The notes beneath the pieces are model-generated. The model saw only the letters and a program-made list of their open reading frames with translations. It was not told the DNA's origin and did no database searches. Source: Luteibacter sp. UNC138MFCol5.1 (GTDB lineage Bacteria > Pseudomonadota > Gammaproteobacteria > Xanthomonadales > Rhodanobacteraceae). Taken from it: a stretch of DNA of 64,000 nucleotides. The translations under genes were made by a program, and so were the position numbers. Position 1 is the first letter of the stretch. Every line of letters begins with the position of its first letter. Where the stretch lies: positions 737,384 through 801,383 of the forward strand of contig NZ_FODZ01000003.1 of the NCBI RefSeq assembly GCF_900110505.1, read 5' to 3'. Shown here in pieces: positions 1 through 64,000 of this stretch.

Positions 1-99
1 GTCGAAGGCGTGATCTACAAGGCGCCTGCGCCCGTGCAGCGGGTCCTGCCCCGGGAGCCGAACACCAGGGAGCCACCTCCGTCGAACGGGAAGCACTGA
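1..99 (+). CDS. C-terminal end of an unidentified protein (partial)
   Basis: An open frame enters from the left edge and stops at TGA 97-99, giving the last 32 residues of a protein. The visible tail is proline- and charge-rich (ends EPPPSNGKH), typical of a disordered C-terminus, and contains no domain I can recognise. It runs in the same direction as the transglutaminase-like gene that begins 84 bp downstream, so the two may share a transcript. Codon use matches the neighbours. The function cannot be judged without the upstream sequence. Confidence 0.55.
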   Translation, partial: VEGVIYKAPAPVQRVLPREPNTREPPPSNGKH

Positions 100-183
100 G
101 CCGCACCACGCCGAATGGGGCACTTGACTCGCGCCGCCAACGTGCTGTGATGAGGGCGTCCCCAACAATCCGGACGTACGCTC

Positions 184-1671
184 ATGAGACGCTGCCTGGC
201 CGTCCTCGCCGTACTGTGCGCGCTTCCCACGGCCGTTCCGGCCGAGGAACGCTGGATGACCGTCCTGCTCGACGGTCGCAAGGTGGGCAGCCTGCGTATC
301 GACCGCGAGGTCGAGGCCGACCGGGTGGTCACCCGTCAGGTCCTCGATTTCCGGATGACCCGGGCGAAGACGCCGATGGCGCTTCGCACGGAGCTGCGTT
401 CGACGGAATCGGCGTCGGGCGCCCCTCTCGCCTTCTATGCCAGCACCCGGATGTCTAGCCAGGAGAACCTCGCGACCGGCCAGGTGCGCGACGACGGGCT
501 GTTCCAGATCTCCAATACCGTCGGCGGCCAGTCGAAGATCGACCTCCTCATCTGGCCTGCGGGCGCCACGCTCGCGGAAGGCCAGCGCCTGACCGTCGTC
601 CGCGAGGGATTCCGACCGGGCACCACCTACCGCGTGCGGAACTTCGACTCCACGAAGCAACAGGTCGCGAACGTCGACGTGACGGTCATCGGCCGGGAAG
701 TGGTGACGATGCCCGACGAGACCCGGGAAACGCTGCACCATCTGCGCCAGTCCATCGCCGGATCGGCCACCGACCACAGCGTGGACATCTGGGTCGACGA
801 CAACGGATACATCCGCCGCAGCGTCGCGCCGCTGCTCGGGTTCCGGCTGGAAATGGCCGCCTGCGACGCCGCGTGCGCGCAGGCACCCGACCAGGACATC
901 GACCTGCTCCGCGCCGCGATGATCGTCTCGCCGCGACCCATGGTCGCCGCGCTGCGTGTCGCGCCGGTGCGTTACACGATCAGCGTGCGCGGCAAGCACG
1001 CCAATCCCTTCATCCAGACCGACGAGCAGAAGGTGTACTCGCTGGGCGACGGGGTCTACCTCGTCGACGTGGGCTTCGGCTCGCGGCACAGCGACGAGCC
1101 CGGCCCCCTGCCCGAGGACACCGCGCCGAATCCCTGGGTGCAGTCCGATGCGGAACCGGTGATCGCGCTGGCGAAACGGGCCGCGGGCGACGCGAGGAGC
1201 GACCTGCAACGCATGCGTCGCATGCGCACCTTCCTCTCCGAATACATCACCGCGAAGGGGCTGGACGTCGGATACGCATCGGCGCTCGAAACCGCGACGA
1301 CGCGGCGCGGCGACTGCACCGAACACGCGGTGCTCCTGACGGCCATGGCACGCGCGCTCGGCATCCCGGCACGCGTCGTCACCGGCATCGTCTACGCGGA
1401 ACGCATGGGCGGCGCGAACCGCGTCTTCATTCCGCACGCGTGGGCGCAGGCGTGGATCGACAACCGCTGGATCAGCTTCGACTCCGCGCAGCGCCGCTTC
1501 GATTCCACCCATATCGCCATGGGCACCGGAAGCGGCGAGCCCTGGCGATTCTTCGCCGCGATGAGCACCCTCGGCAGCATCCGCATCGAACGCGCGTTGC
1601 CGGGTTCGAACCTCATGGACATCCCGGTGCCGGCCAGCGGGACGCAGGGCGGGGGCGGCCAGGCGCCGTGA
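184..1671 (+). CDS. Exported transglutaminase-like domain protein
   Basis: A 495-residue protein with an N-terminal signal peptide (residues 1-20, ending VPA before EERW), so it acts in the envelope or outside the cell. Residues about 335-450 form a transglutaminase-like/papain-fold domain: Cys378 in RRGDCTEHAV, His418 in IPHAWAQAW and Asp433 in ISFDS make the expected Cys-His-Asp triad. The first 300 residues are beta-rich and without recognised motifs. Bacterial members of this superfamily are usually cysteine proteases or amidases rather than true cross-linking enzymes; the substrate is unknown. The ATG at 184 is chosen because it gives a clean signal peptide, although its Shine-Dalgarno sequence is weak. 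The gene stands alone ahead of the SPFH/RHH pair. Confidence 0.85.
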   Translation: MRRCLAVLAVLCALPTAVPAEERWMTVLLDGRKVGSLRIDREVEADRVVTRQVLDFRMTRAKTPMALRTELRSTESASGAPLAFYASTRMSSQENLATGQVRDDGLFQISNTVGGQSKIDLLIWPAGATLAEGQRLTVVREGFRPGTTYRVRNFDSTKQQVANVDVTVIGREVVTMPDETRETLHHLRQSIAGSATDHSVDIWVDDNGYIRRSVAPLLGFRLEMAACDAACAQAPDQDIDLLRAAMIVSPRPMVAALRVAPVRYTISVRGKHANPFIQTDEQKVYSLGDGVYLVDVGFGSRHSDEPGPLPEDTAPNPWVQSDAEPVIALAKRAAGDARSDLQRMRRMRTFLSEYITAKGLDVGYASALETATTRRGDCTEHAVLLTAMARALGIPARVVTGIVYAERMGGANRVFIPHAWAQAWIDNRWISFDSAQRRFDSTHIAMGTGSGEPWRFFAAMSTLGSIRIERALPGSNLMDIPVPASGTQGGGGQAP

Positions 1672-1684
1672 CGGCACTTGAACC

Positions 1685-1705
1685 TGATATCAAGTTGATA
1701 TCAAC
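1685..1705. promoter_or_regulatory. Tandem TGATATCAA operator-like repeat before the SPFH/RHH pair
   Basis: TGATATCAA occurs at 1685-1693 and again at 1696-1704, an 11-bp period or one helical turn. The second copy sits in a perfect 12-bp palindrome, GTTGATATCAAC (1694-1705). The sites lie 33-53 bp upstream of the SPFH start codon, where a repressor or activator would act. The second gene of the pair encodes a ribbon-helix-helix protein, a class that binds tandem short palindromes, so autoregulation is the simplest inference. Confidence 0.5.
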
Positions 1706-1737
1706 TAGTCCCACATCTTCCAGGGGGAACCGCCGTC

Positions 1738-2604
1738 ATGAATGAACGCTCCGCCGCATCCCTTCCGGGGATTCCGACGATCCTCGTCTTCCTCGTCGCG
1801 ATCGTGCTCGTCGCCGGCTGGGTCTTCGGACAGGTCGCGCATGCCGGCAATCCGGCGGCGACCGGCGCCTTCGTGCTCATTCCGCTGTTCGCGTTCCTGG
1901 CCAAGGGTTTCTTCCAGGTGCAGCCGAACCAGGGCCAGGTGATGCAGCTGTTCGGCAAGTACGCCGGCACGGAGCGTCGCGAGGGCCTGCGCTGGACCAA
2001 CCCGTTCTACTCGCGCCGCCCGGTGAGCCTGCGCGTGCGCAACTTCGAGAGCGGTCGCCTGAAGGTGAACGACAACGACGGCAATCCGATCGAGATAGCG
2101 GCGATCGTGGTCTGGCAGGTCGTCGACACGGCCGAGGCCGTGTTCTGCGTCGATGACTACGAGAACTTCGTGCAGATCCAGAGCGAGTCGGCGCTGCGCC
2201 AGATGGCGCAGAGCTACGCGTACGACGCGCACGACGACGCCAAGGCGTCGCTGCGTAGCCACGGCGAGGAAGTGAACAACCACCTGCGCCAGGAAATCGA
2301 GGCGCGCCTCAACAAGGCGGGCGTGCAGGTCATCGAATCGCGCATCAGCCACCTCGCCTACGCGCAGGAGATCGCCCAGGCGATGCTGCAGCGCCAGCAG
2401 GCCGGCGCGATCGTGGCGGCGCGCGAGCGCATCGTGGAAGGCGCCGTCGGCATGGTCGCCCTCGCGCTCGACCAGCTGCGCGCGCAGGGCGTGGTCGAAC
2501 TCGACGAGGAACGCAAGGCGGCGATGGTCTCGAACCTGCTCGTCGTCCTGTGTGGCGACCGGGCCACGCAACCGGTCGTCAACGCCGGTTCGCTCTATAA
2601 CTGA
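1738..2604 (+). CDS. SPFH/Band 7 domain membrane protein
   Basis: A 288-residue stomatin/prohibitin-like protein. Two hydrophobic segments (about residues 14-34 and 42-58) anchor it to the inner membrane, followed by the SPFH core starting at [11 protein letters not shown] and containing [21 protein letters not shown] and [12 protein letters not shown] helical region with [21 protein letters not shown] is typical of the C-terminal half of the fold. Family members oligomerise into membrane microdomain scaffolds; no enzymatic role is expected. A strong AGGGGGA precedes the ATG. The gene is followed 7 bp later by a small RHH protein, a pairing I know from other bacteria, and both probably share the operator at 1685-1705. 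Confidence 0.88.
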
Positions 2605-2611
2605 TCCGATC

Positions 2612-2800
2612 GTGGCGGCCGAGAAGAAAGCCTATCCGCTACGCGTGAGCGCGACCGTCCTCGAGGCCATGCAGGCGTGGTCCGAGGACGAGTTGCGCTC
2701 GCTCAACGCGCAGATCGAATACGTGCTGCGCGACGCGCTGCGCCGCGCGGGACGCCTGAAGCCGCGGGCCATCGAACCGATCGACGATCCGGAAGGCTGA
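2612..2800 (+). CDS. Small Arc-like ribbon-helix-helix protein
   Basis: A 62-residue protein. The GTG at 2612 is preferred because it starts 7 bp after the SPFH stop; an in-frame ATG at 2552 would overlap the upstream gene by 53 bp. Residues 7-13 (AYPLRVS) resemble the DNA-contacting beta strand of the Arc/MetJ fold, followed by two helices (ATVLEAMQAWSEDE and SLNAQIEYVLRDALRRAG), the usual RHH layout with an NAQIEYVLRDAL signature. It probably binds DNA as a dimer and regulates its own operon, but an antitoxin-like origin or another role for the family cannot be excluded. The gene ends shortly before a REP element. Confidence 0.75.
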   Translation: MAAEKKAYPLRVSATVLEAMQAWSEDELRSLNAQIEYVLRDALRRAGRLKPRAIEPIDDPEG

Positions 2801-2847
2801 TAGCGACCGATCCGCAGGGGCGCGCGCCGTGGCGACATCGTTTCGTC

Positions 2848-2940
2848 GTAGGAGCGCGCCCTGCGCGCGACATCGTTTCGCGAAGCGCTCAGGTCCGGAA
2901 CGCACGGCCCCAAAACATGTCGCGCGCAAGGCGCTCCTAC
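2848..2940. repeat. REP-like inverted repeat, family A, copy 1
   Basis: Left arm GTAGGAGCGCGCCCTGCGCG (from 2848) is mirrored by a right arm ending GGCGCTCCTAC (2930-2940), with about 45 bp of less conserved loop between the arms. It fills the convergent junction between the RHH gene and the DUF423 gene, whose TAG stop (2937-2939) lies inside the right arm. Related copies are at 30587-30816 and 63605-63691. Such elements usually act as transcript-end stabilisers or bidirectional attenuators. Confidence 0.8.
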
Positions 2941-3317
2941 GTGGCTCGCGCGCGCAGGGCGATGGCCAACCCGATCCACCCCACGATGAACGCCACGCCG
3001 CCGAACGGCGTGATCGCGCCCACGATCCGCGGTGCCCCGAGGGCGAGCGCATAAAGGCTGCCCGAGAAGAGGACGATACCCGCGACGAACGCCCATACCG
3101 CCACGCGACGCGCCCGACCGGCGGCCGGCACCGCGACCGCCACGGCCAGCGCCAGCGCGTGCCAGAAGTGGTACTCGACGCCCGTGTGCCACGTGCCGAG
3201 CGCGGCATCGCCGAGCACGCCGCGCAGCGCGTGGGCACCGAAGGCACCGACCGCCACGGCGGACGCGCCAGCCGCGCCGACGAGCACGGCCTCTGTCAGG
3301 GGGACATGTTGTCGCAT
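2937..3317 (-). CDS. DUF423 family inner-membrane protein (YgdD-like)
   Basis: A 126-residue protein with four hydrophobic helices. It carries the family signatures VGAFGAHALRG near the N-terminus, LFSGSLYALALG in the third helix and GAITPFGGVAFIVGW at the C-terminus. DUF423 proteins are small conserved membrane proteins of unknown biochemical role. The ATG at 3317 is chosen over one at 3326 because an AGGA lies nine bases upstream of it, whereas it directly abuts the earlier ATG. It is transcribed divergently from the SCO1 gene, and its TAG stop falls within the right arm of the adjacent REP element. Confidence 0.85.
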   Translation of the reverse strand: MRQHVPLTEAVLVGAAGASAVAVGAFGAHALRGVLGDAALGTWHTGVEYHFWHALALAVAVAVPAAGRARRVAVWAFVAGIVLFSGSLYALALGAPRIVGAITPFGGVAFIVGWIGLAIALRARAT

Positions 3318-3397
3318 CGAAGGCATTCCTCATCCGGGGGCGCCTGCCCGCGCGGGCGGGTGGCGTATCCTGCGCAGGATATCTCGCGGAGCATCGC

Positions 3398-4012
3398 ATG
3401 ACGCCGTCCACCCGCCGGGTCTTCCTGGCACTGATCGCCCTGCTCGCCCTCGTGTCCCTCAGCGCCTGCCAGCGCGAGCCACAGCCGGAGTGGCGCCTCA
3501 ACGATGTGTCCGGCCACCTGCCCGACCTCGACTTCCGGCTCACGGACGACAACGGCAAGCCCGTGACCGGCGCCGACTTCAAGGGCAAGGTGACGGTGAT
3601 GTACTTCGGCTACACGCACTGCCCCGATGTCTGCCCGTTGACGCTGACCCAGCTGCATGTCGTGCTCGATCGCCTCGGCGCGCCCGCGGAGAAGGTGCGC
3701 ATCCTGTTCGTCAGCGTCGATCCCGCGCGCGACACGCCGGCCGTCATGCATGCCTACGTGAACGCCTTCGACAAGCGCGCCGTCGGCCTCGTCGGCTCCG
3801 ACCGCGACGTCGAGGCACTGGCCAAGCGCTATCGCTCCGCGTTCACGCGCGAGCCCGACCGGGGCGACGGCAATTACGAGGTCAGCCACAGCTCGGCGAT
3901 CTACATCTTCGACGGCGACGGCAAGGCGCGCCTGCTGGCCACGCCCTCCGCCTCGCAGGACGATATCGTCCACGACCTGCACCTGCTCACTTCGATGGAG
4001 TCCACGCCATGA
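3398..4012 (+). CDS. SCO1/SenC copper-delivery lipoprotein
   Basis: A 204-residue thioredoxin-fold lipoprotein. The N-terminus is a lipoprotein signal with lipobox LSAC (Cys24), so the protein sits on the periplasmic face of the membrane. The copper site is intact: Cys75 and Cys79 in THCPDVCP and His164 in VSHSSA. SCO1 proteins insert Cu(I) into the CuA centre of cytochrome c oxidase subunit II or reduce its cysteines. The stop overlaps the start of the PCuAC gene by ATGA (4009-4012), so the two are translationally coupled; PCuAC proteins are the usual copper partner. A nearby oxidase operon is not in this window. Confidence 0.92.
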   Translation: MTPSTRRVFLALIALLALVSLSACQREPQPEWRLNDVSGHLPDLDFRLTDDNGKPVTGADFKGKVTVMYFGYTHCPDVCPLTLTQLHVVLDRLGAPAEKVRILFVSVDPARDTPAVMHAYVNAFDKRAVGLVGSDRDVEALAKRYRSAFTREPDRGDGNYEVSHSSAIYIFDGDGKARLLATPSASQDDIVHDLHLLTSMESTP

Positions 4013-4449
4013 TGGTTCGCACGATCGCCGCCGCCCTGCTCCTCGCCGCCGGCGCCGCCCACGCGACGGATACGGTGAGAGCTTCCGGCGCGTGGATCCG
4101 CGTGCTTCCCGGCAACCTGCCGGCAGGCGGTTACGCCACGTTCGAGAATCCCGGCGACGGCAAGGTCTCGATCACCGACGCGACCAGCGCGGATTATGGC
4201 GAGGCGATGATCCACCGGAGCAGCACGGAAACCGGCATGGGCCGCATGGAAATGGTGGACGAGGTGCCCGTGCCCGCCAGGGGCGAGGTCGCCTTCTCGC
4301 CGGGCGGCTACCACGTGATGCTGATGAATCCCAAGCACCCGGTGAAGCCGGGCGACACGGTCGTCGTGACCTTCACCCTTTCCGACGGATCGACACTGGC
4401 CGTGCCCTTCCTGGCGCGACCGGCGAACGCGAAGGGGCTGGCGGACTGA
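4009..4449 (+). CDS. Periplasmic PCu(A)C copper chaperone
   Basis: A 146-residue exported protein with a cleavable signal peptide (residues 1-19, ending AHA). The diagnostic copper motif H-X10-M-X21-H-X-M is exactly present: His69, Met80, His102 and Met104. Members bind Cu(I) in the periplasm and pass it to SCO1 or directly to cytochrome c oxidase. It starts at ATG 4009 inside the SCO1 stop codon region, forming a two-gene copper-delivery unit. The gene converges on the acylphosphatase gene with only 34 bp between stops. Confidence 0.92.
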   Translation: MMVRTIAAALLLAAGAAHATDTVRASGAWIRVLPGNLPAGGYATFENPGDGKVSITDATSADYGEAMIHRSSTETGMGRMEMVDEVPVPARGEVAFSPGGYHVMLMNPKHPVKPGDTVVVTFTLSDGSTLAVPFLARPANAKGLAD

Positions 4450-4483
4450 CCACGCCGCGGCGCAGCGGCGCGGACGAACACCT

Positions 4484-4753
4484 TCAGCGGATGTCGAATG
4501 CCTCCGGCAACTCATGCACCGAGAGTTCCTCTCGGTAGAGTTCGTCCACCCTCGCGTGCTCCGGGCCGTCGCGCAGCCACTCCTCCATGGACTCGATCGC
4601 GCCGCGCTCGCCGTAGACGACCACCTCGACGCTCCCGTCGGACAGGTTCTTCGCGAACCCCGTGAGGCCGAGCCCCAGCGCGCGCTCGCGGGCCGAAGCC
4701 CTGAAGAACACGCCCTGTACCTTGCCCCTGACGACGAAACGCGTGGCTTGCAT
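4484..4753 (-). CDS. acyP: Acylphosphatase
   Basis: An 89-residue protein of standard acylphosphatase length. The phosphate cradle VRGKVQGVFFRAS contains catalytic Arg18, and Asn36 in GFAKNLSDGSVEVVVYGE is the second catalytic residue. It hydrolyses carboxyl-phosphate bonds such as acetyl phosphate or 1,3-bisphosphoglycerate in the cytoplasm. The start ATG (4751-4753) lies 5 bp after the stop of the thioredoxin-like gene, so it is the last gene of a YihY/thioredoxin-like/acylphosphatase operon. The grouping has no obvious functional logic. Confidence 0.93.
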   Translation of the reverse strand: MQATRFVVRGKVQGVFFRASARERALGLGLTGFAKNLSDGSVEVVVYGERGAIESMEEWLRDGPEHARVDELYREELSVHELPEAFDIR

Positions 4754-4758
4754 GATCG

Positions 4759-5241
4759 TTACCCCTTCGGGTTCGGATGCTTCGACATCTCGTCCCTGAG
4801 CTTTTCGGCGGTCACGGGACCGACGAACCGTTTGGCCAGGCGACCGTCCGGTGCGATCAGCCAGCTGGTGGGCAGCCCCTTGGCTTCGCCGAAATCCGTC
4901 GGCGGCGCGGTGACGTCGACCTGCGCGATGGGGTACGACACCGGGTGCTTTCCGAGGAAGGCTTCGATCTCCTTCGGGTCCGTGTCCTCGTACGCCAGAC
5001 CGATGGCCGTGACGTCCTTGCGGCCTTTCACGAACGCCGAGATGTCCGGCATCTCCTTGATGCACGGTACGCACCACGTCGCCCAGTAATTGACGAGCAC
5101 CCACTTGCCGCGCTGCGCGGCGAGGTCGAACGGCTTGCCGTCGAGGGTTTTCACGGAAAGCTGGTAGACCCTGGCGTCGTCCGCGGCGAACGCGGGAAGA
5201 GCGGTCGCGAGGGCGGCGGCGGCGAGCAGGCGGCGGATCAT
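4759..5241 (-). CDS. TlpA/ResA-type exported thioredoxin-like protein
   Basis: A 160-residue protein with a signal peptide (residues 1-19, ending AFA) and a thioredoxin fold. The redox motif is WCVPC (Cys57, Cys60) within LVNYWATWCVPCIKEMP, and the cis-proline loop is GLPTSWLI. Proteins of this type act in the periplasm as disulfide reductases, for example for cytochrome c maturation or copper-site cysteines. The start codon overlaps the stop of the upstream YihY gene (ATGA at 5238-5241). The substrate is not evident; the SCO1/PCuAC pair just beyond may be a related client system, but that is only proximity. Confidence 0.88.
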   Translation of the reverse strand: MIRRLLAAAALATALPAFAADDARVYQLSVKTLDGKPFDLAAQRGKWVLVNYWATWCVPCIKEMPDISAFVKGRKDVTAIGLAYEDTDPKEIEAFLGKHPVSYPIAQVDVTAPPTDFGEAKGLPTSWLIAPDGRLAKRFVGPVTAEKLRDEMSKHPNPKG

Positions 5242-6509
5242 GCGGGGGAATCCTCGGTGGGGACCGGAACCGGCGGGGGCGGAAAAAGGGCGTCGAGTCT
5301 CGCGCCGAGCGTGGCGTCGAGCGCTTCGGCCAGATTATCCAGCAACCCGAGAAGCTCGGGTGGAAGAACGATTCCCAGACGCTGGACCTGTTCCCGGGGA
5401 TGCAGCGGCAGACGGTACTGGGTACAGCGATAGACGCGCAGCAGTTCGGTGGCGTCGAGGCTGCGGGTGAGAAGCCAGCCGCCGGCTTCGCCGCGCTGGA
5501 TCATGTCCGCGCGCTGCAGGTCGTCGAAATAGCAGGCGATCGCGCTCGACGGCAGATAGGGCTCGCGCACGCGCACGATGGCGGGGTCGACGCTCTCCCC
5601 CGTCCGCTGCGCATGGACGAAATGCTGGAGCACCACCAGCAGGCCGATGAATTCCGCCCCTTCGGGCAGCGCCTCGTGAGGCACGACGTATTCGAACGCG
5701 GAGATCGACGCCGCGATGGACGCGCCGAGGATCACGATGATCCACGAGAGGTAGATCCACAGGAGGAAGATCGGGATCGCGGCGAGCGCGCCGTAGATCT
5801 CTTCGTAGTTCGGCGAATTGCGGATGAACTGCGCGAAGCCCCAGCGCGCGCCCTCGAACAGGATGGCACCCAGCAGCGCGCCGATGGCCGCGTGCCGCCA
5901 CGAGACACGGCGGTTGGGGATCATCGTGTACATCAGCACGAGGGTGACGAAGGTGATCGTGAAGGGCAGCAGGTTGAGCAGGCTGCTCTGCGTCGCCAGC
6001 GTGTCCGCCGCCTCGTGCAGCAGCGGGAACGCCGCGATGTACGAGGAGAGCGCCAGGCCGCCGACGACGAGGATCGGCCCCAGCGTGAGCGCGGCCCAGT
6101 ACAGGAGCAGGCGCGAGGTCCAGCCGCGCGGCTTGCGGACGCGCCAGATCCGGTTGAGGCGATCCTCAATGCTGACCATCATCGATACGGCGCTGAACAG
6201 CATCACCAGGATCGAGATGCCCGTCAGCTGGCTCGCCTTGTCGGCGAAGGCGAGCATGTATTCCTGGATCTTCATGCCGGTCGCCGGCACGAAATTCTGG
6301 AAAGCGTAGTTGGCGAGCGCGCCCCGCCACTCTGCGAACACCGGGAACGCCGAAAGGATCGCGAAGACGGCCACCGTGAGCGGCACCAGCGACACCAGTG
6401 TCGTGTACGACAGGGCGCCCGCCGTTTCGAAGCACTTGTCGTCGACGAAGCGCAGCCAGGTGAAGCGCGAAAAACTCAGCGCGCGGTCGCGGTCGATGCG
6501 CAGCGGCAT
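5238..6509 (-). CDS. YihY/UPF0761 family inner-membrane protein
   Basis: A 423-residue polytopic membrane protein. The N-terminal 290 residues match the YihY family (once mis-assigned as RNase BN): FETAGALSYTTLVSLVPLTVAVFAILSAFP at the start, about six helices, RIWRVRKPRGW after helix 2 and WIYLSWIIVILGASIAA near helix 6. A cytoplasmic C-terminal tail of about 130 residues is extra relative to short family members and looks helical. The role is unknown, though a transport or envelope function is generally assumed. Start choice: ATG 6509 has AGGA five bases upstream; two earlier in-frame ATGs (6515, 6521) have poor spacing. First gene of its operon. Confidence 0.85.
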   Translation of the reverse strand: MPLRIDRDRALSFSRFTWLRFVDDKCFETAGALSYTTLVSLVPLTVAVFAILSAFPVFAEWRGALANYAFQNFVPATGMKIQEYMLAFADKASQLTGISILVMLFSAVSMMVSIEDRLNRIWRVRKPRGWTSRLLLYWAALTLGPILVVGGLALSSYIAAFPLLHEAADTLATQSSLLNLLPFTITFVTLVLMYTMIPNRRVSWRHAAIGALLGAILFEGARWGFAQFIRNSPNYEEIYGALAAIPIFLLWIYLSWIIVILGASIAASISAFEYVVPHEALPEGAEFIGLLVVLQHFVHAQRTGESVDPAIVRVREPYLPSSAIACYFDDLQRADMIQRGEAGGWLLTRSLDATELLRVYRCTQYRLPLHPREQVQRLGIVLPPELLGLLDNLAEALDATLGARLDALFPPPPVPVPTEDSPA

Positions 6510-6573
6510 GTCCATCCTCATCCCGAACGATTGGGAACACGTGTCAGTTCTGCGAGACTAACCGCCTTCGTAA

Positions 6574-7532
<959 letters not shown>

Positions 7533-7562
7533 GCGCATCGACGCCGGCTCGAGGACACGACG

Positions 7563-9212
7563 ATGGGTTTTGTGCAGGAGGCGCCGCGACTGGCGCATCC
7601 CTTCCGCCACGATCGCGTGCTCAACGCGTGGCTCGACAATCGTTTGCCCGCCGACCGGCTGGACCACGCGCGGCCGGACCTCGAAGCGCTGGGCGATTAC
7701 GCCGTCATGGCCTGGGATCGCCGTACGCGCACGCCGCGTGTCGAGCCCGTGCTCACGCAATGGGACGCCTGGGGCAACCGCGTCGACCGGATCGCCCTCA
7801 CGCCCGCCTGGGAGGAAGGCCCGGCACTGACGACCCGCCACGCGGTGCTCGCGGCCGGCCATGCGGGGACGCCCTGGGCGCGCGTCGAGGAGTTCGCCCG
7901 CGTCTACCTCTACCACGTCGCCAGCGAATTCTGGTGCTGCCCGCTCGCGATGACCGACGGCGCCGCCACGGCGCTGCACGCGTCGGGCAACACCGCGCTG
8001 ATGAAACGCGCGCTGCCCCGGTTCCTCAGCCGCGACCCCGCGACCTTCTGGCTCTCGGGACAGTGGATGACCGAAACGCCGGGCGGCTCGGACGTGGGCC
8101 GCACCGAGACCGTGGCGCGCCAGGACGCGGAGGGGCAATGGCGCCTGTACGGGCGCAAGTGGTTCAGTTCGGCGGTCGTCGGCGAGGCCGCGCTCGCTCT
8201 CGCGCGTCCCGAGGGTGCCGGCGGTGGCACCTCGGCGCTCGCGCTGTTCTATGTCGAGACGAAAGACGAGCACGGCGCCTGGCAGGGCATCACGATCGAC
8301 CGGCTGAAGAAGAAGCTCGGCACGCACGAACTGCCCACGGCGGAGATCCGTCTCGACGGACTGGCGGCGACGCCCGTCGGACCGCTCGATCACGGTGTGC
8401 GGCAGATCGCGCCGATGCTCAACGTCACGCGCACGTGGAACGCCGTGTGCGCGGTGGCGAGCATGGCCCGCGCGATTTCGCTCGCCCGCGATTACGCGCG
8501 GCGGCGCGACGCGTTCGGCGCGCGGCTCGTCGAGCACCCGCTGCACGCGCGCACGCTGGCCGACATGCAGGCGGAATTCGAGGGCGCGTTCGCGCTCGCC
8601 TTCCACGTCGCCGAACTGCTGGGCCGGACCGAACATGGCGAGTGCGAGCCGCACGAGCCCGCGCTGCTCCGCCTGCTGACGCCGCTGGCGAAACTGTGGA
8701 CCGCGAAGGTTTCCATCCGCGTCGTGTCCGAAGCGATCGAATGCTTCGGCGGCGCCGGCTACATCGAGGATACCGGCCTGCCGCAATTGCTACGCGACGC
8801 GCAGGTGTACGCGATCTGGGAGGGCACGACCAACGTGCTCTCACTGGACATGCTGCGGACCCTGTCCAGCGGGATCGTGCCGCTGAGGCACGCGATCGGC
8901 GGATTGCTTCCTGCGGGCGACCCGCACGAACGGAACGCGATCGTGGCGGCTCTCGACGCGACCGAGGCGCTGCTCGGCGAGATCGTGGCCGACCGCGCCT
9001 CGCTGGAGGCCTCGGCGCGGGGCATCGCCTACACCCTGGCTCGGACGATGGCCGCGGCCCTGCTCGTCCGCGCCGCGGACTGGGGCGACGCCGCGGGCGA
9101 TCCCCGTCCCCGCGCCGCCTGCCGGCGCTTCATCGAGCGGGGCCTCGACCGGCTCGCCCTTCCGGCCAACGAGGACGACGCCCTGCTCGCGGGGGACAAC
9201 CCTGTAGAATGA
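7563..9212 (+). CDS. AidB-like acyl-CoA dehydrogenase family flavoprotein
   Basis: A 549-residue protein, the length of E. coli AidB (about 541) rather than of catabolic acyl-CoA dehydrogenases (about 380). It has an N-terminal extension with DARPDL- and FARVYLY-type segments, the FAD-binding signature WMTETPGGSDVGRTET, and the second signature ECFGGAGYIEDTGLPQLLRDAQ followed by IWEGTTNV (Glu420 at the usual base position). AidB binds DNA and is induced in the adaptive response to alkylation; its enzymatic activity is weak. No ada or alkB gene is nearby, so assignment to that response rests on family resemblance only. GAGGA precedes the ATG. Confidence 0.8.
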   Translation: MGFVQEAPRLAHPFRHDRVLNAWLDNRLPADRLDHARPDLEALGDYAVMAWDRRTRTPRVEPVLTQWDAWGNRVDRIALTPAWEEGPALTTRHAVLAAGHAGTPWARVEEFARVYLYHVASEFWCCPLAMTDGAATALHASGNTALMKRALPRFLSRDPATFWLSGQWMTETPGGSDVGRTETVARQDAEGQWRLYGRKWFSSAVVGEAALALARPEGAGGGTSALALFYVETKDEHGAWQGITIDRLKKKLGTHELPTAEIRLDGLAATPVGPLDHGVRQIAPMLNVTRTWNAVCAVASMARAISLARDYARRRDAFGARLVEHPLHARTLADMQAEFEGAFALAFHVAELLGRTEHGECEPHEPALLRLLTPLAKLWTAKVSIRVVSEAIECFGGAGYIEDTGLPQLLRDAQVYAIWEGTTNVLSLDMLRTLSSGIVPLRHAIGGLLPAGDPHERNAIVAALDATEALLGEIVADRASLEASARGIAYTLARTMAAALLVRAADWGDAAGDPRPRAACRRFIERGLDRLALPANEDDALLAGDNPVE

Positions 9213-9245
9213 GGGCCCCGTTTCACCCCCTTCCCAGGTCACTCC

Positions 9246-9731
9246 ATGCAGCAGCTCACCATCGTCACCACCGGCGGCACCATCGACAAGGTCTATTTCG
9301 ACGACAAGTCGGATTACCAGATCGGCTCGCCGCAGATCGGTGACATCCTCCAGCAGCTGGGCGTTGCTTTCCGCTTCGACGTGATCCCCATCCTGCGCAA
9401 GGACAGCCTGCACGTCACCGACGAGGATCGCGCGCTGATCCGCAGCACCATCGAAGCCCAGCCGCACCGCCATGTCCTCGTGACGCACGGCACCGACACC
9501 ATGGTCGACACGGCGCGCGTGCTCGCGGGTATCGAAGGCAAGGTGATCGTGCTCACGGGTGCGCTCAATCCGGCGCGGTTCCAGGGTTCCGACGCCGTGT
9601 TCAACATCGGCTGCGCGGTCGGCGCGGTGCAGACGCTGGCCGACGGCGTCTACATCGCGATGAACGGGCGCGTGTGGGATCCGGCCGCGGTTCGCAAGAA
9701 CCGCGACGCGAATCGCTTCGAGGCGATCTGA
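9246..9731 (+). CDS. Single-domain asparaginase-like protein
   Basis: A 161-residue protein matching only the N-terminal catalytic domain of type I/II asparaginases, which are normally 320-350 residues. Both threonine motifs survive: TTGGTID (Thr12) and VTHGTDTM (Thr83, Asp84), followed by KVIVLTGALNPARF. The C-terminal domain, which completes the active site of the tetramer, is absent, and the frame ends cleanly at TGA 9729-9731 two bases before the convergent S8 protease gene. Half-length homologues exist in proteobacteria, so this is probably a real family rather than a truncation. Activity on asparagine is uncertain. A TAGAAT box at 9205-9210 could be its -10. Confidence 0.82.
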   Translation: MQQLTIVTTGGTIDKVYFDDKSDYQIGSPQIGDILQQLGVAFRFDVIPILRKDSLHVTDEDRALIRSTIEAQPHRHVLVTHGTDTMVDTARVLAGIEGKVIVLTGALNPARFQGSDAVFNIGCAVGAVQTLADGVYIAMNGRVWDPAAVRKNRDANRFEAI

Positions 9732-9732
9732 T

Positions 9733-11043
9733 TCAGCGCGGGGCGCGGTCTTCGAAGACCGCGTCCACCGTCGCCCCCGCATCCATGAGGCCTGCGCCGC
9801 AGCCCTTGGGGCACGGGCCAGGCAACGGGCGCGCGTTGTCCACCAGCTGACGCGTGACAGCGTCCACGTCGATGGCCGGATCCACCGACCGCATGAGCGC
9901 CACAAGCGCCGACACGTGCGGCGCCGCCATCGAGGTGCCGGCCTTCCAGGCGAACGCCGGCCGTTCCCGACCGCGCTGTCCGCCGTCCACGGAAGACACG
10001 ATGTCGTCCGCACCCACCTCGGTGAGGCTTCCCCCGGGTGCGGCGAGGGTCACGCGATCGCCGAAATTCGAGTACCAGGCCATCGCTCCGTCACGGGCCA
10101 GCGCGCCGACCGTGACGACGCCGGGGCAGTTCGCCGGCATCGCGGCGGACGCGGGCATCTCCTCGTTGCCCGCGGCGGCGACCACCACCGAGCCACGGGA
10201 GCGCGCGCCATCGATCGCGCGGGAGAACGTGCCGCTGCACGCGCCCGGCACGCCGAGGCTGAGATTGATCACGTCGGCGCGTCGCTCCACCTGCGGCACG
10301 CCCGGCACCTCGCCACCGCTCGCCCAGACGATGGCATCGGCGACGTCGGACATCCGTCCGCCGCAGCGTCCCAGGACGCGAACGGGCAGGAGCTTCGCCT
10401 CGGGCGCCAGCCCGATCATGCCCGGCAGGTTGCCGGCACGGGCCGCGACGATGCCGGCGACGTGGGTGCCGTGCCACGACGAGCGGCGGGCGGATGTCGC
10501 GCCGCACTCGCCGGGATCGTTCCAGTCGCCCTCGTCGGTCGGGTCGGCGTCGCGACCGTCGCCATCTCGTGCCTGCTGCGCATCGCCCACGAAGTCGTAA
10601 CCGCGCAGCAGCTGCCCATCGAACTCGGGGTGGGGCGTGATGCCGGTATCGAGCACGGCGACGACGGCGCCGGCGCCGCGCGTGCGCCGCCACGCGACTT
10701 CGGCATCGACGCCGACTCGAGGGTCGTGCAGGTTCCATTGGCGCCGCCACAACGGATCGGTGACCGCCGTGGGCTGCAGCCAGACGTCTTCCTCCACCGA
10801 CACGACGCCGGGCAGCGCCACGAGGTGTGCCACGTTGCCGTCCGACACCTCGAACACCTCGCCGCCCGTCGCGACGCTGCGCACGTGGCGTGGCACGACG
10901 TCGCGCGCGCTCGTCGCGCGTAACGGGCGACGGGCCACGGCCGCCGCGGCGGGATCGGTGAAGTGCACGATGTAGCGGACGGGCTCGGCCATGGCCGAAG
11001 CGGATGCGAGCGAGAACAGCAGCGCGACGGGGAGGATGCGCAT
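9733..11043 (-). CDS. Secreted S8 family subtilisin-like serine protease
   Basis: A 436-residue preproenzyme with a signal peptide (residues 1-19, AMA), a propeptide of about 75 residues (RYIVHF to VVSVEEDVWLQP, an I9-type inhibitor fold) and a subtilase domain. The triad is complete: Asp132 in VLDTG, His191 in HGTHVAG and Ser371 in GTSMAAPH; the oxyanion Asn lies in AAAGNEE. No C-terminal P/PPC domain follows, so the mature enzyme is about 340 residues. It is likely secreted for protein degradation. It converges on the asparaginase gene and lies downstream of the M4 protease in the same direction, separated from it by a terminator. Confidence 0.93.
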   Translation of the reverse strand: MRILPVALLFSLASASAMAEPVRYIVHFTDPAAAAVARRPLRATSARDVVPRHVRSVATGGEVFEVSDGNVAHLVALPGVVSVEEDVWLQPTAVTDPLWRRQWNLHDPRVGVDAEVAWRRTRGAGAVVAVLDTGITPHPEFDGQLLRGYDFVGDAQQARDGDGRDADPTDEGDWNDPGECGATSARRSSWHGTHVAGIVAARAGNLPGMIGLAPEAKLLPVRVLGRCGGRMSDVADAIVWASGGEVPGVPQVERRADVINLSLGVPGACSGTFSRAIDGARSRGSVVVAAAGNEEMPASAAMPANCPGVVTVGALARDGAMAWYSNFGDRVTLAAPGGSLTEVGADDIVSSVDGGQRGRERPAFAWKAGTSMAAPHVSALVALMRSVDPAIDVDAVTRQLVDNARPLPGPCPKGCGAGLMDAGATVDAVFEDRAPR

Positions 11044-11181
11044 GAGGAATTCCTTTGGGGTGGGGTCCGTTCACCGTAGGAAATGCGTGTCCTGGCGGGA
11101 ATCCGATGTCGCCCGTGCCGGTGTGTCAGTGTTTCCGCGTCACGCGGCTACGCGCGGACGGTGCGGGCGGCGCACAAGAAA

Positions 11182-11209
11182 AAGGCCCGGGCGTCGCCGC
11201 CCGGGCCTT
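11182..11209 (-). terminator. Rho-independent terminator after the M4 protease
   Basis: A 12-bp perfect stem (AAGGCCCGGGCG at 11182-11193 paired with 11198-11209) with a 4-base loop. Read on the minus strand, the stem is followed by TTTTTCTT. It sits 21 bp beyond the M4 protease stop and insulates that gene from the downstream S8 protease. Confidence 0.9.
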
Positions 11210-11230
11210 CATGCTGCCTATGCCTGCGCG

Positions 11231-13069
11231 TTACGGCGTCCAGGTCGCCTTCACCGAGACGCCCGAGAAGGTGCTGTAACCACGCACCTTGACGTAGTAC
11301 GTGCCGGCCTGCGGCGCGGCGAACGTGCACGACTCGTTGTTGCCGTTGAGGTAAGGACGGCAGTTGTAGCTCGACGTCGTCGGCGCGGAACCGAACTTCA
11401 CGTAGAGGTCCGCGTCGCCCGTGCCGCCGCTGGTGGCGATGGTCAGGTTGGACGCACCGGCGCTGACCACGACGGTGTAGCTCAGTTCCGTGCCCGAGCT
11501 TCCCGCCAGGCCCGTCTTGGCGACGCCGTTCTGCAGCTGCGTGCTACCACCGCCGCCGCCCGTCGAGCAGCTGACGCCGACAGCCGTGAAGGCCGCGGCG
11601 ACGTCCGTGGCGGAGTAGCCGAGATCGGTCGCGGCGCTCGCCACGCCGCACGCGCCGGTGTTGAACGTCGAATTGGCCGTCCAGTACAGCGCGTTCGCGC
11701 GGGCGAAGACCTTGAACGCCTTGACGGTGTCCCAGTTCGTCTTCTTCGCCAGCGTGCAGAACGCCTTGTTGTAGACACCCGACGAGTAGTGCACGTCGAG
11801 CCCGTTGTAGTACTGCGATGCGTTGTCGATCGACGCGCCGTCCTGCGAGGGCGTGCACATGTAGCGAAGGGCGTCGCCGATACCCGCGCTGGTCTTGACG
11901 ATGTCCGAGCCCACGAGGAAGTCGTTGCTGCCACGGTCGTAGTACTCGGCCGCTTCGCCGGCGATGTCCGAATAGGCTTCGTTCATGCCGCCCGACTGAC
12001 CGGAATAGGCCAGGTTCGAGTGTTGCTCCGTGTAACCGTGGCTGATCTCGTGCGACGTCACGTCGAGCGCCACCAGCGGATAGAACGTGCTGGCGCCATC
12101 GCCGAAGGTCATGGAGCTGCCGTCCCAGAAGGCGTTCTCGTAGGCGTTGCCGTAGTGCACCTTCATGATCAGCACCTGGTTCAGGGGTGCCGCGCCGGTG
12201 TACGCGGTGTACATGTCATGGACGACGCCACCGAAATGGTGCGCGTCGTTGATAGGGCCGTAGGCGCCGTTGACGGCGTCGCCGCTGGAATTGAAGCAGG
12301 TGAAGCTCCACAGCGTGCCGCTGCCGGAGGTGGCCTTCTTCATGTTGTACGACTTCACGTATGCGTTCTGCGCCGTACAGGTGCTGCCGGACTGCGTGAC
12401 GCGAAGTGCCGGCTTGCCGCCCGCGCCCCACGTGTACTGCCCTGTTTTCTGATTGCCGCCGGGACCGGTCGCGTCGACTTCCGCGTTGGTCAGGCCTTCC
12501 CACTGTTCGATGATCTGTCCGGTGTTCGCGTCGACGATCGCCGTCGGTCGCGACGGCGTGTCGCCGCCGACGAAGTACGAGGTCAGGTAGACCAGACGCG
12601 CCGGCGCGCCTTCGACGGGATAGACGTAGAGGTCGGCCTTGACGTTCTCCGGCTTCGACGTGGCGCCGACCGTGCGCGCCTGCTTCGTGAGCGCCGCGAC
12701 GGCGGCCGCCTGGTCGAGCCGCGGGGTCACGGAGGCGATGTCCACCTGGAGGTCGGAACTGACGATGCCGTTGGCGACGAGCGAATTTCCCTGGGCGTCC
12801 TGCTCCACGGCGATGCTGCGGCCATACACCGGCACGCCCTTGAACGTCTGCTGCATGCGTACCGTCTGCGTGCCGCGCACCGTCGGCAACGCGGTCTTCG
12901 CGACGAACGCGTTGTCGGACGTGAGGCCGAGCTTCACCGCGAGCTGGCTGGCCGGGACGGCACCGAGGCTCTGCGCGTGAAGCGCCTGCTCGGTGCCGGC
13001 CGTGGCCACCGAGGTGGCGGCGATGGCCAGGGATGCGGCCAGGAGCTTCCTACGAACATGACTTGCCAT
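11231..13069 (-). CDS. Secreted M4 (thermolysin-like) metalloprotease with PPC domain
   Basis: A 612-residue preproenzyme. Order: signal peptide (about 1-24), FTP/PepSY propeptide (about 30-200), peptidase M4 catalytic domain (about 205-525), a Gly/Ser linker (TGGGGGSTQL) and a C-terminal pre-peptidase beta-sandwich (PPC) ending YYVKVRGYSTFSGVSVKATW. Zinc ligands are His340 and His344 of HEISH, with Glu341 catalytic, and Glu364 in GGMNEAYSDI. It should be exported and self-processed, hydrolysing proteins outside the cell. The ATG at 13069 has a GGAGGAGG ribosome site; an upstream in-frame ATG at 13141 would add a non-signal extension. A palindrome at 13231-13248 lies 160-180 bp upstream. Confidence 0.95.
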   Translation of the reverse strand: MASHVRRKLLAASLAIAATSVATAGTEQALHAQSLGAVPASQLAVKLGLTSDNAFVAKTALPTVRGTQTVRMQQTFKGVPVYGRSIAVEQDAQGNSLVANGIVSSDLQVDIASVTPRLDQAAAVAALTKQARTVGATSKPENVKADLYVYPVEGAPARLVYLTSYFVGGDTPSRPTAIVDANTGQIIEQWEGLTNAEVDATGPGGNQKTGQYTWGAGGKPALRVTQSGSTCTAQNAYVKSYNMKKATSGSGTLWSFTCFNSSGDAVNGAYGPINDAHHFGGVVHDMYTAYTGAAPLNQVLIMKVHYGNAYENAFWDGSSMTFGDGASTFYPLVALDVTSHEISHGYTEQHSNLAYSGQSGGMNEAYSDIAGEAAEYYDRGSNDFLVGSDIVKTSAGIGDALRYMCTPSQDGASIDNASQYYNGLDVHYSSGVYNKAFCTLAKKTNWDTVKAFKVFARANALYWTANSTFNTGACGVASAATDLGYSATDVAAAFTAVGVSCSTGGGGGSTQLQNGVAKTGLAGSSGTELSYTVVVSAGASNLTIATSGGTGDADLYVKFGSAPTTSSYNCRPYLNGNNESCTFAAPQAGTYYVKVRGYSTFSGVSVKATWTP

Positions 13070-13230
13070 TACGTTCCTCCTCCGGAAATGGGCCACACCC
13101 AGCCATTGCGGCCGTGGGGGACCACATTTCGAACGAATCAAAGTTCGCGCCGAAGCGCGATGCCCGTGTAACCCGCGGTCCCCTTACCGAAGGTCGCCGT
13201 CAACCTAGCGCAAGAAACCACGGTCGACTA

Positions 13231-13248
13231 CCTAGGGATTTCCCTAGG
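13231..13248. promoter_or_regulatory. CCTAGGGA-TT-TCCCTAGG inverted repeat, candidate operator
   Basis: Two perfect 8-bp arms flank a 2-bp centre in the 228-bp divergent region between the M4 protease and the DUF4279 gene, 50 bp from the latter's start. Short dyads of this shape are typical targets of LuxR/NarL-type dimeric regulators. No regulator gene is adjacent, so the protein that binds is unknown. Confidence 0.45.
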
Positions 13249-13297
13249 CGGCGCAAAAACGCGATGCTACGCACACGACGACCGCGAAGGACCTCCG

Positions 13298-13750
13298 ATG
13301 AGCGCCACCGACGACATCGATCTCGAACTGCGGCAGCTCACGCCGTCCGTGCGGGCGGCGTTCCGCCTGACGTCGGAGCGCCATACGCTGGACCATCTGC
13401 TGGGGGAGATCGGACTCGAAGGAGCCACCACGTGGCAAAAGGGAGAGAGCATCGCCGCGTCGGACCTGCAGCGCAGGACGAACGGCTGGTGCTTCGAGCT
13501 ACCGTGGCAGCGCACGTACATGCTGGACGACGCGCTGAGCGAACTGCTGCGCTCGCTGACGCCTCATCGCGACGAGATCGTCGCCGCGGCGCGTGCCCTC
13601 GACCTGGATGCGCACTTCGCGCTGGAGACGCGCATGTACGCCGAACGCGCGCCCGCCGCCTACCTGTCGCCCGCGAACGTCAAGGCGATCGCCACCTACG
13701 GAGCATCGCTCGACACGGCGGTGACGCCATCCGTGCCGGAGCGATCCTGA
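13298..13750 (+). CDS. DUF4279-like protein
   Basis: A 150-residue soluble protein without a signal peptide. The pattern fits DUF4279: TTWQKGESIAASDLQRRTNGWCFELPW in the first half, then LLRSLTPHRDEIVAAARAL, a short beta region and LSPANVKAIATYGASLDTAV at the end. DUF4279 proteins have no established function and often appear near mobile or polymorphic-toxin immunity loci; none is evident here. An AAGGA lies seven bases before the ATG. The gene converges on sufT with 11 bp between stops and diverges from the M4 protease across the palindrome at 13231-13248. Confidence 0.65.
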   Translation: MSATDDIDLELRQLTPSVRAAFRLTSERHTLDHLLGEIGLEGATTWQKGESIAASDLQRRTNGWCFELPWQRTYMLDDALSELLRSLTPHRDEIVAAARALDLDAHFALETRMYAERAPAAYLSPANVKAIATYGASLDTAVTPSVPERS

Positions 13751-13761
13751 GCGACGAGCGC

Positions 13762-14319
13762 TCAGAGCATGCCTGTCTCGAGCTTGGCGGCGTCGGACAT
13801 CATCGAGTGATTCCAGGGCGGATCGAACACGAGGTCGACGTCGGCCTCGGCCACGGTCGGGATCAGCTCGAGCTTGGTGCGGACATCGTCGACGAGGATG
13901 TCGCCCATGCCGCAACCCGGGGCCGTCAGCGTCATCTTGACGTACACCTTGCGGGAGCCCTCGTCGCTGGATTCCAGCGCGACGTCGTAGACCAGGCCCA
14001 GCTCGACCACGTTGATCGGGATCTCGGGATCGAAGCAGGTGCGCAGCTGCTGCCAGACGAGCTTCTCGACGTCGTCGTCCGACGCGCCGTCCGCCAGCTC
14101 GATCGCCTTCGGCGGCTCCTTGCCCAGCGCATCGGCATCGTTGCCGGCGATGCGGAAGAGATTGCCTTCCACGTAGACCGTGAAACTGCCACCCAGCGCC
14201 TGGGTGATGTAGCCGATCTGCCCGGCCGGGAGCGTCACCGTCTCGCCCTGCGGCACCATGACCGCCTGGCAGTCGCGCTCGAGGGTGAAAGGTTCGCTGC
14301 TGAGGCTGAAACCGCTCAT
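13762..14319 (-). CDS. sufT: SufT family iron-sulfur assembly protein
   Basis: A 185-residue protein with a MIP18/DUF59 domain in its C-terminal half: CFDPEIPINVVELGLVYDV, VKMTLTAPGCGMGDILVDDVRTKL and VDLVFDPPWNHSMMSDAAKL. The N-terminal 90 residues carry the SufT-specific segment RDCQAVMVPQGETVTLPAGQIGYITQALGG. SufT assists Fe-S cluster maturation, especially under iron limitation or high demand; the GCG cysteine is the conserved metal-proximal residue of the fold. The ATG at 14319 has AGGACAGC upstream; an earlier in-frame codon at 14352 lacks this. No suf operon is adjacent. Confidence 0.9.
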   Translation of the reverse strand: MSGFSLSSEPFTLERDCQAVMVPQGETVTLPAGQIGYITQALGGSFTVYVEGNLFRIAGNDADALGKEPPKAIELADGASDDDVEKLVWQQLRTCFDPEIPINVVELGLVYDVALESSDEGSRKVYVKMTLTAPGCGMGDILVDDVRTKLELIPTVAEADVDLVFDPPWNHSMMSDAAKLETGML

Positions 14320-14511
14320 TGCTGTCCTGTGAAGGCCGCACCGCGGCCGCAAAGTCGTCGATTATGCGCCCGGGCGGGGCACCCGGGTAAGCATCCACCG
14401 GCTCAAGGTCGGGGCGACCGCGCTCCGCCTCAAGAGCGCGACGCGGGCGCGCCCGCTATCATGGCCGCTTTGCCCGAGCCGTCGATCCCATGCGCGACCT
14501 GACCGTTCCCC

Positions 14512-14967
14512 ATGCCCTCTGAGCGTTCCGGCCCCGCCACGCTGCTCTTCGGGGTGCTCTGCGCCGCGACCTTCGGCTTCGCGGTCGGCGCCGTGTGGAT
14601 GGTGCCGCAGATGATGTTCGGACGCGCGCTTCCCGCGCTGGTCCTGCCGGCCGGCTGGGTGCTGGGCGTCGTCGTCCGGCGCTGGCTGCGCTTCCAGGGC
14701 CTCACCGGCGCCCTGCTCGCCGCGGGCGCGACGCTCCTGGCGGCCGCCTACACCGCCTGCCTCGTGGCGGCGGCCACCATCGCGGGCATGATGGGCATGG
14801 GGCTGGGCGACACCATTTCCGACGCCGGCCCGGGCATGCTGCTCGCACTGGCCCGTCTGGCGCAGGGCCCAGGTGACTATGTGCTCGCGGGCGCCGGTGC
14901 GCTGCTGGCGGCGCTCGTCGCCTTCCCCCTTCGCTCGCGCCGTGGGGGCGCACTTCAGAAGCCGTAA
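14512..14967 (+). CDS. Hypothetical four-helix membrane protein
   Basis: A 151-residue protein with four hydrophobic segments (around residues 9-35, 40-56, 64-95 and 122-140) and a short basic C-terminus (RSRRGG). It is rich in Ala, Gly and Leu with no polar motif inside the helices except a possible GLGDTISDAGPG loop. I do not recognise the family. It is divergent from sufT (192 bp apart) and ends 83 bp before the ECF sigma gene, so it may be co-transcribed with it, but no overlap supports that. The ATG at 14512 has no strong ribosome site. Confidence 0.6.
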   Translation: MPSERSGPATLLFGVLCAATFGFAVGAVWMVPQMMFGRALPALVLPAGWVLGVVVRRWLRFQGLTGALLAAGATLLAAAYTACLVAAATIAGMMGMGLGDTISDAGPGMLLALARLAQGPGDYVLAGAGALLAALVAFPLRSRRGGALQKP

Positions 14968-15050
14968 ATCCCCCGTCGCGGAAGATATTTCGCCCAGCGG
15001 ACAGTCAACCGGCGGTCGGCGACCGCGTTTACCGGAGTGGAAACGAGCCG

Positions 15051-15674
15051 ATGGAGCACGAGGATGCGGATACCGACGAAGCGGAGAAAGGCGTGAACGC
15101 CTCGCTCGCGCTCGACAGCGCGTCGCTCGACGACATCCGGGACGTGCCCGCGACCATGGATGCCTTCCTGGCGTCCATCGAGCGGCGCGCCTGGCGCATG
15201 GCGGAGATCCACCTCGGCAACCGCGAGGACGCGCTGGACGCCGTGCAGGACGCCATGATGCGGCTGGTGCACCACTACGGCGCCAAGCCAGCGGGTGAGT
15301 GGACGCCGCTGTTCTGGGGCATCCTGCGCCGCCGCATCGTCGACCTGCAGCGGCGCCGCAAGGTCCGCTCCATCGTGGTCGGCTGGCTCGGTGGCGGCAA
15401 GGACGACGACGGCGACGAGCTGCCCACCTGGGAGCCCGCCGACGACAGTCCCGACCCGTCCGGGCGACTGCAGGATTCGCAGGCCTACGGCGACATCGTG
15501 GCGGCGCTGCGCAATCTGCCGCGGCGCCAGCGCGAAGCGTTCACGCTGCGGATCATGGAAGGCCTGGACGTGGCCGAAACCGCGGCGGCCATGGGCTGCT
15601 CCGACGGTAGTGTGAAGACCCATCTTTCGCGCGCGATGCATGCGCTGCGCGAGCAACTGGAGGCATGGCGATGA
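15051..15674 (+). CDS. ECF-type RNA polymerase sigma factor
   Basis: A 207-residue sigma-70 family protein. Region 2 begins near residue 35 (MDAFLASIERRAWRMAEIHLGNREDALDAVQDAMMRLVHHY), and region 4 lies at about 145-200 (LRNLPRRQREAFTLRIMEGLDVAETAAAMGCSDGSVKTHLSRAMHALREQL). An acidic, Gly/Asp-rich linker (GGGKDDDGDELPTWEP) separates them. The first 30 residues are acidic and unusual; translation could also begin at the ATG at 15156. It is coupled by ATGA to a DUF3619 protein, which in turn overlaps a DUF3106 protein. This trio recurs in beta- and gammaproteobacteria, and its stimulus is not known. Confidence 0.9.
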   Translation: MEHEDADTDEAEKGVNASLALDSASLDDIRDVPATMDAFLASIERRAWRMAEIHLGNREDALDAVQDAMMRLVHHYGAKPAGEWTPLFWGILRRRIVDLQRRRKVRSIVVGWLGGGKDDDGDELPTWEPADDSPDPSGRLQDSQAYGDIVAALRNLPRRQREAFTLRIMEGLDVAETAAAMGCSDGSVKTHLSRAMHALREQLEAWR

Positions 15675-16042
15675 GCCAGCACGATCGGGAACTCGAACGT
15701 CGCGCCAGGGAGCTTTTCCTGCGCGCCAGCCATGACGTGGATCCGGCCATGTCGGGACGCCTGCGCGCGGCCCGGCGGACCGCCCTGTCCCGGCCCCACG
15801 CCTCGGCGGCGCGGCGTCTGCTGCTTCCCGCGGGCGCCTTCGCGGTGCTGGCGCTGGCCAGTCTCATCGTCTGGCAGCCGGGCGGCTCGCCGCCTTCGCC
15901 GGCGTCGATCGGCGCAGCCGTCGAGAGCGACCCCAACGACCTGCCGCCCGATGCCGACAGCGCCGATCCGGCGCTCTACAAGGACCTCCAGTTCTACAGC
16001 TGGCTGGCCTACAACGACACCAAATCCCCGTCCCGCAAGTGA
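15671..16042 (+). CDS. DUF3619-like single-span membrane protein, possible anti-sigma factor
   Basis: A 123-residue protein. The N-terminal 45 residues are charged and helical (RELFLRASHDVDPAMSGRLRAARRTAL), followed by one membrane helix (LLLPAGAFAVLALASLIVW, about 50-70) and an acidic periplasmic tail ending LYKDLQFYSWLAYND. This layout, an N-in single-span protein directly after an ECF sigma gene, resembles anti-sigma factors, but the domain lacks a ZAS zinc motif, so the regulatory role is inferred from position only. Start ATG 15671 overlaps the sigma stop; ATG 15665 is an alternative. Confidence 0.72.
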   Translation: MSQHDRELERRARELFLRASHDVDPAMSGRLRAARRTALSRPHASAARRLLLPAGAFAVLALASLIVWQPGGSPPSPASIGAAVESDPNDLPPDADSADPALYKDLQFYSWLAYNDTKSPSRK

Positions 16043-16575
16043 CCGCCATGCGCCGCGTCCCGTTCGTCCTCACCCTCCTGCTCGCCCTGGCCGCGCCGTT
16101 CGCCACGCCGGCGCAGGATCGACCGCCGCCGCCCGGCGCCGACGCGCCCCTGCCGGCGCCGCGGCCGTGGAGCGCCCTGTCGGCGGATGAAAAGGACATC
16201 CTCGCGCCACTGGCGAAGGAATGGGACACGTTTCCGCCGCAACGCCAGTCGAGGATGCTCGACAAGGCGCAGCGCTGGCGTGGGCTGCCGCCGGAGCGTC
16301 GCGCGCAGATCCGCGAACGCATCGAGCGCTGGCAGCAGATGACCCCGCAGGAGCGCGACGAGGCGCGGCGCAACCGGCAGAAGTTCCAGGACCTCAGCCC
16401 GGAACAGCGCGACCGCCTGCACGATGCCTTCGAACGCTTCCGCAGCCTCACGCCGCAGCAGCGCGACGCCCTGGTGGACAAGTGGCGCGGCCTGACGCCG
16501 GATCAGCGCCGGGACGCCATCGACCACCTCGGTCCCAACGACGCCCTGCCTCCGCCACCGCCGCCGCGCAACTGA
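16039..16575 (+). CDS. DUF3106 exported repeat protein
   Basis: A 178-residue protein with a signal peptide (hydrophobic FVLTLLLALAAPFATPA) and a charged helical body. Residues about 80-165 are built from near-18-residue repeats that each begin with (L/M)(P/S/T)P-(E/Q/D)-(R/Q/E)R: LPPERRAQ, MTPQERDE, LSPEQRDR, LTPQQRDA and LTPDQRRD. The product ends in a polyproline tail. DUF3106 has no assigned function; the repeats suggest an extended helical scaffold in the periplasm. GTG 16039 overlaps the previous stop (GTGA); ATG 16048 is an equally possible start. It is the last gene of the sigma/DUF3619/DUF3106 unit. Confidence 0.8.
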   Translation: MTAMRRVPFVLTLLLALAAPFATPAQDRPPPPGADAPLPAPRPWSALSADEKDILAPLAKEWDTFPPQRQSRMLDKAQRWRGLPPERRAQIRERIERWQQMTPQERDEARRNRQKFQDLSPEQRDRLHDAFERFRSLTPQQRDALVDKWRGLTPDQRRDAIDHLGPNDALPPPPPPRN

Positions 16576-16600
16576 CGGCGGGCACGGTGACCGGCGCGTG

Positions 16601-16606
16601 TAAAAT
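16601..16606 (+). promoter_or_regulatory. TAAAAT -10 element very close to the nitroreductase start
   Basis: TAAAAT (16601-16606) lies only 6 bp before the ATG at 16613. A transcript using it would start at or within a base or two of the AUG, implying a leaderless message. No convincing -35 box is seen. Confidence 0.35.
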
Positions 16607-16612
16607 GCCCGG

Positions 16613-17185
16613 ATGACCCTCAACGACCTGGCTTTCCTCGATTCGCGCCGATCCGTGCCCGCGCGACAGCTCGGTGAACCGGCCCCCGACGACGCGACGC
16701 TGCGCCGGCTGCTCGAATCCGCCCTGCGCGTTCCCGATCACGGCAAGCTCGCGCCATTCCGCATCCGCATCCTGCGCGGCGAGGCGAAACTCGCCTTCGG
16801 TCGCAAGCTGGCGAAGCTCGCCGCCGATGCCAATCCCGACATGTCCGACGCCAAGCGGGACAAGGAGCAGCGCCGCTACGAACACGCGCCGCTGGTGCTC
16901 GTCGTCACGACGAAGATCGACGGCGACAGCAAGGTGCCCGCGCTGGAGCAGGATCTCGCCGCGGGCTGCGTGGCCTACAACATCCTGCTCGGCGCGCAGG
17001 CCCTCGGCTTCGGCGCGCAGTGGCTCACCGGCTGGGCCGCGTACGACCGCGACGTGGCGAAGCTGCTCGGGATGAAGAAGAGCGAGCACGTCATCGGCTT
17101 CATCCACGTGGGCACGCCCACGATGGACGCGCCCGAGCGCGAGCGTCCGTCGTACGACGACATCGTGAGCGTGTGGTCGCCGTGA
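16613..17185 (+). CDS. YdjA-type nitroreductase family protein
   Basis: A 190-residue FMN-dependent oxidoreductase. Landmarks: FLDSRRSVPARQLGEPAPDDATLRRLLESALRVPDHGKLAPFRI (the Arg-Ser FMN phosphate contacts and the P-DHGKL-PF signature of YdjA), EHAPLVLVVTT, QDLAAGCVAYNILLGAQALGFGAQWLTGW, and FIHVGTP at the end. It reduces nitro or quinone compounds with NAD(P)H; the physiological substrate is unknown. It shares a GTGA overlap with the following exonuclease gene, so the two are co-translated. The message may be leaderless from the TAAAAT box. Confidence 0.9.
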   Translation: MTLNDLAFLDSRRSVPARQLGEPAPDDATLRRLLESALRVPDHGKLAPFRIRILRGEAKLAFGRKLAKLAADANPDMSDAKRDKEQRRYEHAPLVLVVTTKIDGDSKVPALEQDLAAGCVAYNILLGAQALGFGAQWLTGWAAYDRDVAKLLGMKKSEHVIGFIHVGTPTMDAPERERPSYDDIVSVWSP

Positions 17186-18072
17186 GCGGCGATTCCCTTG
17201 TCCACCTGGTGGACGGCAGCCTCTACGTGTTCCGCGCCTGGCATTCCATGCCGGACGAATTCCACGATCACGAGGGCGAGCCGGTCAACGCGGTGCACGG
17301 CTTCACCCGTTTCCTCTGCGAACTGCTCGAACGCAGCCGTGCCGAGCACATCGCCGTGGCGTTCGACGCCTCGCTGACGACGTCGTTCCGCAATGCGATC
17401 TACCCGGCGTACAAGGCCAACCGGGAGCTGCCGCCGCCGCAACTCGTACGGCAGTTCGCGCTGTGCCGCGAGATCGCGGCCGCGCTGGGCCTCACGGTCC
17501 TGAACGACCATCAGTACGAAGCCGACGACCTCATCGGCAGCGCGCTGTGGGGCATGCGTTCGCACGGGTTCCGGGGCGTGATCGTCTCGGCCGACAAGGA
17601 TTTCGGGCAGCTGCTCGGCGAGTTCGACGAGCAATGGGATTTCGCGAAGAACGTGCGCTGGGGCGCCGCGGGCGTCTTCGAGCGCCTGGGCGTGCATCCG
17701 CACCAGGTCGCCGACTACCTCGCCTTGTGCGGGGACGCCGTGGACAACATCCCCGGCGTGCCCGGCATCGGGGCGAAGACCGCGGCCGCGCTGCTCGCGC
17801 ACTTCGGCAGTCTCGACGCGATCCTCGACCGCATCGACGAGGTTGCCTTCCTGCGCATCCGTGGCGCGGCGTCGTGCGCCGCGCGCCTTCGCGAGCATGC
17901 GGAACAGGCGTTGCTCTGCCGGCGGCTGACGCGCATCGCGCTGGACATCGCGGTCGCGGAGACGGCCGATGCGCTGAGCCGGCGGGCCGGCGACGCGTCG
18001 GCCGTCGACGACCTCTGCGAGCGCATCCGCTTCGGGCCGCTGACGCGCACGCGACTCCGCGCGCTGCTGTAA
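17182..18072 (+). CDS. 5'-3' exonuclease / flap endonuclease-like protein
   Basis: A 296-residue PIN/FEN-fold nuclease related to the N-terminal exonuclease domain of DNA polymerase I and to ExoIX. Metal-binding acidic residues occur in VHLVDGSLYVFRAWHS, IAVAFDASLTTSFRNAIYPAYKANR, YEADDLIGSAL and VSADKDFGQLL; the H3TH DNA-binding loop is LCGDAVDNIPGVPGIGAKTAAALL. It probably processes flaps or RNA-primed DNA as an auxiliary to PolA. The GTG start at 17182 overlaps the nitroreductase stop. The free-standing form is well known in gammaproteobacteria and plants. Confidence 0.88.
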   Translation: MSGDSLVHLVDGSLYVFRAWHSMPDEFHDHEGEPVNAVHGFTRFLCELLERSRAEHIAVAFDASLTTSFRNAIYPAYKANRELPPPQLVRQFALCREIAAALGLTVLNDHQYEADDLIGSALWGMRSHGFRGVIVSADKDFGQLLGEFDEQWDFAKNVRWGAAGVFERLGVHPHQVADYLALCGDAVDNIPGVPGIGAKTAAALLAHFGSLDAILDRIDEVAFLRIRGAASCAARLREHAEQALLCRRLTRIALDIAVAETADALSRRAGDASAVDDLCERIRFGPLTRTRLRALL

Positions 18073-18139
18073 CGCCCCAACGTCACACACCCGAGATACC
18101 CTTGGGTGGATACTTCGTCGCCTCGCCTGGAGCCCACCC

Positions 18140-18724
18140 ATGCTGAAAAGCCCGCTGCCGCACGCCTCGCCCATCCCCGACGACGCCCACGCGCCCGAGG
18201 AAACCCTGTTCCGGGGCGACTGGCTGACGCTCAAGCGGCGCGGTCGCTGGGAATACGTCTCCCGCAACAACCCACGCGGCGCCGTGATCATCCTGGCCGT
18301 CACGCCCGACGACAAGGTGATCTTCGTCGAGCAGTACCGCGTCTCGCTGCTGCAGAACACGATCGAGATGCCGGCCGGCCTGGTGGGGGACATCGCCGGT
18401 TCGGAAGAAGAGGACGTGCTCCTGGCCGCGCGCCGCGAACTCGAGGAAGAGACCGGCTACGCCTGCGGCCGCATCGAATTCGTGCACGAGGGCCCCTCGT
18501 CGTCGGGCATGAGCACCGAGATGATCGCGTTCGCCCGCGCGTGGGATCTGGAAAAGGTCGGACCGGGCGGCGGCGACGAGACCGAGAACATCACCGTGCA
18601 CGAAGTGCCCCGCGCCGAGGCCGGCCGCTGGCTCTTCGAGCGCGCCAAGGAGGGTTTCTCGATCGACGCCAAGCTCTTCGCCGGCCTCTGGTTCATCGAA
18701 CACCCCGACGCGCACATGCGCTGA
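18140..18724 (+). CDS. Nudix hydrolase, ADP-ribose pyrophosphatase type
   Basis: A 194-residue Nudix protein. The box reads GDIAGSEEEDVLLAARRE followed by LEEETGY; the catalytic REUxEExGU half is perfect, while the residue at the usual leading glycine is Ile, with glycines two positions to either side. Upstream RGAVIILAVTPDDKVIFVEQYR and the IEMPAGLVG motif match the ADP-ribose/NudF group, which hydrolyses ADP-ribose and related nucleotide sugars. GGAG precedes the ATG. It lies just upstream of dnaE on the same strand with 70 bp between them. Confidence 0.88.
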   Translation: MLKSPLPHASPIPDDAHAPEETLFRGDWLTLKRRGRWEYVSRNNPRGAVIILAVTPDDKVIFVEQYRVSLLQNTIEMPAGLVGDIAGSEEEDVLLAARRELEEETGYACGRIEFVHEGPSSSGMSTEMIAFARAWDLEKVGPGGGDETENITVHEVPRAEAGRWLFERAKEGFSIDAKLFAGLWFIEHPDAHMR

Positions 18725-18794
18725 GGCCCGTGTCAATTCTTGCCGAGACACCCCCTGCCGGTTAGCCTTCCCGGTGGCCTACCAGGCACCGCCC

Positions 18795-22340
<3,546 letters not shown>

Positions 22341-22372
22341 TCCGGCCGTCGCCGTGGTGCGAAATGCGAAGG

Positions 22373-22569
22373 CTGTGGGAGCGGACCGGCTGTGGGAGCG
22401 GACCTGGCCGCGACAGCGTTTCGCGTTGCCCTTCGAGCTGGCGCGCGAGCCTGTGGACCGAGGCGAACAGCTGTCGCGGCCAGGTCCGCTCCCACAGCCT
22501 TCTTCGAGCTGGCGCGCAAGCTTGTTGGACCGGGGCGAACGGCTGTCGCGGCCAGGTCCGCTCCAACAG
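22373..22569. repeat. REP-like inverted repeat cluster, family B, with internal duplication
   Basis: The 378-bp gap between dnaE and the next gene holds no ORF but carries family B arms: a stub CTGTGGGAGCGGAC (22373), a full left arm CTGTGGGAGCGGACCTGGCC (from 22390), and two right arms containing CTGTCGCGGCCAGGTCCGCT (from 22471 and 22543). Each right arm is preceded by TTCGAGCTGGCGCGC (22432 and 22504), so a unit of 72 bp has been tandemly duplicated. Nothing else is visible in the remaining 150 bp up to 22718. Confidence 0.85.
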
Positions 22570-22718
22570 TCCCAGCGGTGGGGCGACAGAATGCGTAGGA
22601 CTATCGCTGGCGGCGTGTAGGCGGCGCCCAACGAGGATGACGGCTGAGCTGTAATCGGGGTGCGGAATCGGATTCCGCGCACGCACATGCGTTTTCCTCC
22701 CCCGTATGGATCCCCACG

Positions 22719-23339
22719 ATGACCCTCAACGTTTCTCCCCGCCACCTCGTTCTGGCCGCGTTCTGCGCCACCAGCCTCGCCGGCACCGCGGTCGCCGGCA
22801 CCCAGACCAGCAGCGGTTTCTCGCACATCGGTCCGTCGCCAGCTGGCCTGCCCTCGTGCAATTCCACCGAGATCTTCGACGCGTGCCGCCTGCCCGTGAA
22901 GCAGGGCATGTTCGATTCGCTCCAGGGCTGGACGGCCAACGGCATGGTGTCTCAGGGCAGCGACGCCTCCGGCAACGGCTACGCGGCGATCCGCCCCGGC
23001 TCCAGCGTTCGGCAGGCGGTCTATGCCAGCTTCGGCACGCCGAACGAAGACGCCAGCTACGTCCTGCGCTTCCGCCTCCTGTCGGAGAGCCACGACGCCC
23101 CCGTGCGCGCGACGCTTTCCATGAGCAACGCGGCCGGCACCGATGTCGCCAAGCTTGGCGCCACCACGACCATGGCCCGCCACCACGAATGGACGGAAGT
23201 CGAACTCGTCGTGGACGGCAAGGCGTTCCGCCAGCCCGCCCACGTCATGATCGAGATCGGCAACGAAGACTCCGCCGCGACCGTCCAGGTGGACGACGTC
23301 TTCCTCGTGCAGTCCGCCGACGCCGAAGTCGGCCCGTAA
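22719..23339 (+). CDS. Hypothetical exported beta-sandwich protein
   Basis: A 206-residue protein with a signal peptide (about 1-26, TAVAG). One probable disulfide links the early cysteines in [10 protein letters not shown]. The body (about 60-200) alternates short beta strands with [51 protein letters not shown] and ends [11 protein letters not shown], a pattern resembling CBM4/9 or galactose-binding-like jelly rolls. I cannot assign a ligand. It lies between dnaE and accA, is flanked by the REP cluster upstream and a hairpin downstream, and therefore looks like a self-contained later addition to the dnaE-accA order. Confidence 0.65.
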
Positions 23340-23348
23340 TGAACGACC

Positions 23349-23392
23349 GGGCCGGCGAACCGAGGCCAATCAACCACTTAGTTCGCCGGCCC
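23349..23392. terminator. Perfect 12-bp hairpin after the exported beta-sandwich protein
   Basis: GGGCCGGCGAAC (23349-23360) pairs perfectly with 23381-23392 across a 20-base loop. It starts 10 bp beyond the preceding stop codon and ends before the accA promoter. There is no T-run, so it may be a factor-dependent terminator or an mRNA 3'-end stabiliser. Confidence 0.5.
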
Positions 23393-23435
23393 GCGTACCG
23401 TACCCTCGCGCACATGGCGCCGTTTCGCAGTTGGG

Positions 23436-23441
23436 TATAAT
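23436..23441 (+). promoter_or_regulatory. Consensus TATAAT -10 of accA
   Basis: TATAAT lies 28 bp before the accA ATG, just after the hairpin at 23349-23392. No clear -35 consensus is seen at 16-18 bp. In DNA this GC-rich an exact -10 hexamer at this position is unlikely by chance. Confidence 0.5.
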
Positions 23442-23469
23442 CAGCGGTCTTGTCCGAAGCGCCGACTCC

Positions 23470-24429
23470 ATGAATCCCAATTTCCTCGATTTCGAACAAC
23501 CCATCGCAGAACTGGAGGCGAAGATCGAAGAGCTTCGCCATGCCAGCAGCGGCCAGGCGTTCAACATCGACGAGGAAGTGGGCCGGCTTCGCGAAAAGCT
23601 CAAGCTGAAGACCGCCGAGATCTTCCGCAACCTCACGCCGTGGCAGGTCAGCCAGGTGTCGCGCCATCCCGCGCGCCCGTACACGCTCGATTACATCCAG
23701 GGCATGTGCGAGGAGTTCCACGAGCTCAAGGGCGACCGCATGTTCGCCGACGACCAGGCGATCGTCGGTGGTCTCGCGCGCATCAACGGCCGCTCGATCA
23801 TGATCGTCGGCCACCAGAAGGGCCGCGACACGAAGACCAAGGTCAAGCGCAACTTCGGCATGCCGCGTCCGGAGGGCTATCGCAAGGCGCTGCGCCTGTT
23901 CAAGCTGGCCGAGCGTTTCGAGATTCCCGTCTTCACCTTCATCGACACCGCGGGCGCCTGGCCCGGCATCAACGCCGAGGAGCGCGGCCAGTCGGAAGCC
24001 ATCGCGCGCAACCTGCTGGAGATGGCCGAGCTGCGCGTGCCCGTGATCTGCACGGTCACCGGCGAAGGCGGTTCCGGCGGCGCGCTGGCGATCGGCGTCG
24101 GCGATCGCACGCTGATGCTCCAGTACTCCACCTATTCGGTCATTACGCCGGAAGGCTGCGCGTCGATCCTCTGGAAGAGCGCCGACAAGGCGAAGGATGC
24201 CGCGGAAGTCATGGGCCTCACCGCGCCGCGTCTCCTCGAGAACGGCCTGATCGACAAGATCGTCCGCGAGCCGCTGGGCGGCGCCCATCGCAATCCGCAG
24301 TCGATGGCCACGCGCCTGAAGGCCGTGCTCCTGAACGAGCTCGACGCCCTCGAAGCGCTGCCCATCGACACCTTGCTGGAGAAGCGCTACCAGCGTCTCC
24401 GCGGCTACGGCGCCTTCACCGAAGGCTGA
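23470..24429 (+). CDS. accA: Acetyl-CoA carboxylase carboxyltransferase subunit alpha
   Basis: A 319-residue protein of typical AccA length. It opens [23 protein letters not shown] (helical N-terminus), then [22 protein letters not shown], the crotonase-fold core [28 protein letters not shown], the oxyanion-forming [12 protein letters not shown], and [25 protein letters not shown]. With AccD it transfers CO2 from carboxybiotin to acetyl-CoA, the first committed step of fatty acid synthesis. It keeps its association with dnaE and tilS as in other gammaproteobacteria. All key segments are intact. Confidence 0.98.
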
Positions 24430-24494
24430 GGCACCGGCCCCCGGTGCTCCGGCACCTGTACCATCGGCGGCATCACCGTTCACGGGATGCCGCC

Positions 24495-25238
24495 ATGGCC
24501 AACGACGTCACCGACAAGCTCGCCGTCCTGATCGACGCGGACAACGCGCGCCCCGCCATCGTGGATGGCCTGCTCGCCGAGGTCGCGAAGTTCGGCACCG
24601 CGCACGTGAAGCGCATCTACGGCGACTGGACCGGCCCCAACCTGGGCGGGTGGAAGGCCGTCCTGCTCGACCACTCCATCCAGCCCATCCAGCAGTTCGC
24701 GTACACCTCGGGCAAGAACGCGACCGACTCCGCGATGATCATCGACGCGATGGACCTGCTCTACTCCGCGCGTTTCGACGGCTTCTGCATCGTATCCAGC
24801 GACAGCGACTTCACGCGACTGGCCTCGCGCATCCGCGAGGCCGGGCTCACCGTCTACGGCTTCGGCGAACGCAAGACGCCACAACCCTTCGTCTCCGCCT
24901 GCGACAAGTTCATCTACACCGACCGCCTCGTCGGCACGGTGGAGAGCGAGCCCGAAGAGCCGAAAGCGAAGAAGACCGCGAACGAATTGCGCGGCGACAC
25001 GAAGCTGATGAACCTGCTGCGCAACGCCATCGACGCCGCGTCCGACGAGAACGGCTGGGCGGCGCTCAGCACCGTCGGCGGCATCGTCAACAAGCGCTCG
25101 CCCGACTTCGACTCGCGTGACTACGGGTACTCCCGCTTCAGCGGCCTGATCAACGCGATCGGCCTGTTCGACATGGAAGACCGCCAGATCGGCAACGGCA
25201 AGCATCCCTTCGTGCGCGTGAAACCGAAGGCCCGATGA
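24495..25238 (+). CDS. NYN domain (LabA/DUF88) protein with OST-HTH/LOTUS domain
   Basis: A 247-residue protein. The N-terminal PIN-like NYN nuclease domain (about 5-145) shows AVLIDADNARP, RIYGDWTGPNLGGW, NATDSAMIIDAMDLLYS and CIVSSDSDFTRLASRIREAG with the acidic residues expected for metal-dependent RNA cleavage. A charged linker (EEPKAKKTAN) leads to an OST-HTH/LOTUS domain (about 165-245): LLRNAIDAASDENGWAALSTVGGIVNKRSPDFDSRDYGYSRFSGLINAIGLFD. The combination suggests an RNA-binding ribonuclease; targets are unknown. Its stop overlaps the tilS start (ATGA at 25235-25238), so expression is coupled to tRNA modification, which is suggestive but not proof. Confidence 0.87.
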   Translation: MANDVTDKLAVLIDADNARPAIVDGLLAEVAKFGTAHVKRIYGDWTGPNLGGWKAVLLDHSIQPIQQFAYTSGKNATDSAMIIDAMDLLYSARFDGFCIVSSDSDFTRLASRIREAGLTVYGFGERKTPQPFVSACDKFIYTDRLVGTVESEPEEPKAKKTANELRGDTKLMNLLRNAIDAASDENGWAALSTVGGIVNKRSPDFDSRDYGYSRFSGLINAIGLFDMEDRQIGNGKHPFVRVKPKAR

Positions 25239-26521
25239 CCACGCTCGTCGACCACCTCGACGCCGCGCTGGCCGAGCTCGGCGACGTACCGCTCGTCGTC
25301 GCGTACAGCGGCGGTCCGGATTCCACCGCCCTGCTCCACGCCCTCGCGGGACGCTCGCCTCGGCCACGCCTGCGCGCGCTCCACGTCGACCATGGCCTGC
25401 ATGCGGAAAGCGGGGTGTGGTCGCTGCACTGCCGGCGTTTCTGCGAGTCGCTCGACGTGCCCTTCGAAGCCATCCGCGTCACGGTGGACTTCAGTCGTGG
25501 CGAGGGCGTCGAAGGCGCCGCGCGCCGCGCGCGGCGCGCGGCCTTCGCCGGTGCCTTGCACGAAGGCGAGCGCCTCGTGCTCGCCCACCATCGCGACGAC
25601 CAGGTCGAAACGGTGCTGCTGAAACTTCTGCGTGGCGCGGGACCGGAGGGGCTCGCCGGCATGCGCGAGCTGCGCCCGCTGGGTGCGGGCATGCTCTGGC
25701 GTCCGCTGCTGTCGCTGCCACGAGGGGCCCTGCTCGACCACATCGCCGGCGCCGCGCTGGATACGGTGCACGATCCGTCGAACGAGGATCCGCGGATCGC
25801 TCGCGCCTACCTGCGCGGAACGATCGTGCCGGCCCTTCTCGCCCATTGGCCGCACGCGGCCAGCAGCATCGTGCATAGCGCGCGGCTGTGCCGGGATGCC
25901 GCCGACCACCTGCGCGACGGCTGGATGGACGCGCTGGACGGGCTTCGCGACGCCAACGGCACCCTGGACGCCGCGGGGTGGCTCGCCCTGCCGCTGGCGC
26001 AGCGCGCTCCGCTGCTCGATCACTGGCTGCACGAGACCGGGCTCGCCGCACCCACGACGGCGCAGCGCGAGACGCTCGAAGCGCAGGTCCGCGATGCCGC
26101 GGCGGAACGCCTGCCGCTCGTCGGCTGGCAGGACACGGAGATCCGCGTCTGGCGCGGCCGGCTCTGGCCGATGCGTCGCCGCTCTGGCTTCGACGAGGGC
26201 TGGAGCGGCGCCTGGCACGGCGAACCGCTCGCCCTTCCGGGTGGGGGCACGCTATCCCTCGGCGGCGCTCGCCTCGGCGAGGCGGTGACGGTCCGCTACC
26301 GGCGCGGCGGGGAGCACCTCCGCCCGGCCGGCGATCGCCACACCCGTGAATTGCGCGACCTCTTCCAGCAAGCGGGCATCCCTCCCTGGGAGCGTCCGCG
26401 CATGCCGCTGGTCGAACGGAATGGGCGCCTCGTCGCCGTGGCGGACAGGTGGCTGAGCGACGAAGGAAAAGCGCTGTTCGGCGAGGCCGGCGGCGCACCG
26501 GTGTGGCATCGCGACGATTGA
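25235..26521 (+). CDS. tilS: tRNA(Ile)-lysidine synthetase
   Basis: A 428-residue protein. The N-type ATP-pyrophosphatase P-loop SGGPDS (residues 25-30) follows VVAYSGGPDS, with HVDHGLHAES and LAHHRDDQVETVLLKLLRGAG as further TilS motifs. The C-terminal third (from about 300) forms the TilS-C tRNA-binding domain ending RDLFQQAGIPPWERPRMPLVER. It makes lysidine at position 34 of tRNA-Ile2, changing it from Met to Ile decoding, and is essential. It is coupled to the NYN gene by a 4-bp overlap and is followed 32 bp later by xseB. Confidence 0.96.
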   Translation: MTTLVDHLDAALAELGDVPLVVAYSGGPDSTALLHALAGRSPRPRLRALHVDHGLHAESGVWSLHCRRFCESLDVPFEAIRVTVDFSRGEGVEGAARRARRAAFAGALHEGERLVLAHHRDDQVETVLLKLLRGAGPEGLAGMRELRPLGAGMLWRPLLSLPRGALLDHIAGAALDTVHDPSNEDPRIARAYLRGTIVPALLAHWPHAASSIVHSARLCRDAADHLRDGWMDALDGLRDANGTLDAAGWLALPLAQRAPLLDHWLHETGLAAPTTAQRETLEAQVRDAAAERLPLVGWQDTEIRVWRGRLWPMRRRSGFDEGWSGAWHGEPLALPGGGTLSLGGARLGEAVTVRYRRGGEHLRPAGDRHTRELRDLFQQAGIPPWERPRMPLVERNGRLVAVADRWLSDEGKALFGEAGGAPVWHRDD

Positions 26522-26553
26522 TCGAAAGGCCCATGTGAGCTACGTTTGCGGCC

Positions 26554-26814
26554 ATGCCGAAGTCCCCCGCCACCCCCGCGCCCGCCTCGTCGATCGCCGA
26601 ATTCGAGCACTCGCTGGACGAACTCGAACAACTGGTCACGCGCATGGAAGGCGGGGAGCTCAGCCTCGACGAATCCCTGAAGTCGTTCGAACGCGGCATC
26701 GGCCTCTACCGGCACTGCCAGACGGCGCTGGAGCAGGCGGAACTGCGCGTGCGCCTGCTTCTCGACCCCGAAGCCCCCGACACCGCCGAACCCTTTGACT
26801 CCCGCATCGACTGA
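26554..26814 (+). CDS. xseB: Exodeoxyribonuclease VII small subunit
   Basis: An 86-residue protein. The XseB core is complete: [50 protein letters not shown], two helices of the small subunit that cap the XseA large subunit and regulate the ssDNA exonuclease. xseA is not in this window. The last 20 bp overlap the ispA start region, as in many gammaproteobacteria where xseB and ispA are joined. Confidence 0.96.
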
Positions 26815-27697
26815 CCTGCCGGCGCCGCTGAAGGCGCTGGTCGGCCGGGCCGACGACGCGCTCGCGCGCGCGCTGCCCGCCGAAGACCTCCCGCCCACCG
26901 ACCTCCACCGCGCCATGCGCTACGCGGTGCTGGGCGGCGGCAAGCGGTTGCGCCCCCTGTTCGTCTACGCGGCCGGCCATGCGCTCGGCAATGACGGACC
27001 GCTCCTCGACGCGCCCGCGTGCGCCGTCGAGATCATCCACGCCTACTCGCTCGTCCACGACGACCTGCCCGCCATGGACGACGACGCGCTGCGCCGCGGC
27101 CGGCCGACCTGCCACATCGTGTTCGGCGAGGCGATGGCGATCCTCGCGGGCGACGCGCTGCAGGCGCTCGCGTTCGAGCTGCTGGCCATCGCACCCGAGG
27201 GCGACGACGCGCGTCAGCGCATCGCCATGCTGCGCACGCTGGGTGCCGCGTGCGGCGCGGAGGGCATGGCCGGCGGCCAGGCCTTCGACCTCGCGGGCGT
27301 CGGCCACAAGCTGTCGCTCGACGAACTGGAGCGCATGCACGCATACAAGACCGGCGCGCTCATCCGCGCGTCGATCCGCCTCGGCGCGCTGGCGGCGGGA
27401 TGCGTCGACGAATCGATGTTCGCGCGCCTCGACCGCTACGGACACGCCGTCGGCCTGGCTTTCCAGGTGCGCGACGACATCCTCGACGTCGAGGGCGAAT
27501 CCGCCGTGATCGGCAAGACCGCCGGCAAGGATGCCGCCGCCGACAAACCCACTTTCCCGTCGATCATCGGGCTCGACGCGTCGCGTGCGCGTCTGGCGTC
27601 ACTGGTCGACGAGGCGCTGGAGGCGATTTCGCCGCTGGGCCAGCGCGGTGAATGGCTCGCGGACCTCGCCCGCTATTCGGCCACCCGCGGACACTGA
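26795..27697 (+). CDS. ispA: (2E,6E)-farnesyl diphosphate synthase
   Basis: A 300-residue polyprenyl synthase. First aspartate-rich motif DDLPAMDDD (Asp89 onward), second motif DDILD (227-231), GGGKRLRP for IPP binding and the GGQAFDL segment are all present. It condenses IPP and DMAPP to FPP for quinone, undecaprenyl and hopanoid precursors. The likely start is TTG 26795, which overlaps xseB by 20 bp and gives the expected N-terminus. In many gammaproteobacteria dxs follows ispA; here a REP element and a convergent DUF4870 gene follow instead. Confidence 0.95.
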
Positions 27698-27716
27698 TCC
27701 TTTCGCGCGCCATACG

Positions 27717-27823
27717 GTAGGAGCGGACCTGGCCGCGACAGCTGCTCGCGGCAAGCCATCGAGCTGGCGCGCAAGACCCGGAACAGAGGCGAAAAGCTGT
27801 CGCGGCCAGGTCCGCTCCTACAG
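27717..27823. repeat. REP-like inverted repeat, family B, copy 2
   Basis: Arms GTAGGAGCGGACCTGGCCGC (from 27717) and its mirror ending GGTCCGCTCCTACAG (to 27823) flank a 55-bp loop containing CGAGCTGGCGCGCAAG, the same internal block found in the dnaE-downstream cluster. It fills the convergent ispA/DUF4870 junction. Confidence 0.85.
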
Positions 27824-27831
27824 GTTGACGG

Positions 27832-28236
27832 TCAGGAAATGAGCCGCAGCACCCAGGGGTAACGGTAGCTGCCGTTCTGGCTCACGCGGATCGCCGCGAC
27901 GATGCAGAAGACCAGGTTGAACAGCCACACCAGCGGGGTCAGGAAGGCACCGATGATGACGAACGCGAGCACCCAGCAGATCACGTAGCCGATGAGCACC
28001 GTGATCTGGAAGTTCAGGGCTTCCTTCGCCTCGGTCACCAGGTAGGCCTTGTCGGCCCGGTCCTTGTGCATCAGCCAGACGATGAGCGGGACGATGATGC
28101 TGAAGATGATCCCCGAAAGATGGGTCAGCATCGCGATGTTCTTGTCGTCGGTACTGGAAACGGCGGCTCCCGTCGGCTCGTAGGGCGGCGGGGCCGGCGG
28201 CGGCGACGGCGGGATCTGATCGGACGGCGTACTCAT
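27832..28236 (-). CDS. DUF4870 domain membrane protein
   Basis: A 134-residue protein with a proline-rich cytoplasmic N-terminus (PSPPPAPPPYEP), then three membrane helices: AMLTHLSGIIFSIIVPLIVWL, TVLIGYVICWVLAFVIIGAFL and PLVWLFNLVFCIVAAI. KDRADKAYLVTEAKEALNFQIT between helices 1 and 2 is the DUF4870 signature. The family is small, widespread and of unknown function. GGAG precedes the ATG. The gene converges on ispA across a REP element and is downstream of, and in the same direction as, pmbA (80 bp apart). Confidence 0.85.
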   Translation of the reverse strand: MSTPSDQIPPSPPPAPPPYEPTGAAVSSTDDKNIAMLTHLSGIIFSIIVPLIVWLMHKDRADKAYLVTEAKEALNFQITVLIGYVICWVLAFVIIGAFLTPLVWLFNLVFCIVAAIRVSQNGSYRYPWVLRLIS

Positions 28237-28316
28237 GGCGGAACTCCGTGGGCGATGTCGCGCCCACTGTCGGTGCCGCCCCGTCGCCTGTCAAGACGAC
28301 GGAAGACACATGCCCG

Positions 28317-29666
28317 TCACTCGCCGGCGATCGTCATCTTCTCGATGAGCCAGGAGCCGGTGAGGATGTGCGAACGGCGGTCGACGTCCGCACCCACGGC
28401 CACCAGGTTCGCGTACATGTCGCGAAGGTTGGCCGCGATCGTGATCTCTTCCACCGGGTAGGCGATCTGGCCGTTTTCGACCCAGAAGCCCGACGCGCCG
28501 CGCGAGTAGTCGCCGGTGACGATGGACACACCCTGCCCCATGACCTCGGTCACCAGCAGGCCCGTGCCGAGTCGGCGCAGCATCCCGGCGAAATCGTCGT
28601 CGCCGGTCTTCACGTAGAGATTGTGGACGCCGCCGGCGTTGCCGGTGCTCGACAGACCCAGCTTGCGTGCCGAGTAGCTCCCGAGGATGTAGCGCTGGAG
28701 CACGCCGTCGACCACCAGCGGTGCGTCCACCGTCGCGACGCCTTCGGCATCGAACACCGACGAGCCCAGGCCGCGCGGCACGAGCGGCTTCTCGTCGATG
28801 CGGAACCAGGAGGGCAGGATCTGCTTGCCCGCGTGATCGAGCAGGAAGCTCGATCGCCGGTACAGCGAACCGCCGCTGACGGCGCCGAGAAGATGCCCGA
28901 TCAGCGAACGCGCCACCTCCGGCGCGAACAGGACCGGCGCCTGCCGCGTGCCGAGGCGGCGCGCGTCGAGGCGCGAAAGCGTGCGCTCGGCGGCCTTGCG
29001 ACCGATCTCGGCGGCCGGCGTGAAATCCTCGGCGCGGCGCTGGCTGTCGTACCAGTAATCGCGCTGCATGCCCTCGTCGTCGCCCGCGATCAGGGCCACC
29101 GACAGCGAATGGCGGGTGCCCCGCTCGCGACCGAGGAAGCCGTGCGAATTGGCGTACACCGAGAGGCTCTGCCCCGCGCTGACGCTGGAGCCGTCCGAAT
29201 TCGTGATGCCCGCGACGGCCCGGCCCGCGTCCTCGATGTCCCGGCCGAGCGCGATCGCGCTGTCCACGTCGAGGTCCCACGGGTGCCAGAGGTCGAGGTC
29301 CGGGAACGCCGTGGCCATGCGGTCGGCGTCCGCGAGGCCGGCGGCCGGGTCTTCCTCGGTGAAGCGGGCGATCGCGCAGGCCTGTTCGATGGTGGCCTGG
29401 ATCGAATCCGGGTTCAGATCGGCCGTGCTGGCGGAGCCCTTGCGCTGGCCGAAGTACACGGTGAGGGCGAAACCGCGGTCGCGGGTGTGCTCCACCGTCT
29501 CCACCTCGCCCAGCCGCACGTTCACGTTCAGCCCGACGTCGACGCTCGCGGACACCTCGGCCTGGGTCGCGCCCGCGGCGCGCGCCCGGCGGATGGTGTC
29601 CTCCGCCAGGCTGGCGAGGCGGTCGAGGTCCTGGTGGCTGGTGTCGAGGGCGGCAACTTGGCTCAC
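28317..29666 (-). CDS. pmbA: Metalloprotease subunit PmbA (TldE)
   Basis: A 449-residue protein, matching E. coli PmbA (450). The N-terminal half contains SASVDVGLNVNVRLGEVETVEHTRDRGFALTVYFGQRKGSAST, and the C-terminal half includes VEEITIAANLRDMYANLVAVG and GSWLIEKMTIAG. PmbA pairs with TldD in a heterodimeric zinc protease in which TldD carries the zinc; substrates include modified peptides such as microcin B17 precursor and CcdA. The GTG at 29666, preceded by GGGAAG, gives the correct N-terminus. The partner tldD is at 38204-39643, separated by the giant GH gene. Confidence 0.95.
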   Translation of the reverse strand: MSQVAALDTSHQDLDRLASLAEDTIRRARAAGATQAEVSASVDVGLNVNVRLGEVETVEHTRDRGFALTVYFGQRKGSASTADLNPDSIQATIEQACAIARFTEEDPAAGLADADRMATAFPDLDLWHPWDLDVDSAIALGRDIEDAGRAVAGITNSDGSSVSAGQSLSVYANSHGFLGRERGTRHSLSVALIAGDDEGMQRDYWYDSQRRAEDFTPAAEIGRKAAERTLSRLDARRLGTRQAPVLFAPEVARSLIGHLLGAVSGGSLYRRSSFLLDHAGKQILPSWFRIDEKPLVPRGLGSSVFDAEGVATVDAPLVVDGVLQRYILGSYSARKLGLSSTGNAGGVHNLYVKTGDDDFAGMLRRLGTGLLVTEVMGQGVSIVTGDYSRGASGFWVENGQIAYPVEEITIAANLRDMYANLVAVGADVDRRSHILTGSWLIEKMTIAGE

Positions 29667-29690
29667 GTGGGCTTCCCGGGGGCAGAGGGT

Positions 29691-29696
29691 TAGAAT
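29691..29696 (+). promoter_or_regulatory. TAGAAT -10 of the DUF1653/yjgA pair
   Basis: TAGAAT lies in the 120-bp divergent region between pmbA and the DUF1653 gene, 90 bp before the latter's ATG. The -35 region is not recognisable. Its direction fits the plus-strand pair. Confidence 0.35.
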
Positions 29697-29786
29697 AGTC
29701 GGCCGTACGCGGCCATCCCCGGAAACATGGGGTCGCGTCGTCCGATCAAAAGCAATGCACCGCCCATGGTGCCATGGAATCCACGA

Positions 29787-30032
29787 ATGAGCGTCCGTGT
29801 CGGCTACTACCGCCACTTCAAGGGCATGCCCTACCGCGTGCTGGGAACGTCCCTGCATAGCGAAACGATGGAGGAAATGGTGATCTACCAGGACCTCTAC
29901 GACCAGCGCCGCCTCTGGGTGCGCCCCGCCGCCATGTTCGCCGAAACCGTCGAGCGCGACGGCAAGACGTTCCCCCGCTTCGCGTTCGAGCGCGAGGCGG
30001 ACTTCCAGTCCATCACGGATCTTCTCCCATGA
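29787..30032 (+). CDS. DUF1653 domain protein
   Basis: An 81-residue protein. The pattern YYRHFKGMPYRVLGTSLHSETMEEMVIYQDLYDQRRLWVRPAAMFAETVERDG is the DUF1653 signature, a small beta-rich fold related to domains that bind modified bases or small ligands; no function is proven. ATG 29787 begins the conserved region; an in-frame ATG at 29727 would add 20 weakly coding residues. It overlaps yjgA by 4 bp (ATGA at 30029), so the two are co-translated. Confidence 0.85.
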   Translation: MSVRVGYYRHFKGMPYRVLGTSLHSETMEEMVIYQDLYDQRRLWVRPAAMFAETVERDGKTFPRFAFEREADFQSITDLLP

Positions 30033-30568
30033 AGCCTTTCGACGACCGTCCGCGCGACGAGGACGACGAGGACCTCGGCCCCAGCCGCAGCGAAAAGCGC
30101 CGCAACGCGCTCGACATCCTCAAGCTGGCGGGCCAGCTGGTGGAGCTCCCGCCCAGCCGCATCCCGAAGCTCAACCTGCCCGAGGACATCGTCGACGAGA
30201 TCGGCCGCACGCGTAAGGTGACCTCGCACATCGCGCGCAAGCGCCAGCTCGCGTTCCTCGCCAAGCAGATGCGCCGGCACGGCGACGAAGCGTTCGTCGA
30301 CGCGCGCGCCGCGCTCGGCGAAGACCGCGATCGCCAGCGCCAGGAAGCCGCGCACATGCATCGCCTCGAAGCGCGTCGCGAACGCCTGCTGGAAGGCGGC
30401 GACGTGGCCCTCGGCGAACTGTTCGACGAACACCCGGACCTCGACCGCCAGCACCTGCGCTCGCTCGTCCGCCAGGCGAAGGCGGAGTGCGAGGCGAACA
30501 AGCCGCTGCACGCCTTCCGCGAGATCTACCGGATCCTGAAGGAACTCGAGGCGTCGGCAGGCGAATAA
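30029..30568 (+). CDS. yjgA: Ribosome-associated protein YjgA (DarP)
   Basis: A 179-residue, highly charged helical protein. SRSEKRRNALDILKLAGQLVELPPSRIPKLNLPEDIVDEIGRTRKVTSHIARKRQLAFLAKQMR is the DUF615/YjgA core, and the C-terminus has LRSLVRQAKAECEANKPLHAFREIYRILKEL. DarP acts late in 50S subunit assembly, promoting maturation of the peptidyl transferase region. As in E. coli, yjgA and pmbA are divergently arranged neighbours. Its 3' coding end has a degraded duplicate at 30691-30727. Confidence 0.95.
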   Translation: MKPFDDRPRDEDDEDLGPSRSEKRRNALDILKLAGQLVELPPSRIPKLNLPEDIVDEIGRTRKVTSHIARKRQLAFLAKQMRRHGDEAFVDARAALGEDRDRQRQEAAHMHRLEARRERLLEGGDVALGELFDEHPDLDRQHLRSLVRQAKAECEANKPLHAFREIYRILKELEASAGE

Positions 30569-30586
30569 CCGCGCAACGGCAACGCC

Positions 30587-30816
30587 GTAGGAGCGCGCCT
30601 TGCGCGCGACGCCGTTGGAGCCGTGAGCGACAGGGCTGAGCGCCCCGCGAGAAGATGTCGCGCGCAGGGCGCGCTCCTACGATCCGCGCTTTGACCGCCA
30701 CCTGCGCCCGCTCGTCCGCCACGCGAAGAACCGCGCGGCGGCGACGCCGTTGGAGCCGTGAGCGACAGGGCCTGAGCGCCTCGCGAGAAGATGTCGCGCG
30801 CAAGGCGCGCTCCTAC
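30587..30816. repeat. REP-like family A element and its degenerate tandem copy
   Basis: A full element runs from GTAGGAGCGCGCC (30587) to GCGCTCCTAC (30680). A second, shortened copy (30741-30816) repeats 30606-30680 almost exactly but lacks the left arm. Between them is a fragment of yjgA coding sequence. Together with the terminator the repeats fill the 314-bp convergent junction between yjgA and the giant GH gene; no other gene is present there. Confidence 0.88.
30691..30727 (+). pseudogene. Fossil fragment of the yjgA 3' coding region
   Basis: This 37-bp stretch matches yjgA 30441-30480 at 34 of 37 positions with one 3-bp gap. Translated in the same frame it reads FDRHLRPLVRHAK, against LDRQHLRSLVRQAK in yjgA. 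It is followed by a copy of the sequence just after the yjgA stop, so it derives from a tandem duplication with later deletions. It has no start codon and is not a gene. Confidence 0.8.
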
Positions 30817-30831
30817 GATCCGGGCAAAGAA

Positions 30832-30861
30832 AAAGGGCGGTGGATTTCTCCACCGCCCTTT
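30832..30861 (-). terminator. Rho-independent terminator of the giant GH gene
   Basis: A perfect 13-bp stem AAAGGGCGGTGGA (30832-30844) with a 4-base loop and its complement 30849-30861. Read on the minus strand it is followed by an additional T-rich tract (TTCTTT). It lies 21 bp beyond the stop of the 2307-residue protein. The A-rich other flank is also compatible with termination of yjgA transcripts. Confidence 0.9.
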
Positions 30862-30882
30862 CTTCTTCACCGTGTTACCGGC

Positions 30883-33800
30883 TTACCAACCGATCCCGAG
30901 TTCGAGGTGCTCCGGCTGGGTCTCGATCAGCGTCGAGCTCTGGTCCGAAACATCGTCGTACGCGAAGCCGTATGCCTTGCCGTTCACACCGTGCAGGTGC
31001 CAGAAGCGCGAATAGTAGTTCGCCGGCGACTGCTGGTAGAACGCGCCCGGATCCTTCCAGCTGCTGGTGTCTTCCATGACGTGACGGTTGAACGCGGCGC
31101 AGATCTGCGCTTCGAGCTGGCCTTCCACGCCCCACGGATCGTGCGAGCGGGCGAGCTGGTCCTTGCCTTCGAGCACGGCCTGCGTGGTCGGCTTCTCCAC
31201 CTTGAAGAGCATGCCTTCCGCTTCGTCCGGCTCCTTCGTCTGCGCCCAGTTGGTGTGGACGAAGGTCAGCACGCCGTCCACGACGGTGCCTTCGAACTGC
31301 TTGGCGCCGATCGTCATCTGCAGCACGTGGTTCTCGTAATACGCCCACGACTGGTCGATGTACGCGTCGAAGTAGTGCTCCTGCGGCTTGCCCGCGTCGA
31401 ACGCGGCCTTGCCCGGTGCCAGGATCCGGATCGGATCGGCTTCGGCCAGCTGGAACTCGGCCGGAACCTCCTGGTTGTACTGGGCGAAGATCTGCGCACG
31501 CGTCTGCGTGATGCCCGACGACTCGTGCCTGGACTTGTTGCCGCCGAACACATCGAGCGACAGCGGGATCGAGAACTGATCGACCTGCGTCGTGTTGATG
31601 AAGATGGCGTTGTCGTTCCAGGTGAACTCGTACCAGTCGTAGTACACACCGATGTTCGGGTCGGTGGCGTTGAGCGGGTTGGGGCCCGCGAAGCCGATCG
31701 AACCGTCGGCGGCCTTCAGGATCTTGATGTACATCGGTTCACCCACCGAGACGAAGATCCGGCCCGAATCCATCTTCGGCAGCTTGAGCAGCTTGGCCTG
31801 CGCGAGCGTGAAGAAGTAGTTCGAGTAGTTCTGGCCGTTCTTGGTGAGATGACCGGTGGCATCGTTGTCGGTCTCCGAAGCGGCGATCAACGTGCCGTCC
31901 GGCTTGACCCACGAGAACACCTTCGACGCCGGGTCGCGGCCGATGACGGCCACGAAGATCTGGTCGTCGCGCCACTTGCCGTTCGTCGTGTTGCGCAGCT
32001 GCGTGCCGATGTAGCCCGGATACGTCACATAGTCGAAGCCCTGTGCCGGATCGTTGGCGCCCGGGTTGCCCGGCTGCGTGCCGGTGTCGCCGTCGCCGCT
32101 GGCGGCATACACGCCCATCTCCCACAGCGAATAGCCGTAGGCGCTGGAGCGCTTAAGGCCCTGCATGCGCACGTACCGCGCCGAGACCGCCGGGAAGGTG
32201 ACGGTTTCGATACCGCCCTGGCTGTTCTCCTCGTCGTACGCGACGTTCCAGGTCTTGCCGTCGATCGACACGTCGATGCGGTAGGCGAGCGCATGCGCGT
32301 TCTCCCACGAGAGCACCACCTTGCCGATCGTCTTCACCGAACCCAGGTCGACCTGGATCCACTGGTCGTCGCTGAAAGCGGACGACCAGCGCGAGCCGCC
32401 GTCGCCGTCGTTGGCGTTGTCCGCCTTGAACGCCACGGCGTTCTCGGTATCGGACGCGACCACCGCACGCTTCAGCGCGAGGTTGCCGGTGGACGGCACG
32501 GCGTGGTCCGGCTGCTGCGGTTCGCCCGCATCCTGATCGCCCTTCTCGGGCTGCTGCGGCGCGGCCGCCTGGTACACCTCGAACTCCCACAACGAATTGC
32601 CGTAGTCCGTGGTGCGGGCCGTGCTGTTCATGCGGACGAAACGGGCCGTCTGCACGGCGAACGTCTGCGTATCGACGCCGCCCTTGCCCGTGATCGGGCC
32701 GGCCACGGTCTGCCACGATTCGCCGTCGTTGGACACATCGATCGTGTACTTCGCCGACGCGGCGTTCTCCCAGCGCATGATCACGTGGTCGAACGTCTTC
32801 GCCGTGCCGAAGTCGACGACGAGGTCGGTCGGATCGACCTTGCCCTTCGAGCTCCAGCGCGTGTCGAACTTGCCGTCGGTGGCCATGGACGCGTCCAGGT
32901 CGCCACGTTCCGGATCGACATGCGACGTCGTCTTCGCGCCGAGGGCGATGTTCACGCCACCCTTGCCGTCGCCGGGCGTGCCCGGGCTGGGCGGGTTACC
33001 ACCACCGTTGTCGCCGCCGTTGTCGCCGTCGCCGGGCTGGCCCGGCTGCTGCGCGACGGGCGCACCGAACACCGGGTCGAAACCGGCGTCGCTGTTGTCG
33101 ACCGTGAGGAACGTGTCGTCGCTGGTGGTCGACAGGCCCTGGGCGCTGACGACCTTCACGCGCAGACGCGCGCCGTTGTTGGCCGCGACGAGCGCCGGCG
33201 TCGCATAGGTGCCGTCGGCGGTGCTCGAGAGCAGCGTTTCGACGTCGAGGCCGTCGGCGTCCTTACTCACGTTGTACCAGTCGTACGAGAGCGGACCCAC
33301 GCCCGACGCCGTCACGGCGAAGTGCGCCGAACGACCCACGCCCGCCTTCTGGTTCGCGGGCTGCGCGGTGATCGCCGGAGCGACGACCTTCGTGCCCTTC
33401 ACGCAGAGGACGTGGCCCGGGTTGTTCTCCGCGACGGCACGGCTCTTCACGCCGAGCGAGCTGACCACGAACGCGTACGTCGCATCCGTCGGGTCCTTGC
33501 CTTCGGTCCAGGTCGTCCAGGCGCCCGGGAACGCGGCGGTGGAGTAGTTCTGGCCGCTGATGGCCAGCGCTTCCGCCACGGTCGGAAGGCGCATGCTGTC
33601 CTTCGCGCACTCGGTGATGGCGACCGACTGCGTGAACTGCGCGCCCTGGTCCTGGTAGCCACGCTGCACGCGGTCCCAGACCAGCCCACTGAGCGTATCG
33701 GTCACGAACTTCGAACCGGACGTGGTGGTGTAGCGTTCGCTCGCGCCGCAGCAACCGGCCGAGTTGTACACCTCGAACTCGTACAGCGAATAGCCGTAGT

Positions 33801-36800
33801 CGGTCGAGCGCTTGACGCCCTGCATGCGGACATAGCGACCGGTGACCGGCGCCTCGAACGTGACGTCCTCGGTGCCGCCGACGCTCGCCGTGTTGTGGTA
33901 CGCGTCCTTGAAACCCGAGTCCGGGTTGTCCGAATACTGGATCTTGTACTCGGTCGCGTGCGCGTTCTCCCACTTCAGCACCACGCGGTTGAACGTGCGC
34001 GAACTGCCCAGGTCGACGGTGATGTACGCGTCGTCGACCTTCTGCTTCGAGGCCCAGCGCGTCGTGGCGTCGCCGTCGACGGCCGCCCATGCCGGCGTGC
34101 CCTGCACGTTCTCCACTTCCGTGGACAGCGTCTGCTTCTGGCGGGCGAGGTTCGCGCCCGGCGGAGCCAGGGTGAGCTTCGCCGTCGCCGTCACGGTAGC
34201 GCCGTCGACGATATTGGAGACCGTCACGCTGTACGAACCGACGTCGGACAGCTGCACCGCGCCGATGGTCAGCGTGGGCAGGTCGTCGCCGACCGGCTGG
34301 CCGTCGTGCGACCACTTGTAGTGGTACGGCGTGGTACCCGCCACGATGTTCGACGCGTCGAACGTCGCCGGCTGGCCCGGGTTGGCGCGAACGTCGGCCA
34401 GGTTACCGGTGAGGACCGGGGGACGGGCGGCATTGACGGTCAGCGTCGCCACGTTCGACTTCTGCTGGCTGTTCGAGTTGCTCACGAGCACTTCGAACTT
34501 CTTCGCATTGTCGGCCGTGGAGAGCGTACCCGTCTCGTAGCTCGTCGAGGTGGCGTTGGGAATCGCGACGCCGTCGACGTACCACTGGTACTTCACCTTC
34601 GGCGAACCGGAGGCCGTCACGGCGAAGCGTGCCGACTGGCCGGCGTCGACGTTCTGCGACGCGGGCTGCGCCGAGATGACCACCGGCGAGAACGCGAACA
34701 CTCCGAGGCGGGCCGGCGTCGATTCCTGGTCCGGACCCTGGCCGTGCACGACCACGGTATAGACCGCGCCATTGTCCGCGAGCGTGGTCGCCGGCGTCGT
34801 GTAGCTCGCCGTCGTCGCGCCGGGGATCTCGACGCCGTTCTTCTTCCAGGTGAACGTCAGCGGCGGAGCGCCGGACGCCGTCACGGAGAAGTGACCGGTG
34901 TCGCCGACGGTGACGTTGTCGTCGACCGGATTGGCGATGACCGACGGCGGACCGGAGGTCGTCGGCGCCTTCGGCACGGACTGGATGGTGAACGACGTAT
35001 GGCCCGCGACGAGGCCCGGCGCCGAAGCGCTGACCGTCACGGTACCCGTCGTGAACTTCGTGCGCAGCGCGATCTTCTGCAGGCCGCCTTCGAACTGCAG
35101 CTCATGCGAGCCCGGCGAGTGGTACGAATGGATCGGCTCGGCGATACCGCCGCCCTGGTCCGGTACCTCGCCGGCGCTGTAGTCCACGTACTGCTGCGTG
35201 CCGCCGTTGAAGGTCACCAGCGACGCGCCGCTGTCGACGTCGAACGTCACCTTCTGCGAGGCCGTCGGCACCCAGTTGCCGTTCTTGTCCACCACGCGCG
35301 CGACGATGAAGGCCGCGTCGGAACCGTTCGCGGTGATCTGGAAGGCCGAGCCGTCCGGACGGACGATCGGATCCTTCGTGTTCACCACTTCGAGCTCGAT
35401 GTGGTCGGCGGTGCCCGCCGTGGTCAGCGTATCGGCGACGTCGAGGCCATTGGCGTCCTTGCGGACGTTGCCCACGGTGTCGATGCACTGCGCGACCGCG
35501 GTGCCGGCCTGCCACGTCACGTCCCAATGGACCTGGCCCGGCAGCTTCGTCGTCTTCTGCGCGACGTCCGCACCGACGATGCGACCCGTGCGCGTATCGC
35601 GGGGGCCGTTCTCCGCATCCTGCGACACCTTGTCGATGGTGTCCCACGGATTGGGCGTCTGATCGTTGCCCTGCGGCACGCCGTTGATCAGCAGACGCAC
35701 CTTCGGGCAGTTGCTGAACGCGCTGACGGTGATGTTGCCCGTGAGGTTCCAGTGGTTGGCGAGCTTCACCACGGGACGCAGGTCGTACGGCACCCACACG
35801 GACTGGTAGATGTAATACAGCATGCGCGGGAAACGGTTCGCGTCGGTCATCGACGCGTTGTTTCCACGGGCGTTGTGCCGGAACTGCTTGACCGGCGTGC
35901 CGTCCGCGTTGTGGTCGATGGCGCCGTTCTTGTACCCGTACACCCAATGGGTATCGTCTTCCAGGCCATCGGCCAGCTCGACGGTCTCACCCGGGGTATC
36001 GGCGAAATACCACTGCGCCATGCCGAACGTACCGGCCTTTCGGGCCTCCGAATACGGCACGAGATAGTTCAGCGCGAACGCCAGTTCGAGGTCGTACGAG
36101 TGACGCAGCACGCCGTCGCCCCAGTACTCCGCGCCCCAGGCGGGCTTGTTCGGCGTGGTCTGGTGCAGGTTGGTCTCGCAACCGGCCTTCGAACAGCTGA
36201 GGATGTCGCCGTTCGCCGCGTTCGGCGTGCGGTCGGCCGCGGCGCGCGGCGCGATCGAATCCCAGTTGCGCGCGAGCGTGCGCAGTTCCTGCGCGAACGG
36301 CGTATACATCACGCCGTTGTTGTGCTCCCACGCCAGGATCGATGGATGGCTGCGATCGCGGATCACGATGTCGCGATGGACCTCGCGCTTGATCGTCCAC
36401 ATGTTCGCGCACTGCGTGTCGCCGGCCTTGCAGGGATCGGCGAAGCCGTTCTCGCCGTCACCGCTGGGCTGGACGATGAACACGCCGAGCGCGTCGGCCG
36501 CTTCCACGAACTCCGGGCTCGAAGGCGAGTGGCCGGGGCGCCAGAGGTTACCGCCCGCCGCCGCCAGGTCGCGCAGATCGCGCCACTGCTGCTCTTCCGG
36601 CACGGACGAGCCGAGGCCGGGATAGTCGTAACGGCCGGAGCCGCCCCAGGTGTACTGCTTCTTGCCGTTGACGTACGGGAAATCCTTGTCCCAGGTGATC
36701 GTCCGGATGCCGAGCGTGCTCTGCTTCGCATCCACCACCGTGCCGTCGATGCTCACCGTGTGGAGCACCTTGTACATGTACGGCTTGCCGTCGAGGCTGT

Positions 36801-37806
36801 TGTTCGGATACCAGAGCGTCGGGTTGTTGACCGTCAGCGTCTCGTCGAACACGGGCTTCTCGTCGCCGGGAATCACGTGCGGGGCGAGCGTCGCCTGCTT
36901 CTGGTCCGTCGCCACCACGTTGCCGTTGGCGTCGACGATCTGGGTGGTCAGCGTCACTTCCTGCGCCGCCGCCGTCTCGTTGACGACGTTGGTCTGCACG
37001 CGGATCGTGGCCTGCTTGTGGTCGGCGCTGATCGCCTGCGTGCCGACGTACGTGCCCCAGGTGTTCTGACCCGCGTACACGTTTTCCGGGATGTGCACGA
37101 AATTCGTCACGTGCAGCTTCACCGGGCGGAAGATGCCCGACTCGGCCTGGCCGAAGCGGAAGGAGCCCGAGAAGCCCGGATCCTCGAAGAAGCCGCCACC
37201 GCGGGCGACCTTGACCGCCAGCACGTCGGTGCCGTCGAACTTCAGGAACGGTGTCAGGTCGACGATGTGCGGCACGAAGCCGATCACGTGCGTCGCCTGC
37301 GCGTCGACCTGACCCGCCTGGTTCAGCACGCCGGTACCGGGGATGAAGCGTCCGTTGATGTACACGCGGTCGCCCGTGTGCGCACCCTCGAACTCCACCA
37401 TCACCTTCTTGCCGCGGTAGGACGCGGAGTCGGCGAGCGTGGTGCGATACCAGCTGGTCTCGCCGTCCAGGCTGCCCTGGCCACCGCCGGACTCCTGGTT
37501 GATGAAGGTGGTGAAATCGTTCGCCGCGTGCGGCAGGCCGACCGTGAGCCACTTGCTGTCGTCGAAATTGACCGCGGCGCCGTCGTCGCCGTTCGGCAAC
37601 GGAGCGTAGACCACCGGGTCGTTCGGATTCTTGATCGCCTGTTTGGTGTACTTCCACGGCTGCGCGCCGAGGTTGATGTCCTGGCGGTCCGAAGGTGCGA
37701 GCGTGACGGCCTGGGCCGTCGCGGTCACGCCCAGGAACGCCACGGAGAACAGGGCGGACAGCCTCGTTCGCCGCGGACGCGGGGGTGATGCGGGATGTCG
37801 CTTCAT
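30883..37806 (-). CDS. Giant exported GH2-like / discoidin / GH64 multidomain glycanase
   Basis: A 2307-residue protein. Order: signal peptide 1-33; GH2 sugar-binding jelly roll about 75-235; GH2 Ig-like domain about 240-365; GH2-like TIM barrel about 370-690; accessory beta domains 695-945; Ig-like repeats about 955-1213; discoidin (F5/8C) 1219-1348; DUF1566/Lcl_C 1357-1470; Ig-like 1475-1570; Gly/Pro linker 1580-1617; discoidins 1618-1746 and 1775-1902; GH64 1925-2307. The GH64 end has Glu2060 and Asp2076, the same 16-residue spacing as the known GH64 catalytic pair, plus NRHVM, YYSRFWHLHG and GKAYGFAYDDVS. In GH2, Glu560 (GAEYWG) suits the nucleophile, but the acid/base position in WEHNNG is not the usual NE. 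The likely role is digestion of beta-1,3-glucan-containing walls. ATG 37806 is chosen for its signal peptide. Confidence 0.88.
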   Translation of the reverse strand: MKRHPASPPRPRRTRLSALFSVAFLGVTATAQAVTLAPSDRQDINLGAQPWKYTKQAIKNPNDPVVYAPLPNGDDGAAVNFDDSKWLTVGLPHAANDFTTFINQESGGGQGSLDGETSWYRTTLADSASYRGKKVMVEFEGAHTGDRVYINGRFIPGTGVLNQAGQVDAQATHVIGFVPHIVDLTPFLKFDGTDVLAVKVARGGGFFEDPGFSGSFRFGQAESGIFRPVKLHVTNFVHIPENVYAGQNTWGTYVGTQAISADHKQATIRVQTNVVNETAAAQEVTLTTQIVDANGNVVATDQKQATLAPHVIPGDEKPVFDETLTVNNPTLWYPNNSLDGKPYMYKVLHTVSIDGTVVDAKQSTLGIRTITWDKDFPYVNGKKQYTWGGSGRYDYPGLGSSVPEEQQWRDLRDLAAAGGNLWRPGHSPSSPEFVEAADALGVFIVQPSGDGENGFADPCKAGDTQCANMWTIKREVHRDIVIRDRSHPSILAWEHNNGVMYTPFAQELRTLARNWDSIAPRAAADRTPNAANGDILSCSKAGCETNLHQTTPNKPAWGAEYWGDGVLRHSYDLELAFALNYLVPYSEARKAGTFGMAQWYFADTPGETVELADGLEDDTHWVYGYKNGAIDHNADGTPVKQFRHNARGNNASMTDANRFPRMLYYIYQSVWVPYDLRPVVKLANHWNLTGNITVSAFSNCPKVRLLINGVPQGNDQTPNPWDTIDKVSQDAENGPRDTRTGRIVGADVAQKTTKLPGQVHWDVTWQAGTAVAQCIDTVGNVRKDANGLDVADTLTTAGTADHIELEVVNTKDPIVRPDGSAFQITANGSDAAFIVARVVDKNGNWVPTASQKVTFDVDSGASLVTFNGGTQQYVDYSAGEVPDQGGGIAEPIHSYHSPGSHELQFEGGLQKIALRTKFTTGTVTVSASAPGLVAGHTSFTIQSVPKAPTTSGPPSVIANPVDDNVTVGDTGHFSVTASGAPPLTFTWKKNGVEIPGATTASYTTPATTLADNGAVYTVVVHGQGPDQESTPARLGVFAFSPVVISAQPASQNVDAGQSARFAVTASGSPKVKYQWYVDGVAIPNATSTSYETGTLSTADNAKKFEVLVSNSNSQQKSNVATLTVNAARPPVLTGNLADVRANPGQPATFDASNIVAGTTPYHYKWSHDGQPVGDDLPTLTIGAVQLSDVGSYSVTVSNIVDGATVTATAKLTLAPPGANLARQKQTLSTEVENVQGTPAWAAVDGDATTRWASKQKVDDAYITVDLGSSRTFNRVVLKWENAHATEYKIQYSDNPDSGFKDAYHNTASVGGTEDVTFEAPVTGRYVRMQGVKRSTDYGYSLYEFEVYNSAGCCGASERYTTTSGSKFVTDTLSGLVWDRVQRGYQDQGAQFTQSVAITECAKDSMRLPTVAEALAISGQNYSTAAFPGAWTTWTEGKDPTDATYAFVVSSLGVKSRAVAENNPGHVLCVKGTKVVAPAITAQPANQKAGVGRSAHFAVTASGVGPLSYDWYNVSKDADGLDVETLLSSTADGTYATPALVAANNGARLRVKVVSAQGLSTTSDDTFLTVDNSDAGFDPVFGAPVAQQPGQPGDGDNGGDNGGGNPPSPGTPGDGKGGVNIALGAKTTSHVDPERGDLDASMATDGKFDTRWSSKGKVDPTDLVVDFGTAKTFDHVIMRWENAASAKYTIDVSNDGESWQTVAGPITGKGGVDTQTFAVQTARFVRMNSTARTTDYGNSLWEFEVYQAAAPQQPEKGDQDAGEPQQPDHAVPSTGNLALKRAVVASDTENAVAFKADNANDGDGGSRWSSAFSDDQWIQVDLGSVKTIGKVVLSWENAHALAYRIDVSIDGKTWNVAYDEENSQGGIETVTFPAVSARYVRMQGLKRSSAYGYSLWEMGVYAASGDGDTGTQPGNPGANDPAQGFDYVTYPGYIGTQLRNTTNGKWRDDQIFVAVIGRDPASKVFSWVKPDGTLIAASETDNDATGHLTKNGQNYSNYFFTLAQAKLLKLPKMDSGRIFVSVGEPMYIKILKAADGSIGFAGPNPLNATDPNIGVYYDWYEFTWNDNAIFINTTQVDQFSIPLSLDVFGGNKSRHESSGITQTRAQIFAQYNQEVPAEFQLAEADPIRILAPGKAAFDAGKPQEHYFDAYIDQSWAYYENHVLQMTIGAKQFEGTVVDGVLTFVHTNWAQTKEPDEAEGMLFKVEKPTTQAVLEGKDQLARSHDPWGVEGQLEAQICAAFNRHVMEDTSSWKDPGAFYQQSPANYYSRFWHLHGVNGKAYGFAYDDVSDQSSTLIETQPEHLELGIGW

Positions 37807-38203
37807 TGGGTTTAGGTCCCCTGTTTGAGCCACGTTGGTAAGCAGCGACTTTTCGCAGCGCGCACGACGCCGCAAGCCGGCGAACGGGTCGCCGGCGACT
37901 TCACGGGTCGTTTCACGATGAGTGGACCGTTCGAACCCGCTACCCCGGGTTTAGCCGTCCATACGCTGTCGGGGCGGATGATCCGCCCAGGCCATGACAC
38001 CCACAATACTAAAAAGAGGTATTGCTAAGAAATTTCTTGCCGCGCGTTCGCGTTCCGTGACGTGGGTCCGCTTTGTCACCACGCAGCAGGAATGGACAAG
38101 ACGCCATTCCGTGCGCTGCGCGGTGGGAAGTCGTTACGCGGCGCGCATTTAGCGTCACGCGTCAATTTCGCGACGGCTCCGTACACCCCGGCCCGGATTG
38201 CCC
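37807..38203. other. 397-bp intergenic region upstream of the giant GH gene
   Basis: No gene is visible. The half next to the GH start is GC-rich; a short AT-rich island lies at 38004-38038. A 7-bp hairpin (GGAATGG 38089-38095 with CCATTCC 38104-38110) without a T-run lies downstream of tldD on the minus strand. The region should contain the GH promoter and the tldD transcript end. Confidence 0.6.
38004..38038 (-). promoter_or_regulatory. AT-rich island with two dyads, putative GH gene promoter/operator
   Basis: CAATAC (38004-38009) and GTATTG (38019-38024) form a 6-bp inverted repeat with a 9-base centre, followed by the perfect 12-bp palindrome AAGAAATTTCTT (38027-38038). Read on the minus strand, TAGTAT near 38005-38010 could act as a -10. 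The dyads are about 200 bp upstream of the GH start and stand out in this GC-rich DNA. A sugar-responsive repressor site is a guess. Confidence 0.35.
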
Positions 38204-39643
38204 TCAGGCGGCCGTGCCGCCGACCGTCATGCCATCCACGCGCAGGGTCGGCTGACCGACGCCGACCGGCACGCTCTGGCCGTCCTTGCCGCAGACACCC
38301 ACGCCTTCGTCGAGGGCGAGGTCGTTGCCGATCATCGAGACGCGCGTCAGCACGTCCGGGCCCGAGCCGACGAGCGTCGCGCCCTTCACCGGGCGCGTCA
38401 CCTTGCCGTCCTCGATCAGGTAGGCCTCGCTCGCGGAGAACACGAACTTGCCGTTCGTGATGTCCACCTGGCCGCCACCGAAGTTCACGGCGTAGAGGCC
38501 ACGCTTCACCGACCGGATGATTTCCTCGGGCTCGCGATTGCCGGCGAGCATGTAGGTGTTCGTCATGCGCGGCATCGGCAGCTGCGCGAACGATTCGCGC
38601 CGGCCGTTGCCGGTCGACTTCACGCCCATCAGGCGGGCGTTGAGCTTGTCCTGCATGTAGCCCTTGAGGATGCCGTTCTCGATGAGCGTGGTGCACTCCG
38701 TCGGCGTGCCCTCGTCGTCGATGCTGAGCGAACCGCGCCGACCCGGCAGCGTGCCGTCGTCGACGACCGTGACACCCTCGGCCGCCACGCGCTGGCCGAT
38801 CCGGCCGGCGAACGCCGAGCTGCCCTTGCGGTTGAAGTCGCCTTCCAGGCCGTGCCCGATGGCCTCGTGCAGGAGCACGCCAGGCCAACCCGGCCCGAGG
38901 ACCACGGTCATGCTGCCCGCGGGCGCGTCCACGGCGTCGAGGTTGACCAGCGCCTGGCGCACGGCCTCTTCGGCGAACGCGTGCGCGCGGCCGTTCTCGA
39001 TCAGCTCGCGATAGCCGTAGCGGCCGCCGCCGCCCGAATGGCCCTGCTCGCGACGGCCGTTCTGCTCGGCGATCACCTGGACGTTCAGCCGCACGAGCGG
39101 ACGCACGTCGGCCGCGAGCGTGCCGTCGGAGCCCGCGACGAGGATGGTATCCATCGTGGCGGCGAGGCTGACGACCACCTGCTTCACCCGCGGATCGCGC
39201 GAGCGGGCGTAGGCATCCACCTCGCGCAGCAGCGCGATCTTCTCTTCGTTCGGCAGGCTCTCCACCGGATCGATGGCGGGATAAAGGCCACGACCGGTGG
39301 CGAGGGAGAGCGACTTGCCCGCACCCGCCCCGCCCTGCGCGATGGCGCGCGCCGCGCGCGACGCCTCGAGCAGCTGCGGAAGCACGATTTCGTCGGAGTA
39401 CGAGAAGCCGGTCTTCTCGCCCGAGATCGCCCGGACCCCGACGCCCTGCTCGATCGAGTGGCTACCGTCCTTCACGATGCCCTCTTCGAGCACCCACGAT
39501 TCGCTGCGCGAATGCTGGAAATACAGGTCGGCCGCATCGATCGACGGCCCCATGAGCTGGGAGAACACGCGATCCAGGTCGGTGGAGGCCAGTCCGCCCG
39601 GGGTGAGCAGGCGGCGTTCGGCGAGCGAAATCAGGGAATCCAT
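38204..39643 (-). CDS. tldD: Metalloprotease subunit TldD
   Basis: A 479-residue protein (E. coli TldD 481). The zinc motif [11 protein letters not shown] has His259, Glu260 and His264; a conserved cysteine lies in the C-terminal [19 protein letters not shown]. Other landmarks are [13 protein letters not shown] and [28 protein letters not shown]. With PmbA it forms a barrel-shaped protease that degrades unfolded peptides. ATG 39643 is preferred over a TTG at 39661. It ends the leuS-to-tldD minus-strand block, 200 bp downstream of yhdP. Confidence 0.96.
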
Positions 39644-39754
39644 CGGGTCTGCCGGCAACAATTCATGGGAACCCCGGATCTGGGGTCGAAGGCGCCCAGC
39701 TTAAACCCTGGGCGGCCGTTTGGCAGGTGCATGACGCCGCCGCCGAGGCTCGTC

Positions 39755-39774
39755 GTTCCCGCGAAAGCGGGAAC
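39755..39774. repeat. GTTCCCGC-GAAA-GCGGGAAC hairpin in the yhdP/tldD gap
   Basis: A perfect 8-bp stem with a GAAA tetraloop. The TTCCCGCGAAAGCGGGAA core is a very common intergenic palindrome in proteobacteria. A second short dyad-like stretch, CGCCCGCGAGCGGGCT (from 39809), resembles a decayed REP. Together they occupy the 200-bp gap between yhdP and tldD. Confidence 0.6.
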
Positions 39775-39843
39775 CCACGGCGAGGTAATCGGCTCTCGCG
39801 AGCACCCTTCGCCCGCGAGCGGGCTCCCACATGCTCAGGGTCA

Positions 39844-42800
39844 TCAGCGCAAGGGCGGCGCCGAGGAGGGCGGTCCCTTGTCGATCGGGGTGAATACCGG
39901 CTTGTCCCAGGAACCCGTCACCGAGTAGCGCTTGCGCGCCGCCTGGTTGAGGCCGCGGCCGAGGATGCCCTGGACCGCGAGGCCCGCGGCGGCGCCGACC
40001 GGGCCACCCGCGAGCGCGCCGACCACGGGCAGGCTGCTGCCCACGTGCGGCACGACGAGCACCTGCTGGTCGTAGTCGCGCGCCTTGAGGCCGGCGCGGC
40101 CGGTGATCGTGATCTCGGCCGCCGGGGCGCGGATCTTGAGGTTCTGCGTCGTGGCGTTGCCGTTGGCGAAACGGAAATCGCCGGTGATGGCATCGAACGC
40201 GAATCCCTTGCCGAGCACGTCGCCGAAGTCGAGCGACAGGCGCCGTGGCAGTTCGGTCACCGATACCAGTCCGAACAGGCGCCCCACGCCGGGCTGCACT
40301 TCGAGGATGCGTCCGTTGGCCACGTCGACCTTCAGCGTACCGTCCATGTTGGCCAGAGCGAGGGCGGACGGGCCACCGGGCCACGTGGCGTCGAGGTGCG
40401 CCTCGGTGCGGCCGCCCTGCAGGATGCCCGCGAAACCGAGGGCGTCCATCATGCGGGCGACGTCCTCGGACACGAAGCCCATGACGAGGTGGGTGCGACT
40501 GCGCTTCGCGTCGCCGTTCCAGTCGCCCGTGGCCGTGATCTGCACGTTCTTCGATTGCGCGCGGAGCTGGTCGATGTGCATGCCTTCGTCGGTGGGCCAC
40601 GTCTCGAGGCGCGCCTCGCCAAGCTTCGCCTTGCCCAGCCGCATGTCCGTCACCTGCAGGTGCAGCGGTGGCAGGCTGGCCGGCGCGACGCCGGCTTCGT
40701 TCGCATCGACGGGCTTCTTCGTGGCGTCGGGCGTCGCATCCTCGGCCTTCGCGACCGTGGCGGCGGTCGTCGCCGCGGCGCCCGCGGCGGCCTTGCCCTT
40801 CTTCGCGGCATCCGCCGCGTCGTCGGCGGCGGGCCACCAGAGGCGATCCATCCGTGCCGTGATGCCACGGCGGCGGAGGTCGTCGTTGGGTACCGTGAGC
40901 TGCCCGGCCATGCCGTCGCTGTCGACGCGCAACGCGAGCTCCTGCGGCCCGGGTTTCGCGACGATGTGCATGTTGGCGAAATGCTGGCCGAAGACTTCGC
41001 CGTCGTCGGCGGCGACGTCGAGCGACGACAGACCCGGGCCCGTGCCGCCCGTCGAAAGACCGACGACGTACTGCACCCACCCCGACACGTCGAGCTTCAC
41101 CGCATGACCGCCGATCAGGTAACCCTGCGCGGGCATCGTGGCGGGTGCCGCGCTGCCGAGATTGAACGCGGCGGCGATCGGTTCCTTGTCGGTCGGAAGA
41201 CGCAGACGGCCACGGACCACGTCGCCCAGCGCGAGATCGAGCCGCGCGCCGTCGACCGGAATGCCGACGGTCACCGACAGCGGCGTGGCCACGTTGGCGG
41301 CCTTCTTCACCGGCGTGGGCATGGTCAACTCGACGCCGCGGAGGTCGGAATCGACGCGCAGGGTCTGCGCGGTCTCGTCGCCCTTCCCCGTCTTGCGCAG
41401 ATCGAACCCGACGCGGAAATTCCCGCGCCCCTTCGCGATGTCGCCGAGCCATTTCAGGCTCTCGTACTCGCCGGTCATCTCGCCGACCGTGAACGCGCCC
41501 GACACGGATGCGTCGACGATCGTGGACGGGTCGCCGGTGGCCCCGGCGATCGCGAGGTCGAGCTGCGCCGGCTGTCCGCGGAAAGCCGTCGTGAGACCCT
41601 TCGCGCTGAAGCCCGCGCCGTCGAACGTCATCGGCCCGGTGATCCGGTCGAGGCGCAGTTTCCATGCGTCGGCGACGAGGTCGGCGTCCTTGATCGACGC
41701 CCTGCCCTGCAGGGTGAACGCCTTCGCGTCCTTCAGGGGCAGCAGGAGATTGAACCCGAACTCGCCGGTGCCGCCGAGCTTCATCTTGTCGATGGCCTCG
41801 CGGCTACGGCTCGCCACGGGGCTGTTCTTGATGAAGTCGAGGAAGCTGTTGCCCGTGCCCGCGCCGCTGACCTTCAGGTCGAGCACGCCGTCGGCGAAAT
41901 CGGGAATCGCGGCGGTCGCCGCGCTCACGGCGTTGCCGAGCGAGTGACCCTCGCTGGCTTCGACGTACATCCCGTTGCCGATGAAGTTCGCGGTGACGGA
42001 CACGCCTTCGGCGCGTGGCCAGCCGGCGCCGTAGTCGAGCACGAGATCGTCGATCTCGGCGCGCGCCTCGAACCGTCCTTCCTGGTTGCGGAACGGGAAA
42101 TCGCGCAGGTTGCCGTGGATGAGCGCCGAGCCGCCTTCGATGTGGCCGGACACGAGGCCCCGGTTGAGCCAGTTCTGCGCGCCTTCCGACATCGAATGGA
42201 TCGGCCAGAACAGCTTGGCGGCCGGGACGTCGCCCTCCCCGAGGGCCACGTAGAGGTCCATGAAAGGACCGGTATCGGCGGCGGGGAGCACGATCTCGCC
42301 GCGCGCCTGCCCGCCGTAACCCTCGCCGCGGAAATCGAGCGGATCGACGCCGACGTGCCAGTCGCCGTCTTCCTTGTGCACGGCGATGCTGCCGCCGAGC
42401 GAGGACATCACGAACGGCTTGCGGAAGACGCCCGTGGCGTCGATGGTCGTCGCCTGGGTCGGCAGGCTGAGCGCCAGCGCGCCCTGGTCGCCGAAGATCT
42501 CGCCCTTCAGCGACGAGATGCCGGGCAGCGTGCCGCTGGCGTCGATGCCGAGGCCGGAGAACGACGCGTGCGCGAACGTCACGCCCTCGTCGGAATTCCA
42601 GTCGGCGCGCGCCTGGTCGAATCGCCCGCGCGGCCGCCCTTCGCCGAGCCAGCGCGCCAGCGATGGCGACACGGCCGGCGCCACGCCGCCCCACGGCAGC
42701 AGCGGCGCGAGATCGAGGTTGCGCGCGACCAGCGTGCCGCTGCTCTTGTCGCCCGCATGGCGCAGCACGAGCGCGAGATCGCTGCCGTCGGCGCCCGCCC

Positions 42801-43710
42801 AGTCGATGCGCTCGCCTTCCGGCGTGCGATGCAGATCGACGATGCCGTGCAGTCCGGCGGTCTTCACCGTGCGCGACGGACCGCGCACGGCGAGGTTGTC
42901 GAGATCGATCTTCCACGTCGCGCGCACGACCTGGGCATCGCGCCAGTCGAGCCACGATTCGAAGCGCCCCTTGCCGCCGGCGAGCGCGTAGCCGCCGACA
43001 TCGAAGTCGCCGGTCAGCGCCTTGAAGTCGACGTCGCTGCCGTCGACGTAGATACGCCCGCTCGATCCGTCTTCTGCGAAGCGGCCCGCCGCCGTGAGCA
43101 TGCCGCCGACGTTCTCGCGACGGAGCATCGCGCCGAAGCGGATGGCATGGCCCTGCAGGCTGAGGCGCAGCTGATCCGCGATGAGACCGTAGTGACGCCC
43201 GGTCGTGTCGTCGGCGATGTCGAGGTGCAGGTTGCCGAGCCACAGATCGGCGGACAGGTTGCCGAACGACACCTTCTGGGTACCACCGCCCGCGCCGAAG
43301 CCGTCGATGCTCCAGCGGCCATCCGCCGCGCGCCGGAGGCCCAGCCGCAGGTCGCGCAATTGCAGGTTGATGAGGTGGCGGGACGGCAGGACGAACGCGC
43401 CGAAATCGAGTTTCACCGCGGCTTGCGGCAGGTGCAGCGCGTCGCCGCCCTCGGTCGCGCCGATCGTCACGTCGCGCATCACGAACAACGGGCCCGAGGG
43501 CCGCCAGAAGCCTTCCATCGATGCGAAGTGCACGGGGCGCCGGAGCCGCTCGCTGAGCATCGCCGCGACGCGCTCGGGATAGTGCGCGGCGAGGGGCAGC
43601 AACAGCTGCCCGAGCGCCATCACCAGCGCGAGCGCGACGAGGACGCTCGCGACGAGTCCAAGACCGAGGAATCGCAGGCGGCGTGCGCGATGGCGCCAGT
43701 CCGGACTCAC
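39844..43710 (-). CDS. yhdP: YhdP family AsmA-like envelope protein
   Basis: A 1288-residue protein, close to E. coli YhdP (1266). One N-terminal membrane helix (LGLGLVASVLVALALVMALGQLLLPLA) is followed by RRPVHFASMEGFWRPSGPLFVMRDVTIG, the family start, and a long repetitive beta region of the AsmA/RBG type ending in a DUF3971/AsmA2 module with GVGRLFGLVSVTELPRRLSLDFGDVLGKGFAFD. YhdP, TamB and YdbH form hydrophobic grooves that carry phospholipids to the outer membrane. The GTG at 43710 starts 30 bp after the rng stop. The C-terminal tail (GPPSSAPPLR) is disordered. Confidence 0.93.
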   Translation of the reverse strand: MSPDWRHRARRLRFLGLGLVASVLVALALVMALGQLLLPLAAHYPERVAAMLSERLRRPVHFASMEGFWRPSGPLFVMRDVTIGATEGGDALHLPQAAVKLDFGAFVLPSRHLINLQLRDLRLGLRRAADGRWSIDGFGAGGGTQKVSFGNLSADLWLGNLHLDIADDTTGRHYGLIADQLRLSLQGHAIRFGAMLRRENVGGMLTAAGRFAEDGSSGRIYVDGSDVDFKALTGDFDVGGYALAGGKGRFESWLDWRDAQVVRATWKIDLDNLAVRGPSRTVKTAGLHGIVDLHRTPEGERIDWAGADGSDLALVLRHAGDKSSGTLVARNLDLAPLLPWGGVAPAVSPSLARWLGEGRPRGRFDQARADWNSDEGVTFAHASFSGLGIDASGTLPGISSLKGEIFGDQGALALSLPTQATTIDATGVFRKPFVMSSLGGSIAVHKEDGDWHVGVDPLDFRGEGYGGQARGEIVLPAADTGPFMDLYVALGEGDVPAAKLFWPIHSMSEGAQNWLNRGLVSGHIEGGSALIHGNLRDFPFRNQEGRFEARAEIDDLVLDYGAGWPRAEGVSVTANFIGNGMYVEASEGHSLGNAVSAATAAIPDFADGVLDLKVSGAGTGNSFLDFIKNSPVASRSREAIDKMKLGGTGEFGFNLLLPLKDAKAFTLQGRASIKDADLVADAWKLRLDRITGPMTFDGAGFSAKGLTTAFRGQPAQLDLAIAGATGDPSTIVDASVSGAFTVGEMTGEYESLKWLGDIAKGRGNFRVGFDLRKTGKGDETAQTLRVDSDLRGVELTMPTPVKKAANVATPLSVTVGIPVDGARLDLALGDVVRGRLRLPTDKEPIAAAFNLGSAAPATMPAQGYLIGGHAVKLDVSGWVQYVVGLSTGGTGPGLSSLDVAADDGEVFGQHFANMHIVAKPGPQELALRVDSDGMAGQLTVPNDDLRRRGITARMDRLWWPAADDAADAAKKGKAAAGAAATTAATVAKAEDATPDATKKPVDANEAGVAPASLPPLHLQVTDMRLGKAKLGEARLETWPTDEGMHIDQLRAQSKNVQITATGDWNGDAKRSRTHLVMGFVSEDVARMMDALGFAGILQGGRTEAHLDATWPGGPSALALANMDGTLKVDVANGRILEVQPGVGRLFGLVSVTELPRRLSLDFGDVLGKGFAFDAITGDFRFANGNATTQNLKIRAPAAEITITGRAGLKARDYDQQVLVVPHVGSSLPVVGALAGGPVGAAAGLAVQGILGRGLNQAARKRYSVTGSWDKPVFTPIDKGPPSSAPPLR

Positions 43711-43740
43711 CGGCCCGGCGTCCCGCGACGCGCGCCGGGT

Positions 43741-45228
43741 TCAGAGCAGAACGACATCGAACTGTTCCTGCGAATAATGCTCCTCCGCCTGGAAGCGGAT
43801 GCTCTTGGCGATGAATTCCTCGAGCTCGGCGACCGCCGCCGATTCTTCCTCGAGAATCCGGCCGACGACCTTCGGGCTCGCCATCACGAGGAGTTTCTGC
43901 GCGTTGAACTGACGCACGGCGCGCGTGATCTCGCGGAAGATCTCGTAGATGACGGTTTCCGCGGTCTTCAGCGTGCCGCGGCCGCTGCACGCGGGGCAGG
44001 GCTCGCACAGCTGGCGTTCCAGGCTTTCCGTCGTGCGCTTGCGCGTCATTTCGACCAGGCCCAGCGCGGACATCGGGTACACCGTGGTCTTCGCGTGGTC
44101 CTTCGTCAGGCCTTTCTCGAGCATGCGCAGCACCTGCCGCTTGTGCTCGTCGTCGGTCATGTCGATGAAGTCGATGATGATGATGCCGCCGAGGTTGCGC
44201 AGCCGCAGCTGACGCGCCGCCGCCTGCGCGGCCTCGAGGTTCGTGCGGTACACGGTTTCCTCGAGGTTGCGGCTGCCGAGGTAGCCGCCCGTGTTGACGT
44301 CGATGGTGGTCATCGCTTCGGTCTGGTCCACGATCAGGTAACCGCCGGACTTCAGCGGCACCTCCTTGCGCAGGGCGCGCTGGATCTCGTCCTCCACGCC
44401 GTACAGATCGAAGATGGGCCGTTCGCCGGCGTAGTGCTCGATGCGGTCGGACAGCACCGGCATGAACTTCGCCACGAACTTGACGGTTTTCTCGTAGGTC
44501 TCGCGTGAATCCACGCGCACCTTCTCGATGCCGTCGTTCAGCGAATCGCGCAGCGAGCGCAACGGGAGCGACAGCTCCTCGTACACGCGCTCGCCCACCT
44601 TCGCCTTCTGGATGTTCTCCTGCACGACGCGCCACACCTTGCCCAGGTAGGTCACGTCGAAGGCGAGCGACTCCTCGGACTGGCCTTCCGCGTTCGTGCG
44701 CACGATGTAGCCGAGGTGGTTCTCGCCGATGAGCGGATTGATGATGTCCTTCAGCCGCTGGCGCTCGGCCTCCTCCTCGATGCGCACCGAGACGCCGAGC
44801 GTGCGCGAATGCGGCAGCAGGACGAGGTAGCGCGAAGGAATCGACAGGTGCGTCGACAGGCGGGCGCCCTTGCTCCCGATGGGATCCTTCACCACCTGCA
44901 CGACGATTTCCTGGCCTTCGTGGACAAGCTCCGAAATCGGCGGCACCGGACCGTGCCCGTTCGACTTGCCTTCGCCCGGCGCGTCGGTGGGAGGCAACGA
45001 GGGCCGCACGATGTCCGAGGCGTGCAGGAACGCGGCGCGCTCCAGTCCGATCTCGACGAAGACGGCCTGCATGCCGGGCATCACCCGCTGCACGCGGCCC
45101 TTGTAGACGTTGCCCACGTAGCCGCGCTTCTGCGCGCGCTCGACGTGGACTTCCTGGAGCATGCCGTTCTCGACGATCGCGACGCGGGTCTCACGCGGCG
45201 TGACATTGATCAGGATTTCCTCGCTCAC
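43741..45228 (-). CDS. rng: Ribonuclease G
   Basis: A 495-residue protein, the size of RNase G without the long RNase E tail. It has an S1-type RNA-binding domain (RGYVGNVYKGRVQRVMPGMQAVFVEIGLERAAFLHASDI), a 5'-sensor and RNase H-like region, DNase-I-like catalytic segments (IDVNTGGYLGSRNLEET, IIIIDFIDMTDDEHKRQVL) and the zinc-link CEPCPACSGRGTL. It processes the 5' end of 16S rRNA and some mRNAs. The GTG at 45228 has AGGGA upstream and begins at the conserved SEEILINVTPRETRVA; a weak upstream ATG at 45255 lacks a ribosome site. Operon: maf-rng-yhdP. Confidence 0.95.
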   Translation of the reverse strand: MSEEILINVTPRETRVAIVENGMLQEVHVERAQKRGYVGNVYKGRVQRVMPGMQAVFVEIGLERAAFLHASDIVRPSLPPTDAPGEGKSNGHGPVPPISELVHEGQEIVVQVVKDPIGSKGARLSTHLSIPSRYLVLLPHSRTLGVSVRIEEEAERQRLKDIINPLIGENHLGYIVRTNAEGQSEESLAFDVTYLGKVWRVVQENIQKAKVGERVYEELSLPLRSLRDSLNDGIEKVRVDSRETYEKTVKFVAKFMPVLSDRIEHYAGERPIFDLYGVEDEIQRALRKEVPLKSGGYLIVDQTEAMTTIDVNTGGYLGSRNLEETVYRTNLEAAQAAARQLRLRNLGGIIIIDFIDMTDDEHKRQVLRMLEKGLTKDHAKTTVYPMSALGLVEMTRKRTTESLERQLCEPCPACSGRGTLKTAETVIYEIFREITRAVRQFNAQKLLVMASPKVVGRILEEESAAVAELEEFIAKSIRFQAEEHYSQEQFDVVLL

Positions 45229-45282
45229 CGCCGTCCCTTTTCCTTCAGTCATCATGCTTTATAGCCGTGCGCAGACGACCTG

Positions 45283-45840
45283 TCACTGACCGCGAAGGAG
45301 TTCGGACGTTTCGAACAGCGGAAGGCCCATGACACCGGAGTAGCTGCCGGCCAGGTGCGCGACGAAGGCGCCCGCGCGGCCCTGTATGGCGTATGCGCCG
45401 GCCTTGCCGGACCATTCGCCGCTCGCGACGTAGTCGGCGACGCGCGATGCGTCGAGCGGCGCGAAGCGCACGCTGGACACCGAAATGGCATGACGCTCGC
45501 CCTCCGAATCGACCAGCCAGACGGCGGACACGACACGGTGCTCGCGGCCCGAGAGCCGCGCCAGCATCGCCGCGGCGTCGTCCGCGTCGCGCGGCTTCCC
45601 GAACACCTCGTCGCCCAGGATCACCTCGGTGTCGGCCGCCAGCACGCGCGCACCCGACTCCCCCGCGACGCGCGCGAATCCGGCACGCGCCTTGTCCAGC
45701 GCGACGCGAACCACGTAGTGGTCCGGCGCTTCGCCCGGCGCGCGAACCTCGGCGACGTCGACATCCAGCGTGCGGTGCGGCTGCCCGAGCTGGTCGAGGA
45801 GCTCGCGGCGGCGAGGCGATTGCGAGGCCAGGTACAGCAC
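45283..45840 (-). CDS. maf: Maf-type nucleoside triphosphate pyrophosphatase (YhdE-like)
   Basis: A 185-residue protein. [19 protein letters not shown] is the Maf start with the SQSPRR nucleotide-binding motif; [19 protein letters not shown] supplies the catalytic Asp and Lys, and [16 protein letters not shown] is the C-terminal motif of the dTTP/UTP-specific YhdE group. It removes non-canonical or modified pyrimidine triphosphates and influences cell division. The GTG start has AAGGA seven bases upstream. It lies between rlmH and rng, the standard arrangement. Confidence 0.94.
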
Positions 45841-45850
45841 GGCGATTCCT

Positions 45851-46321
45851 TCAGGCGCGGTGATAGGGATGGCCCGCGACGAGCGTCGTGGCGCGGTAGA
45901 GCTGCTCGGCGAGGACGAGCCGCACCAGCATGTGCGGCAGCGTCAGCGGACCGAGCGACCAGCGCTGGTCGGCACGCGCGAGGACATCGGGCGCGTGGCC
46001 GTCCGGCCCGCCGATGAGGAACGCGAGGTCGCGCCCGTTCATCCGCCACTGCTCCAGCTGCTGCCCCAGATCCTCGCTCGACCACGAGCGGCCGCGGCCG
46101 TCGAGGGCGATGACATGGATATCCCGCGGCAGCGCCGCCAGGATGGCCGCGCCCTCGTCCAGGATCGCCCGTGCGTCGTCGCGGCCCTTGCCGCGAACGC
46201 CGGGCTTGATCTCGATCAGGTCGAGGGGCAGCTCGTGCGAGAGGCGTTTGCGATATTCCGCAAATCCTTCGGCCACCCAGGCCGGCATGCGCTCGCCGAC
46301 GGCAATGAGGCGAGCCCGCAT
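45851..46321 (-). CDS. rlmH: 23S rRNA pseudouridine-1915 N3-methyltransferase
   Basis: A 156-residue SPOUT methyltransferase. [27 protein letters not shown] opens the protein; FLIGGPDGH supplies the AdoMet-binding knot loop, with [23 protein letters not shown] and the C-terminal HPYHRA that binds the pseudouridine of 70S ribosomes. It methylates pseudouridine 1915 in helix 69. It follows rsfS by 7 bp, and the two ribosome factors are nearly always adjacent. Confidence 0.97.
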
Positions 46322-46328
46322 GGCGGGC

Positions 46329-46715
46329 TCAGTCGTTGGCGGCTTCGGCGCCGTCGTCGCCCACGGTCCACAGGCGCTCGAGGCCGTAGAACTCGCGGAT
46401 GCGCGGCATCATGACGTGCACGATGATGTCGCCGAGGTCGACCAGCACCCATTCGGCTTCGGTCTGGCCTTCGACGCCGAGCGGCATCACGCCCGCTTCC
46501 TTCGCGAACTTGATGACTTCGTCGGCGATGGACTTCACGTGGCGGGCCGAGGTGCCCGACGCGATGAACAGGATGTCGGCGATGGAGGTCTTGCCGCGGA
46601 CGTCGATTTCCCGGACGTCCTTGGCCTTGAGGTCTTCAAGGGCTGCCACCACGCGCTTGCGCAGGTGCTCGTTGCCGGCGGCGGATTTGGCCTTGCGGGA
46701 TGCGGTCGAACTCAA
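46329..46715 (-). CDS. rsfS: Ribosomal silencing factor RsfS
   Basis: A 128-residue protein with the DUF143 core: ALEDLKAKDVREIDVRGKTSIADILFIASGTSARHVKSIADEVIKFAKEAG, then GVEGQTEAEWVLVDLGDIIVHVMMPRIREFYGLERLW. It binds uL14 on the 50S subunit and blocks joining with 30S during nutrient limitation. Translation seems to begin at TTG 46715, the only in-frame start that keeps the full helix 1. The N-terminus is Lys/Arg-rich, and the tail GDDGAEAAND is acidic and variable. Confidence 0.96.
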   Translation of the reverse strand: MSSTASRKAKSAAGNEHLRKRVVAALEDLKAKDVREIDVRGKTSIADILFIASGTSARHVKSIADEVIKFAKEAGVMPLGVEGQTEAEWVLVDLGDIIVHVMMPRIREFYGLERLWTVGDDGAEAAND

Positions 46716-46814
46716 GATGGGGAAACCTCGTGCGGCGGAATGCCGGCGTCGCGGCCAGTATAACGCCCGCCCGGGGCGGCGGCGTCAAATGCCGCGGCAG
46801 CTACCGAGGATCCG

Positions 46815-47456
46815 TCAGCGGCCGAGGGCGCGGTACGGCGCCAGCAGCGCCTCGTCGTCGAAGCAGGCCGTGGGGAGGAGGAACCGGGGCTCGCCGCCTG
46901 CCGCGAACGCCTCACGAATGGCCGTGGCGGCGATGTCCAGGGGCGTGATCGCGATGTCGACCACGGAGCCCGCGGGCCCGTGGACGCGGTCGGCGCGGCG
47001 GCCCTCCACGAATCCGGCAAGTTCGCCGGCTGGCTCGTGCGCGGCGCCGGGCCGCGTCAGCACGCCGACGTGCGCGAAGGTGAAGAGGTCCCGCCACAGG
47101 TGCCAGGACGCCAGGCCCGCGAACGCGTCGGCGCCCACCAGCAGCACCAGCGGACGATCGGGGCCGACGTCGGCACGCAGGGAGGCCAGCGTGTCCACCG
47201 TGTAGGAAGGGCCGTCACGGTCGAGTTCGCGGGTGTCGAGGGTCAGGCGATCCTGTCCCGCGAGCGCCGCGCGCAGCAGCGCCACGCGACCGGCCGCGTC
47301 GGCGACCGGCGGCGGCCGGTGCGGTGGCGTCCGGGCCGGGACGAGGCGCACCTCGGCGTGGAGCGCCTCGGCGGCTTCCCACGCGGCGCGCAGGTGGCCG
47401 TGATGGATCGGATCGAAGGTGCCACCCAGGATCGCCAGCGGACGCGGTTCGCTCAT
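46815..47456 (-). CDS. nadD: Nicotinate-nucleotide adenylyltransferase
   Basis: A 213-residue nucleotidyltransferase. GGTFDPIHHGHLRAA is the alpha-phosphate binding motif; VPARTPPHRPPP and SYTVDTLASLRADVG follow, with LVGADAFAGLASWHLW as the adenine site. The TAIREAF segment corresponds to the ISSTxIR motif. It converts NaMN to NaAD in NAD synthesis. Its ATG overlaps the holA stop (ATGA at 47453-47456). rsfS follows after 99 bp. Confidence 0.96.
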   Translation of the reverse strand: MSEPRPLAILGGTFDPIHHGHLRAAWEAAEALHAEVRLVPARTPPHRPPPVADAAGRVALLRAALAGQDRLTLDTRELDRDGPSYTVDTLASLRADVGPDRPLVLLVGADAFAGLASWHLWRDLFTFAHVGVLTRPGAAHEPAGELAGFVEGRRADRVHGPAGSVVDIAITPLDIAATAIREAFAAGGEPRFLLPTACFDDEALLAPYRALGR

Positions 47457-48463
47457 GCGAAGGCGGCCGCGGCACGGGGTTCGGCGATGGCCGCGACGAG
47501 GCGCTCGGCTTCGAGCCAGGCGTCCCCCTGCTCGCGGCCCTTGGCCATGCGGTCGATGCGCGCGGCACGGGCGAGGCAGGCCATCCAGTGCTCGCGCGGA
47601 GCGCGGCGCAGCGCCTTGCGGAACAGTTGCTCGCGCGCGGGCCAGAGTCGCTCGGCCTTGGCCTGCGCGCCGAAATCGCGCGCGTTGGCGAGGCGCATGG
47701 CCAGCTGCAGCTGGTTGACCAGCCAGCCCATCAACGCGATGAGTTCGTCGCCCTCGGCCCGCAGTCCGGCCAGGATCCGCAGCGCGCGGCCGCCCTCGCC
47801 CGCGAACGCGGCGTCGGTGAGCTTGAACGCGTCGAACCGGGCGCTGTCGGCCACGAGACCTTCGAGCGTCGCGGCATCGAGCCGCTGGTCGCCGGCCAGG
47901 ACCACGAGCTTGTCGATCTCCTGCGCGGCGGCGAGGAGGTTGCCCTCGACCCGCTCGGCGAGCATCGCGACCGCATCCGGCGTCGCCTTCAGGCCGCGCG
48001 ACGCGAGGCGGGCGCCGATCCACTGGCCCCACTCGTGCGGCCGCGGGGCGTTGAAGACGACCTGTACGCCGCCCTGGTCCACGGTCTTCGTCCAGGCGGC
48101 CTCGTGCTTGCTGCTCCATTCGGTGGCCGTGATCAGCAGCGACGTGTCGGGCGGCGGATCGGCGACGAACGCGGCGATCGCCGCCCCGCCCTCCTTACCC
48201 GCACGGCCGCCCGCGAGGCGCAGGTCGAGCAGGCGCCGGGTCGCGAACAGCGACAATCCCGCCGAGGCGCGGGCGAGGTCGTCCCAGTCGAAGCGGCTGT
48301 CGGCTTCGAGCACGTCGCGCTCGGTGTAATCGAGCCGCCGGGCCATCGTACGAACGGCGTCGGCGGCTTCCAGGACCAGGAGTTCCTCCCCGGCCAGCAG
48401 GTACACCGGCGCCAGACGGTCGCCGGCGAGGTGCTTCTGCCACTGGACGGGATTGAACGGCAC
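47453..48463 (-). CDS. holA: DNA polymerase III delta subunit
   Basis: A 336-residue clamp-loader subunit. The N-terminal domain starts VQWQKHLAGDRLAPVYLLAGEELLVLEAADAVR, then LLITATEWSSKHEAAWTKTVDQGG, and the C-terminal collar has LIALMGWLVNQLQLAMRLANA. HolA opens the beta clamp in the DnaX complex. The GTG at 48463 follows lptE by 13 bp. The lptE-holA-nadD order is as in E. coli. Confidence 0.95.
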   Translation of the reverse strand: MPFNPVQWQKHLAGDRLAPVYLLAGEELLVLEAADAVRTMARRLDYTERDVLEADSRFDWDDLARASAGLSLFATRRLLDLRLAGGRAGKEGGAAIAAFVADPPPDTSLLITATEWSSKHEAAWTKTVDQGGVQVVFNAPRPHEWGQWIGARLASRGLKATPDAVAMLAERVEGNLLAAAQEIDKLVVLAGDQRLDAATLEGLVADSARFDAFKLTDAAFAGEGGRALRILAGLRAEGDELIALMGWLVNQLQLAMRLANARDFGAQAKAERLWPAREQLFRKALRRAPREHWMACLARAARIDRMAKGREQGDAWLEAERLVAAIAEPRAAAAFA

Positions 48464-48476
48464 GGGTGCTTAAGGG

Positions 48477-49028
48477 TCAGTTCGACGCGGCGGGCGCCTG
48501 CGCGGGCGCGGCCACCGCGGGGTGCGTGCGGGCGGCCTGCAGACGGAACAGGATCGCCTGGACCATGTCGCCGATGAGGCTGCGCTGCAGCTCTTCGGTC
48601 TGGCTGGCGGTGCCGATCGTGTTCTGCGCGTCATAGCTGAACTCGCGCGACATGTCGACCGACTGCGAGGGAACGATCACGGTGCCGTCGGCCGCCTTGA
48701 CGTTGAAGTCGACGTGGTAGCGCACGGCGTATTCGGTCACGCGGGCGGTACCGCTCACGGTCAGCGAATCGGTACGGAAGGTGTTGGACGTGATGGCCAG
48801 CTCGGACGCGTCGGCGGCCGGCTTGTCGACGACCGTGGCGTCGGAGTTCTCCAACGCGCGGGTGAGCTCGCGTTCCAGCTTTCCGCCCCCGGACACCGTG
48901 AGGTGGATCTTCTTCATGCCTGGCGGCAGGGCCGCGCTCTGCCGCAGATGGAAGCCGCAGGCACTGACCAGCCCCACGACGGAAACGACCGCGGCGATGC
49001 GAAGCGAACGAAGGAGGTTCGGGCTCAT
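48477..49028 (-). CDS. lptE: LPS assembly lipoprotein LptE
   Basis: A 183-residue outer-membrane lipoprotein. Signal and lipobox VSAC (Cys24) are followed by GFHLRQSAALPPGMKKIHLTVSG, then TRVTEYAVRYHVDFNVKAADGTVIVPSQSVDMSREFSYDAQNTIG. LptE plugs the LptD barrel for LPS insertion. It lies 2 bp after leuS. An Ala/Pro tail of 20 residues is species-specific. Confidence 0.93.
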   Translation of the reverse strand: MSPNLLRSLRIAAVVSVVGLVSACGFHLRQSAALPPGMKKIHLTVSGGGKLERELTRALENSDATVVDKPAADASELAITSNTFRTDSLTVSGTARVTEYAVRYHVDFNVKAADGTVIVPSQSVDMSREFSYDAQNTIGTASQTEELQRSLIGDMVQAILFRLQAARTHPAVAAPAQAPAASN

Positions 49029-49030
49029 GG

Positions 49031-52471
<3,441 letters not shown>

Positions 52472-52475
<4 letters not shown>

Positions 52476-54154
52476 GGCTGTTCTTCCTTGCCCTGCTTCG
52501 GGGACGGGGTGCTGATCTTCGGCGGCGCGTCGCTGCCGCGGCCGCGCAGCAGCGCTTCCGGATGCCGGCCGAGGTAATCGGTGAACGCACGGACCGAGCG
52601 CACGGTGCGCTGCAGTTCTTCCAGCGTGTTGGCGATGTTCTGCTGCAACGGCGAGTTCTCGGACAGCGCGTCGTTGGCCGTGCCAACGGTCTGGTTCACG
52701 CCCTGGAGCGTCTTCTTCGCCTCGGGCAGGATCTCGGTGTTCACGTTCTTCAGCGTGCCCTGCAGTTCCTTCAGGCTGCCGTCGAGGTTGCGCCCGATCG
52801 AATCGAACGGAATCTTCTCGACCTTGTCGACGATGCTGGAGATCTGTTCCTGCAGATGGTCGAAGTCGCCCGCCGTCGTCGGGATCTCGACCGGCTTCGC
52901 ACTGGCGTCGAACGCCACCTTCGGCGCCTTCGGATCGAAGTCGAGCGCGATGTAGAGCTGTCCCGTGAGCAGGTTGCCGCTGCGGGCCTGCGCACGCAGG
53001 CCATGGGCGACGAGCCCGCTCATGATGCGCGGGAACATGCTGTCGTCGTCCGGCCCGCCGACGGCCTTGGCCAGCTTCTCGTGGGCCTGGCCGAGACGCT
53101 GCGGATAGACGAGCGCGCCGACGATCACGGGGAATTTCTTCGTGACCGGGTCGTAGTCGAGGTTGACCGACACGACGCGACCCACCTTCATGCCCAGCAG
53201 CTCCACCGGCGCGTCGACGGCGAGGCCACGCAACGAATGCTCGAAGCGCATGCGGATGTAGCGCGGCTTGCCGTCGGGCGGCGCGAGCGCCGTCGTCTGG
53301 TCGCCGAACAGGGTGTATTCGGCCATCTCGGCCGCGGGGGCCTCCTCGTGCGGGCCCGGGGGATCCTGGAAGGCGACGCCGCCGGCGATCACGGTTGCGA
53401 TCGACTGGGTGTTGAGCTTCAGGCCGTCGGCACCCAGCGAGACGTCGACACCGCTGGCATTCCAGAACCGTGTGTCCTTGGTGACGAAGCGGTCGTTCGG
53501 GCCGTCGACGAACAGCTGAAGGGACACGCCCTTGCCGTCCTTGTCGAGCTGATACGAGACGATGCGTCCCACCTGGATGCGGCGGTAATAAACGGGCGAG
53601 CCGATATCCAGCGAGCCGAGGTCGCCGGCGTGCAGCACGAAGCGGCGCCCCGGCGCGCCGTGCGTCACCGCCGGCGGCGCCTCGAGCCCCGTGAAGTCGG
53701 ACTGGTCCTCGTCGGAATCGCCGGCGTCCGCGCCGATGAAGGCGCCGGAAAGGAGGGTGTCGATGCCCGACACGCCGCTAGCGCCGATGCGCGGACGAAC
53801 CACCCAGTAGCGCGTGCCCTTGGTGGCGAACGCGCGGGCGTCCTTGTCGAGTTCGATCGCCACGCTGATGTGGCTGCGGTCCTTCGACAGGCGCATGGTG
53901 GTGACCTTGCCGATCACCACGTTCTTGTACTTGACCTGGGTCTTGTTCGCCTCGATGCCTTCGGCGGTCTGGAACGTGACCGTGATCTTCGGACCGGCCG
54001 ACATCACGTGGTTGACCAGCAGCGAGATGCCCACCAGCGCGGCGACGATCGGGACCAGCCAGATCAGCGAGAAGCCGAGCTTGGATTTCCGCACCACCGG
54101 CTGGGGCAGGTCGTCGTCCTGCGGCGGCGTGTTTCCTGCGTTGGCGTCGCTCAT
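52472..54154 (-). CDS. pqiB: PqiB, MCE-domain intermembrane lipid transport protein
   Basis: A 560-residue protein with one N-terminal membrane helix (LIWLVPIVAALVGISLLVNHV) and three MCE domains, recognised by repeated GIEANKTQVKYKNVVIGKV, LGSLDIGSPVYYRRIQVGRI and GLAVDAPVELLGMKVGRVVSV segments. The C-terminal coiled coil (from about 470: TLKNVNTEILPEAKKTLQGVNQTV) forms the needle. PqiB spans the periplasm for lipid movement between membranes. Overlaps with pqiA2 and pqiC (both ATGA) ensure fixed stoichiometry. Confidence 0.95.
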
Positions 54155-54774
54155 TGCGATTTCTTCCTGTTGTCCCAGATCAGCCGGGGATCGAAGCTCA
54201 TGGCCGAAAGCATCGTCAGCACGACGACGATGCCGAAATACACCACGCCGGGCAGCGGCTCGACGCGACTCAGAATCTTGAAATGCACCAGGGCGGAAAG
54301 GATCGCTACGACGAAGACGTCGAGCATCGACCAGTAACCGACCAGTTCGACGAAGCGGTAGAGCTTCGTCCGCTGACGGGCCACGTAGCCGCTCGACCGC
54401 TGCACCGACACCAGCAGGTAGCCCAGGATGATGAACTTGAGCATGGGCACGATGATGCTCGCCGTGAAGACGATCGCCGCCAGTCCTGGCGAGCCGGCCC
54501 GCCAGAGCTCGACGATGCCGCTCAGGATGGTGTTGTCGTCCTTGGACGACAGGCTCTGCGTGCGCATGATCGGGAACACGTTGGCCGGGATGTAGAACAT
54601 CGCCGCGGCGAGCAGGAGCGCCCAGGCGCGGGCGATGCTGCCGGTCTTGCGCGCGTGCAGCGCAGCGCCGCATCGAGGGCAGCGGGCACGGTGGTCGTCC
54701 GTGTACGCGGTGACCAGGCGGCAGACGTGGCAGGCCATGATGCCCAGGTCGACGGCTCTCGGCGGGGCCTTCAT
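54151..54774 (-). CDS. pqiA: PqiA-like protein, second half-unit
   Basis: A 207-residue protein containing one PqiA domain. A zinc ribbon (CHVC at the start and CPRC about 17 residues later) is followed by four helices: ARAWALLLAAAMFYIPANVFPIM, GLAAIVFTASIIVPMLKFIILGYLL, MLDVFVVAILSALVHF and VYFGIVVVLTMLSAMSFDPRLIW. E. coli PqiA (417 residues) has two such domains in one chain; here they are two genes. It overlaps pqiB by ATGA, and the inner-membrane module probably needs both halves. Confidence 0.9.
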   Translation of the reverse strand: MKAPPRAVDLGIMACHVCRLVTAYTDDHRARCPRCGAALHARKTGSIARAWALLLAAAMFYIPANVFPIMRTQSLSSKDDNTILSGIVELWRAGSPGLAAIVFTASIIVPMLKFIILGYLLVSVQRSSGYVARQRTKLYRFVELVGYWSMLDVFVVAILSALVHFKILSRVEPLPGVVYFGIVVVLTMLSAMSFDPRLIWDNRKKSQ

Positions 54775-55382
54775 GCCTTGTCCTCGCGGGTCAGCGTCCA
54801 GAGTTCGCGCGGATCGAGGCTGGAGAACACCGTGATCAGCAGCGTGAGCACCCCGAACGCCCAGATGCCGGCGCCCGGCACGACGTCGAAATAGGTGTGG
54901 GCCTTCACGACGGCCACGAGGGTGCCGAGCATGAAGACCTCGATCATGCTCCACGGCTTCACGCTGACCAGCGCCGTCATGGCCTGCGCGAACCACGGCG
55001 CGCGGCGGCCGGACCGGGCGAACCAGAGCACCCAGCCGAAGATGAGGATCTGGCTGAGCGGGAAGAAGAACAACGTCATGGCGCTGAGGAACGCGACGAT
55101 CTGGGCGCCGTCGTTCCACATGGCGATCACGGCGCCCCAGAGGGTGGTGGCGGCGCTCATGCCCGACAGCCCCAGCGTGACGATCGGCGAGACGTTGGCG
55201 ATCACGAACACGATGAAGGCCGTGACGATCAGCGCGAACTGCCCGTCGACGCTCACCCACTGGTGTCGGTCGAGGACCGCGCCGCAGACGACGCAGTCGG
55301 CCACTTCGCCACGCGCGAGCGTGCGCCTCCGGTAGACGGAGTCGCAGTGTTCGCAGACGATGAGATCCTGGGCTGTGTGCAT
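54771..55382 (-). CDS. pqiA: PqiA-like protein, first half-unit
   Basis: A 203-residue inner-membrane protein with a zinc ribbon (CEHC and CVVC) and four helices, including FALIVTAFIVFVIANVSPIVTLGL, LSAMTLFFFPLSQILIFGWVLWF, WSMIEVFMLGTLVAVVKAHTYFD and AGIWAFGVLTLLITVFSSLDPRELW. It matches the N-terminal domain of full-length PqiA. ATG 55382 is used; a TTG at 55391 is an alternative. First gene of the pqiA-pqiA-pqiB-pqiC operon, divergent from the YbbN-like gene. All junctions inside the operon are 4-bp overlaps. Confidence 0.9.
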   Translation of the reverse strand: MHTAQDLIVCEHCDSVYRRRTLARGEVADCVVCGAVLDRHQWVSVDGQFALIVTAFIVFVIANVSPIVTLGLSGMSAATTLWGAVIAMWNDGAQIVAFLSAMTLFFFPLSQILIFGWVLWFARSGRRAPWFAQAMTALVSVKPWSMIEVFMLGTLVAVVKAHTYFDVVPGAGIWAFGVLTLLITVFSSLDPRELWTLTREDKA

Positions 55383-55549
55383 GCCTTCCAAGCGGTACGC
55401 GGCCGCAACGGCCCGCGCCCTATGATCGCAAATCCCCGTAAACGGCGCATGACGAGCGGGGTAGGACTGTTCCTAAAATGGCGTCGTCCCTTGATAAGCT
55501 CGCCGTCTTCCCCGACTTACGGGGCATTCCCATTCGCCAGGAGCACCCC

Positions 55550-56422
55550 GTGAGCAGCGCCCAGACCCGCAGTGAACATGTCTTCGACGCGACCACGGCC
55601 GGGTTCGAGAGCGACGTCATCCAGGCGTCCCTGCAGACCCCGATCCTGGTGGACCTGTGGGCCGAATGGTGCGGCCCCTGCAAGACCCTGGGCCCGATCC
55701 TCGAAAAGCTCGCCGGGGAGTTCAACGGCGCGTTCCGCCTGGCCAAGATCGACGTCGAGGCCGAGCAGCAGCTCGCGGCGATGTTCGGCGTGCGCAGCAT
55801 CCCGACGGTGATCCTGATCAAGGACGGGCAGATGGCGGACGGGTTCGCCGGCGCGTTGCCGGAAGGTCAGATCCGCGAGTTCCTCGCCCGCAACGGTATC
55901 GAAGCGGCCGAAGGTGGCGAGGTCGCCGACGACGTCGACGCGCCCGCCGAGACGCCCGAGGACGCCATCAACCGTATCCAGCAGGCGATCGCCGCGGAGC
56001 CGGAGCGACCGGAGCTGAAGCTCGACCTCGCCCTGGCGCTGATGCGCGCCGGCCACGTCGGTCCGGCCCAGGCCGAACTGGATGCCCTGCCCGCCAACCT
56101 CGCGACCGACGCCCGGGCGGTCCGGCTGCGCAGCCAGCTCGAACTCGCCCGCGCGCTCGCCGGCGCACCCTCGCTGGCCGAACTGCGCCAGCGCGTGCAG
56201 TCCGACGACAACGACTGGGAGGCGCGCGACCTGCTCGGTGTCCGCCTCTTGATCGAAGGCGACGCCGCGGCCGGCCTCGACCAGTTCCTGGACATCCTGA
56301 AGCGCCAGCGCGACTGGCAGGACGGCCAGGCGAAGAAGCGGCTGCTCGCCGCGTTCGCCACCATCGACGACGCCGCGCTCGTCGGCGCCTACCGCCGCAA
56401 GATGGCGTCGCTGCTCTTCTGA
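55550..56422 (+). CDS. YbbN-like thioredoxin with TPR domain
   Basis: A 290-residue protein. The N-terminal thioredoxin domain has an intact WCGPC (Cys41, Cys44) and SIPTVILIKDGQMADGFAGALP; the C-terminal half is TPR-like (PEDAINRIQQAIAAEPERPELKLDLALALMRAGH and WEARDLLGVRLLIEGDAAAGLDQFLDIL). E. coli CnoX/YbbN has the same layout but an inactive SXXC site, so this version may be redox-active. CnoX holds chlorine-stressed proteins for GroEL. GTG 55550 is preceded by AGGAG; an upstream ATG (55478) would add an unrelated 24-residue tail. Confidence 0.88.
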   Translation: MSSAQTRSEHVFDATTAGFESDVIQASLQTPILVDLWAEWCGPCKTLGPILEKLAGEFNGAFRLAKIDVEAEQQLAAMFGVRSIPTVILIKDGQMADGFAGALPEGQIREFLARNGIEAAEGGEVADDVDAPAETPEDAINRIQQAIAAEPERPELKLDLALALMRAGHVGPAQAELDALPANLATDARAVRLRSQLELARALAGAPSLAELRQRVQSDDNDWEARDLLGVRLLIEGDAAAGLDQFLDILKRQRDWQDGQAKKRLLAAFATIDDAALVGAYRRKMASLLF

Positions 56423-56431
56423 GCGGCGCCC

Positions 56432-56881
56432 TCAGGCCTTTGGCCGCTTGCGCCTGACGTAGAGCTGCTTGCGTACCGTCGCCACCAGTTCGCCGGACGC
56501 CGTGCGGATGTCGGTATCGAACCAGCGCAGGCATTTCTCGCCGTTCGCGGTGGCGGCGCGCAGCTCGTCCAGCACGGCGTCCTCGACGCGGAACTCCGCG
56601 TAGACGGCCTCGCGCCCCGGCGCGACGAAACGGATCTCGCCCGCCTGGTCCCACACGATGTAGTCGTTGCCGAGGCTCTTCAGCACCATGATCATCCAGA
56701 ACGGGTCGGTCATGGAGAAGAGGTTGCCGCCGAACTGCGTGCGCACGTAGTTGCGGTTGTACCAGGCGAGTTTCAGGCGCACCTTCGCGTAGCGGTAGGT
56801 GTCGAAGTCGACGACCCGGATACCGGCGAAGAGGAAGGGCGGCCATGCGTTGAGGACGCGCCGTAGCGTGCTTGCTTTCAT
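56432..56881 (-). CDS. DUF4442 hotdog-fold protein
   Basis: A 149-residue protein. LKLAWYNRNYVRTQFGGNLFSMTDPFWMIMVLKSLGNDYIVWDQAGEIRFVAPGREAVYAEFRV is the DUF4442 pattern, a hotdog fold related to acyl-CoA thioesterases; the catalytic residues are not obvious. ATG 56881 is chosen because it starts the conserved region; earlier in-frame starts run into the promoter of the divergent M61 gene. It converges on the YbbN-like gene with 9 bp between stops. The Arg/Lys-rich tail is typical. Confidence 0.8.
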   Translation of the reverse strand: MKASTLRRVLNAWPPFLFAGIRVVDFDTYRYAKVRLKLAWYNRNYVRTQFGGNLFSMTDPFWMIMVLKSLGNDYIVWDQAGEIRFVAPGREAVYAEFRVEDAVLDELRAATANGEKCLRWFDTDIRTASGELVATVRKQLYVRRKRPKA

Positions 56882-57023
56882 GGGCGCCATGCTAGCGGCG
56901 GCCATGGTGTGCGCGAAGTCCCCCGTTTCAAACGCGGGCGGACCGGCCATGACCTCTGGCACACGCCCACCCGCGGACCCGCGCCGAGTATCGAAGGCTA
57001 CCCACGCCGCCAGGATACGAGCC

Positions 57024-58904
57024 ATGCGCCATCCGTTCCGCCGCGCCACCCTTGCCGCCGCCGTCGCGGCCGCGATGGCCCTTTCCGTGCCCCAGGCACG
57101 CGCCGCCGACCTCCCGGTGGCCGCGGACCAGCCCTACCCCGGCAACCTCACGCTGCACGTCGATCTTTCCGACGCGTCGCGACATCTCTATCACGTGCGC
57201 GAGAGCATTCCGGTCAAGCCCGGCCACGCGATCCTTTACTACCCGAAGTGGATCCCGGGCGTGCACGCCCCCTCGGGCCCACTCTCCAACGTGGCGGGTT
57301 TCATCGTCACCGGCAACGGCAAGCGCATTCCCTGGCGCCGCGACCTGAAGGAGATGTACGCGTTCCACGTCGACGTGCCCGAAGGCGTGGACAAGCTCGA
57401 CCTCACGTTCGACTACCTGGCGCCGGCGACGCCTAACTACATCCCTCTGTCGTTCAACGAAGTGGCCTTCTATCCGGCCGGGTACTACACCAGCCAGATC
57501 ACGGTCCAGCCGACGCTCAAGCTGCCGGCGGGCTGGAAATTCGCCTCCGCGCTCGAGACGGCGTCGCAGTCGGGCGACGAGGTCAGCTTCCGGCCGGTGA
57601 GCTTCGAGAACCTGGTCGACTCGCCGGTGATGACCGGCAAGTACTTCACCCGCATCGACCTCGCGCCGGGCCAGCCGACGCAGGTGCACCTCAACATCAC
57701 CGGCGACACCGCGGCCGGCGTCAAGGCGACGGAAGATCAGATCGCGAAGCAGCGCGCGCTCATCGTGCAGGCGAACAAGCTGTTCGGTGCGCACCACTAC
57801 GATCACTACGACTTCCTGCTGGTCACGTCCGACCACACCGGACACTTCGGACTGGAGCACCATCAGTCCAGCGACGATCGTCTCTTCGCCAACTTCCTGA
57901 CCGATCCCGACGCCAACGCCGCGGCCGGAACGCTGCTGCCGCACGAGTACATCCATTCGTGGAACGGCAAGTTCCGTCGCCCCGCCGACCTGTGGACGCC
58001 GACGTTCACCGAGCCGATGCAGGACGACCTCCTGTGGGTGTACGAGGGCATGACGGATTACTGGGCCGGCGTGCTGACGGCGCGTTCGGGCATCTGGACC
58101 ACCGAACAATGGCGCGACTCGCTGGCCGGGATCGCCGCGGACATGTCCGCGCGCACGGGTCGCGAATGGCGCTCGCTGCAGGACACGGCGGATGGCATTC
58201 CGCTGTCGTCGCGCGGCACGACGGGCTGGACCAACCTGCGCCGGAGCTCCGATTACTACCCGGAAGGCCAGCTGCTCTGGCTCGACGTCGACACGAAGAT
58301 CCGCGACCTCTCCGGCGGCAAGCACACGCTGGATGAATTCGCCCGCGCGTTCTTCGGGATGGACAACGGAAGCTACAAGCCGAAGACCTATACGTTCGAC
58401 GACGTCATCTCGACGCTCAACGGCGTGCAGCCGTACGACTGGGCCACGTTCCTGCGCCAGCGCCTCGACTACACCGGCGACACGCTACCCGAGCACGGCA
58501 TCGAAGGCGGCGGCTGGAAGCTCGTCTACGACGACAAGCCGACCGCGTTCGCGAAGACGGCCGAGAAGATCCGCAAGACGGTCAACTTCGCCTATTCGCT
58601 GGGCATCCAGGTGTCCGACAAGGGCGTGGTGACCGACGCGCAATGGGAGGGCATCTCGGCGAAGGCGGGACTCGTGCCCGGCGTGACGATCGTCGCCGTC
58701 GATGGCAAGGACTACTCCGGCCAGGTGCTGAAGGACGCCGTCACCGCCGCGAAATCCACGACGGCGCCGATCGAGTTCCTGATCAAGGACATCGAGGAAT
58801 ACCGCACGGTCAAGGTCGACTACCACGGCGGCCTGAAGTATCCCCACCTCGTGCGCGGCGAAGGCAAGGATTTGATCGGCGCGATCGCCACGCCGAAGAA
58901 GTAA
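57024..58904 (+). CDS. Exported M61 family metallopeptidase with PDZ domain
   Basis: A 626-residue protein with a signal peptide (1-27, ARA), a beta-sandwich N-terminal domain, an M61 glycyl-aminopeptidase catalytic domain and a C-terminal PDZ domain (GIQVSDKGVVTDAQWEGISAKAGLVPGVTIVAVDGKDYSG). The zinc motif HEYIH has His307, Glu308 and His311, with Glu341 in VYEGMTDYW. GLEHHQSS (about 276) is a family landmark. It removes Gly or Ala from peptides in the periplasm or outside the cell. A family B REP follows and separates it from dps. Confidence 0.93.
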   Translation: MRHPFRRATLAAAVAAAMALSVPQARAADLPVAADQPYPGNLTLHVDLSDASRHLYHVRESIPVKPGHAILYYPKWIPGVHAPSGPLSNVAGFIVTGNGKRIPWRRDLKEMYAFHVDVPEGVDKLDLTFDYLAPATPNYIPLSFNEVAFYPAGYYTSQITVQPTLKLPAGWKFASALETASQSGDEVSFRPVSFENLVDSPVMTGKYFTRIDLAPGQPTQVHLNITGDTAAGVKATEDQIAKQRALIVQANKLFGAHHYDHYDFLLVTSDHTGHFGLEHHQSSDDRLFANFLTDPDANAAAGTLLPHEYIHSWNGKFRRPADLWTPTFTEPMQDDLLWVYEGMTDYWAGVLTARSGIWTTEQWRDSLAGIAADMSARTGREWRSLQDTADGIPLSSRGTTGWTNLRRSSDYYPEGQLLWLDVDTKIRDLSGGKHTLDEFARAFFGMDNGSYKPKTYTFDDVISTLNGVQPYDWATFLRQRLDYTGDTLPEHGIEGGGWKLVYDDKPTAFAKTAEKIRKTVNFAYSLGIQVSDKGVVTDAQWEGISAKAGLVPGVTIVAVDGKDYSGQVLKDAVTAAKSTTAPIEFLIKDIEEYRTVKVDYHGGLKYPHLVRGEGKDLIGAIATPKK

Positions 58905-58922
58905 AGCTGGCGACCGCTCGAA

Positions 58923-59019
58923 CTGTAGGAGCGGACCTGGCCGCGACGGCTCTTCGCGAAAAGCAACAGGCCCTGTTGCTCCCGGCGAAAAACTGTCGCG
59001 GCCAGGTCCGCTCCCACAA
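58923..59019. repeat. REP-like inverted repeat, family B, copy 3
   Basis: CTGTAGGAGCGGACCTGGCC (from 58923) and a right arm CTGTCGCGGCCAGGTCCGCT (from 58993) flank a loop of about 45 bp. It occupies the convergent M61/dps junction. Confidence 0.85.
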
Positions 59020-59032
59020 TTGGTTCGCGGGC

Positions 59033-59551
59033 TTAGTGCTCCCGCGCGATCTCGAACAGGAACCACACGCGGCGTTCGCCCTCGTCGATCCAGTTCTCGA
59101 GGAAGCTGGCCGTCGCGACGTCGCCGTACTCGTCGCACACGCCGTGCAGTTCGCGCATGAAGCCGACGAAGCGCTCGTTGTCGTCGCGCAGCTCGGCGAT
59201 CATGTCCTGCGGCGTCACGAAGTCCGCGTCGTTGTCGGACAGCCGCTGCAGCCGCGACACGTTGCCGATCGAGCGGATCGTGGTGCCGCCGATCTTGCGG
59301 GCGCGCTCGGCGATGTCGTCGGTGATCTTGAAGATCTGGTCCGACTGGTCGTCCAGCAGCAGGTGCAGGTCGCGGAAGCGCGGGCCCGACATGTGCCAGT
59401 GGAAGTTCTTCGTCTTCAGGTACAGCGCGAAGGTATCGGCGAGCAGCGTGTTCAGGCCCGCGGCGATGTCACGGGTCGCGTCGGCGCTGAGACCCGACGG
59501 GGTCCGCAGATCGGCCTTGCGCAGTTTCTTGGTCGCTTCGGGATTCTTCAT
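59033..59551 (-). CDS. dps: Dps-family ferritin-like DNA-protection protein
   Basis: A 172-residue protein with the Dps four-helix bundle. Inter-subunit ferroxidase residues are in NFHWHMSGPRFRDLHLLLDDQSDQI (His51, His63, Asp67/68 and Asp71), followed by SIGNVSRLQRLSDND and LENWIDEGERRVWFLFEIARE. It oxidises Fe(II) with peroxide, stores iron and shields DNA. The Lys/Arg-rich N-terminus (KKLRKADLR) suits DNA binding. It is downstream of, and in the same direction as, a two-component operon with 69 bp between them, so partial co-transcription is possible. Confidence 0.93.
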   Translation of the reverse strand: MKNPEATKKLRKADLRTPSGLSADATRDIAAGLNTLLADTFALYLKTKNFHWHMSGPRFRDLHLLLDDQSDQIFKITDDIAERARKIGGTTIRSIGNVSRLQRLSDNDADFVTPQDMIAELRDDNERFVGFMRELHGVCDEYGDVATASFLENWIDEGERRVWFLFEIAREH

Positions 59552-59620
59552 CGTGACGGCTCCGTGGGGAATGGCTCCGGAGGATGCGCCGAAGGACGTG
59601 ACGATGCTTGGACGAATTGG

Positions 59621-61018
59621 TTACGCACCCGGAAGCAAAGGGATGTCGACCACGACCACGAGGCCAGTACCCGTCTCCGGATCCCCGAGCCGGATGGACG
59701 CCCCGTGCAGCTCCACCGCCCGCTGCACGATCGACAGGCCCAGCCCGTAGCCCCCGGCCTGGGTATCGGCGCCACGCTGGAAGCGGGTGAACATCGCCGC
59801 CCGCCGCTCGGGCGCAATGCCGGGGCCATCGTCGGCCACCTCGATGCGCGCCCGGTCGCCCTCCTGCCGGATCGACAGCTGCACGTGACCGCCCGCCGGG
59901 GCATGCCGGAAGGCGTTCTCCACGAGATTGCGCAGCAGCGCCCGCAGGGCCGTGCCGTACCCCTCGATCACCAGCGTGTCGGGAAGCTCGACGCCCAGCT
60001 CGACGTGGCCGGCGCCGATGACCGTGGCCATTTCGTCGACGACGTCCAGAGCCAGCTGGGTCAGGTCGACCGGGCTTCGCGGCCCGGCCGCCGCACCTGC
60101 CTCCAGGCGGGCGAGCGCCAGCAGCTGCTCGGTGCGCCGGGCCAGCGACACGAGACACGCGCGCGCGGCCTCGAGGGCCGTGTGCGCCTCGTCCGGCCGC
60201 GCGGAGGCCATCGCGTCCTCCAGATTGATCATGGTCGATGCCAGCGGCGTCCTCAGTTCATGTGCCACGTCGGCGCTGAAATGACGCTCCCGCTCCAGCG
60301 CGCCTTCCAGGCGCTCGATCTGCTGGTTCAGCGCGGCGACCACGGGACGCAGCTCCTCCGGCGCGTCCGGCAGATCGACCGGTTCCCGGCTACCGGGTTC
60401 GCGCCGGCTCAGGGCAGCGGCGAGCGTGTCCAACGGGGCCAGGCCGCGCCGGATGGCCAGGCCGACGAGGAAGGCCATCAGGGGCAAGCCCAGCAAGGCC
60501 GGCAGGCCATGCTCCAGCCAGAGCGCGCGCGTGATCTCGTTGCGACTGTCGTAGCGCTCGCCGGCGCGGATCACCACGCCCTCGCGCTCCATCACGAGCG
60601 TGAAGACCCGCCACTGGTACTTGCCCTTCTGGATGTCTTCGAACGCGCCGTCCGCCACCTGCGTCGGCGGCACCTCCGCGAGGTTCTCGGTCGCCAGGAG
60701 TAGCGTGCCGTCGCGATCGAACACCTGGAAACCGACCTCCGACTCGAAGGTCCTGCCCTGCACGGTCAGCTCCTGAGGGTGGTTCGACACGCTCGGCACG
60801 AGCAGCCGCTCGAGATGGTGCTCGCGCAGATGTTCCACACCGACGCGCCCCACGAGCACCTCGAGCGTTCGTGCCGCCTGCGCCAGTCGTCCGTCCGACA
60901 GCTCGTCGACTTCCTCGAGTGTGTGCTTCGCGCTGAGGAAACCGAGCGGCAGTAGCAGCGCCACCAGCACGAGCACGATCAGCACGAGCAGGCGGACACG
61001 CAGGCTCGAAAGCTTCAT
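59621..61018 (-). CDS. Two-component sensor histidine kinase (QseC/PmrB-like)
   Basis: A 465-residue kinase: membrane helix 1 (LLVLIVLVLVALLLPLGFLSA), a periplasmic sensor of about 140 residues, helix 2 (ALLGLPLMAFLVGLAI), HisKA with His253 in FSADVAHELRTPLA, and HATPase with the N-box NLVENAFRHA, G1 DDGPGI and G2 GGYGLGLSIVQ. The sensor resembles the 2CSK_N class of PmrB/QseC kinases, which respond to metals, pH or antimicrobial peptides. It is coupled to the response regulator by a 4-bp overlap; the ligand is unknown. Confidence 0.92.
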   Translation of the reverse strand: MKLSSLRVRLLVLIVLVLVALLLPLGFLSAKHTLEEVDELSDGRLAQAARTLEVLVGRVGVEHLREHHLERLLVPSVSNHPQELTVQGRTFESEVGFQVFDRDGTLLLATENLAEVPPTQVADGAFEDIQKGKYQWRVFTLVMEREGVVIRAGERYDSRNEITRALWLEHGLPALLGLPLMAFLVGLAIRRGLAPLDTLAAALSRREPGSREPVDLPDAPEELRPVVAALNQQIERLEGALERERHFSADVAHELRTPLASTMINLEDAMASARPDEAHTALEAARACLVSLARRTEQLLALARLEAGAAAGPRSPVDLTQLALDVVDEMATVIGAGHVELGVELPDTLVIEGYGTALRALLRNLVENAFRHAPAGGHVQLSIRQEGDRARIEVADDGPGIAPERRAAMFTRFQRGADTQAGGYGLGLSIVQRAVELHGASIRLGDPETGTGLVVVVDIPLLPGA

Positions 61019-61680
61019 CGCGGTTCCCGCGGCACCATGTAGCCGAAGCCGCGGACGGTCTGGATCGCGTCGTGGCTGAGCTTCCGACGCAGCGAATGCA
61101 CCAGCACCTCCAGCGCGCTCGTGCTCATCGCGCTATCGGGGCCGTAAAGGGAATTTTCGAGCGACTCGCGGCGGACGATGCGTCCCGAGCGCTCCATCAG
61201 CGCCTGCAGGAGCGCGAACTCGCGGCGCGTCAGGTCGACACGCTGGCCGTGCCAATAGCACTCGAAGGCGCCCAGATCCAGGCTCAGCGCGCCGGCCTCC
61301 AGCTTGTTCACCGCGGCCCCGCGCACGCGCCGGGTCAGCGAACGGATGCGCGCCGCCAGCTCGTCGAGGTGGAACGGCTTGACGAGGTAATCGTCCGCGC
61401 CCGCGTCGAGTACCCGGATGCGCGAGTCCACGGCCTCGCGCGCCGACATTACGATCACCGGCGTCGCGACGCTCATCCGCCGCGCCTCGGTCAGCACGTC
61501 GAGCCCGTCCTTGCCGGGAAGGCCCAGATCGAGCAACACGAGGTCGGCCTCGTGGTCGCGCAGGGCGAGCAGCGCCTCGCGACCGTCGCGGAACCAGCTG
61601 ATCGTGTAGGCCAGCCGCTCCAGCGCCCGCCGGATGGCCTCGCCGAGCTGCGCGTCGTCTTCCACGAGAATGATGTGCAA
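61015..61680 (-). CDS. OmpR-family response regulator
   Basis: A 221-residue regulator. The receiver domain has acidic EDD (7-9), phospho-acceptor Asp51 in LVLLDLGLPGKDGLDVL and conserved Lys in YLVKPF; the winged-helix output domain contains LTRREFALLQALMERSGRIVRRESLENSLYG and HSLRRKLSHDAIQTVRGFGYM. Closest in layout to QseB/PmrA regulators. It precedes the kinase and is divergent from the M14 peptidase gene across 124 bp. Target genes may include dps or envelope modification, but no binding repeats were identified. Confidence 0.93.
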   Translation of the reverse strand: MHIILVEDDAQLGEAIRRALERLAYTISWFRDGREALLALRDHEADLVLLDLGLPGKDGLDVLTEARRMSVATPVIVMSAREAVDSRIRVLDAGADDYLVKPFHLDELAARIRSLTRRVRGAAVNKLEAGALSLDLGAFECYWHGQRVDLTRREFALLQALMERSGRIVRRESLENSLYGPDSAMSTSALEVLVHSLRRKLSHDAIQTVRGFGYMVPREPR

Positions 61681-61804
61681 GTGGGGAACCCCAGGCTGCG
61701 TCGGCGGCGATTATCCTGCCCCCGAGCTTAGCGCTTCCTTAGACGCATTCGCGGCAACGGGCAAAAAATCACACAATGGGCGGATTCTTCCGACGGATGG
61801 TTCC

Positions 61805-63598
61805 ATGCCTGCGACGTTCCCCGCACGCCTCCTACTTGGCCTGATCGCGGCCGCACCGTTCACGCTTCATGCGAAGGACAGCTGGATCACGCCGGCCGAG
61901 GCGTCCGGGTTCCGCACGACGCCGTCGTACGCCGACACCGAGGCGTACCTGCGCCGCCTGGCCGATGCGTCGCAGGACACGTTGCGTGTGGAGACCTTCG
62001 GCACCTCGCCCGAGGGCCGGCCGATGACGGTGGTGGTCGCCGCGAAGGACGGCGACCTGACCCCCGAGCGGGCGCGCGCGGCCGGCAAGCCGATCGTGCT
62101 GTTGCAGGCGGGCATCCACCCGGGAGAGATCGAAGGCAAGGACGCGGGCCTGATGCTGCTGCGCGACTTCGCCGCCACCGGCCGCCTGCCCCACCTGCTC
62201 GACCATGCGGTGCTCGTGTTCATTCCGGTGTACAGCGTCGACGGGCACGAGAACTCGGGGCCGTACTTCCGCATCAACCAGAACGGGCCGGAAGAGATGG
62301 GATTCCGCGGCCAGTCGCAGTACCTCAACCTCAACCGCGACTACGTCAAGGCCGATGCGCCCGAAACGCGCGCGTGGCTGAAGCTCTGGAATGCGTGGCG
62401 GCCCGACCTGCTCATCGACATCCACACCACCGACGGCGCCGATTACCAGTACGACCTCACCTGGTACGCCGAGGACGCGCACAAGCTGCCGCCTTCGGTG
62501 GCCGCATGGCAACAGGCGACCTACGCCGGCAAGGTGATGCCGCGCTACGAGAAGCTCGGCCACCTCGCCTCCCCGTACCTCGAATTCCGGGACGGCCGCG
62601 ACATCACCAAGGGCATCCAGAACTTCGGCTCGGGACCGCGCTTTTCCACGGGCTACGCGGCGATCCGCAATCGCGCCGGCCTGCTGATCGAAACGCACAT
62701 GCTGAAGTCGTACGAGGTTCGCGTCCGCGCCACCTACGACGTCGTGCGCAGCGTGCTCGACACGGTCGACGCCTCGCCCGCCGCGCTGCTCGACGCGTCG
62801 AAGCAGGCCGACGCGTGGGCCGCGTCGCTCGCCGCCCGGCCCGGCGCCACGCTGCCCGTCACCTTCAGGGAAGATCCCACGCCGACACCCTTCACGCTCA
62901 AGGGTTACGCGTTCACGCAGACGCCGAGCGACATCTCCGGCGACACCTGGGTGCGCTACGACCCCACGAGGAAGAAGACGTACGCGATCCAGAGCTGGAA
63001 CGGCCTGCTTCCCGACGTCGCCGCGCCAGTGCCGGCGGCCTGGGCCATTCCGGCGCAATGGACGCAGATCATCGAGCGGCTCGACGCGCACGGCATTCCC
63101 TACACGCGCACGACCAGGAGCCTCCGCGTGCCGGTGTCGCGCGATCGCCTGACGCAGCCCCGATGGGCCGAGAAACCGTTCGAGGGCCATCACCTGCTGC
63201 GCGACGTGACGATCACGCCGACACCGGAGACCGTCGAGCTACCGGCGGGCACGGTGATCGTGCGCGCGGACAACACCGACGCGGTGCTCGCGCTGAACCT
63301 GCTCGATCCCCGCGCGCCCGATTCCATGCTGCGCTGGGGCTATCTCGACGCGATCTTCGAACCGAAGGAATACGGCGAGCCGCGCGTGCAGGAAGCACTC
63401 GCCCGCGACATGATCGCGAAGGACCCCGCGCTCAAGGCCACCTTCGACGAGAAGCTGCGCAGCGATCCCGCGTTCGCGGCGAACCCGCGCGCGCGCCTTT
63501 CGTTCTTCTTCGAACGCAGCCCGTGGTACGCGGCCCAGGAGGTCGGGGCCTACCCGGTCGTCCGACTCGATGCGGCGGCGTTGCAGCAGGCCCGCTAG
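61805..63598 (+). CDS. Exported M14 family zinc carboxypeptidase
   Basis: A 597-residue protein with a signal peptide (about 1-23, LHA). Zinc ligands are His105 and Glu108 in GIHPGEIEG and His207 in IDIHTTDG; Glu296 in LLIETHM is the catalytic base. An RNRAGLL segment and a C-terminal beta domain of about 270 residues follow. It likely trims peptides or cell-wall stems outside the cytoplasm. ATG 61805 gives the signal peptide. The stop is 6 bp before a REP element that has been interrupted by an insertion sequence. Confidence 0.92.
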   Translation: MPATFPARLLLGLIAAAPFTLHAKDSWITPAEASGFRTTPSYADTEAYLRRLADASQDTLRVETFGTSPEGRPMTVVVAAKDGDLTPERARAAGKPIVLLQAGIHPGEIEGKDAGLMLLRDFAATGRLPHLLDHAVLVFIPVYSVDGHENSGPYFRINQNGPEEMGFRGQSQYLNLNRDYVKADAPETRAWLKLWNAWRPDLLIDIHTTDGADYQYDLTWYAEDAHKLPPSVAAWQQATYAGKVMPRYEKLGHLASPYLEFRDGRDITKGIQNFGSGPRFSTGYAAIRNRAGLLIETHMLKSYEVRVRATYDVVRSVLDTVDASPAALLDASKQADAWAASLAARPGATLPVTFREDPTPTPFTLKGYAFTQTPSDISGDTWVRYDPTRKKTYAIQSWNGLLPDVAAPVPAAWAIPAQWTQIIERLDAHGIPYTRTTRSLRVPVSRDRLTQPRWAEKPFEGHHLLRDVTITPTPETVELPAGTVIVRADNTDAVLALNLLDPRAPDSMLRWGYLDAIFEPKEYGEPRVQEALARDMIAKDPALKATFDEKLRSDPAFAANPRARLSFFFERSPWYAAQEVGAYPVVRLDAAALQQAR

Positions 63599-63604
63599 CG
63601 GCTC

Positions 63605-63691
63605 GTAGGAGCGCGCCTCGCGCGCGACAGCTTTTGAAGCCAGGGACAGCAGGTCCCGTGCTCTTTCGCGAAAACCTGTCGCGCGCGAGGC
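63605..63691. repeat. REP-like inverted repeat, family A, truncated by the IS3 element
   Basis: The left arm GTAGGAGCGCGCCTCGCGCG (from 63605) is intact, but the right arm stops after GTCGCGCGCGAGGC (63678-63691) where the mirror sequence should go on to GCGCTCCTAC. The IS sequence begins at the break. Confidence 0.8.
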
Positions 63692-64000
63692 TGTAGTGGC
63701 TGGACTTTCCTGGACCACGAGCTAGGAGCATTGAGCCGCCAGTGCTTCGAATTCTGCTGGCGGAAGGTAGTTGAGGGTCGAGTGTAGACGCTCGTGGTTG
63801 TAGTAGCCGGCCAGATAGTCGATGACCGCCACGCGAGTCATTTCCCGCGGCAGGCGTTCCTCACCGAGGCATTCGTGTTTCAGGGTCCGGAAGACCCGCT
63901 CGACCACGGCGTTGTCCCAGCAATTGCCTTTGCGGCTCATGCTTTGGATGGCGCCGTGTTCGGCCAGATGAGCAACAAACAGATCGGCGGTGTATTGGCA
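63692..64000 (-). mobile_element. IS3-family insertion sequence, right end (partial)
   Basis: The element begins at the break in the REP arm with TGTAGTGGCTGGACTTTCCT, fitting the TG...CA ends of IS3-family elements, and extends past the right edge of the window. The visible part is the 3' end of the transposase gene on the minus strand. The other end and the target duplication are outside the window. Confidence 0.85.
63722..64000 (-). CDS. IS3-family transposase OrfB, C-terminal part
   Basis: Ninety-odd residues of an rve/DDE integrase core, open to the window edge. QYTADLFVAHLAEHGAIQSMS, RKGNCWDNAVVERVFRTLKHE and YYNHERLHSTLNYLPPAEFE are classic IS3 OrfB motifs; the last catalytic Glu is in VVERVFRTLKHE. 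The earlier catalytic aspartates lie outside the window. The frame ends at TAG 63722-63724 and shows no disruption, so the IS may be intact and recent. Confidence 0.92.
   Translation of the reverse strand, partial: CQYTADLFVAHLAEHGAIQSMSRKGNCWDNAVVERVFRTLKHECLGEERLPREMTRVAVIDYLAGYYNHERLHSTLNYLPPAEFEALAAQCS

Follow-up and report, generated by a model that had tools for sequence, protein, structure and literature searches.

The minus-strand gene at 30883..37806 of the window (here, the whole analysed stretch of Luteibacter DNA, 64,000 nucleotides in length) encodes a protein of 2,307 residues in which a GH2-type module without the usual acid/base residue is joined, through Ig-like and discoidin domains, to a C-terminal GH64 beta-1,3-glucanase domain. 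Multimodular wall enzymes are known, and what is new here is the GH2 part without its acid/base; this is the most unusual part of the protein and an oddity that can be tested directly. As a working explanation, which we would place not quite at an even chance, we propose that the fusion is exported, likely by type II secretion, and would digest a fungal-type wall, with Glu452 likely acting as the GH2 acid/base.

The fusion gene and its GH64 module

According to the open reading frame list and the translation, the gene starts with an ATG at 37806; its frame is open from 37875 down to the stop at 30883, and the GC content of the three codon positions (0.61/0.47/0.91) is coding-like. All features of the gene given below lie on the minus strand. 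A putative Sec signal peptide, recognised by eye, covers residues 1-33 (37708..37806) and consists of an Arg-rich n-region, a LSALFSVAFLGVTA core and an AQA end. The sequence-only reading had described one frame joining a GH2-type module to GH64, and the Pfam matches bear out its domain order, i.e. GH2 domains (116-517), DUF4982 with the GH2 C-terminal domain, three Ig-like stretches, three discoidin stretches and GH64. The jelly-roll domain at the N-terminus of the GH2 part, of the sugar-binding type (about residues 77-235, 37102..37578), reaches 25.5 bits in Pfam against a cut-off of 28 and was assigned with the help of the model. It is followed by the GH2 Ig-like domain (residues 258-368, 36703..37035; PF00703, E 1.1e-13, 52 bits against a cut-off of 23), the (beta/alpha)8 barrel (about residues 378-640, 35887..36675; PF02836 at 378-517, 28.5 bits against a cut-off of 21, plus the model) and the DUF4982 and Glyco_hydro2_C5 (GH2_C5) domains (residues 691-905, 35092..35736; Pfam).

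At least four Ig-like domains had been proposed for the linking region. Three of them are matched by Pfam as Ig_3 and I-set, three stretches each (about residues 950-1208, 34183..34959, borders set by eye), whereas the probable fourth (about residues 1475-1570, 33097..33384) was placed by eye only and is not separately confirmed. The three discoidin domains proposed at the same time correspond to three F5/8 type C stretches in Pfam, namely discoidin 1 (residues 1219-1347, 33766..34152), discoidin 2 (residues 1619-1745, 32572..32952) and discoidin 3 (residues 1775-1900, 32107..32484). As to the DUF1566 module, which we take to be the Lcl_C family of Pfam, an Lcl_C-like match is indeed seen at residues 1367-1469 (33400..33708), but its 24.3 bits lie below the cut-off of 34.9.

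The identity of the C-terminus as GH64 is clear: residues 1935-2303 (30898..32004) match Glyco_hydro_64 (PF16483) with an E value of 2.5e-80 and 271 bits against a cut-off of 27, over positions 5-368 of the 370 of the profile. The domain aligns over nearly its full length with 5h4e (E 2.9e-89) and 9vp9, in two pieces with 5h9x and over 296 residues with 3gd0, a laminaripentaose-producing enzyme. The expected catalytic pair holds as well, since Glu2060 (31627..31629) and Asp2076 (31579..31581), 16 residues apart, align with the Glu and Asp of 3gd0 and with 5h4e; in 5h9x the counterpart of Glu2060 is likewise Glu, and 5h9y, which otherwise matches, has Ala there. Glu2060 is invariant in all 123 GH64 domains compared (window included), while 100 of them have Asp and 23 have Asn at position 2076. 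The copy in the window keeps both catalytic residues. Asn at 2076 represents a second altered active site in the family, found in P0086, P0089, P0091, P0092, P0095, P0097-P0100, P0102 and P0103, and further in P0105-P0107, P0109-P0111, P0113, P0114 and P0116-P0119. All 23 domains of this kind reside in proteins of 2,462-2,793 residues, and those with an organism in the listed name come from Dyella.

A second real protein was also considered on the plus strand, where a frame of 2,377 codons (30655-37788) runs antisense to the whole gene. We judge it to be a shadow of codon usage, because codons whose reverse complement is a stop are nearly absent from this high-GC gene. Shuffling of synonymous codons left a median open antisense run of 1,683 codons, and the real length of 2,300 was attained in 4 of 200 shuffles. 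The real run is thus longer than in most shuffles, which, however, only relocate the same few stop-making codons. Directly 3' of the gene there is, by eye, a terminator-like hairpin with a T-run (30827..30860, minus strand), and the interval from there to the next gene contains, at 30640-30820, a repeat in two copies (gatcgtaggagcgcgcc...gcgcgcgacatcttctcgcg) that resembles scattered extragenic repeats. RNA control upstream of the gene, such as a riboswitch, found no support, as no Rfam family was present in the window at gathering scores, and a tRNA scan of the window found none.

A GH2 module without its usual acid/base

The GH2 module has the multi-domain fold with a (beta/alpha)8 barrel that is typical of the family. 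The nucleophile position is occupied by Glu560 in strand beta7 (36127..36129; alignment and model), and Arg423 is found in beta2 (the strand numbers are our own assignment). In contrast, the segment E494-H-N-N497-G498 (36313..36327) carries, according to the alignments, Gly498 at the position of the acid/base Glu of other GH2 enzymes, so that the NE motif (Asn followed by the acid/base Glu) is replaced by N497-G498. Glu was found at position 498 in none of the 288 proteins compared (window included), whereas Glu452, Glu494 and Glu560, as well as Arg423 and Asn497, were invariant in all 288, a uniformity that is partly built in, as these proteins were chosen by similarity to the query. The activity of the module can thus not be read from the family name, and the earlier idea of an ordinary GH2 glycosidase that removes a second sugar linkage was an assumption.

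The absence of the NE motif excludes an ordinary GH2 enzyme rather than membership in GH2, since departures from the motif occur in known subfamilies. In PMC12243196, GH2 is split into 23 subfamilies, and departures are given for GH2_14 (SE), GH2_16 (SD), GH2_19 (TV, NA and NQ in part) and GH2_21. The same paper ascribes beta-glucuronidase activity to GH2_21, in which Trp replaces the acid/base at a variable position, and hypothesises that another Glu (E402 in UniProt T2KN75) is the replacement. The nearest solved relative of our module, 6hpd, is a GH2 beta-glucuronidase that also lacks the acid/base Glu and shares Glu452 and Glu494 with the clade. Judging from its title and its Trp, 6hpd would be the GH2_21 enzyme of PMC12243196; a citation in that paper suggests that it belongs to the ulvan pathway of Formosa agariphila. 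Its substrate need not apply to the clade, since the loop-1 triads differ: R-Y-D in the window and its clade, T-N-A in 6hpd, and HHD or HQD in most of the ordinary GH2 enzymes seen.

Which residue could then do the work of the acid/base? In the model, Glu452 (36451..36453) follows strand 3 and lies in loop 3 at the mouth of the barrel. Glu416 of E. coli LacZ occupies about this place (by eye, to about one residue) and is a ligand of the same magnesium ion as the acid/base Glu461. It is on account of this location that we favour Glu452 as the likely substitute; Glu494, although equally invariant, appears less likely. It speaks against this choice that the ordinary GH2 enzyme 5t98 also has a Glu, immediately preceding the position of Glu452.

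The main rival explanation treats the GH2 module as a pseudoenzyme that binds sugar and so anchors the protein to its target, leaving all the cutting to GH64. The absence of the acid/base Glu from all 288 proteins speaks for it, as the loss of one catalytic residue from a conserved pocket is the classical picture of such proteins, and so does the fact that the module is also found with discoidin and Ig domains in proteins that lack GH64, such as the myxobacterial P0144. On the other hand, the nucleophile position, Arg423, Asn497 and the two added Glu residues are all invariant, and GH2_21, with its acid/base likewise replaced, has reported beta-glucuronidase activity (PMC12243196). Free-standing versions of about 935 residues without other domains, 13 of them in one Fibrobacterota assembly, are also hard to explain as docking parts. 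We regard a pseudoenzyme as rather unlikely. A simple counting script, applied to the window gene and five congeneric orthologues, gave dN/dS values that lie between 0.14 and 0.20 in the GH2 part (between 0.15 and 0.23 in its barrel), between 0.13 and 0.23 in GH64 and between 0.26 and 0.45 in the Ig stretch. Purifying selection acts on both enzyme modules, and the low values of the GH2 part indicate that this module is not decaying.

The probable wall target

Returning to the explanation that we prefer, a possible course of events can be outlined. The N-terminal signal would lead the protein through Sec export and then, likely, type II secretion, and the discoidins would hold it on a wall rich in chitosan, chitin or glucan. 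GH64 would cut beta-1,3-glucan into pentasaccharide-sized pieces by inversion, and the GH2 pocket may remove a second, perhaps charged, beta-linked sugar by a retaining mechanism, with Glu560 as the nucleophile and loop-3 Glu452 (less likely Glu494) as the substitute acid/base. A wall-binding and wall-digesting role, already proposed in the sequence-only reading, is thus upheld as the likeliest one, as judged from sequence.

The fungal wall is our best single guess for the target, a reading that draws on the enzyme family, the likeness of the discoidins and the ecology of the hosts; callose and other glucans are possible. Discoidins 1 and 3 are CBM32-like. Their matches among solved glucanase/chitosanase domains include 4zy9, 4zxe and 2rv9, with E values from about 1e-28 to 3e-29, and the nearest is 4zy9 for both (E 3.3e-29). 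We assume that 4zy9, 4zxe and 4zz5 represent DD1 and DD2 of the Paenibacillus IK-5 enzyme. PMC5651945 describes DD1 and DD2 of a Paenibacillus chitosanase as binding chitosan specifically, and PMC2789033 reports binding to chitin, lichenan and Avicel for a discoidin of a beta-1,3-glucanase that is also from Paenibacillus.

The same enzyme logic might also serve another target, such as the callose of plants or a beta-1,3-glucan of algae or bacteria. Enzymes of GH64 attack beta-1,3-glucan from whatever source as long as it is accessible, the carriers are, judged by name, mostly soil or plant-associated bacteria, and no fungus-specific gene family was seen among the 20 neighbouring proteins of the window that were scanned. 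Against this stand the resemblance of the discoidins to chitosan-binding domains, two carriers of the GH2 lineage whose names suggest that they use chitin (Andreprevotia chitinilytica, unfused, and Amantichitinum, fused) and the inhibition of Candida by a GH64 enzyme with a lectin domain, reported in PMC8394091. We consider a non-fungal target possible, if somewhat improbable.

Occurrence, neighbours, export and known systems

The fusion recurs. The sequence-only reading had taken it for a probable new architecture, a view that the search for relatives overturned: GH64 is present in 123 of the 293 proteins retrieved (window included), in 118 cases together with the GH2 module. In named genomes, 77 loci were obtained from the best 80 of 124 matches, and GH2 and GH64 are fused in 53 of them. 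Literature on such a protein was also sought, and no such title appeared among the matches listed, which were open-licence papers; nor did a GH2-GH64 protein appear in the available parts of PMC4850484 (Luteibacter), PMC11497827 (fungal necromass) or PMC10470514 (mushroom soft rot by Janthinobacterium, with a table that does not include GH64).

GH64 occurs in 18 of the 23 genomes of the genus (window's included), and 20 of the 23 GH64 matches fall in frames longer than 2,000 codons. We compared 16 loci from 13 of the GH64-bearing genomes. In twelve of them, one per genome, the fusion gene is located between tldD (38204..39661, minus strand, in the window) and pmbA (28317..29858, minus strand), both of the PmbA/TldD family by Pfam, which are the conserved left and right borders of the locus; the remaining loci (L026, L029, L034, L035) lie at other places or are additional copies. 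The long GH64 frames across the genus, together with the same neighbours in 12 of 13 congeneric genomes, show that the fusion is not an accident of assembly. The downstream neighbour, a gene of 204 aa (29897..30511, minus strand) without a Pfam match at E 0.001, is kept in the 12 tldD-pmbA loci. In the nearest named locus, that of Luteibacter sp. UNCMF331Sha3.1, the GH2 module is 97% identical. The GH2 module of the clade was found in none of the five genomes of the genus without GH64 (one of them 80% complete), with a query that does recover the window's genome. In the four GH64-less genomes tested, tldD is separated from a PmbA-family match by about 1.2-1.7 kb, which leaves no room for a 7-kb gene; taken together, this indicates that the gene comes and goes as one unit.

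Some further observations concern the locus. The distance from tldD to the fusion gene is 3-4 kb in L023:1163-4325 and L030:11109-14903, as opposed to 0.4 kb in the window. Two Luteibacter genomes contain, elsewhere, a second GH64 frame of about 2,350 codons and a GH64 frame of 660-667 codons (L034, L035 (G015), G004:C11, G004:C14), with a discoidin ahead of GH64 in the L034 frame. The near neighbours in the window are tldD, yhdP, RNase E/G, Maf and leucyl-tRNA synthetase on one side and the 204-aa gene and pmbA on the other. A polysaccharide-utilisation locus was considered and rejected, as no glycosidase or sugar transporter was present among the 20 scanned of the 42 other gene-like frames.

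In the bacterial family as a whole, GH64 is found in 41 of 197 genomes, and 31 of the 47 listed matches are in frames longer than 2,000 codons, as counted by frame length and not by GH2 content. A quick tree of 83 GH2 modules, 76 of them with a known GH64 state, implies seven changes of that state and places Dyella and Rhodanobacter rows among Acidobacteriaceae; such trees need caution. Among the 24 unfused loci, five have a separate GH64 gene in the flank. Four of these, L071, L073 and L084 (Acidobacteriota) and L106 (Fibrobacterota), have a same-strand GH64 neighbour at 86-163 bp, albeit as weak matches (E 3.5e-20 to 9.1e-32, with L071 and L106 passing the Pfam cut-off), and in L070, a Stenotrophomonas bin, the separate gene is about 3 kb away (E 9.7e-174). 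L051 has GH64 in an overlapping frame, probably because of a frame break. No separate GH64 gene was seen in the flanks of the remaining 18, some of which include a contig end. In the Fibrobacterota assembly fen_1185, the GH2 lineage is represented by at least 13 copies that stand free (in L093, L101, L103, L106, L107, L110, L112 and L113), with three in a row in L103 and in L112.

The relatives bear database names such as beta-galactosidase and BoGH2A, and the NCBIfam models GalA and GalB match the GH2 module at 232 and 219 bits. That the protein is an ordinary exo-beta-galactosidase with a glucanase, as these names say, is nevertheless very improbable, since both scores are far under the 900-bit cut-offs, the NE motif is missing and loop 1 reads RYD instead of HHD or HQD. 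Many 'beta-galactosidase' entries belong to a lineage whose catalytic centre is not the one of a known beta-galactosidase, and renaming them would alter the carbohydrate use inferred in surveys of soil genomes.

Export of the Luteibacter protein via Sec is suggested by the N-terminal signal, which is putative and judged by eye, and type II secretion would be the next step. Across genera, the commonest neighbours of the gene are GspG, GspE and GspF. At least one of them adjoins the gene in 18 of 18 loci from seven groups: Nitrospirillum (4), Paraburkholderia (4), Burkholderia (3), Pandoraea (4), Caballeronia, Trinickia and one unclassified alphaproteobacterium; a lone GspE-like match in one of nine Dyella loci was left out of this count. 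Of the 14 same-strand loci, 12 have the first secretion gene starting no more than about 100 bp from the cargo-like gene; the arrangement is divergent in Pandoraea. L062, L063 and the four Pandoraea loci also have a match to a secretin-like gene, and the Stenotrophomonas bin has such a match on its own. The cargo-like genes of L062, L063 and L067 have no GH64, which makes the GH2-discoidin part the constant element. GspG passes the NCBIfam equivalog cut-off while GspE, GspF and the secretin do not, so the secretion system is a divergent one. No secretion gene is adjacent to the gene in the eight Luteibacter, two Janthinobacterium and one Scleromatobacter loci, and none is found beside the Acidobacteriota or Fibrobacterota loci. 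The window's genome has GspG on another contig and relatives of GspE, GspF and the secretin at 30-40% identity. In PMC10470514, loss of type II secretion made one glucanase strongly and one slightly less abundant, and another more abundant. Next to the cargo-like gene, L062:15586-22364 and L080:1155-8836 contain a compact divergent type II secretion cluster with several genes of about 190-275 aa that have no Pfam match, three of which have no NCBIfam match either.

A bolder proposal, which we think unlikely to hold as a whole, is that in this widespread and unstudied GH2 lineage the acid/base has passed from loop 4, where the Glu at 498 disappeared, to loop 3, where Glu452 arose. The lineage would strip a charged beta-linked sugar that shields the beta-1,3-glucan of fungal walls; it would have been linked to GH64 repeatedly, either fused or in the adjacent gene, and in Burkholderia-type bacteria and Nitrospirillum it would be a cargo reserved for a compact type II system of its own. 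If the GH2 part is active, the lineage offers a large natural test of acid/base relocation in a retaining glycosidase, and if the pair attacks the fungal wall, it represents a secreted enzyme that recurs among bacteria feeding on fungi or living with them.

It is useful to compare these features with known systems. Type II systems with a dedicated cargo are represented by Hxc/LapA and Txc/CbpE of Pseudomonas; the Luteibacter gene differs from them in not being adjacent to secretion genes, whereas its relatives are alike in that the cargo-like gene lies beside GspG/F/E and sometimes a secretin. In comparison to the CBM32/discoidin domains DD1 and DD2 of the Paenibacillus IK-5 chitosanase/glucanase, discoidins 1 and 3 are similar in sequence over about 129 residues and reside on other catalytic modules. 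The laminaripentaose-producing beta-1,3-glucanases of GH64 (5h4e, 9vp9, 5h9x, 3gd0; GluY of Cellulosimicrobium) resemble our protein in the domain, in the Glu/Asp pair and in a C-terminal GKAYGFAYDDVS-like motif. The known GH64 enzymes named in the available part of PMC8394091 are single-module or have one extra domain, whereas the GH64 domain of our protein ends a chain of 2,307 residues. Finally, at the acid/base place of the GH2 module, the GH2_21-type 6hpd has a Trp where the window protein has a Gly.
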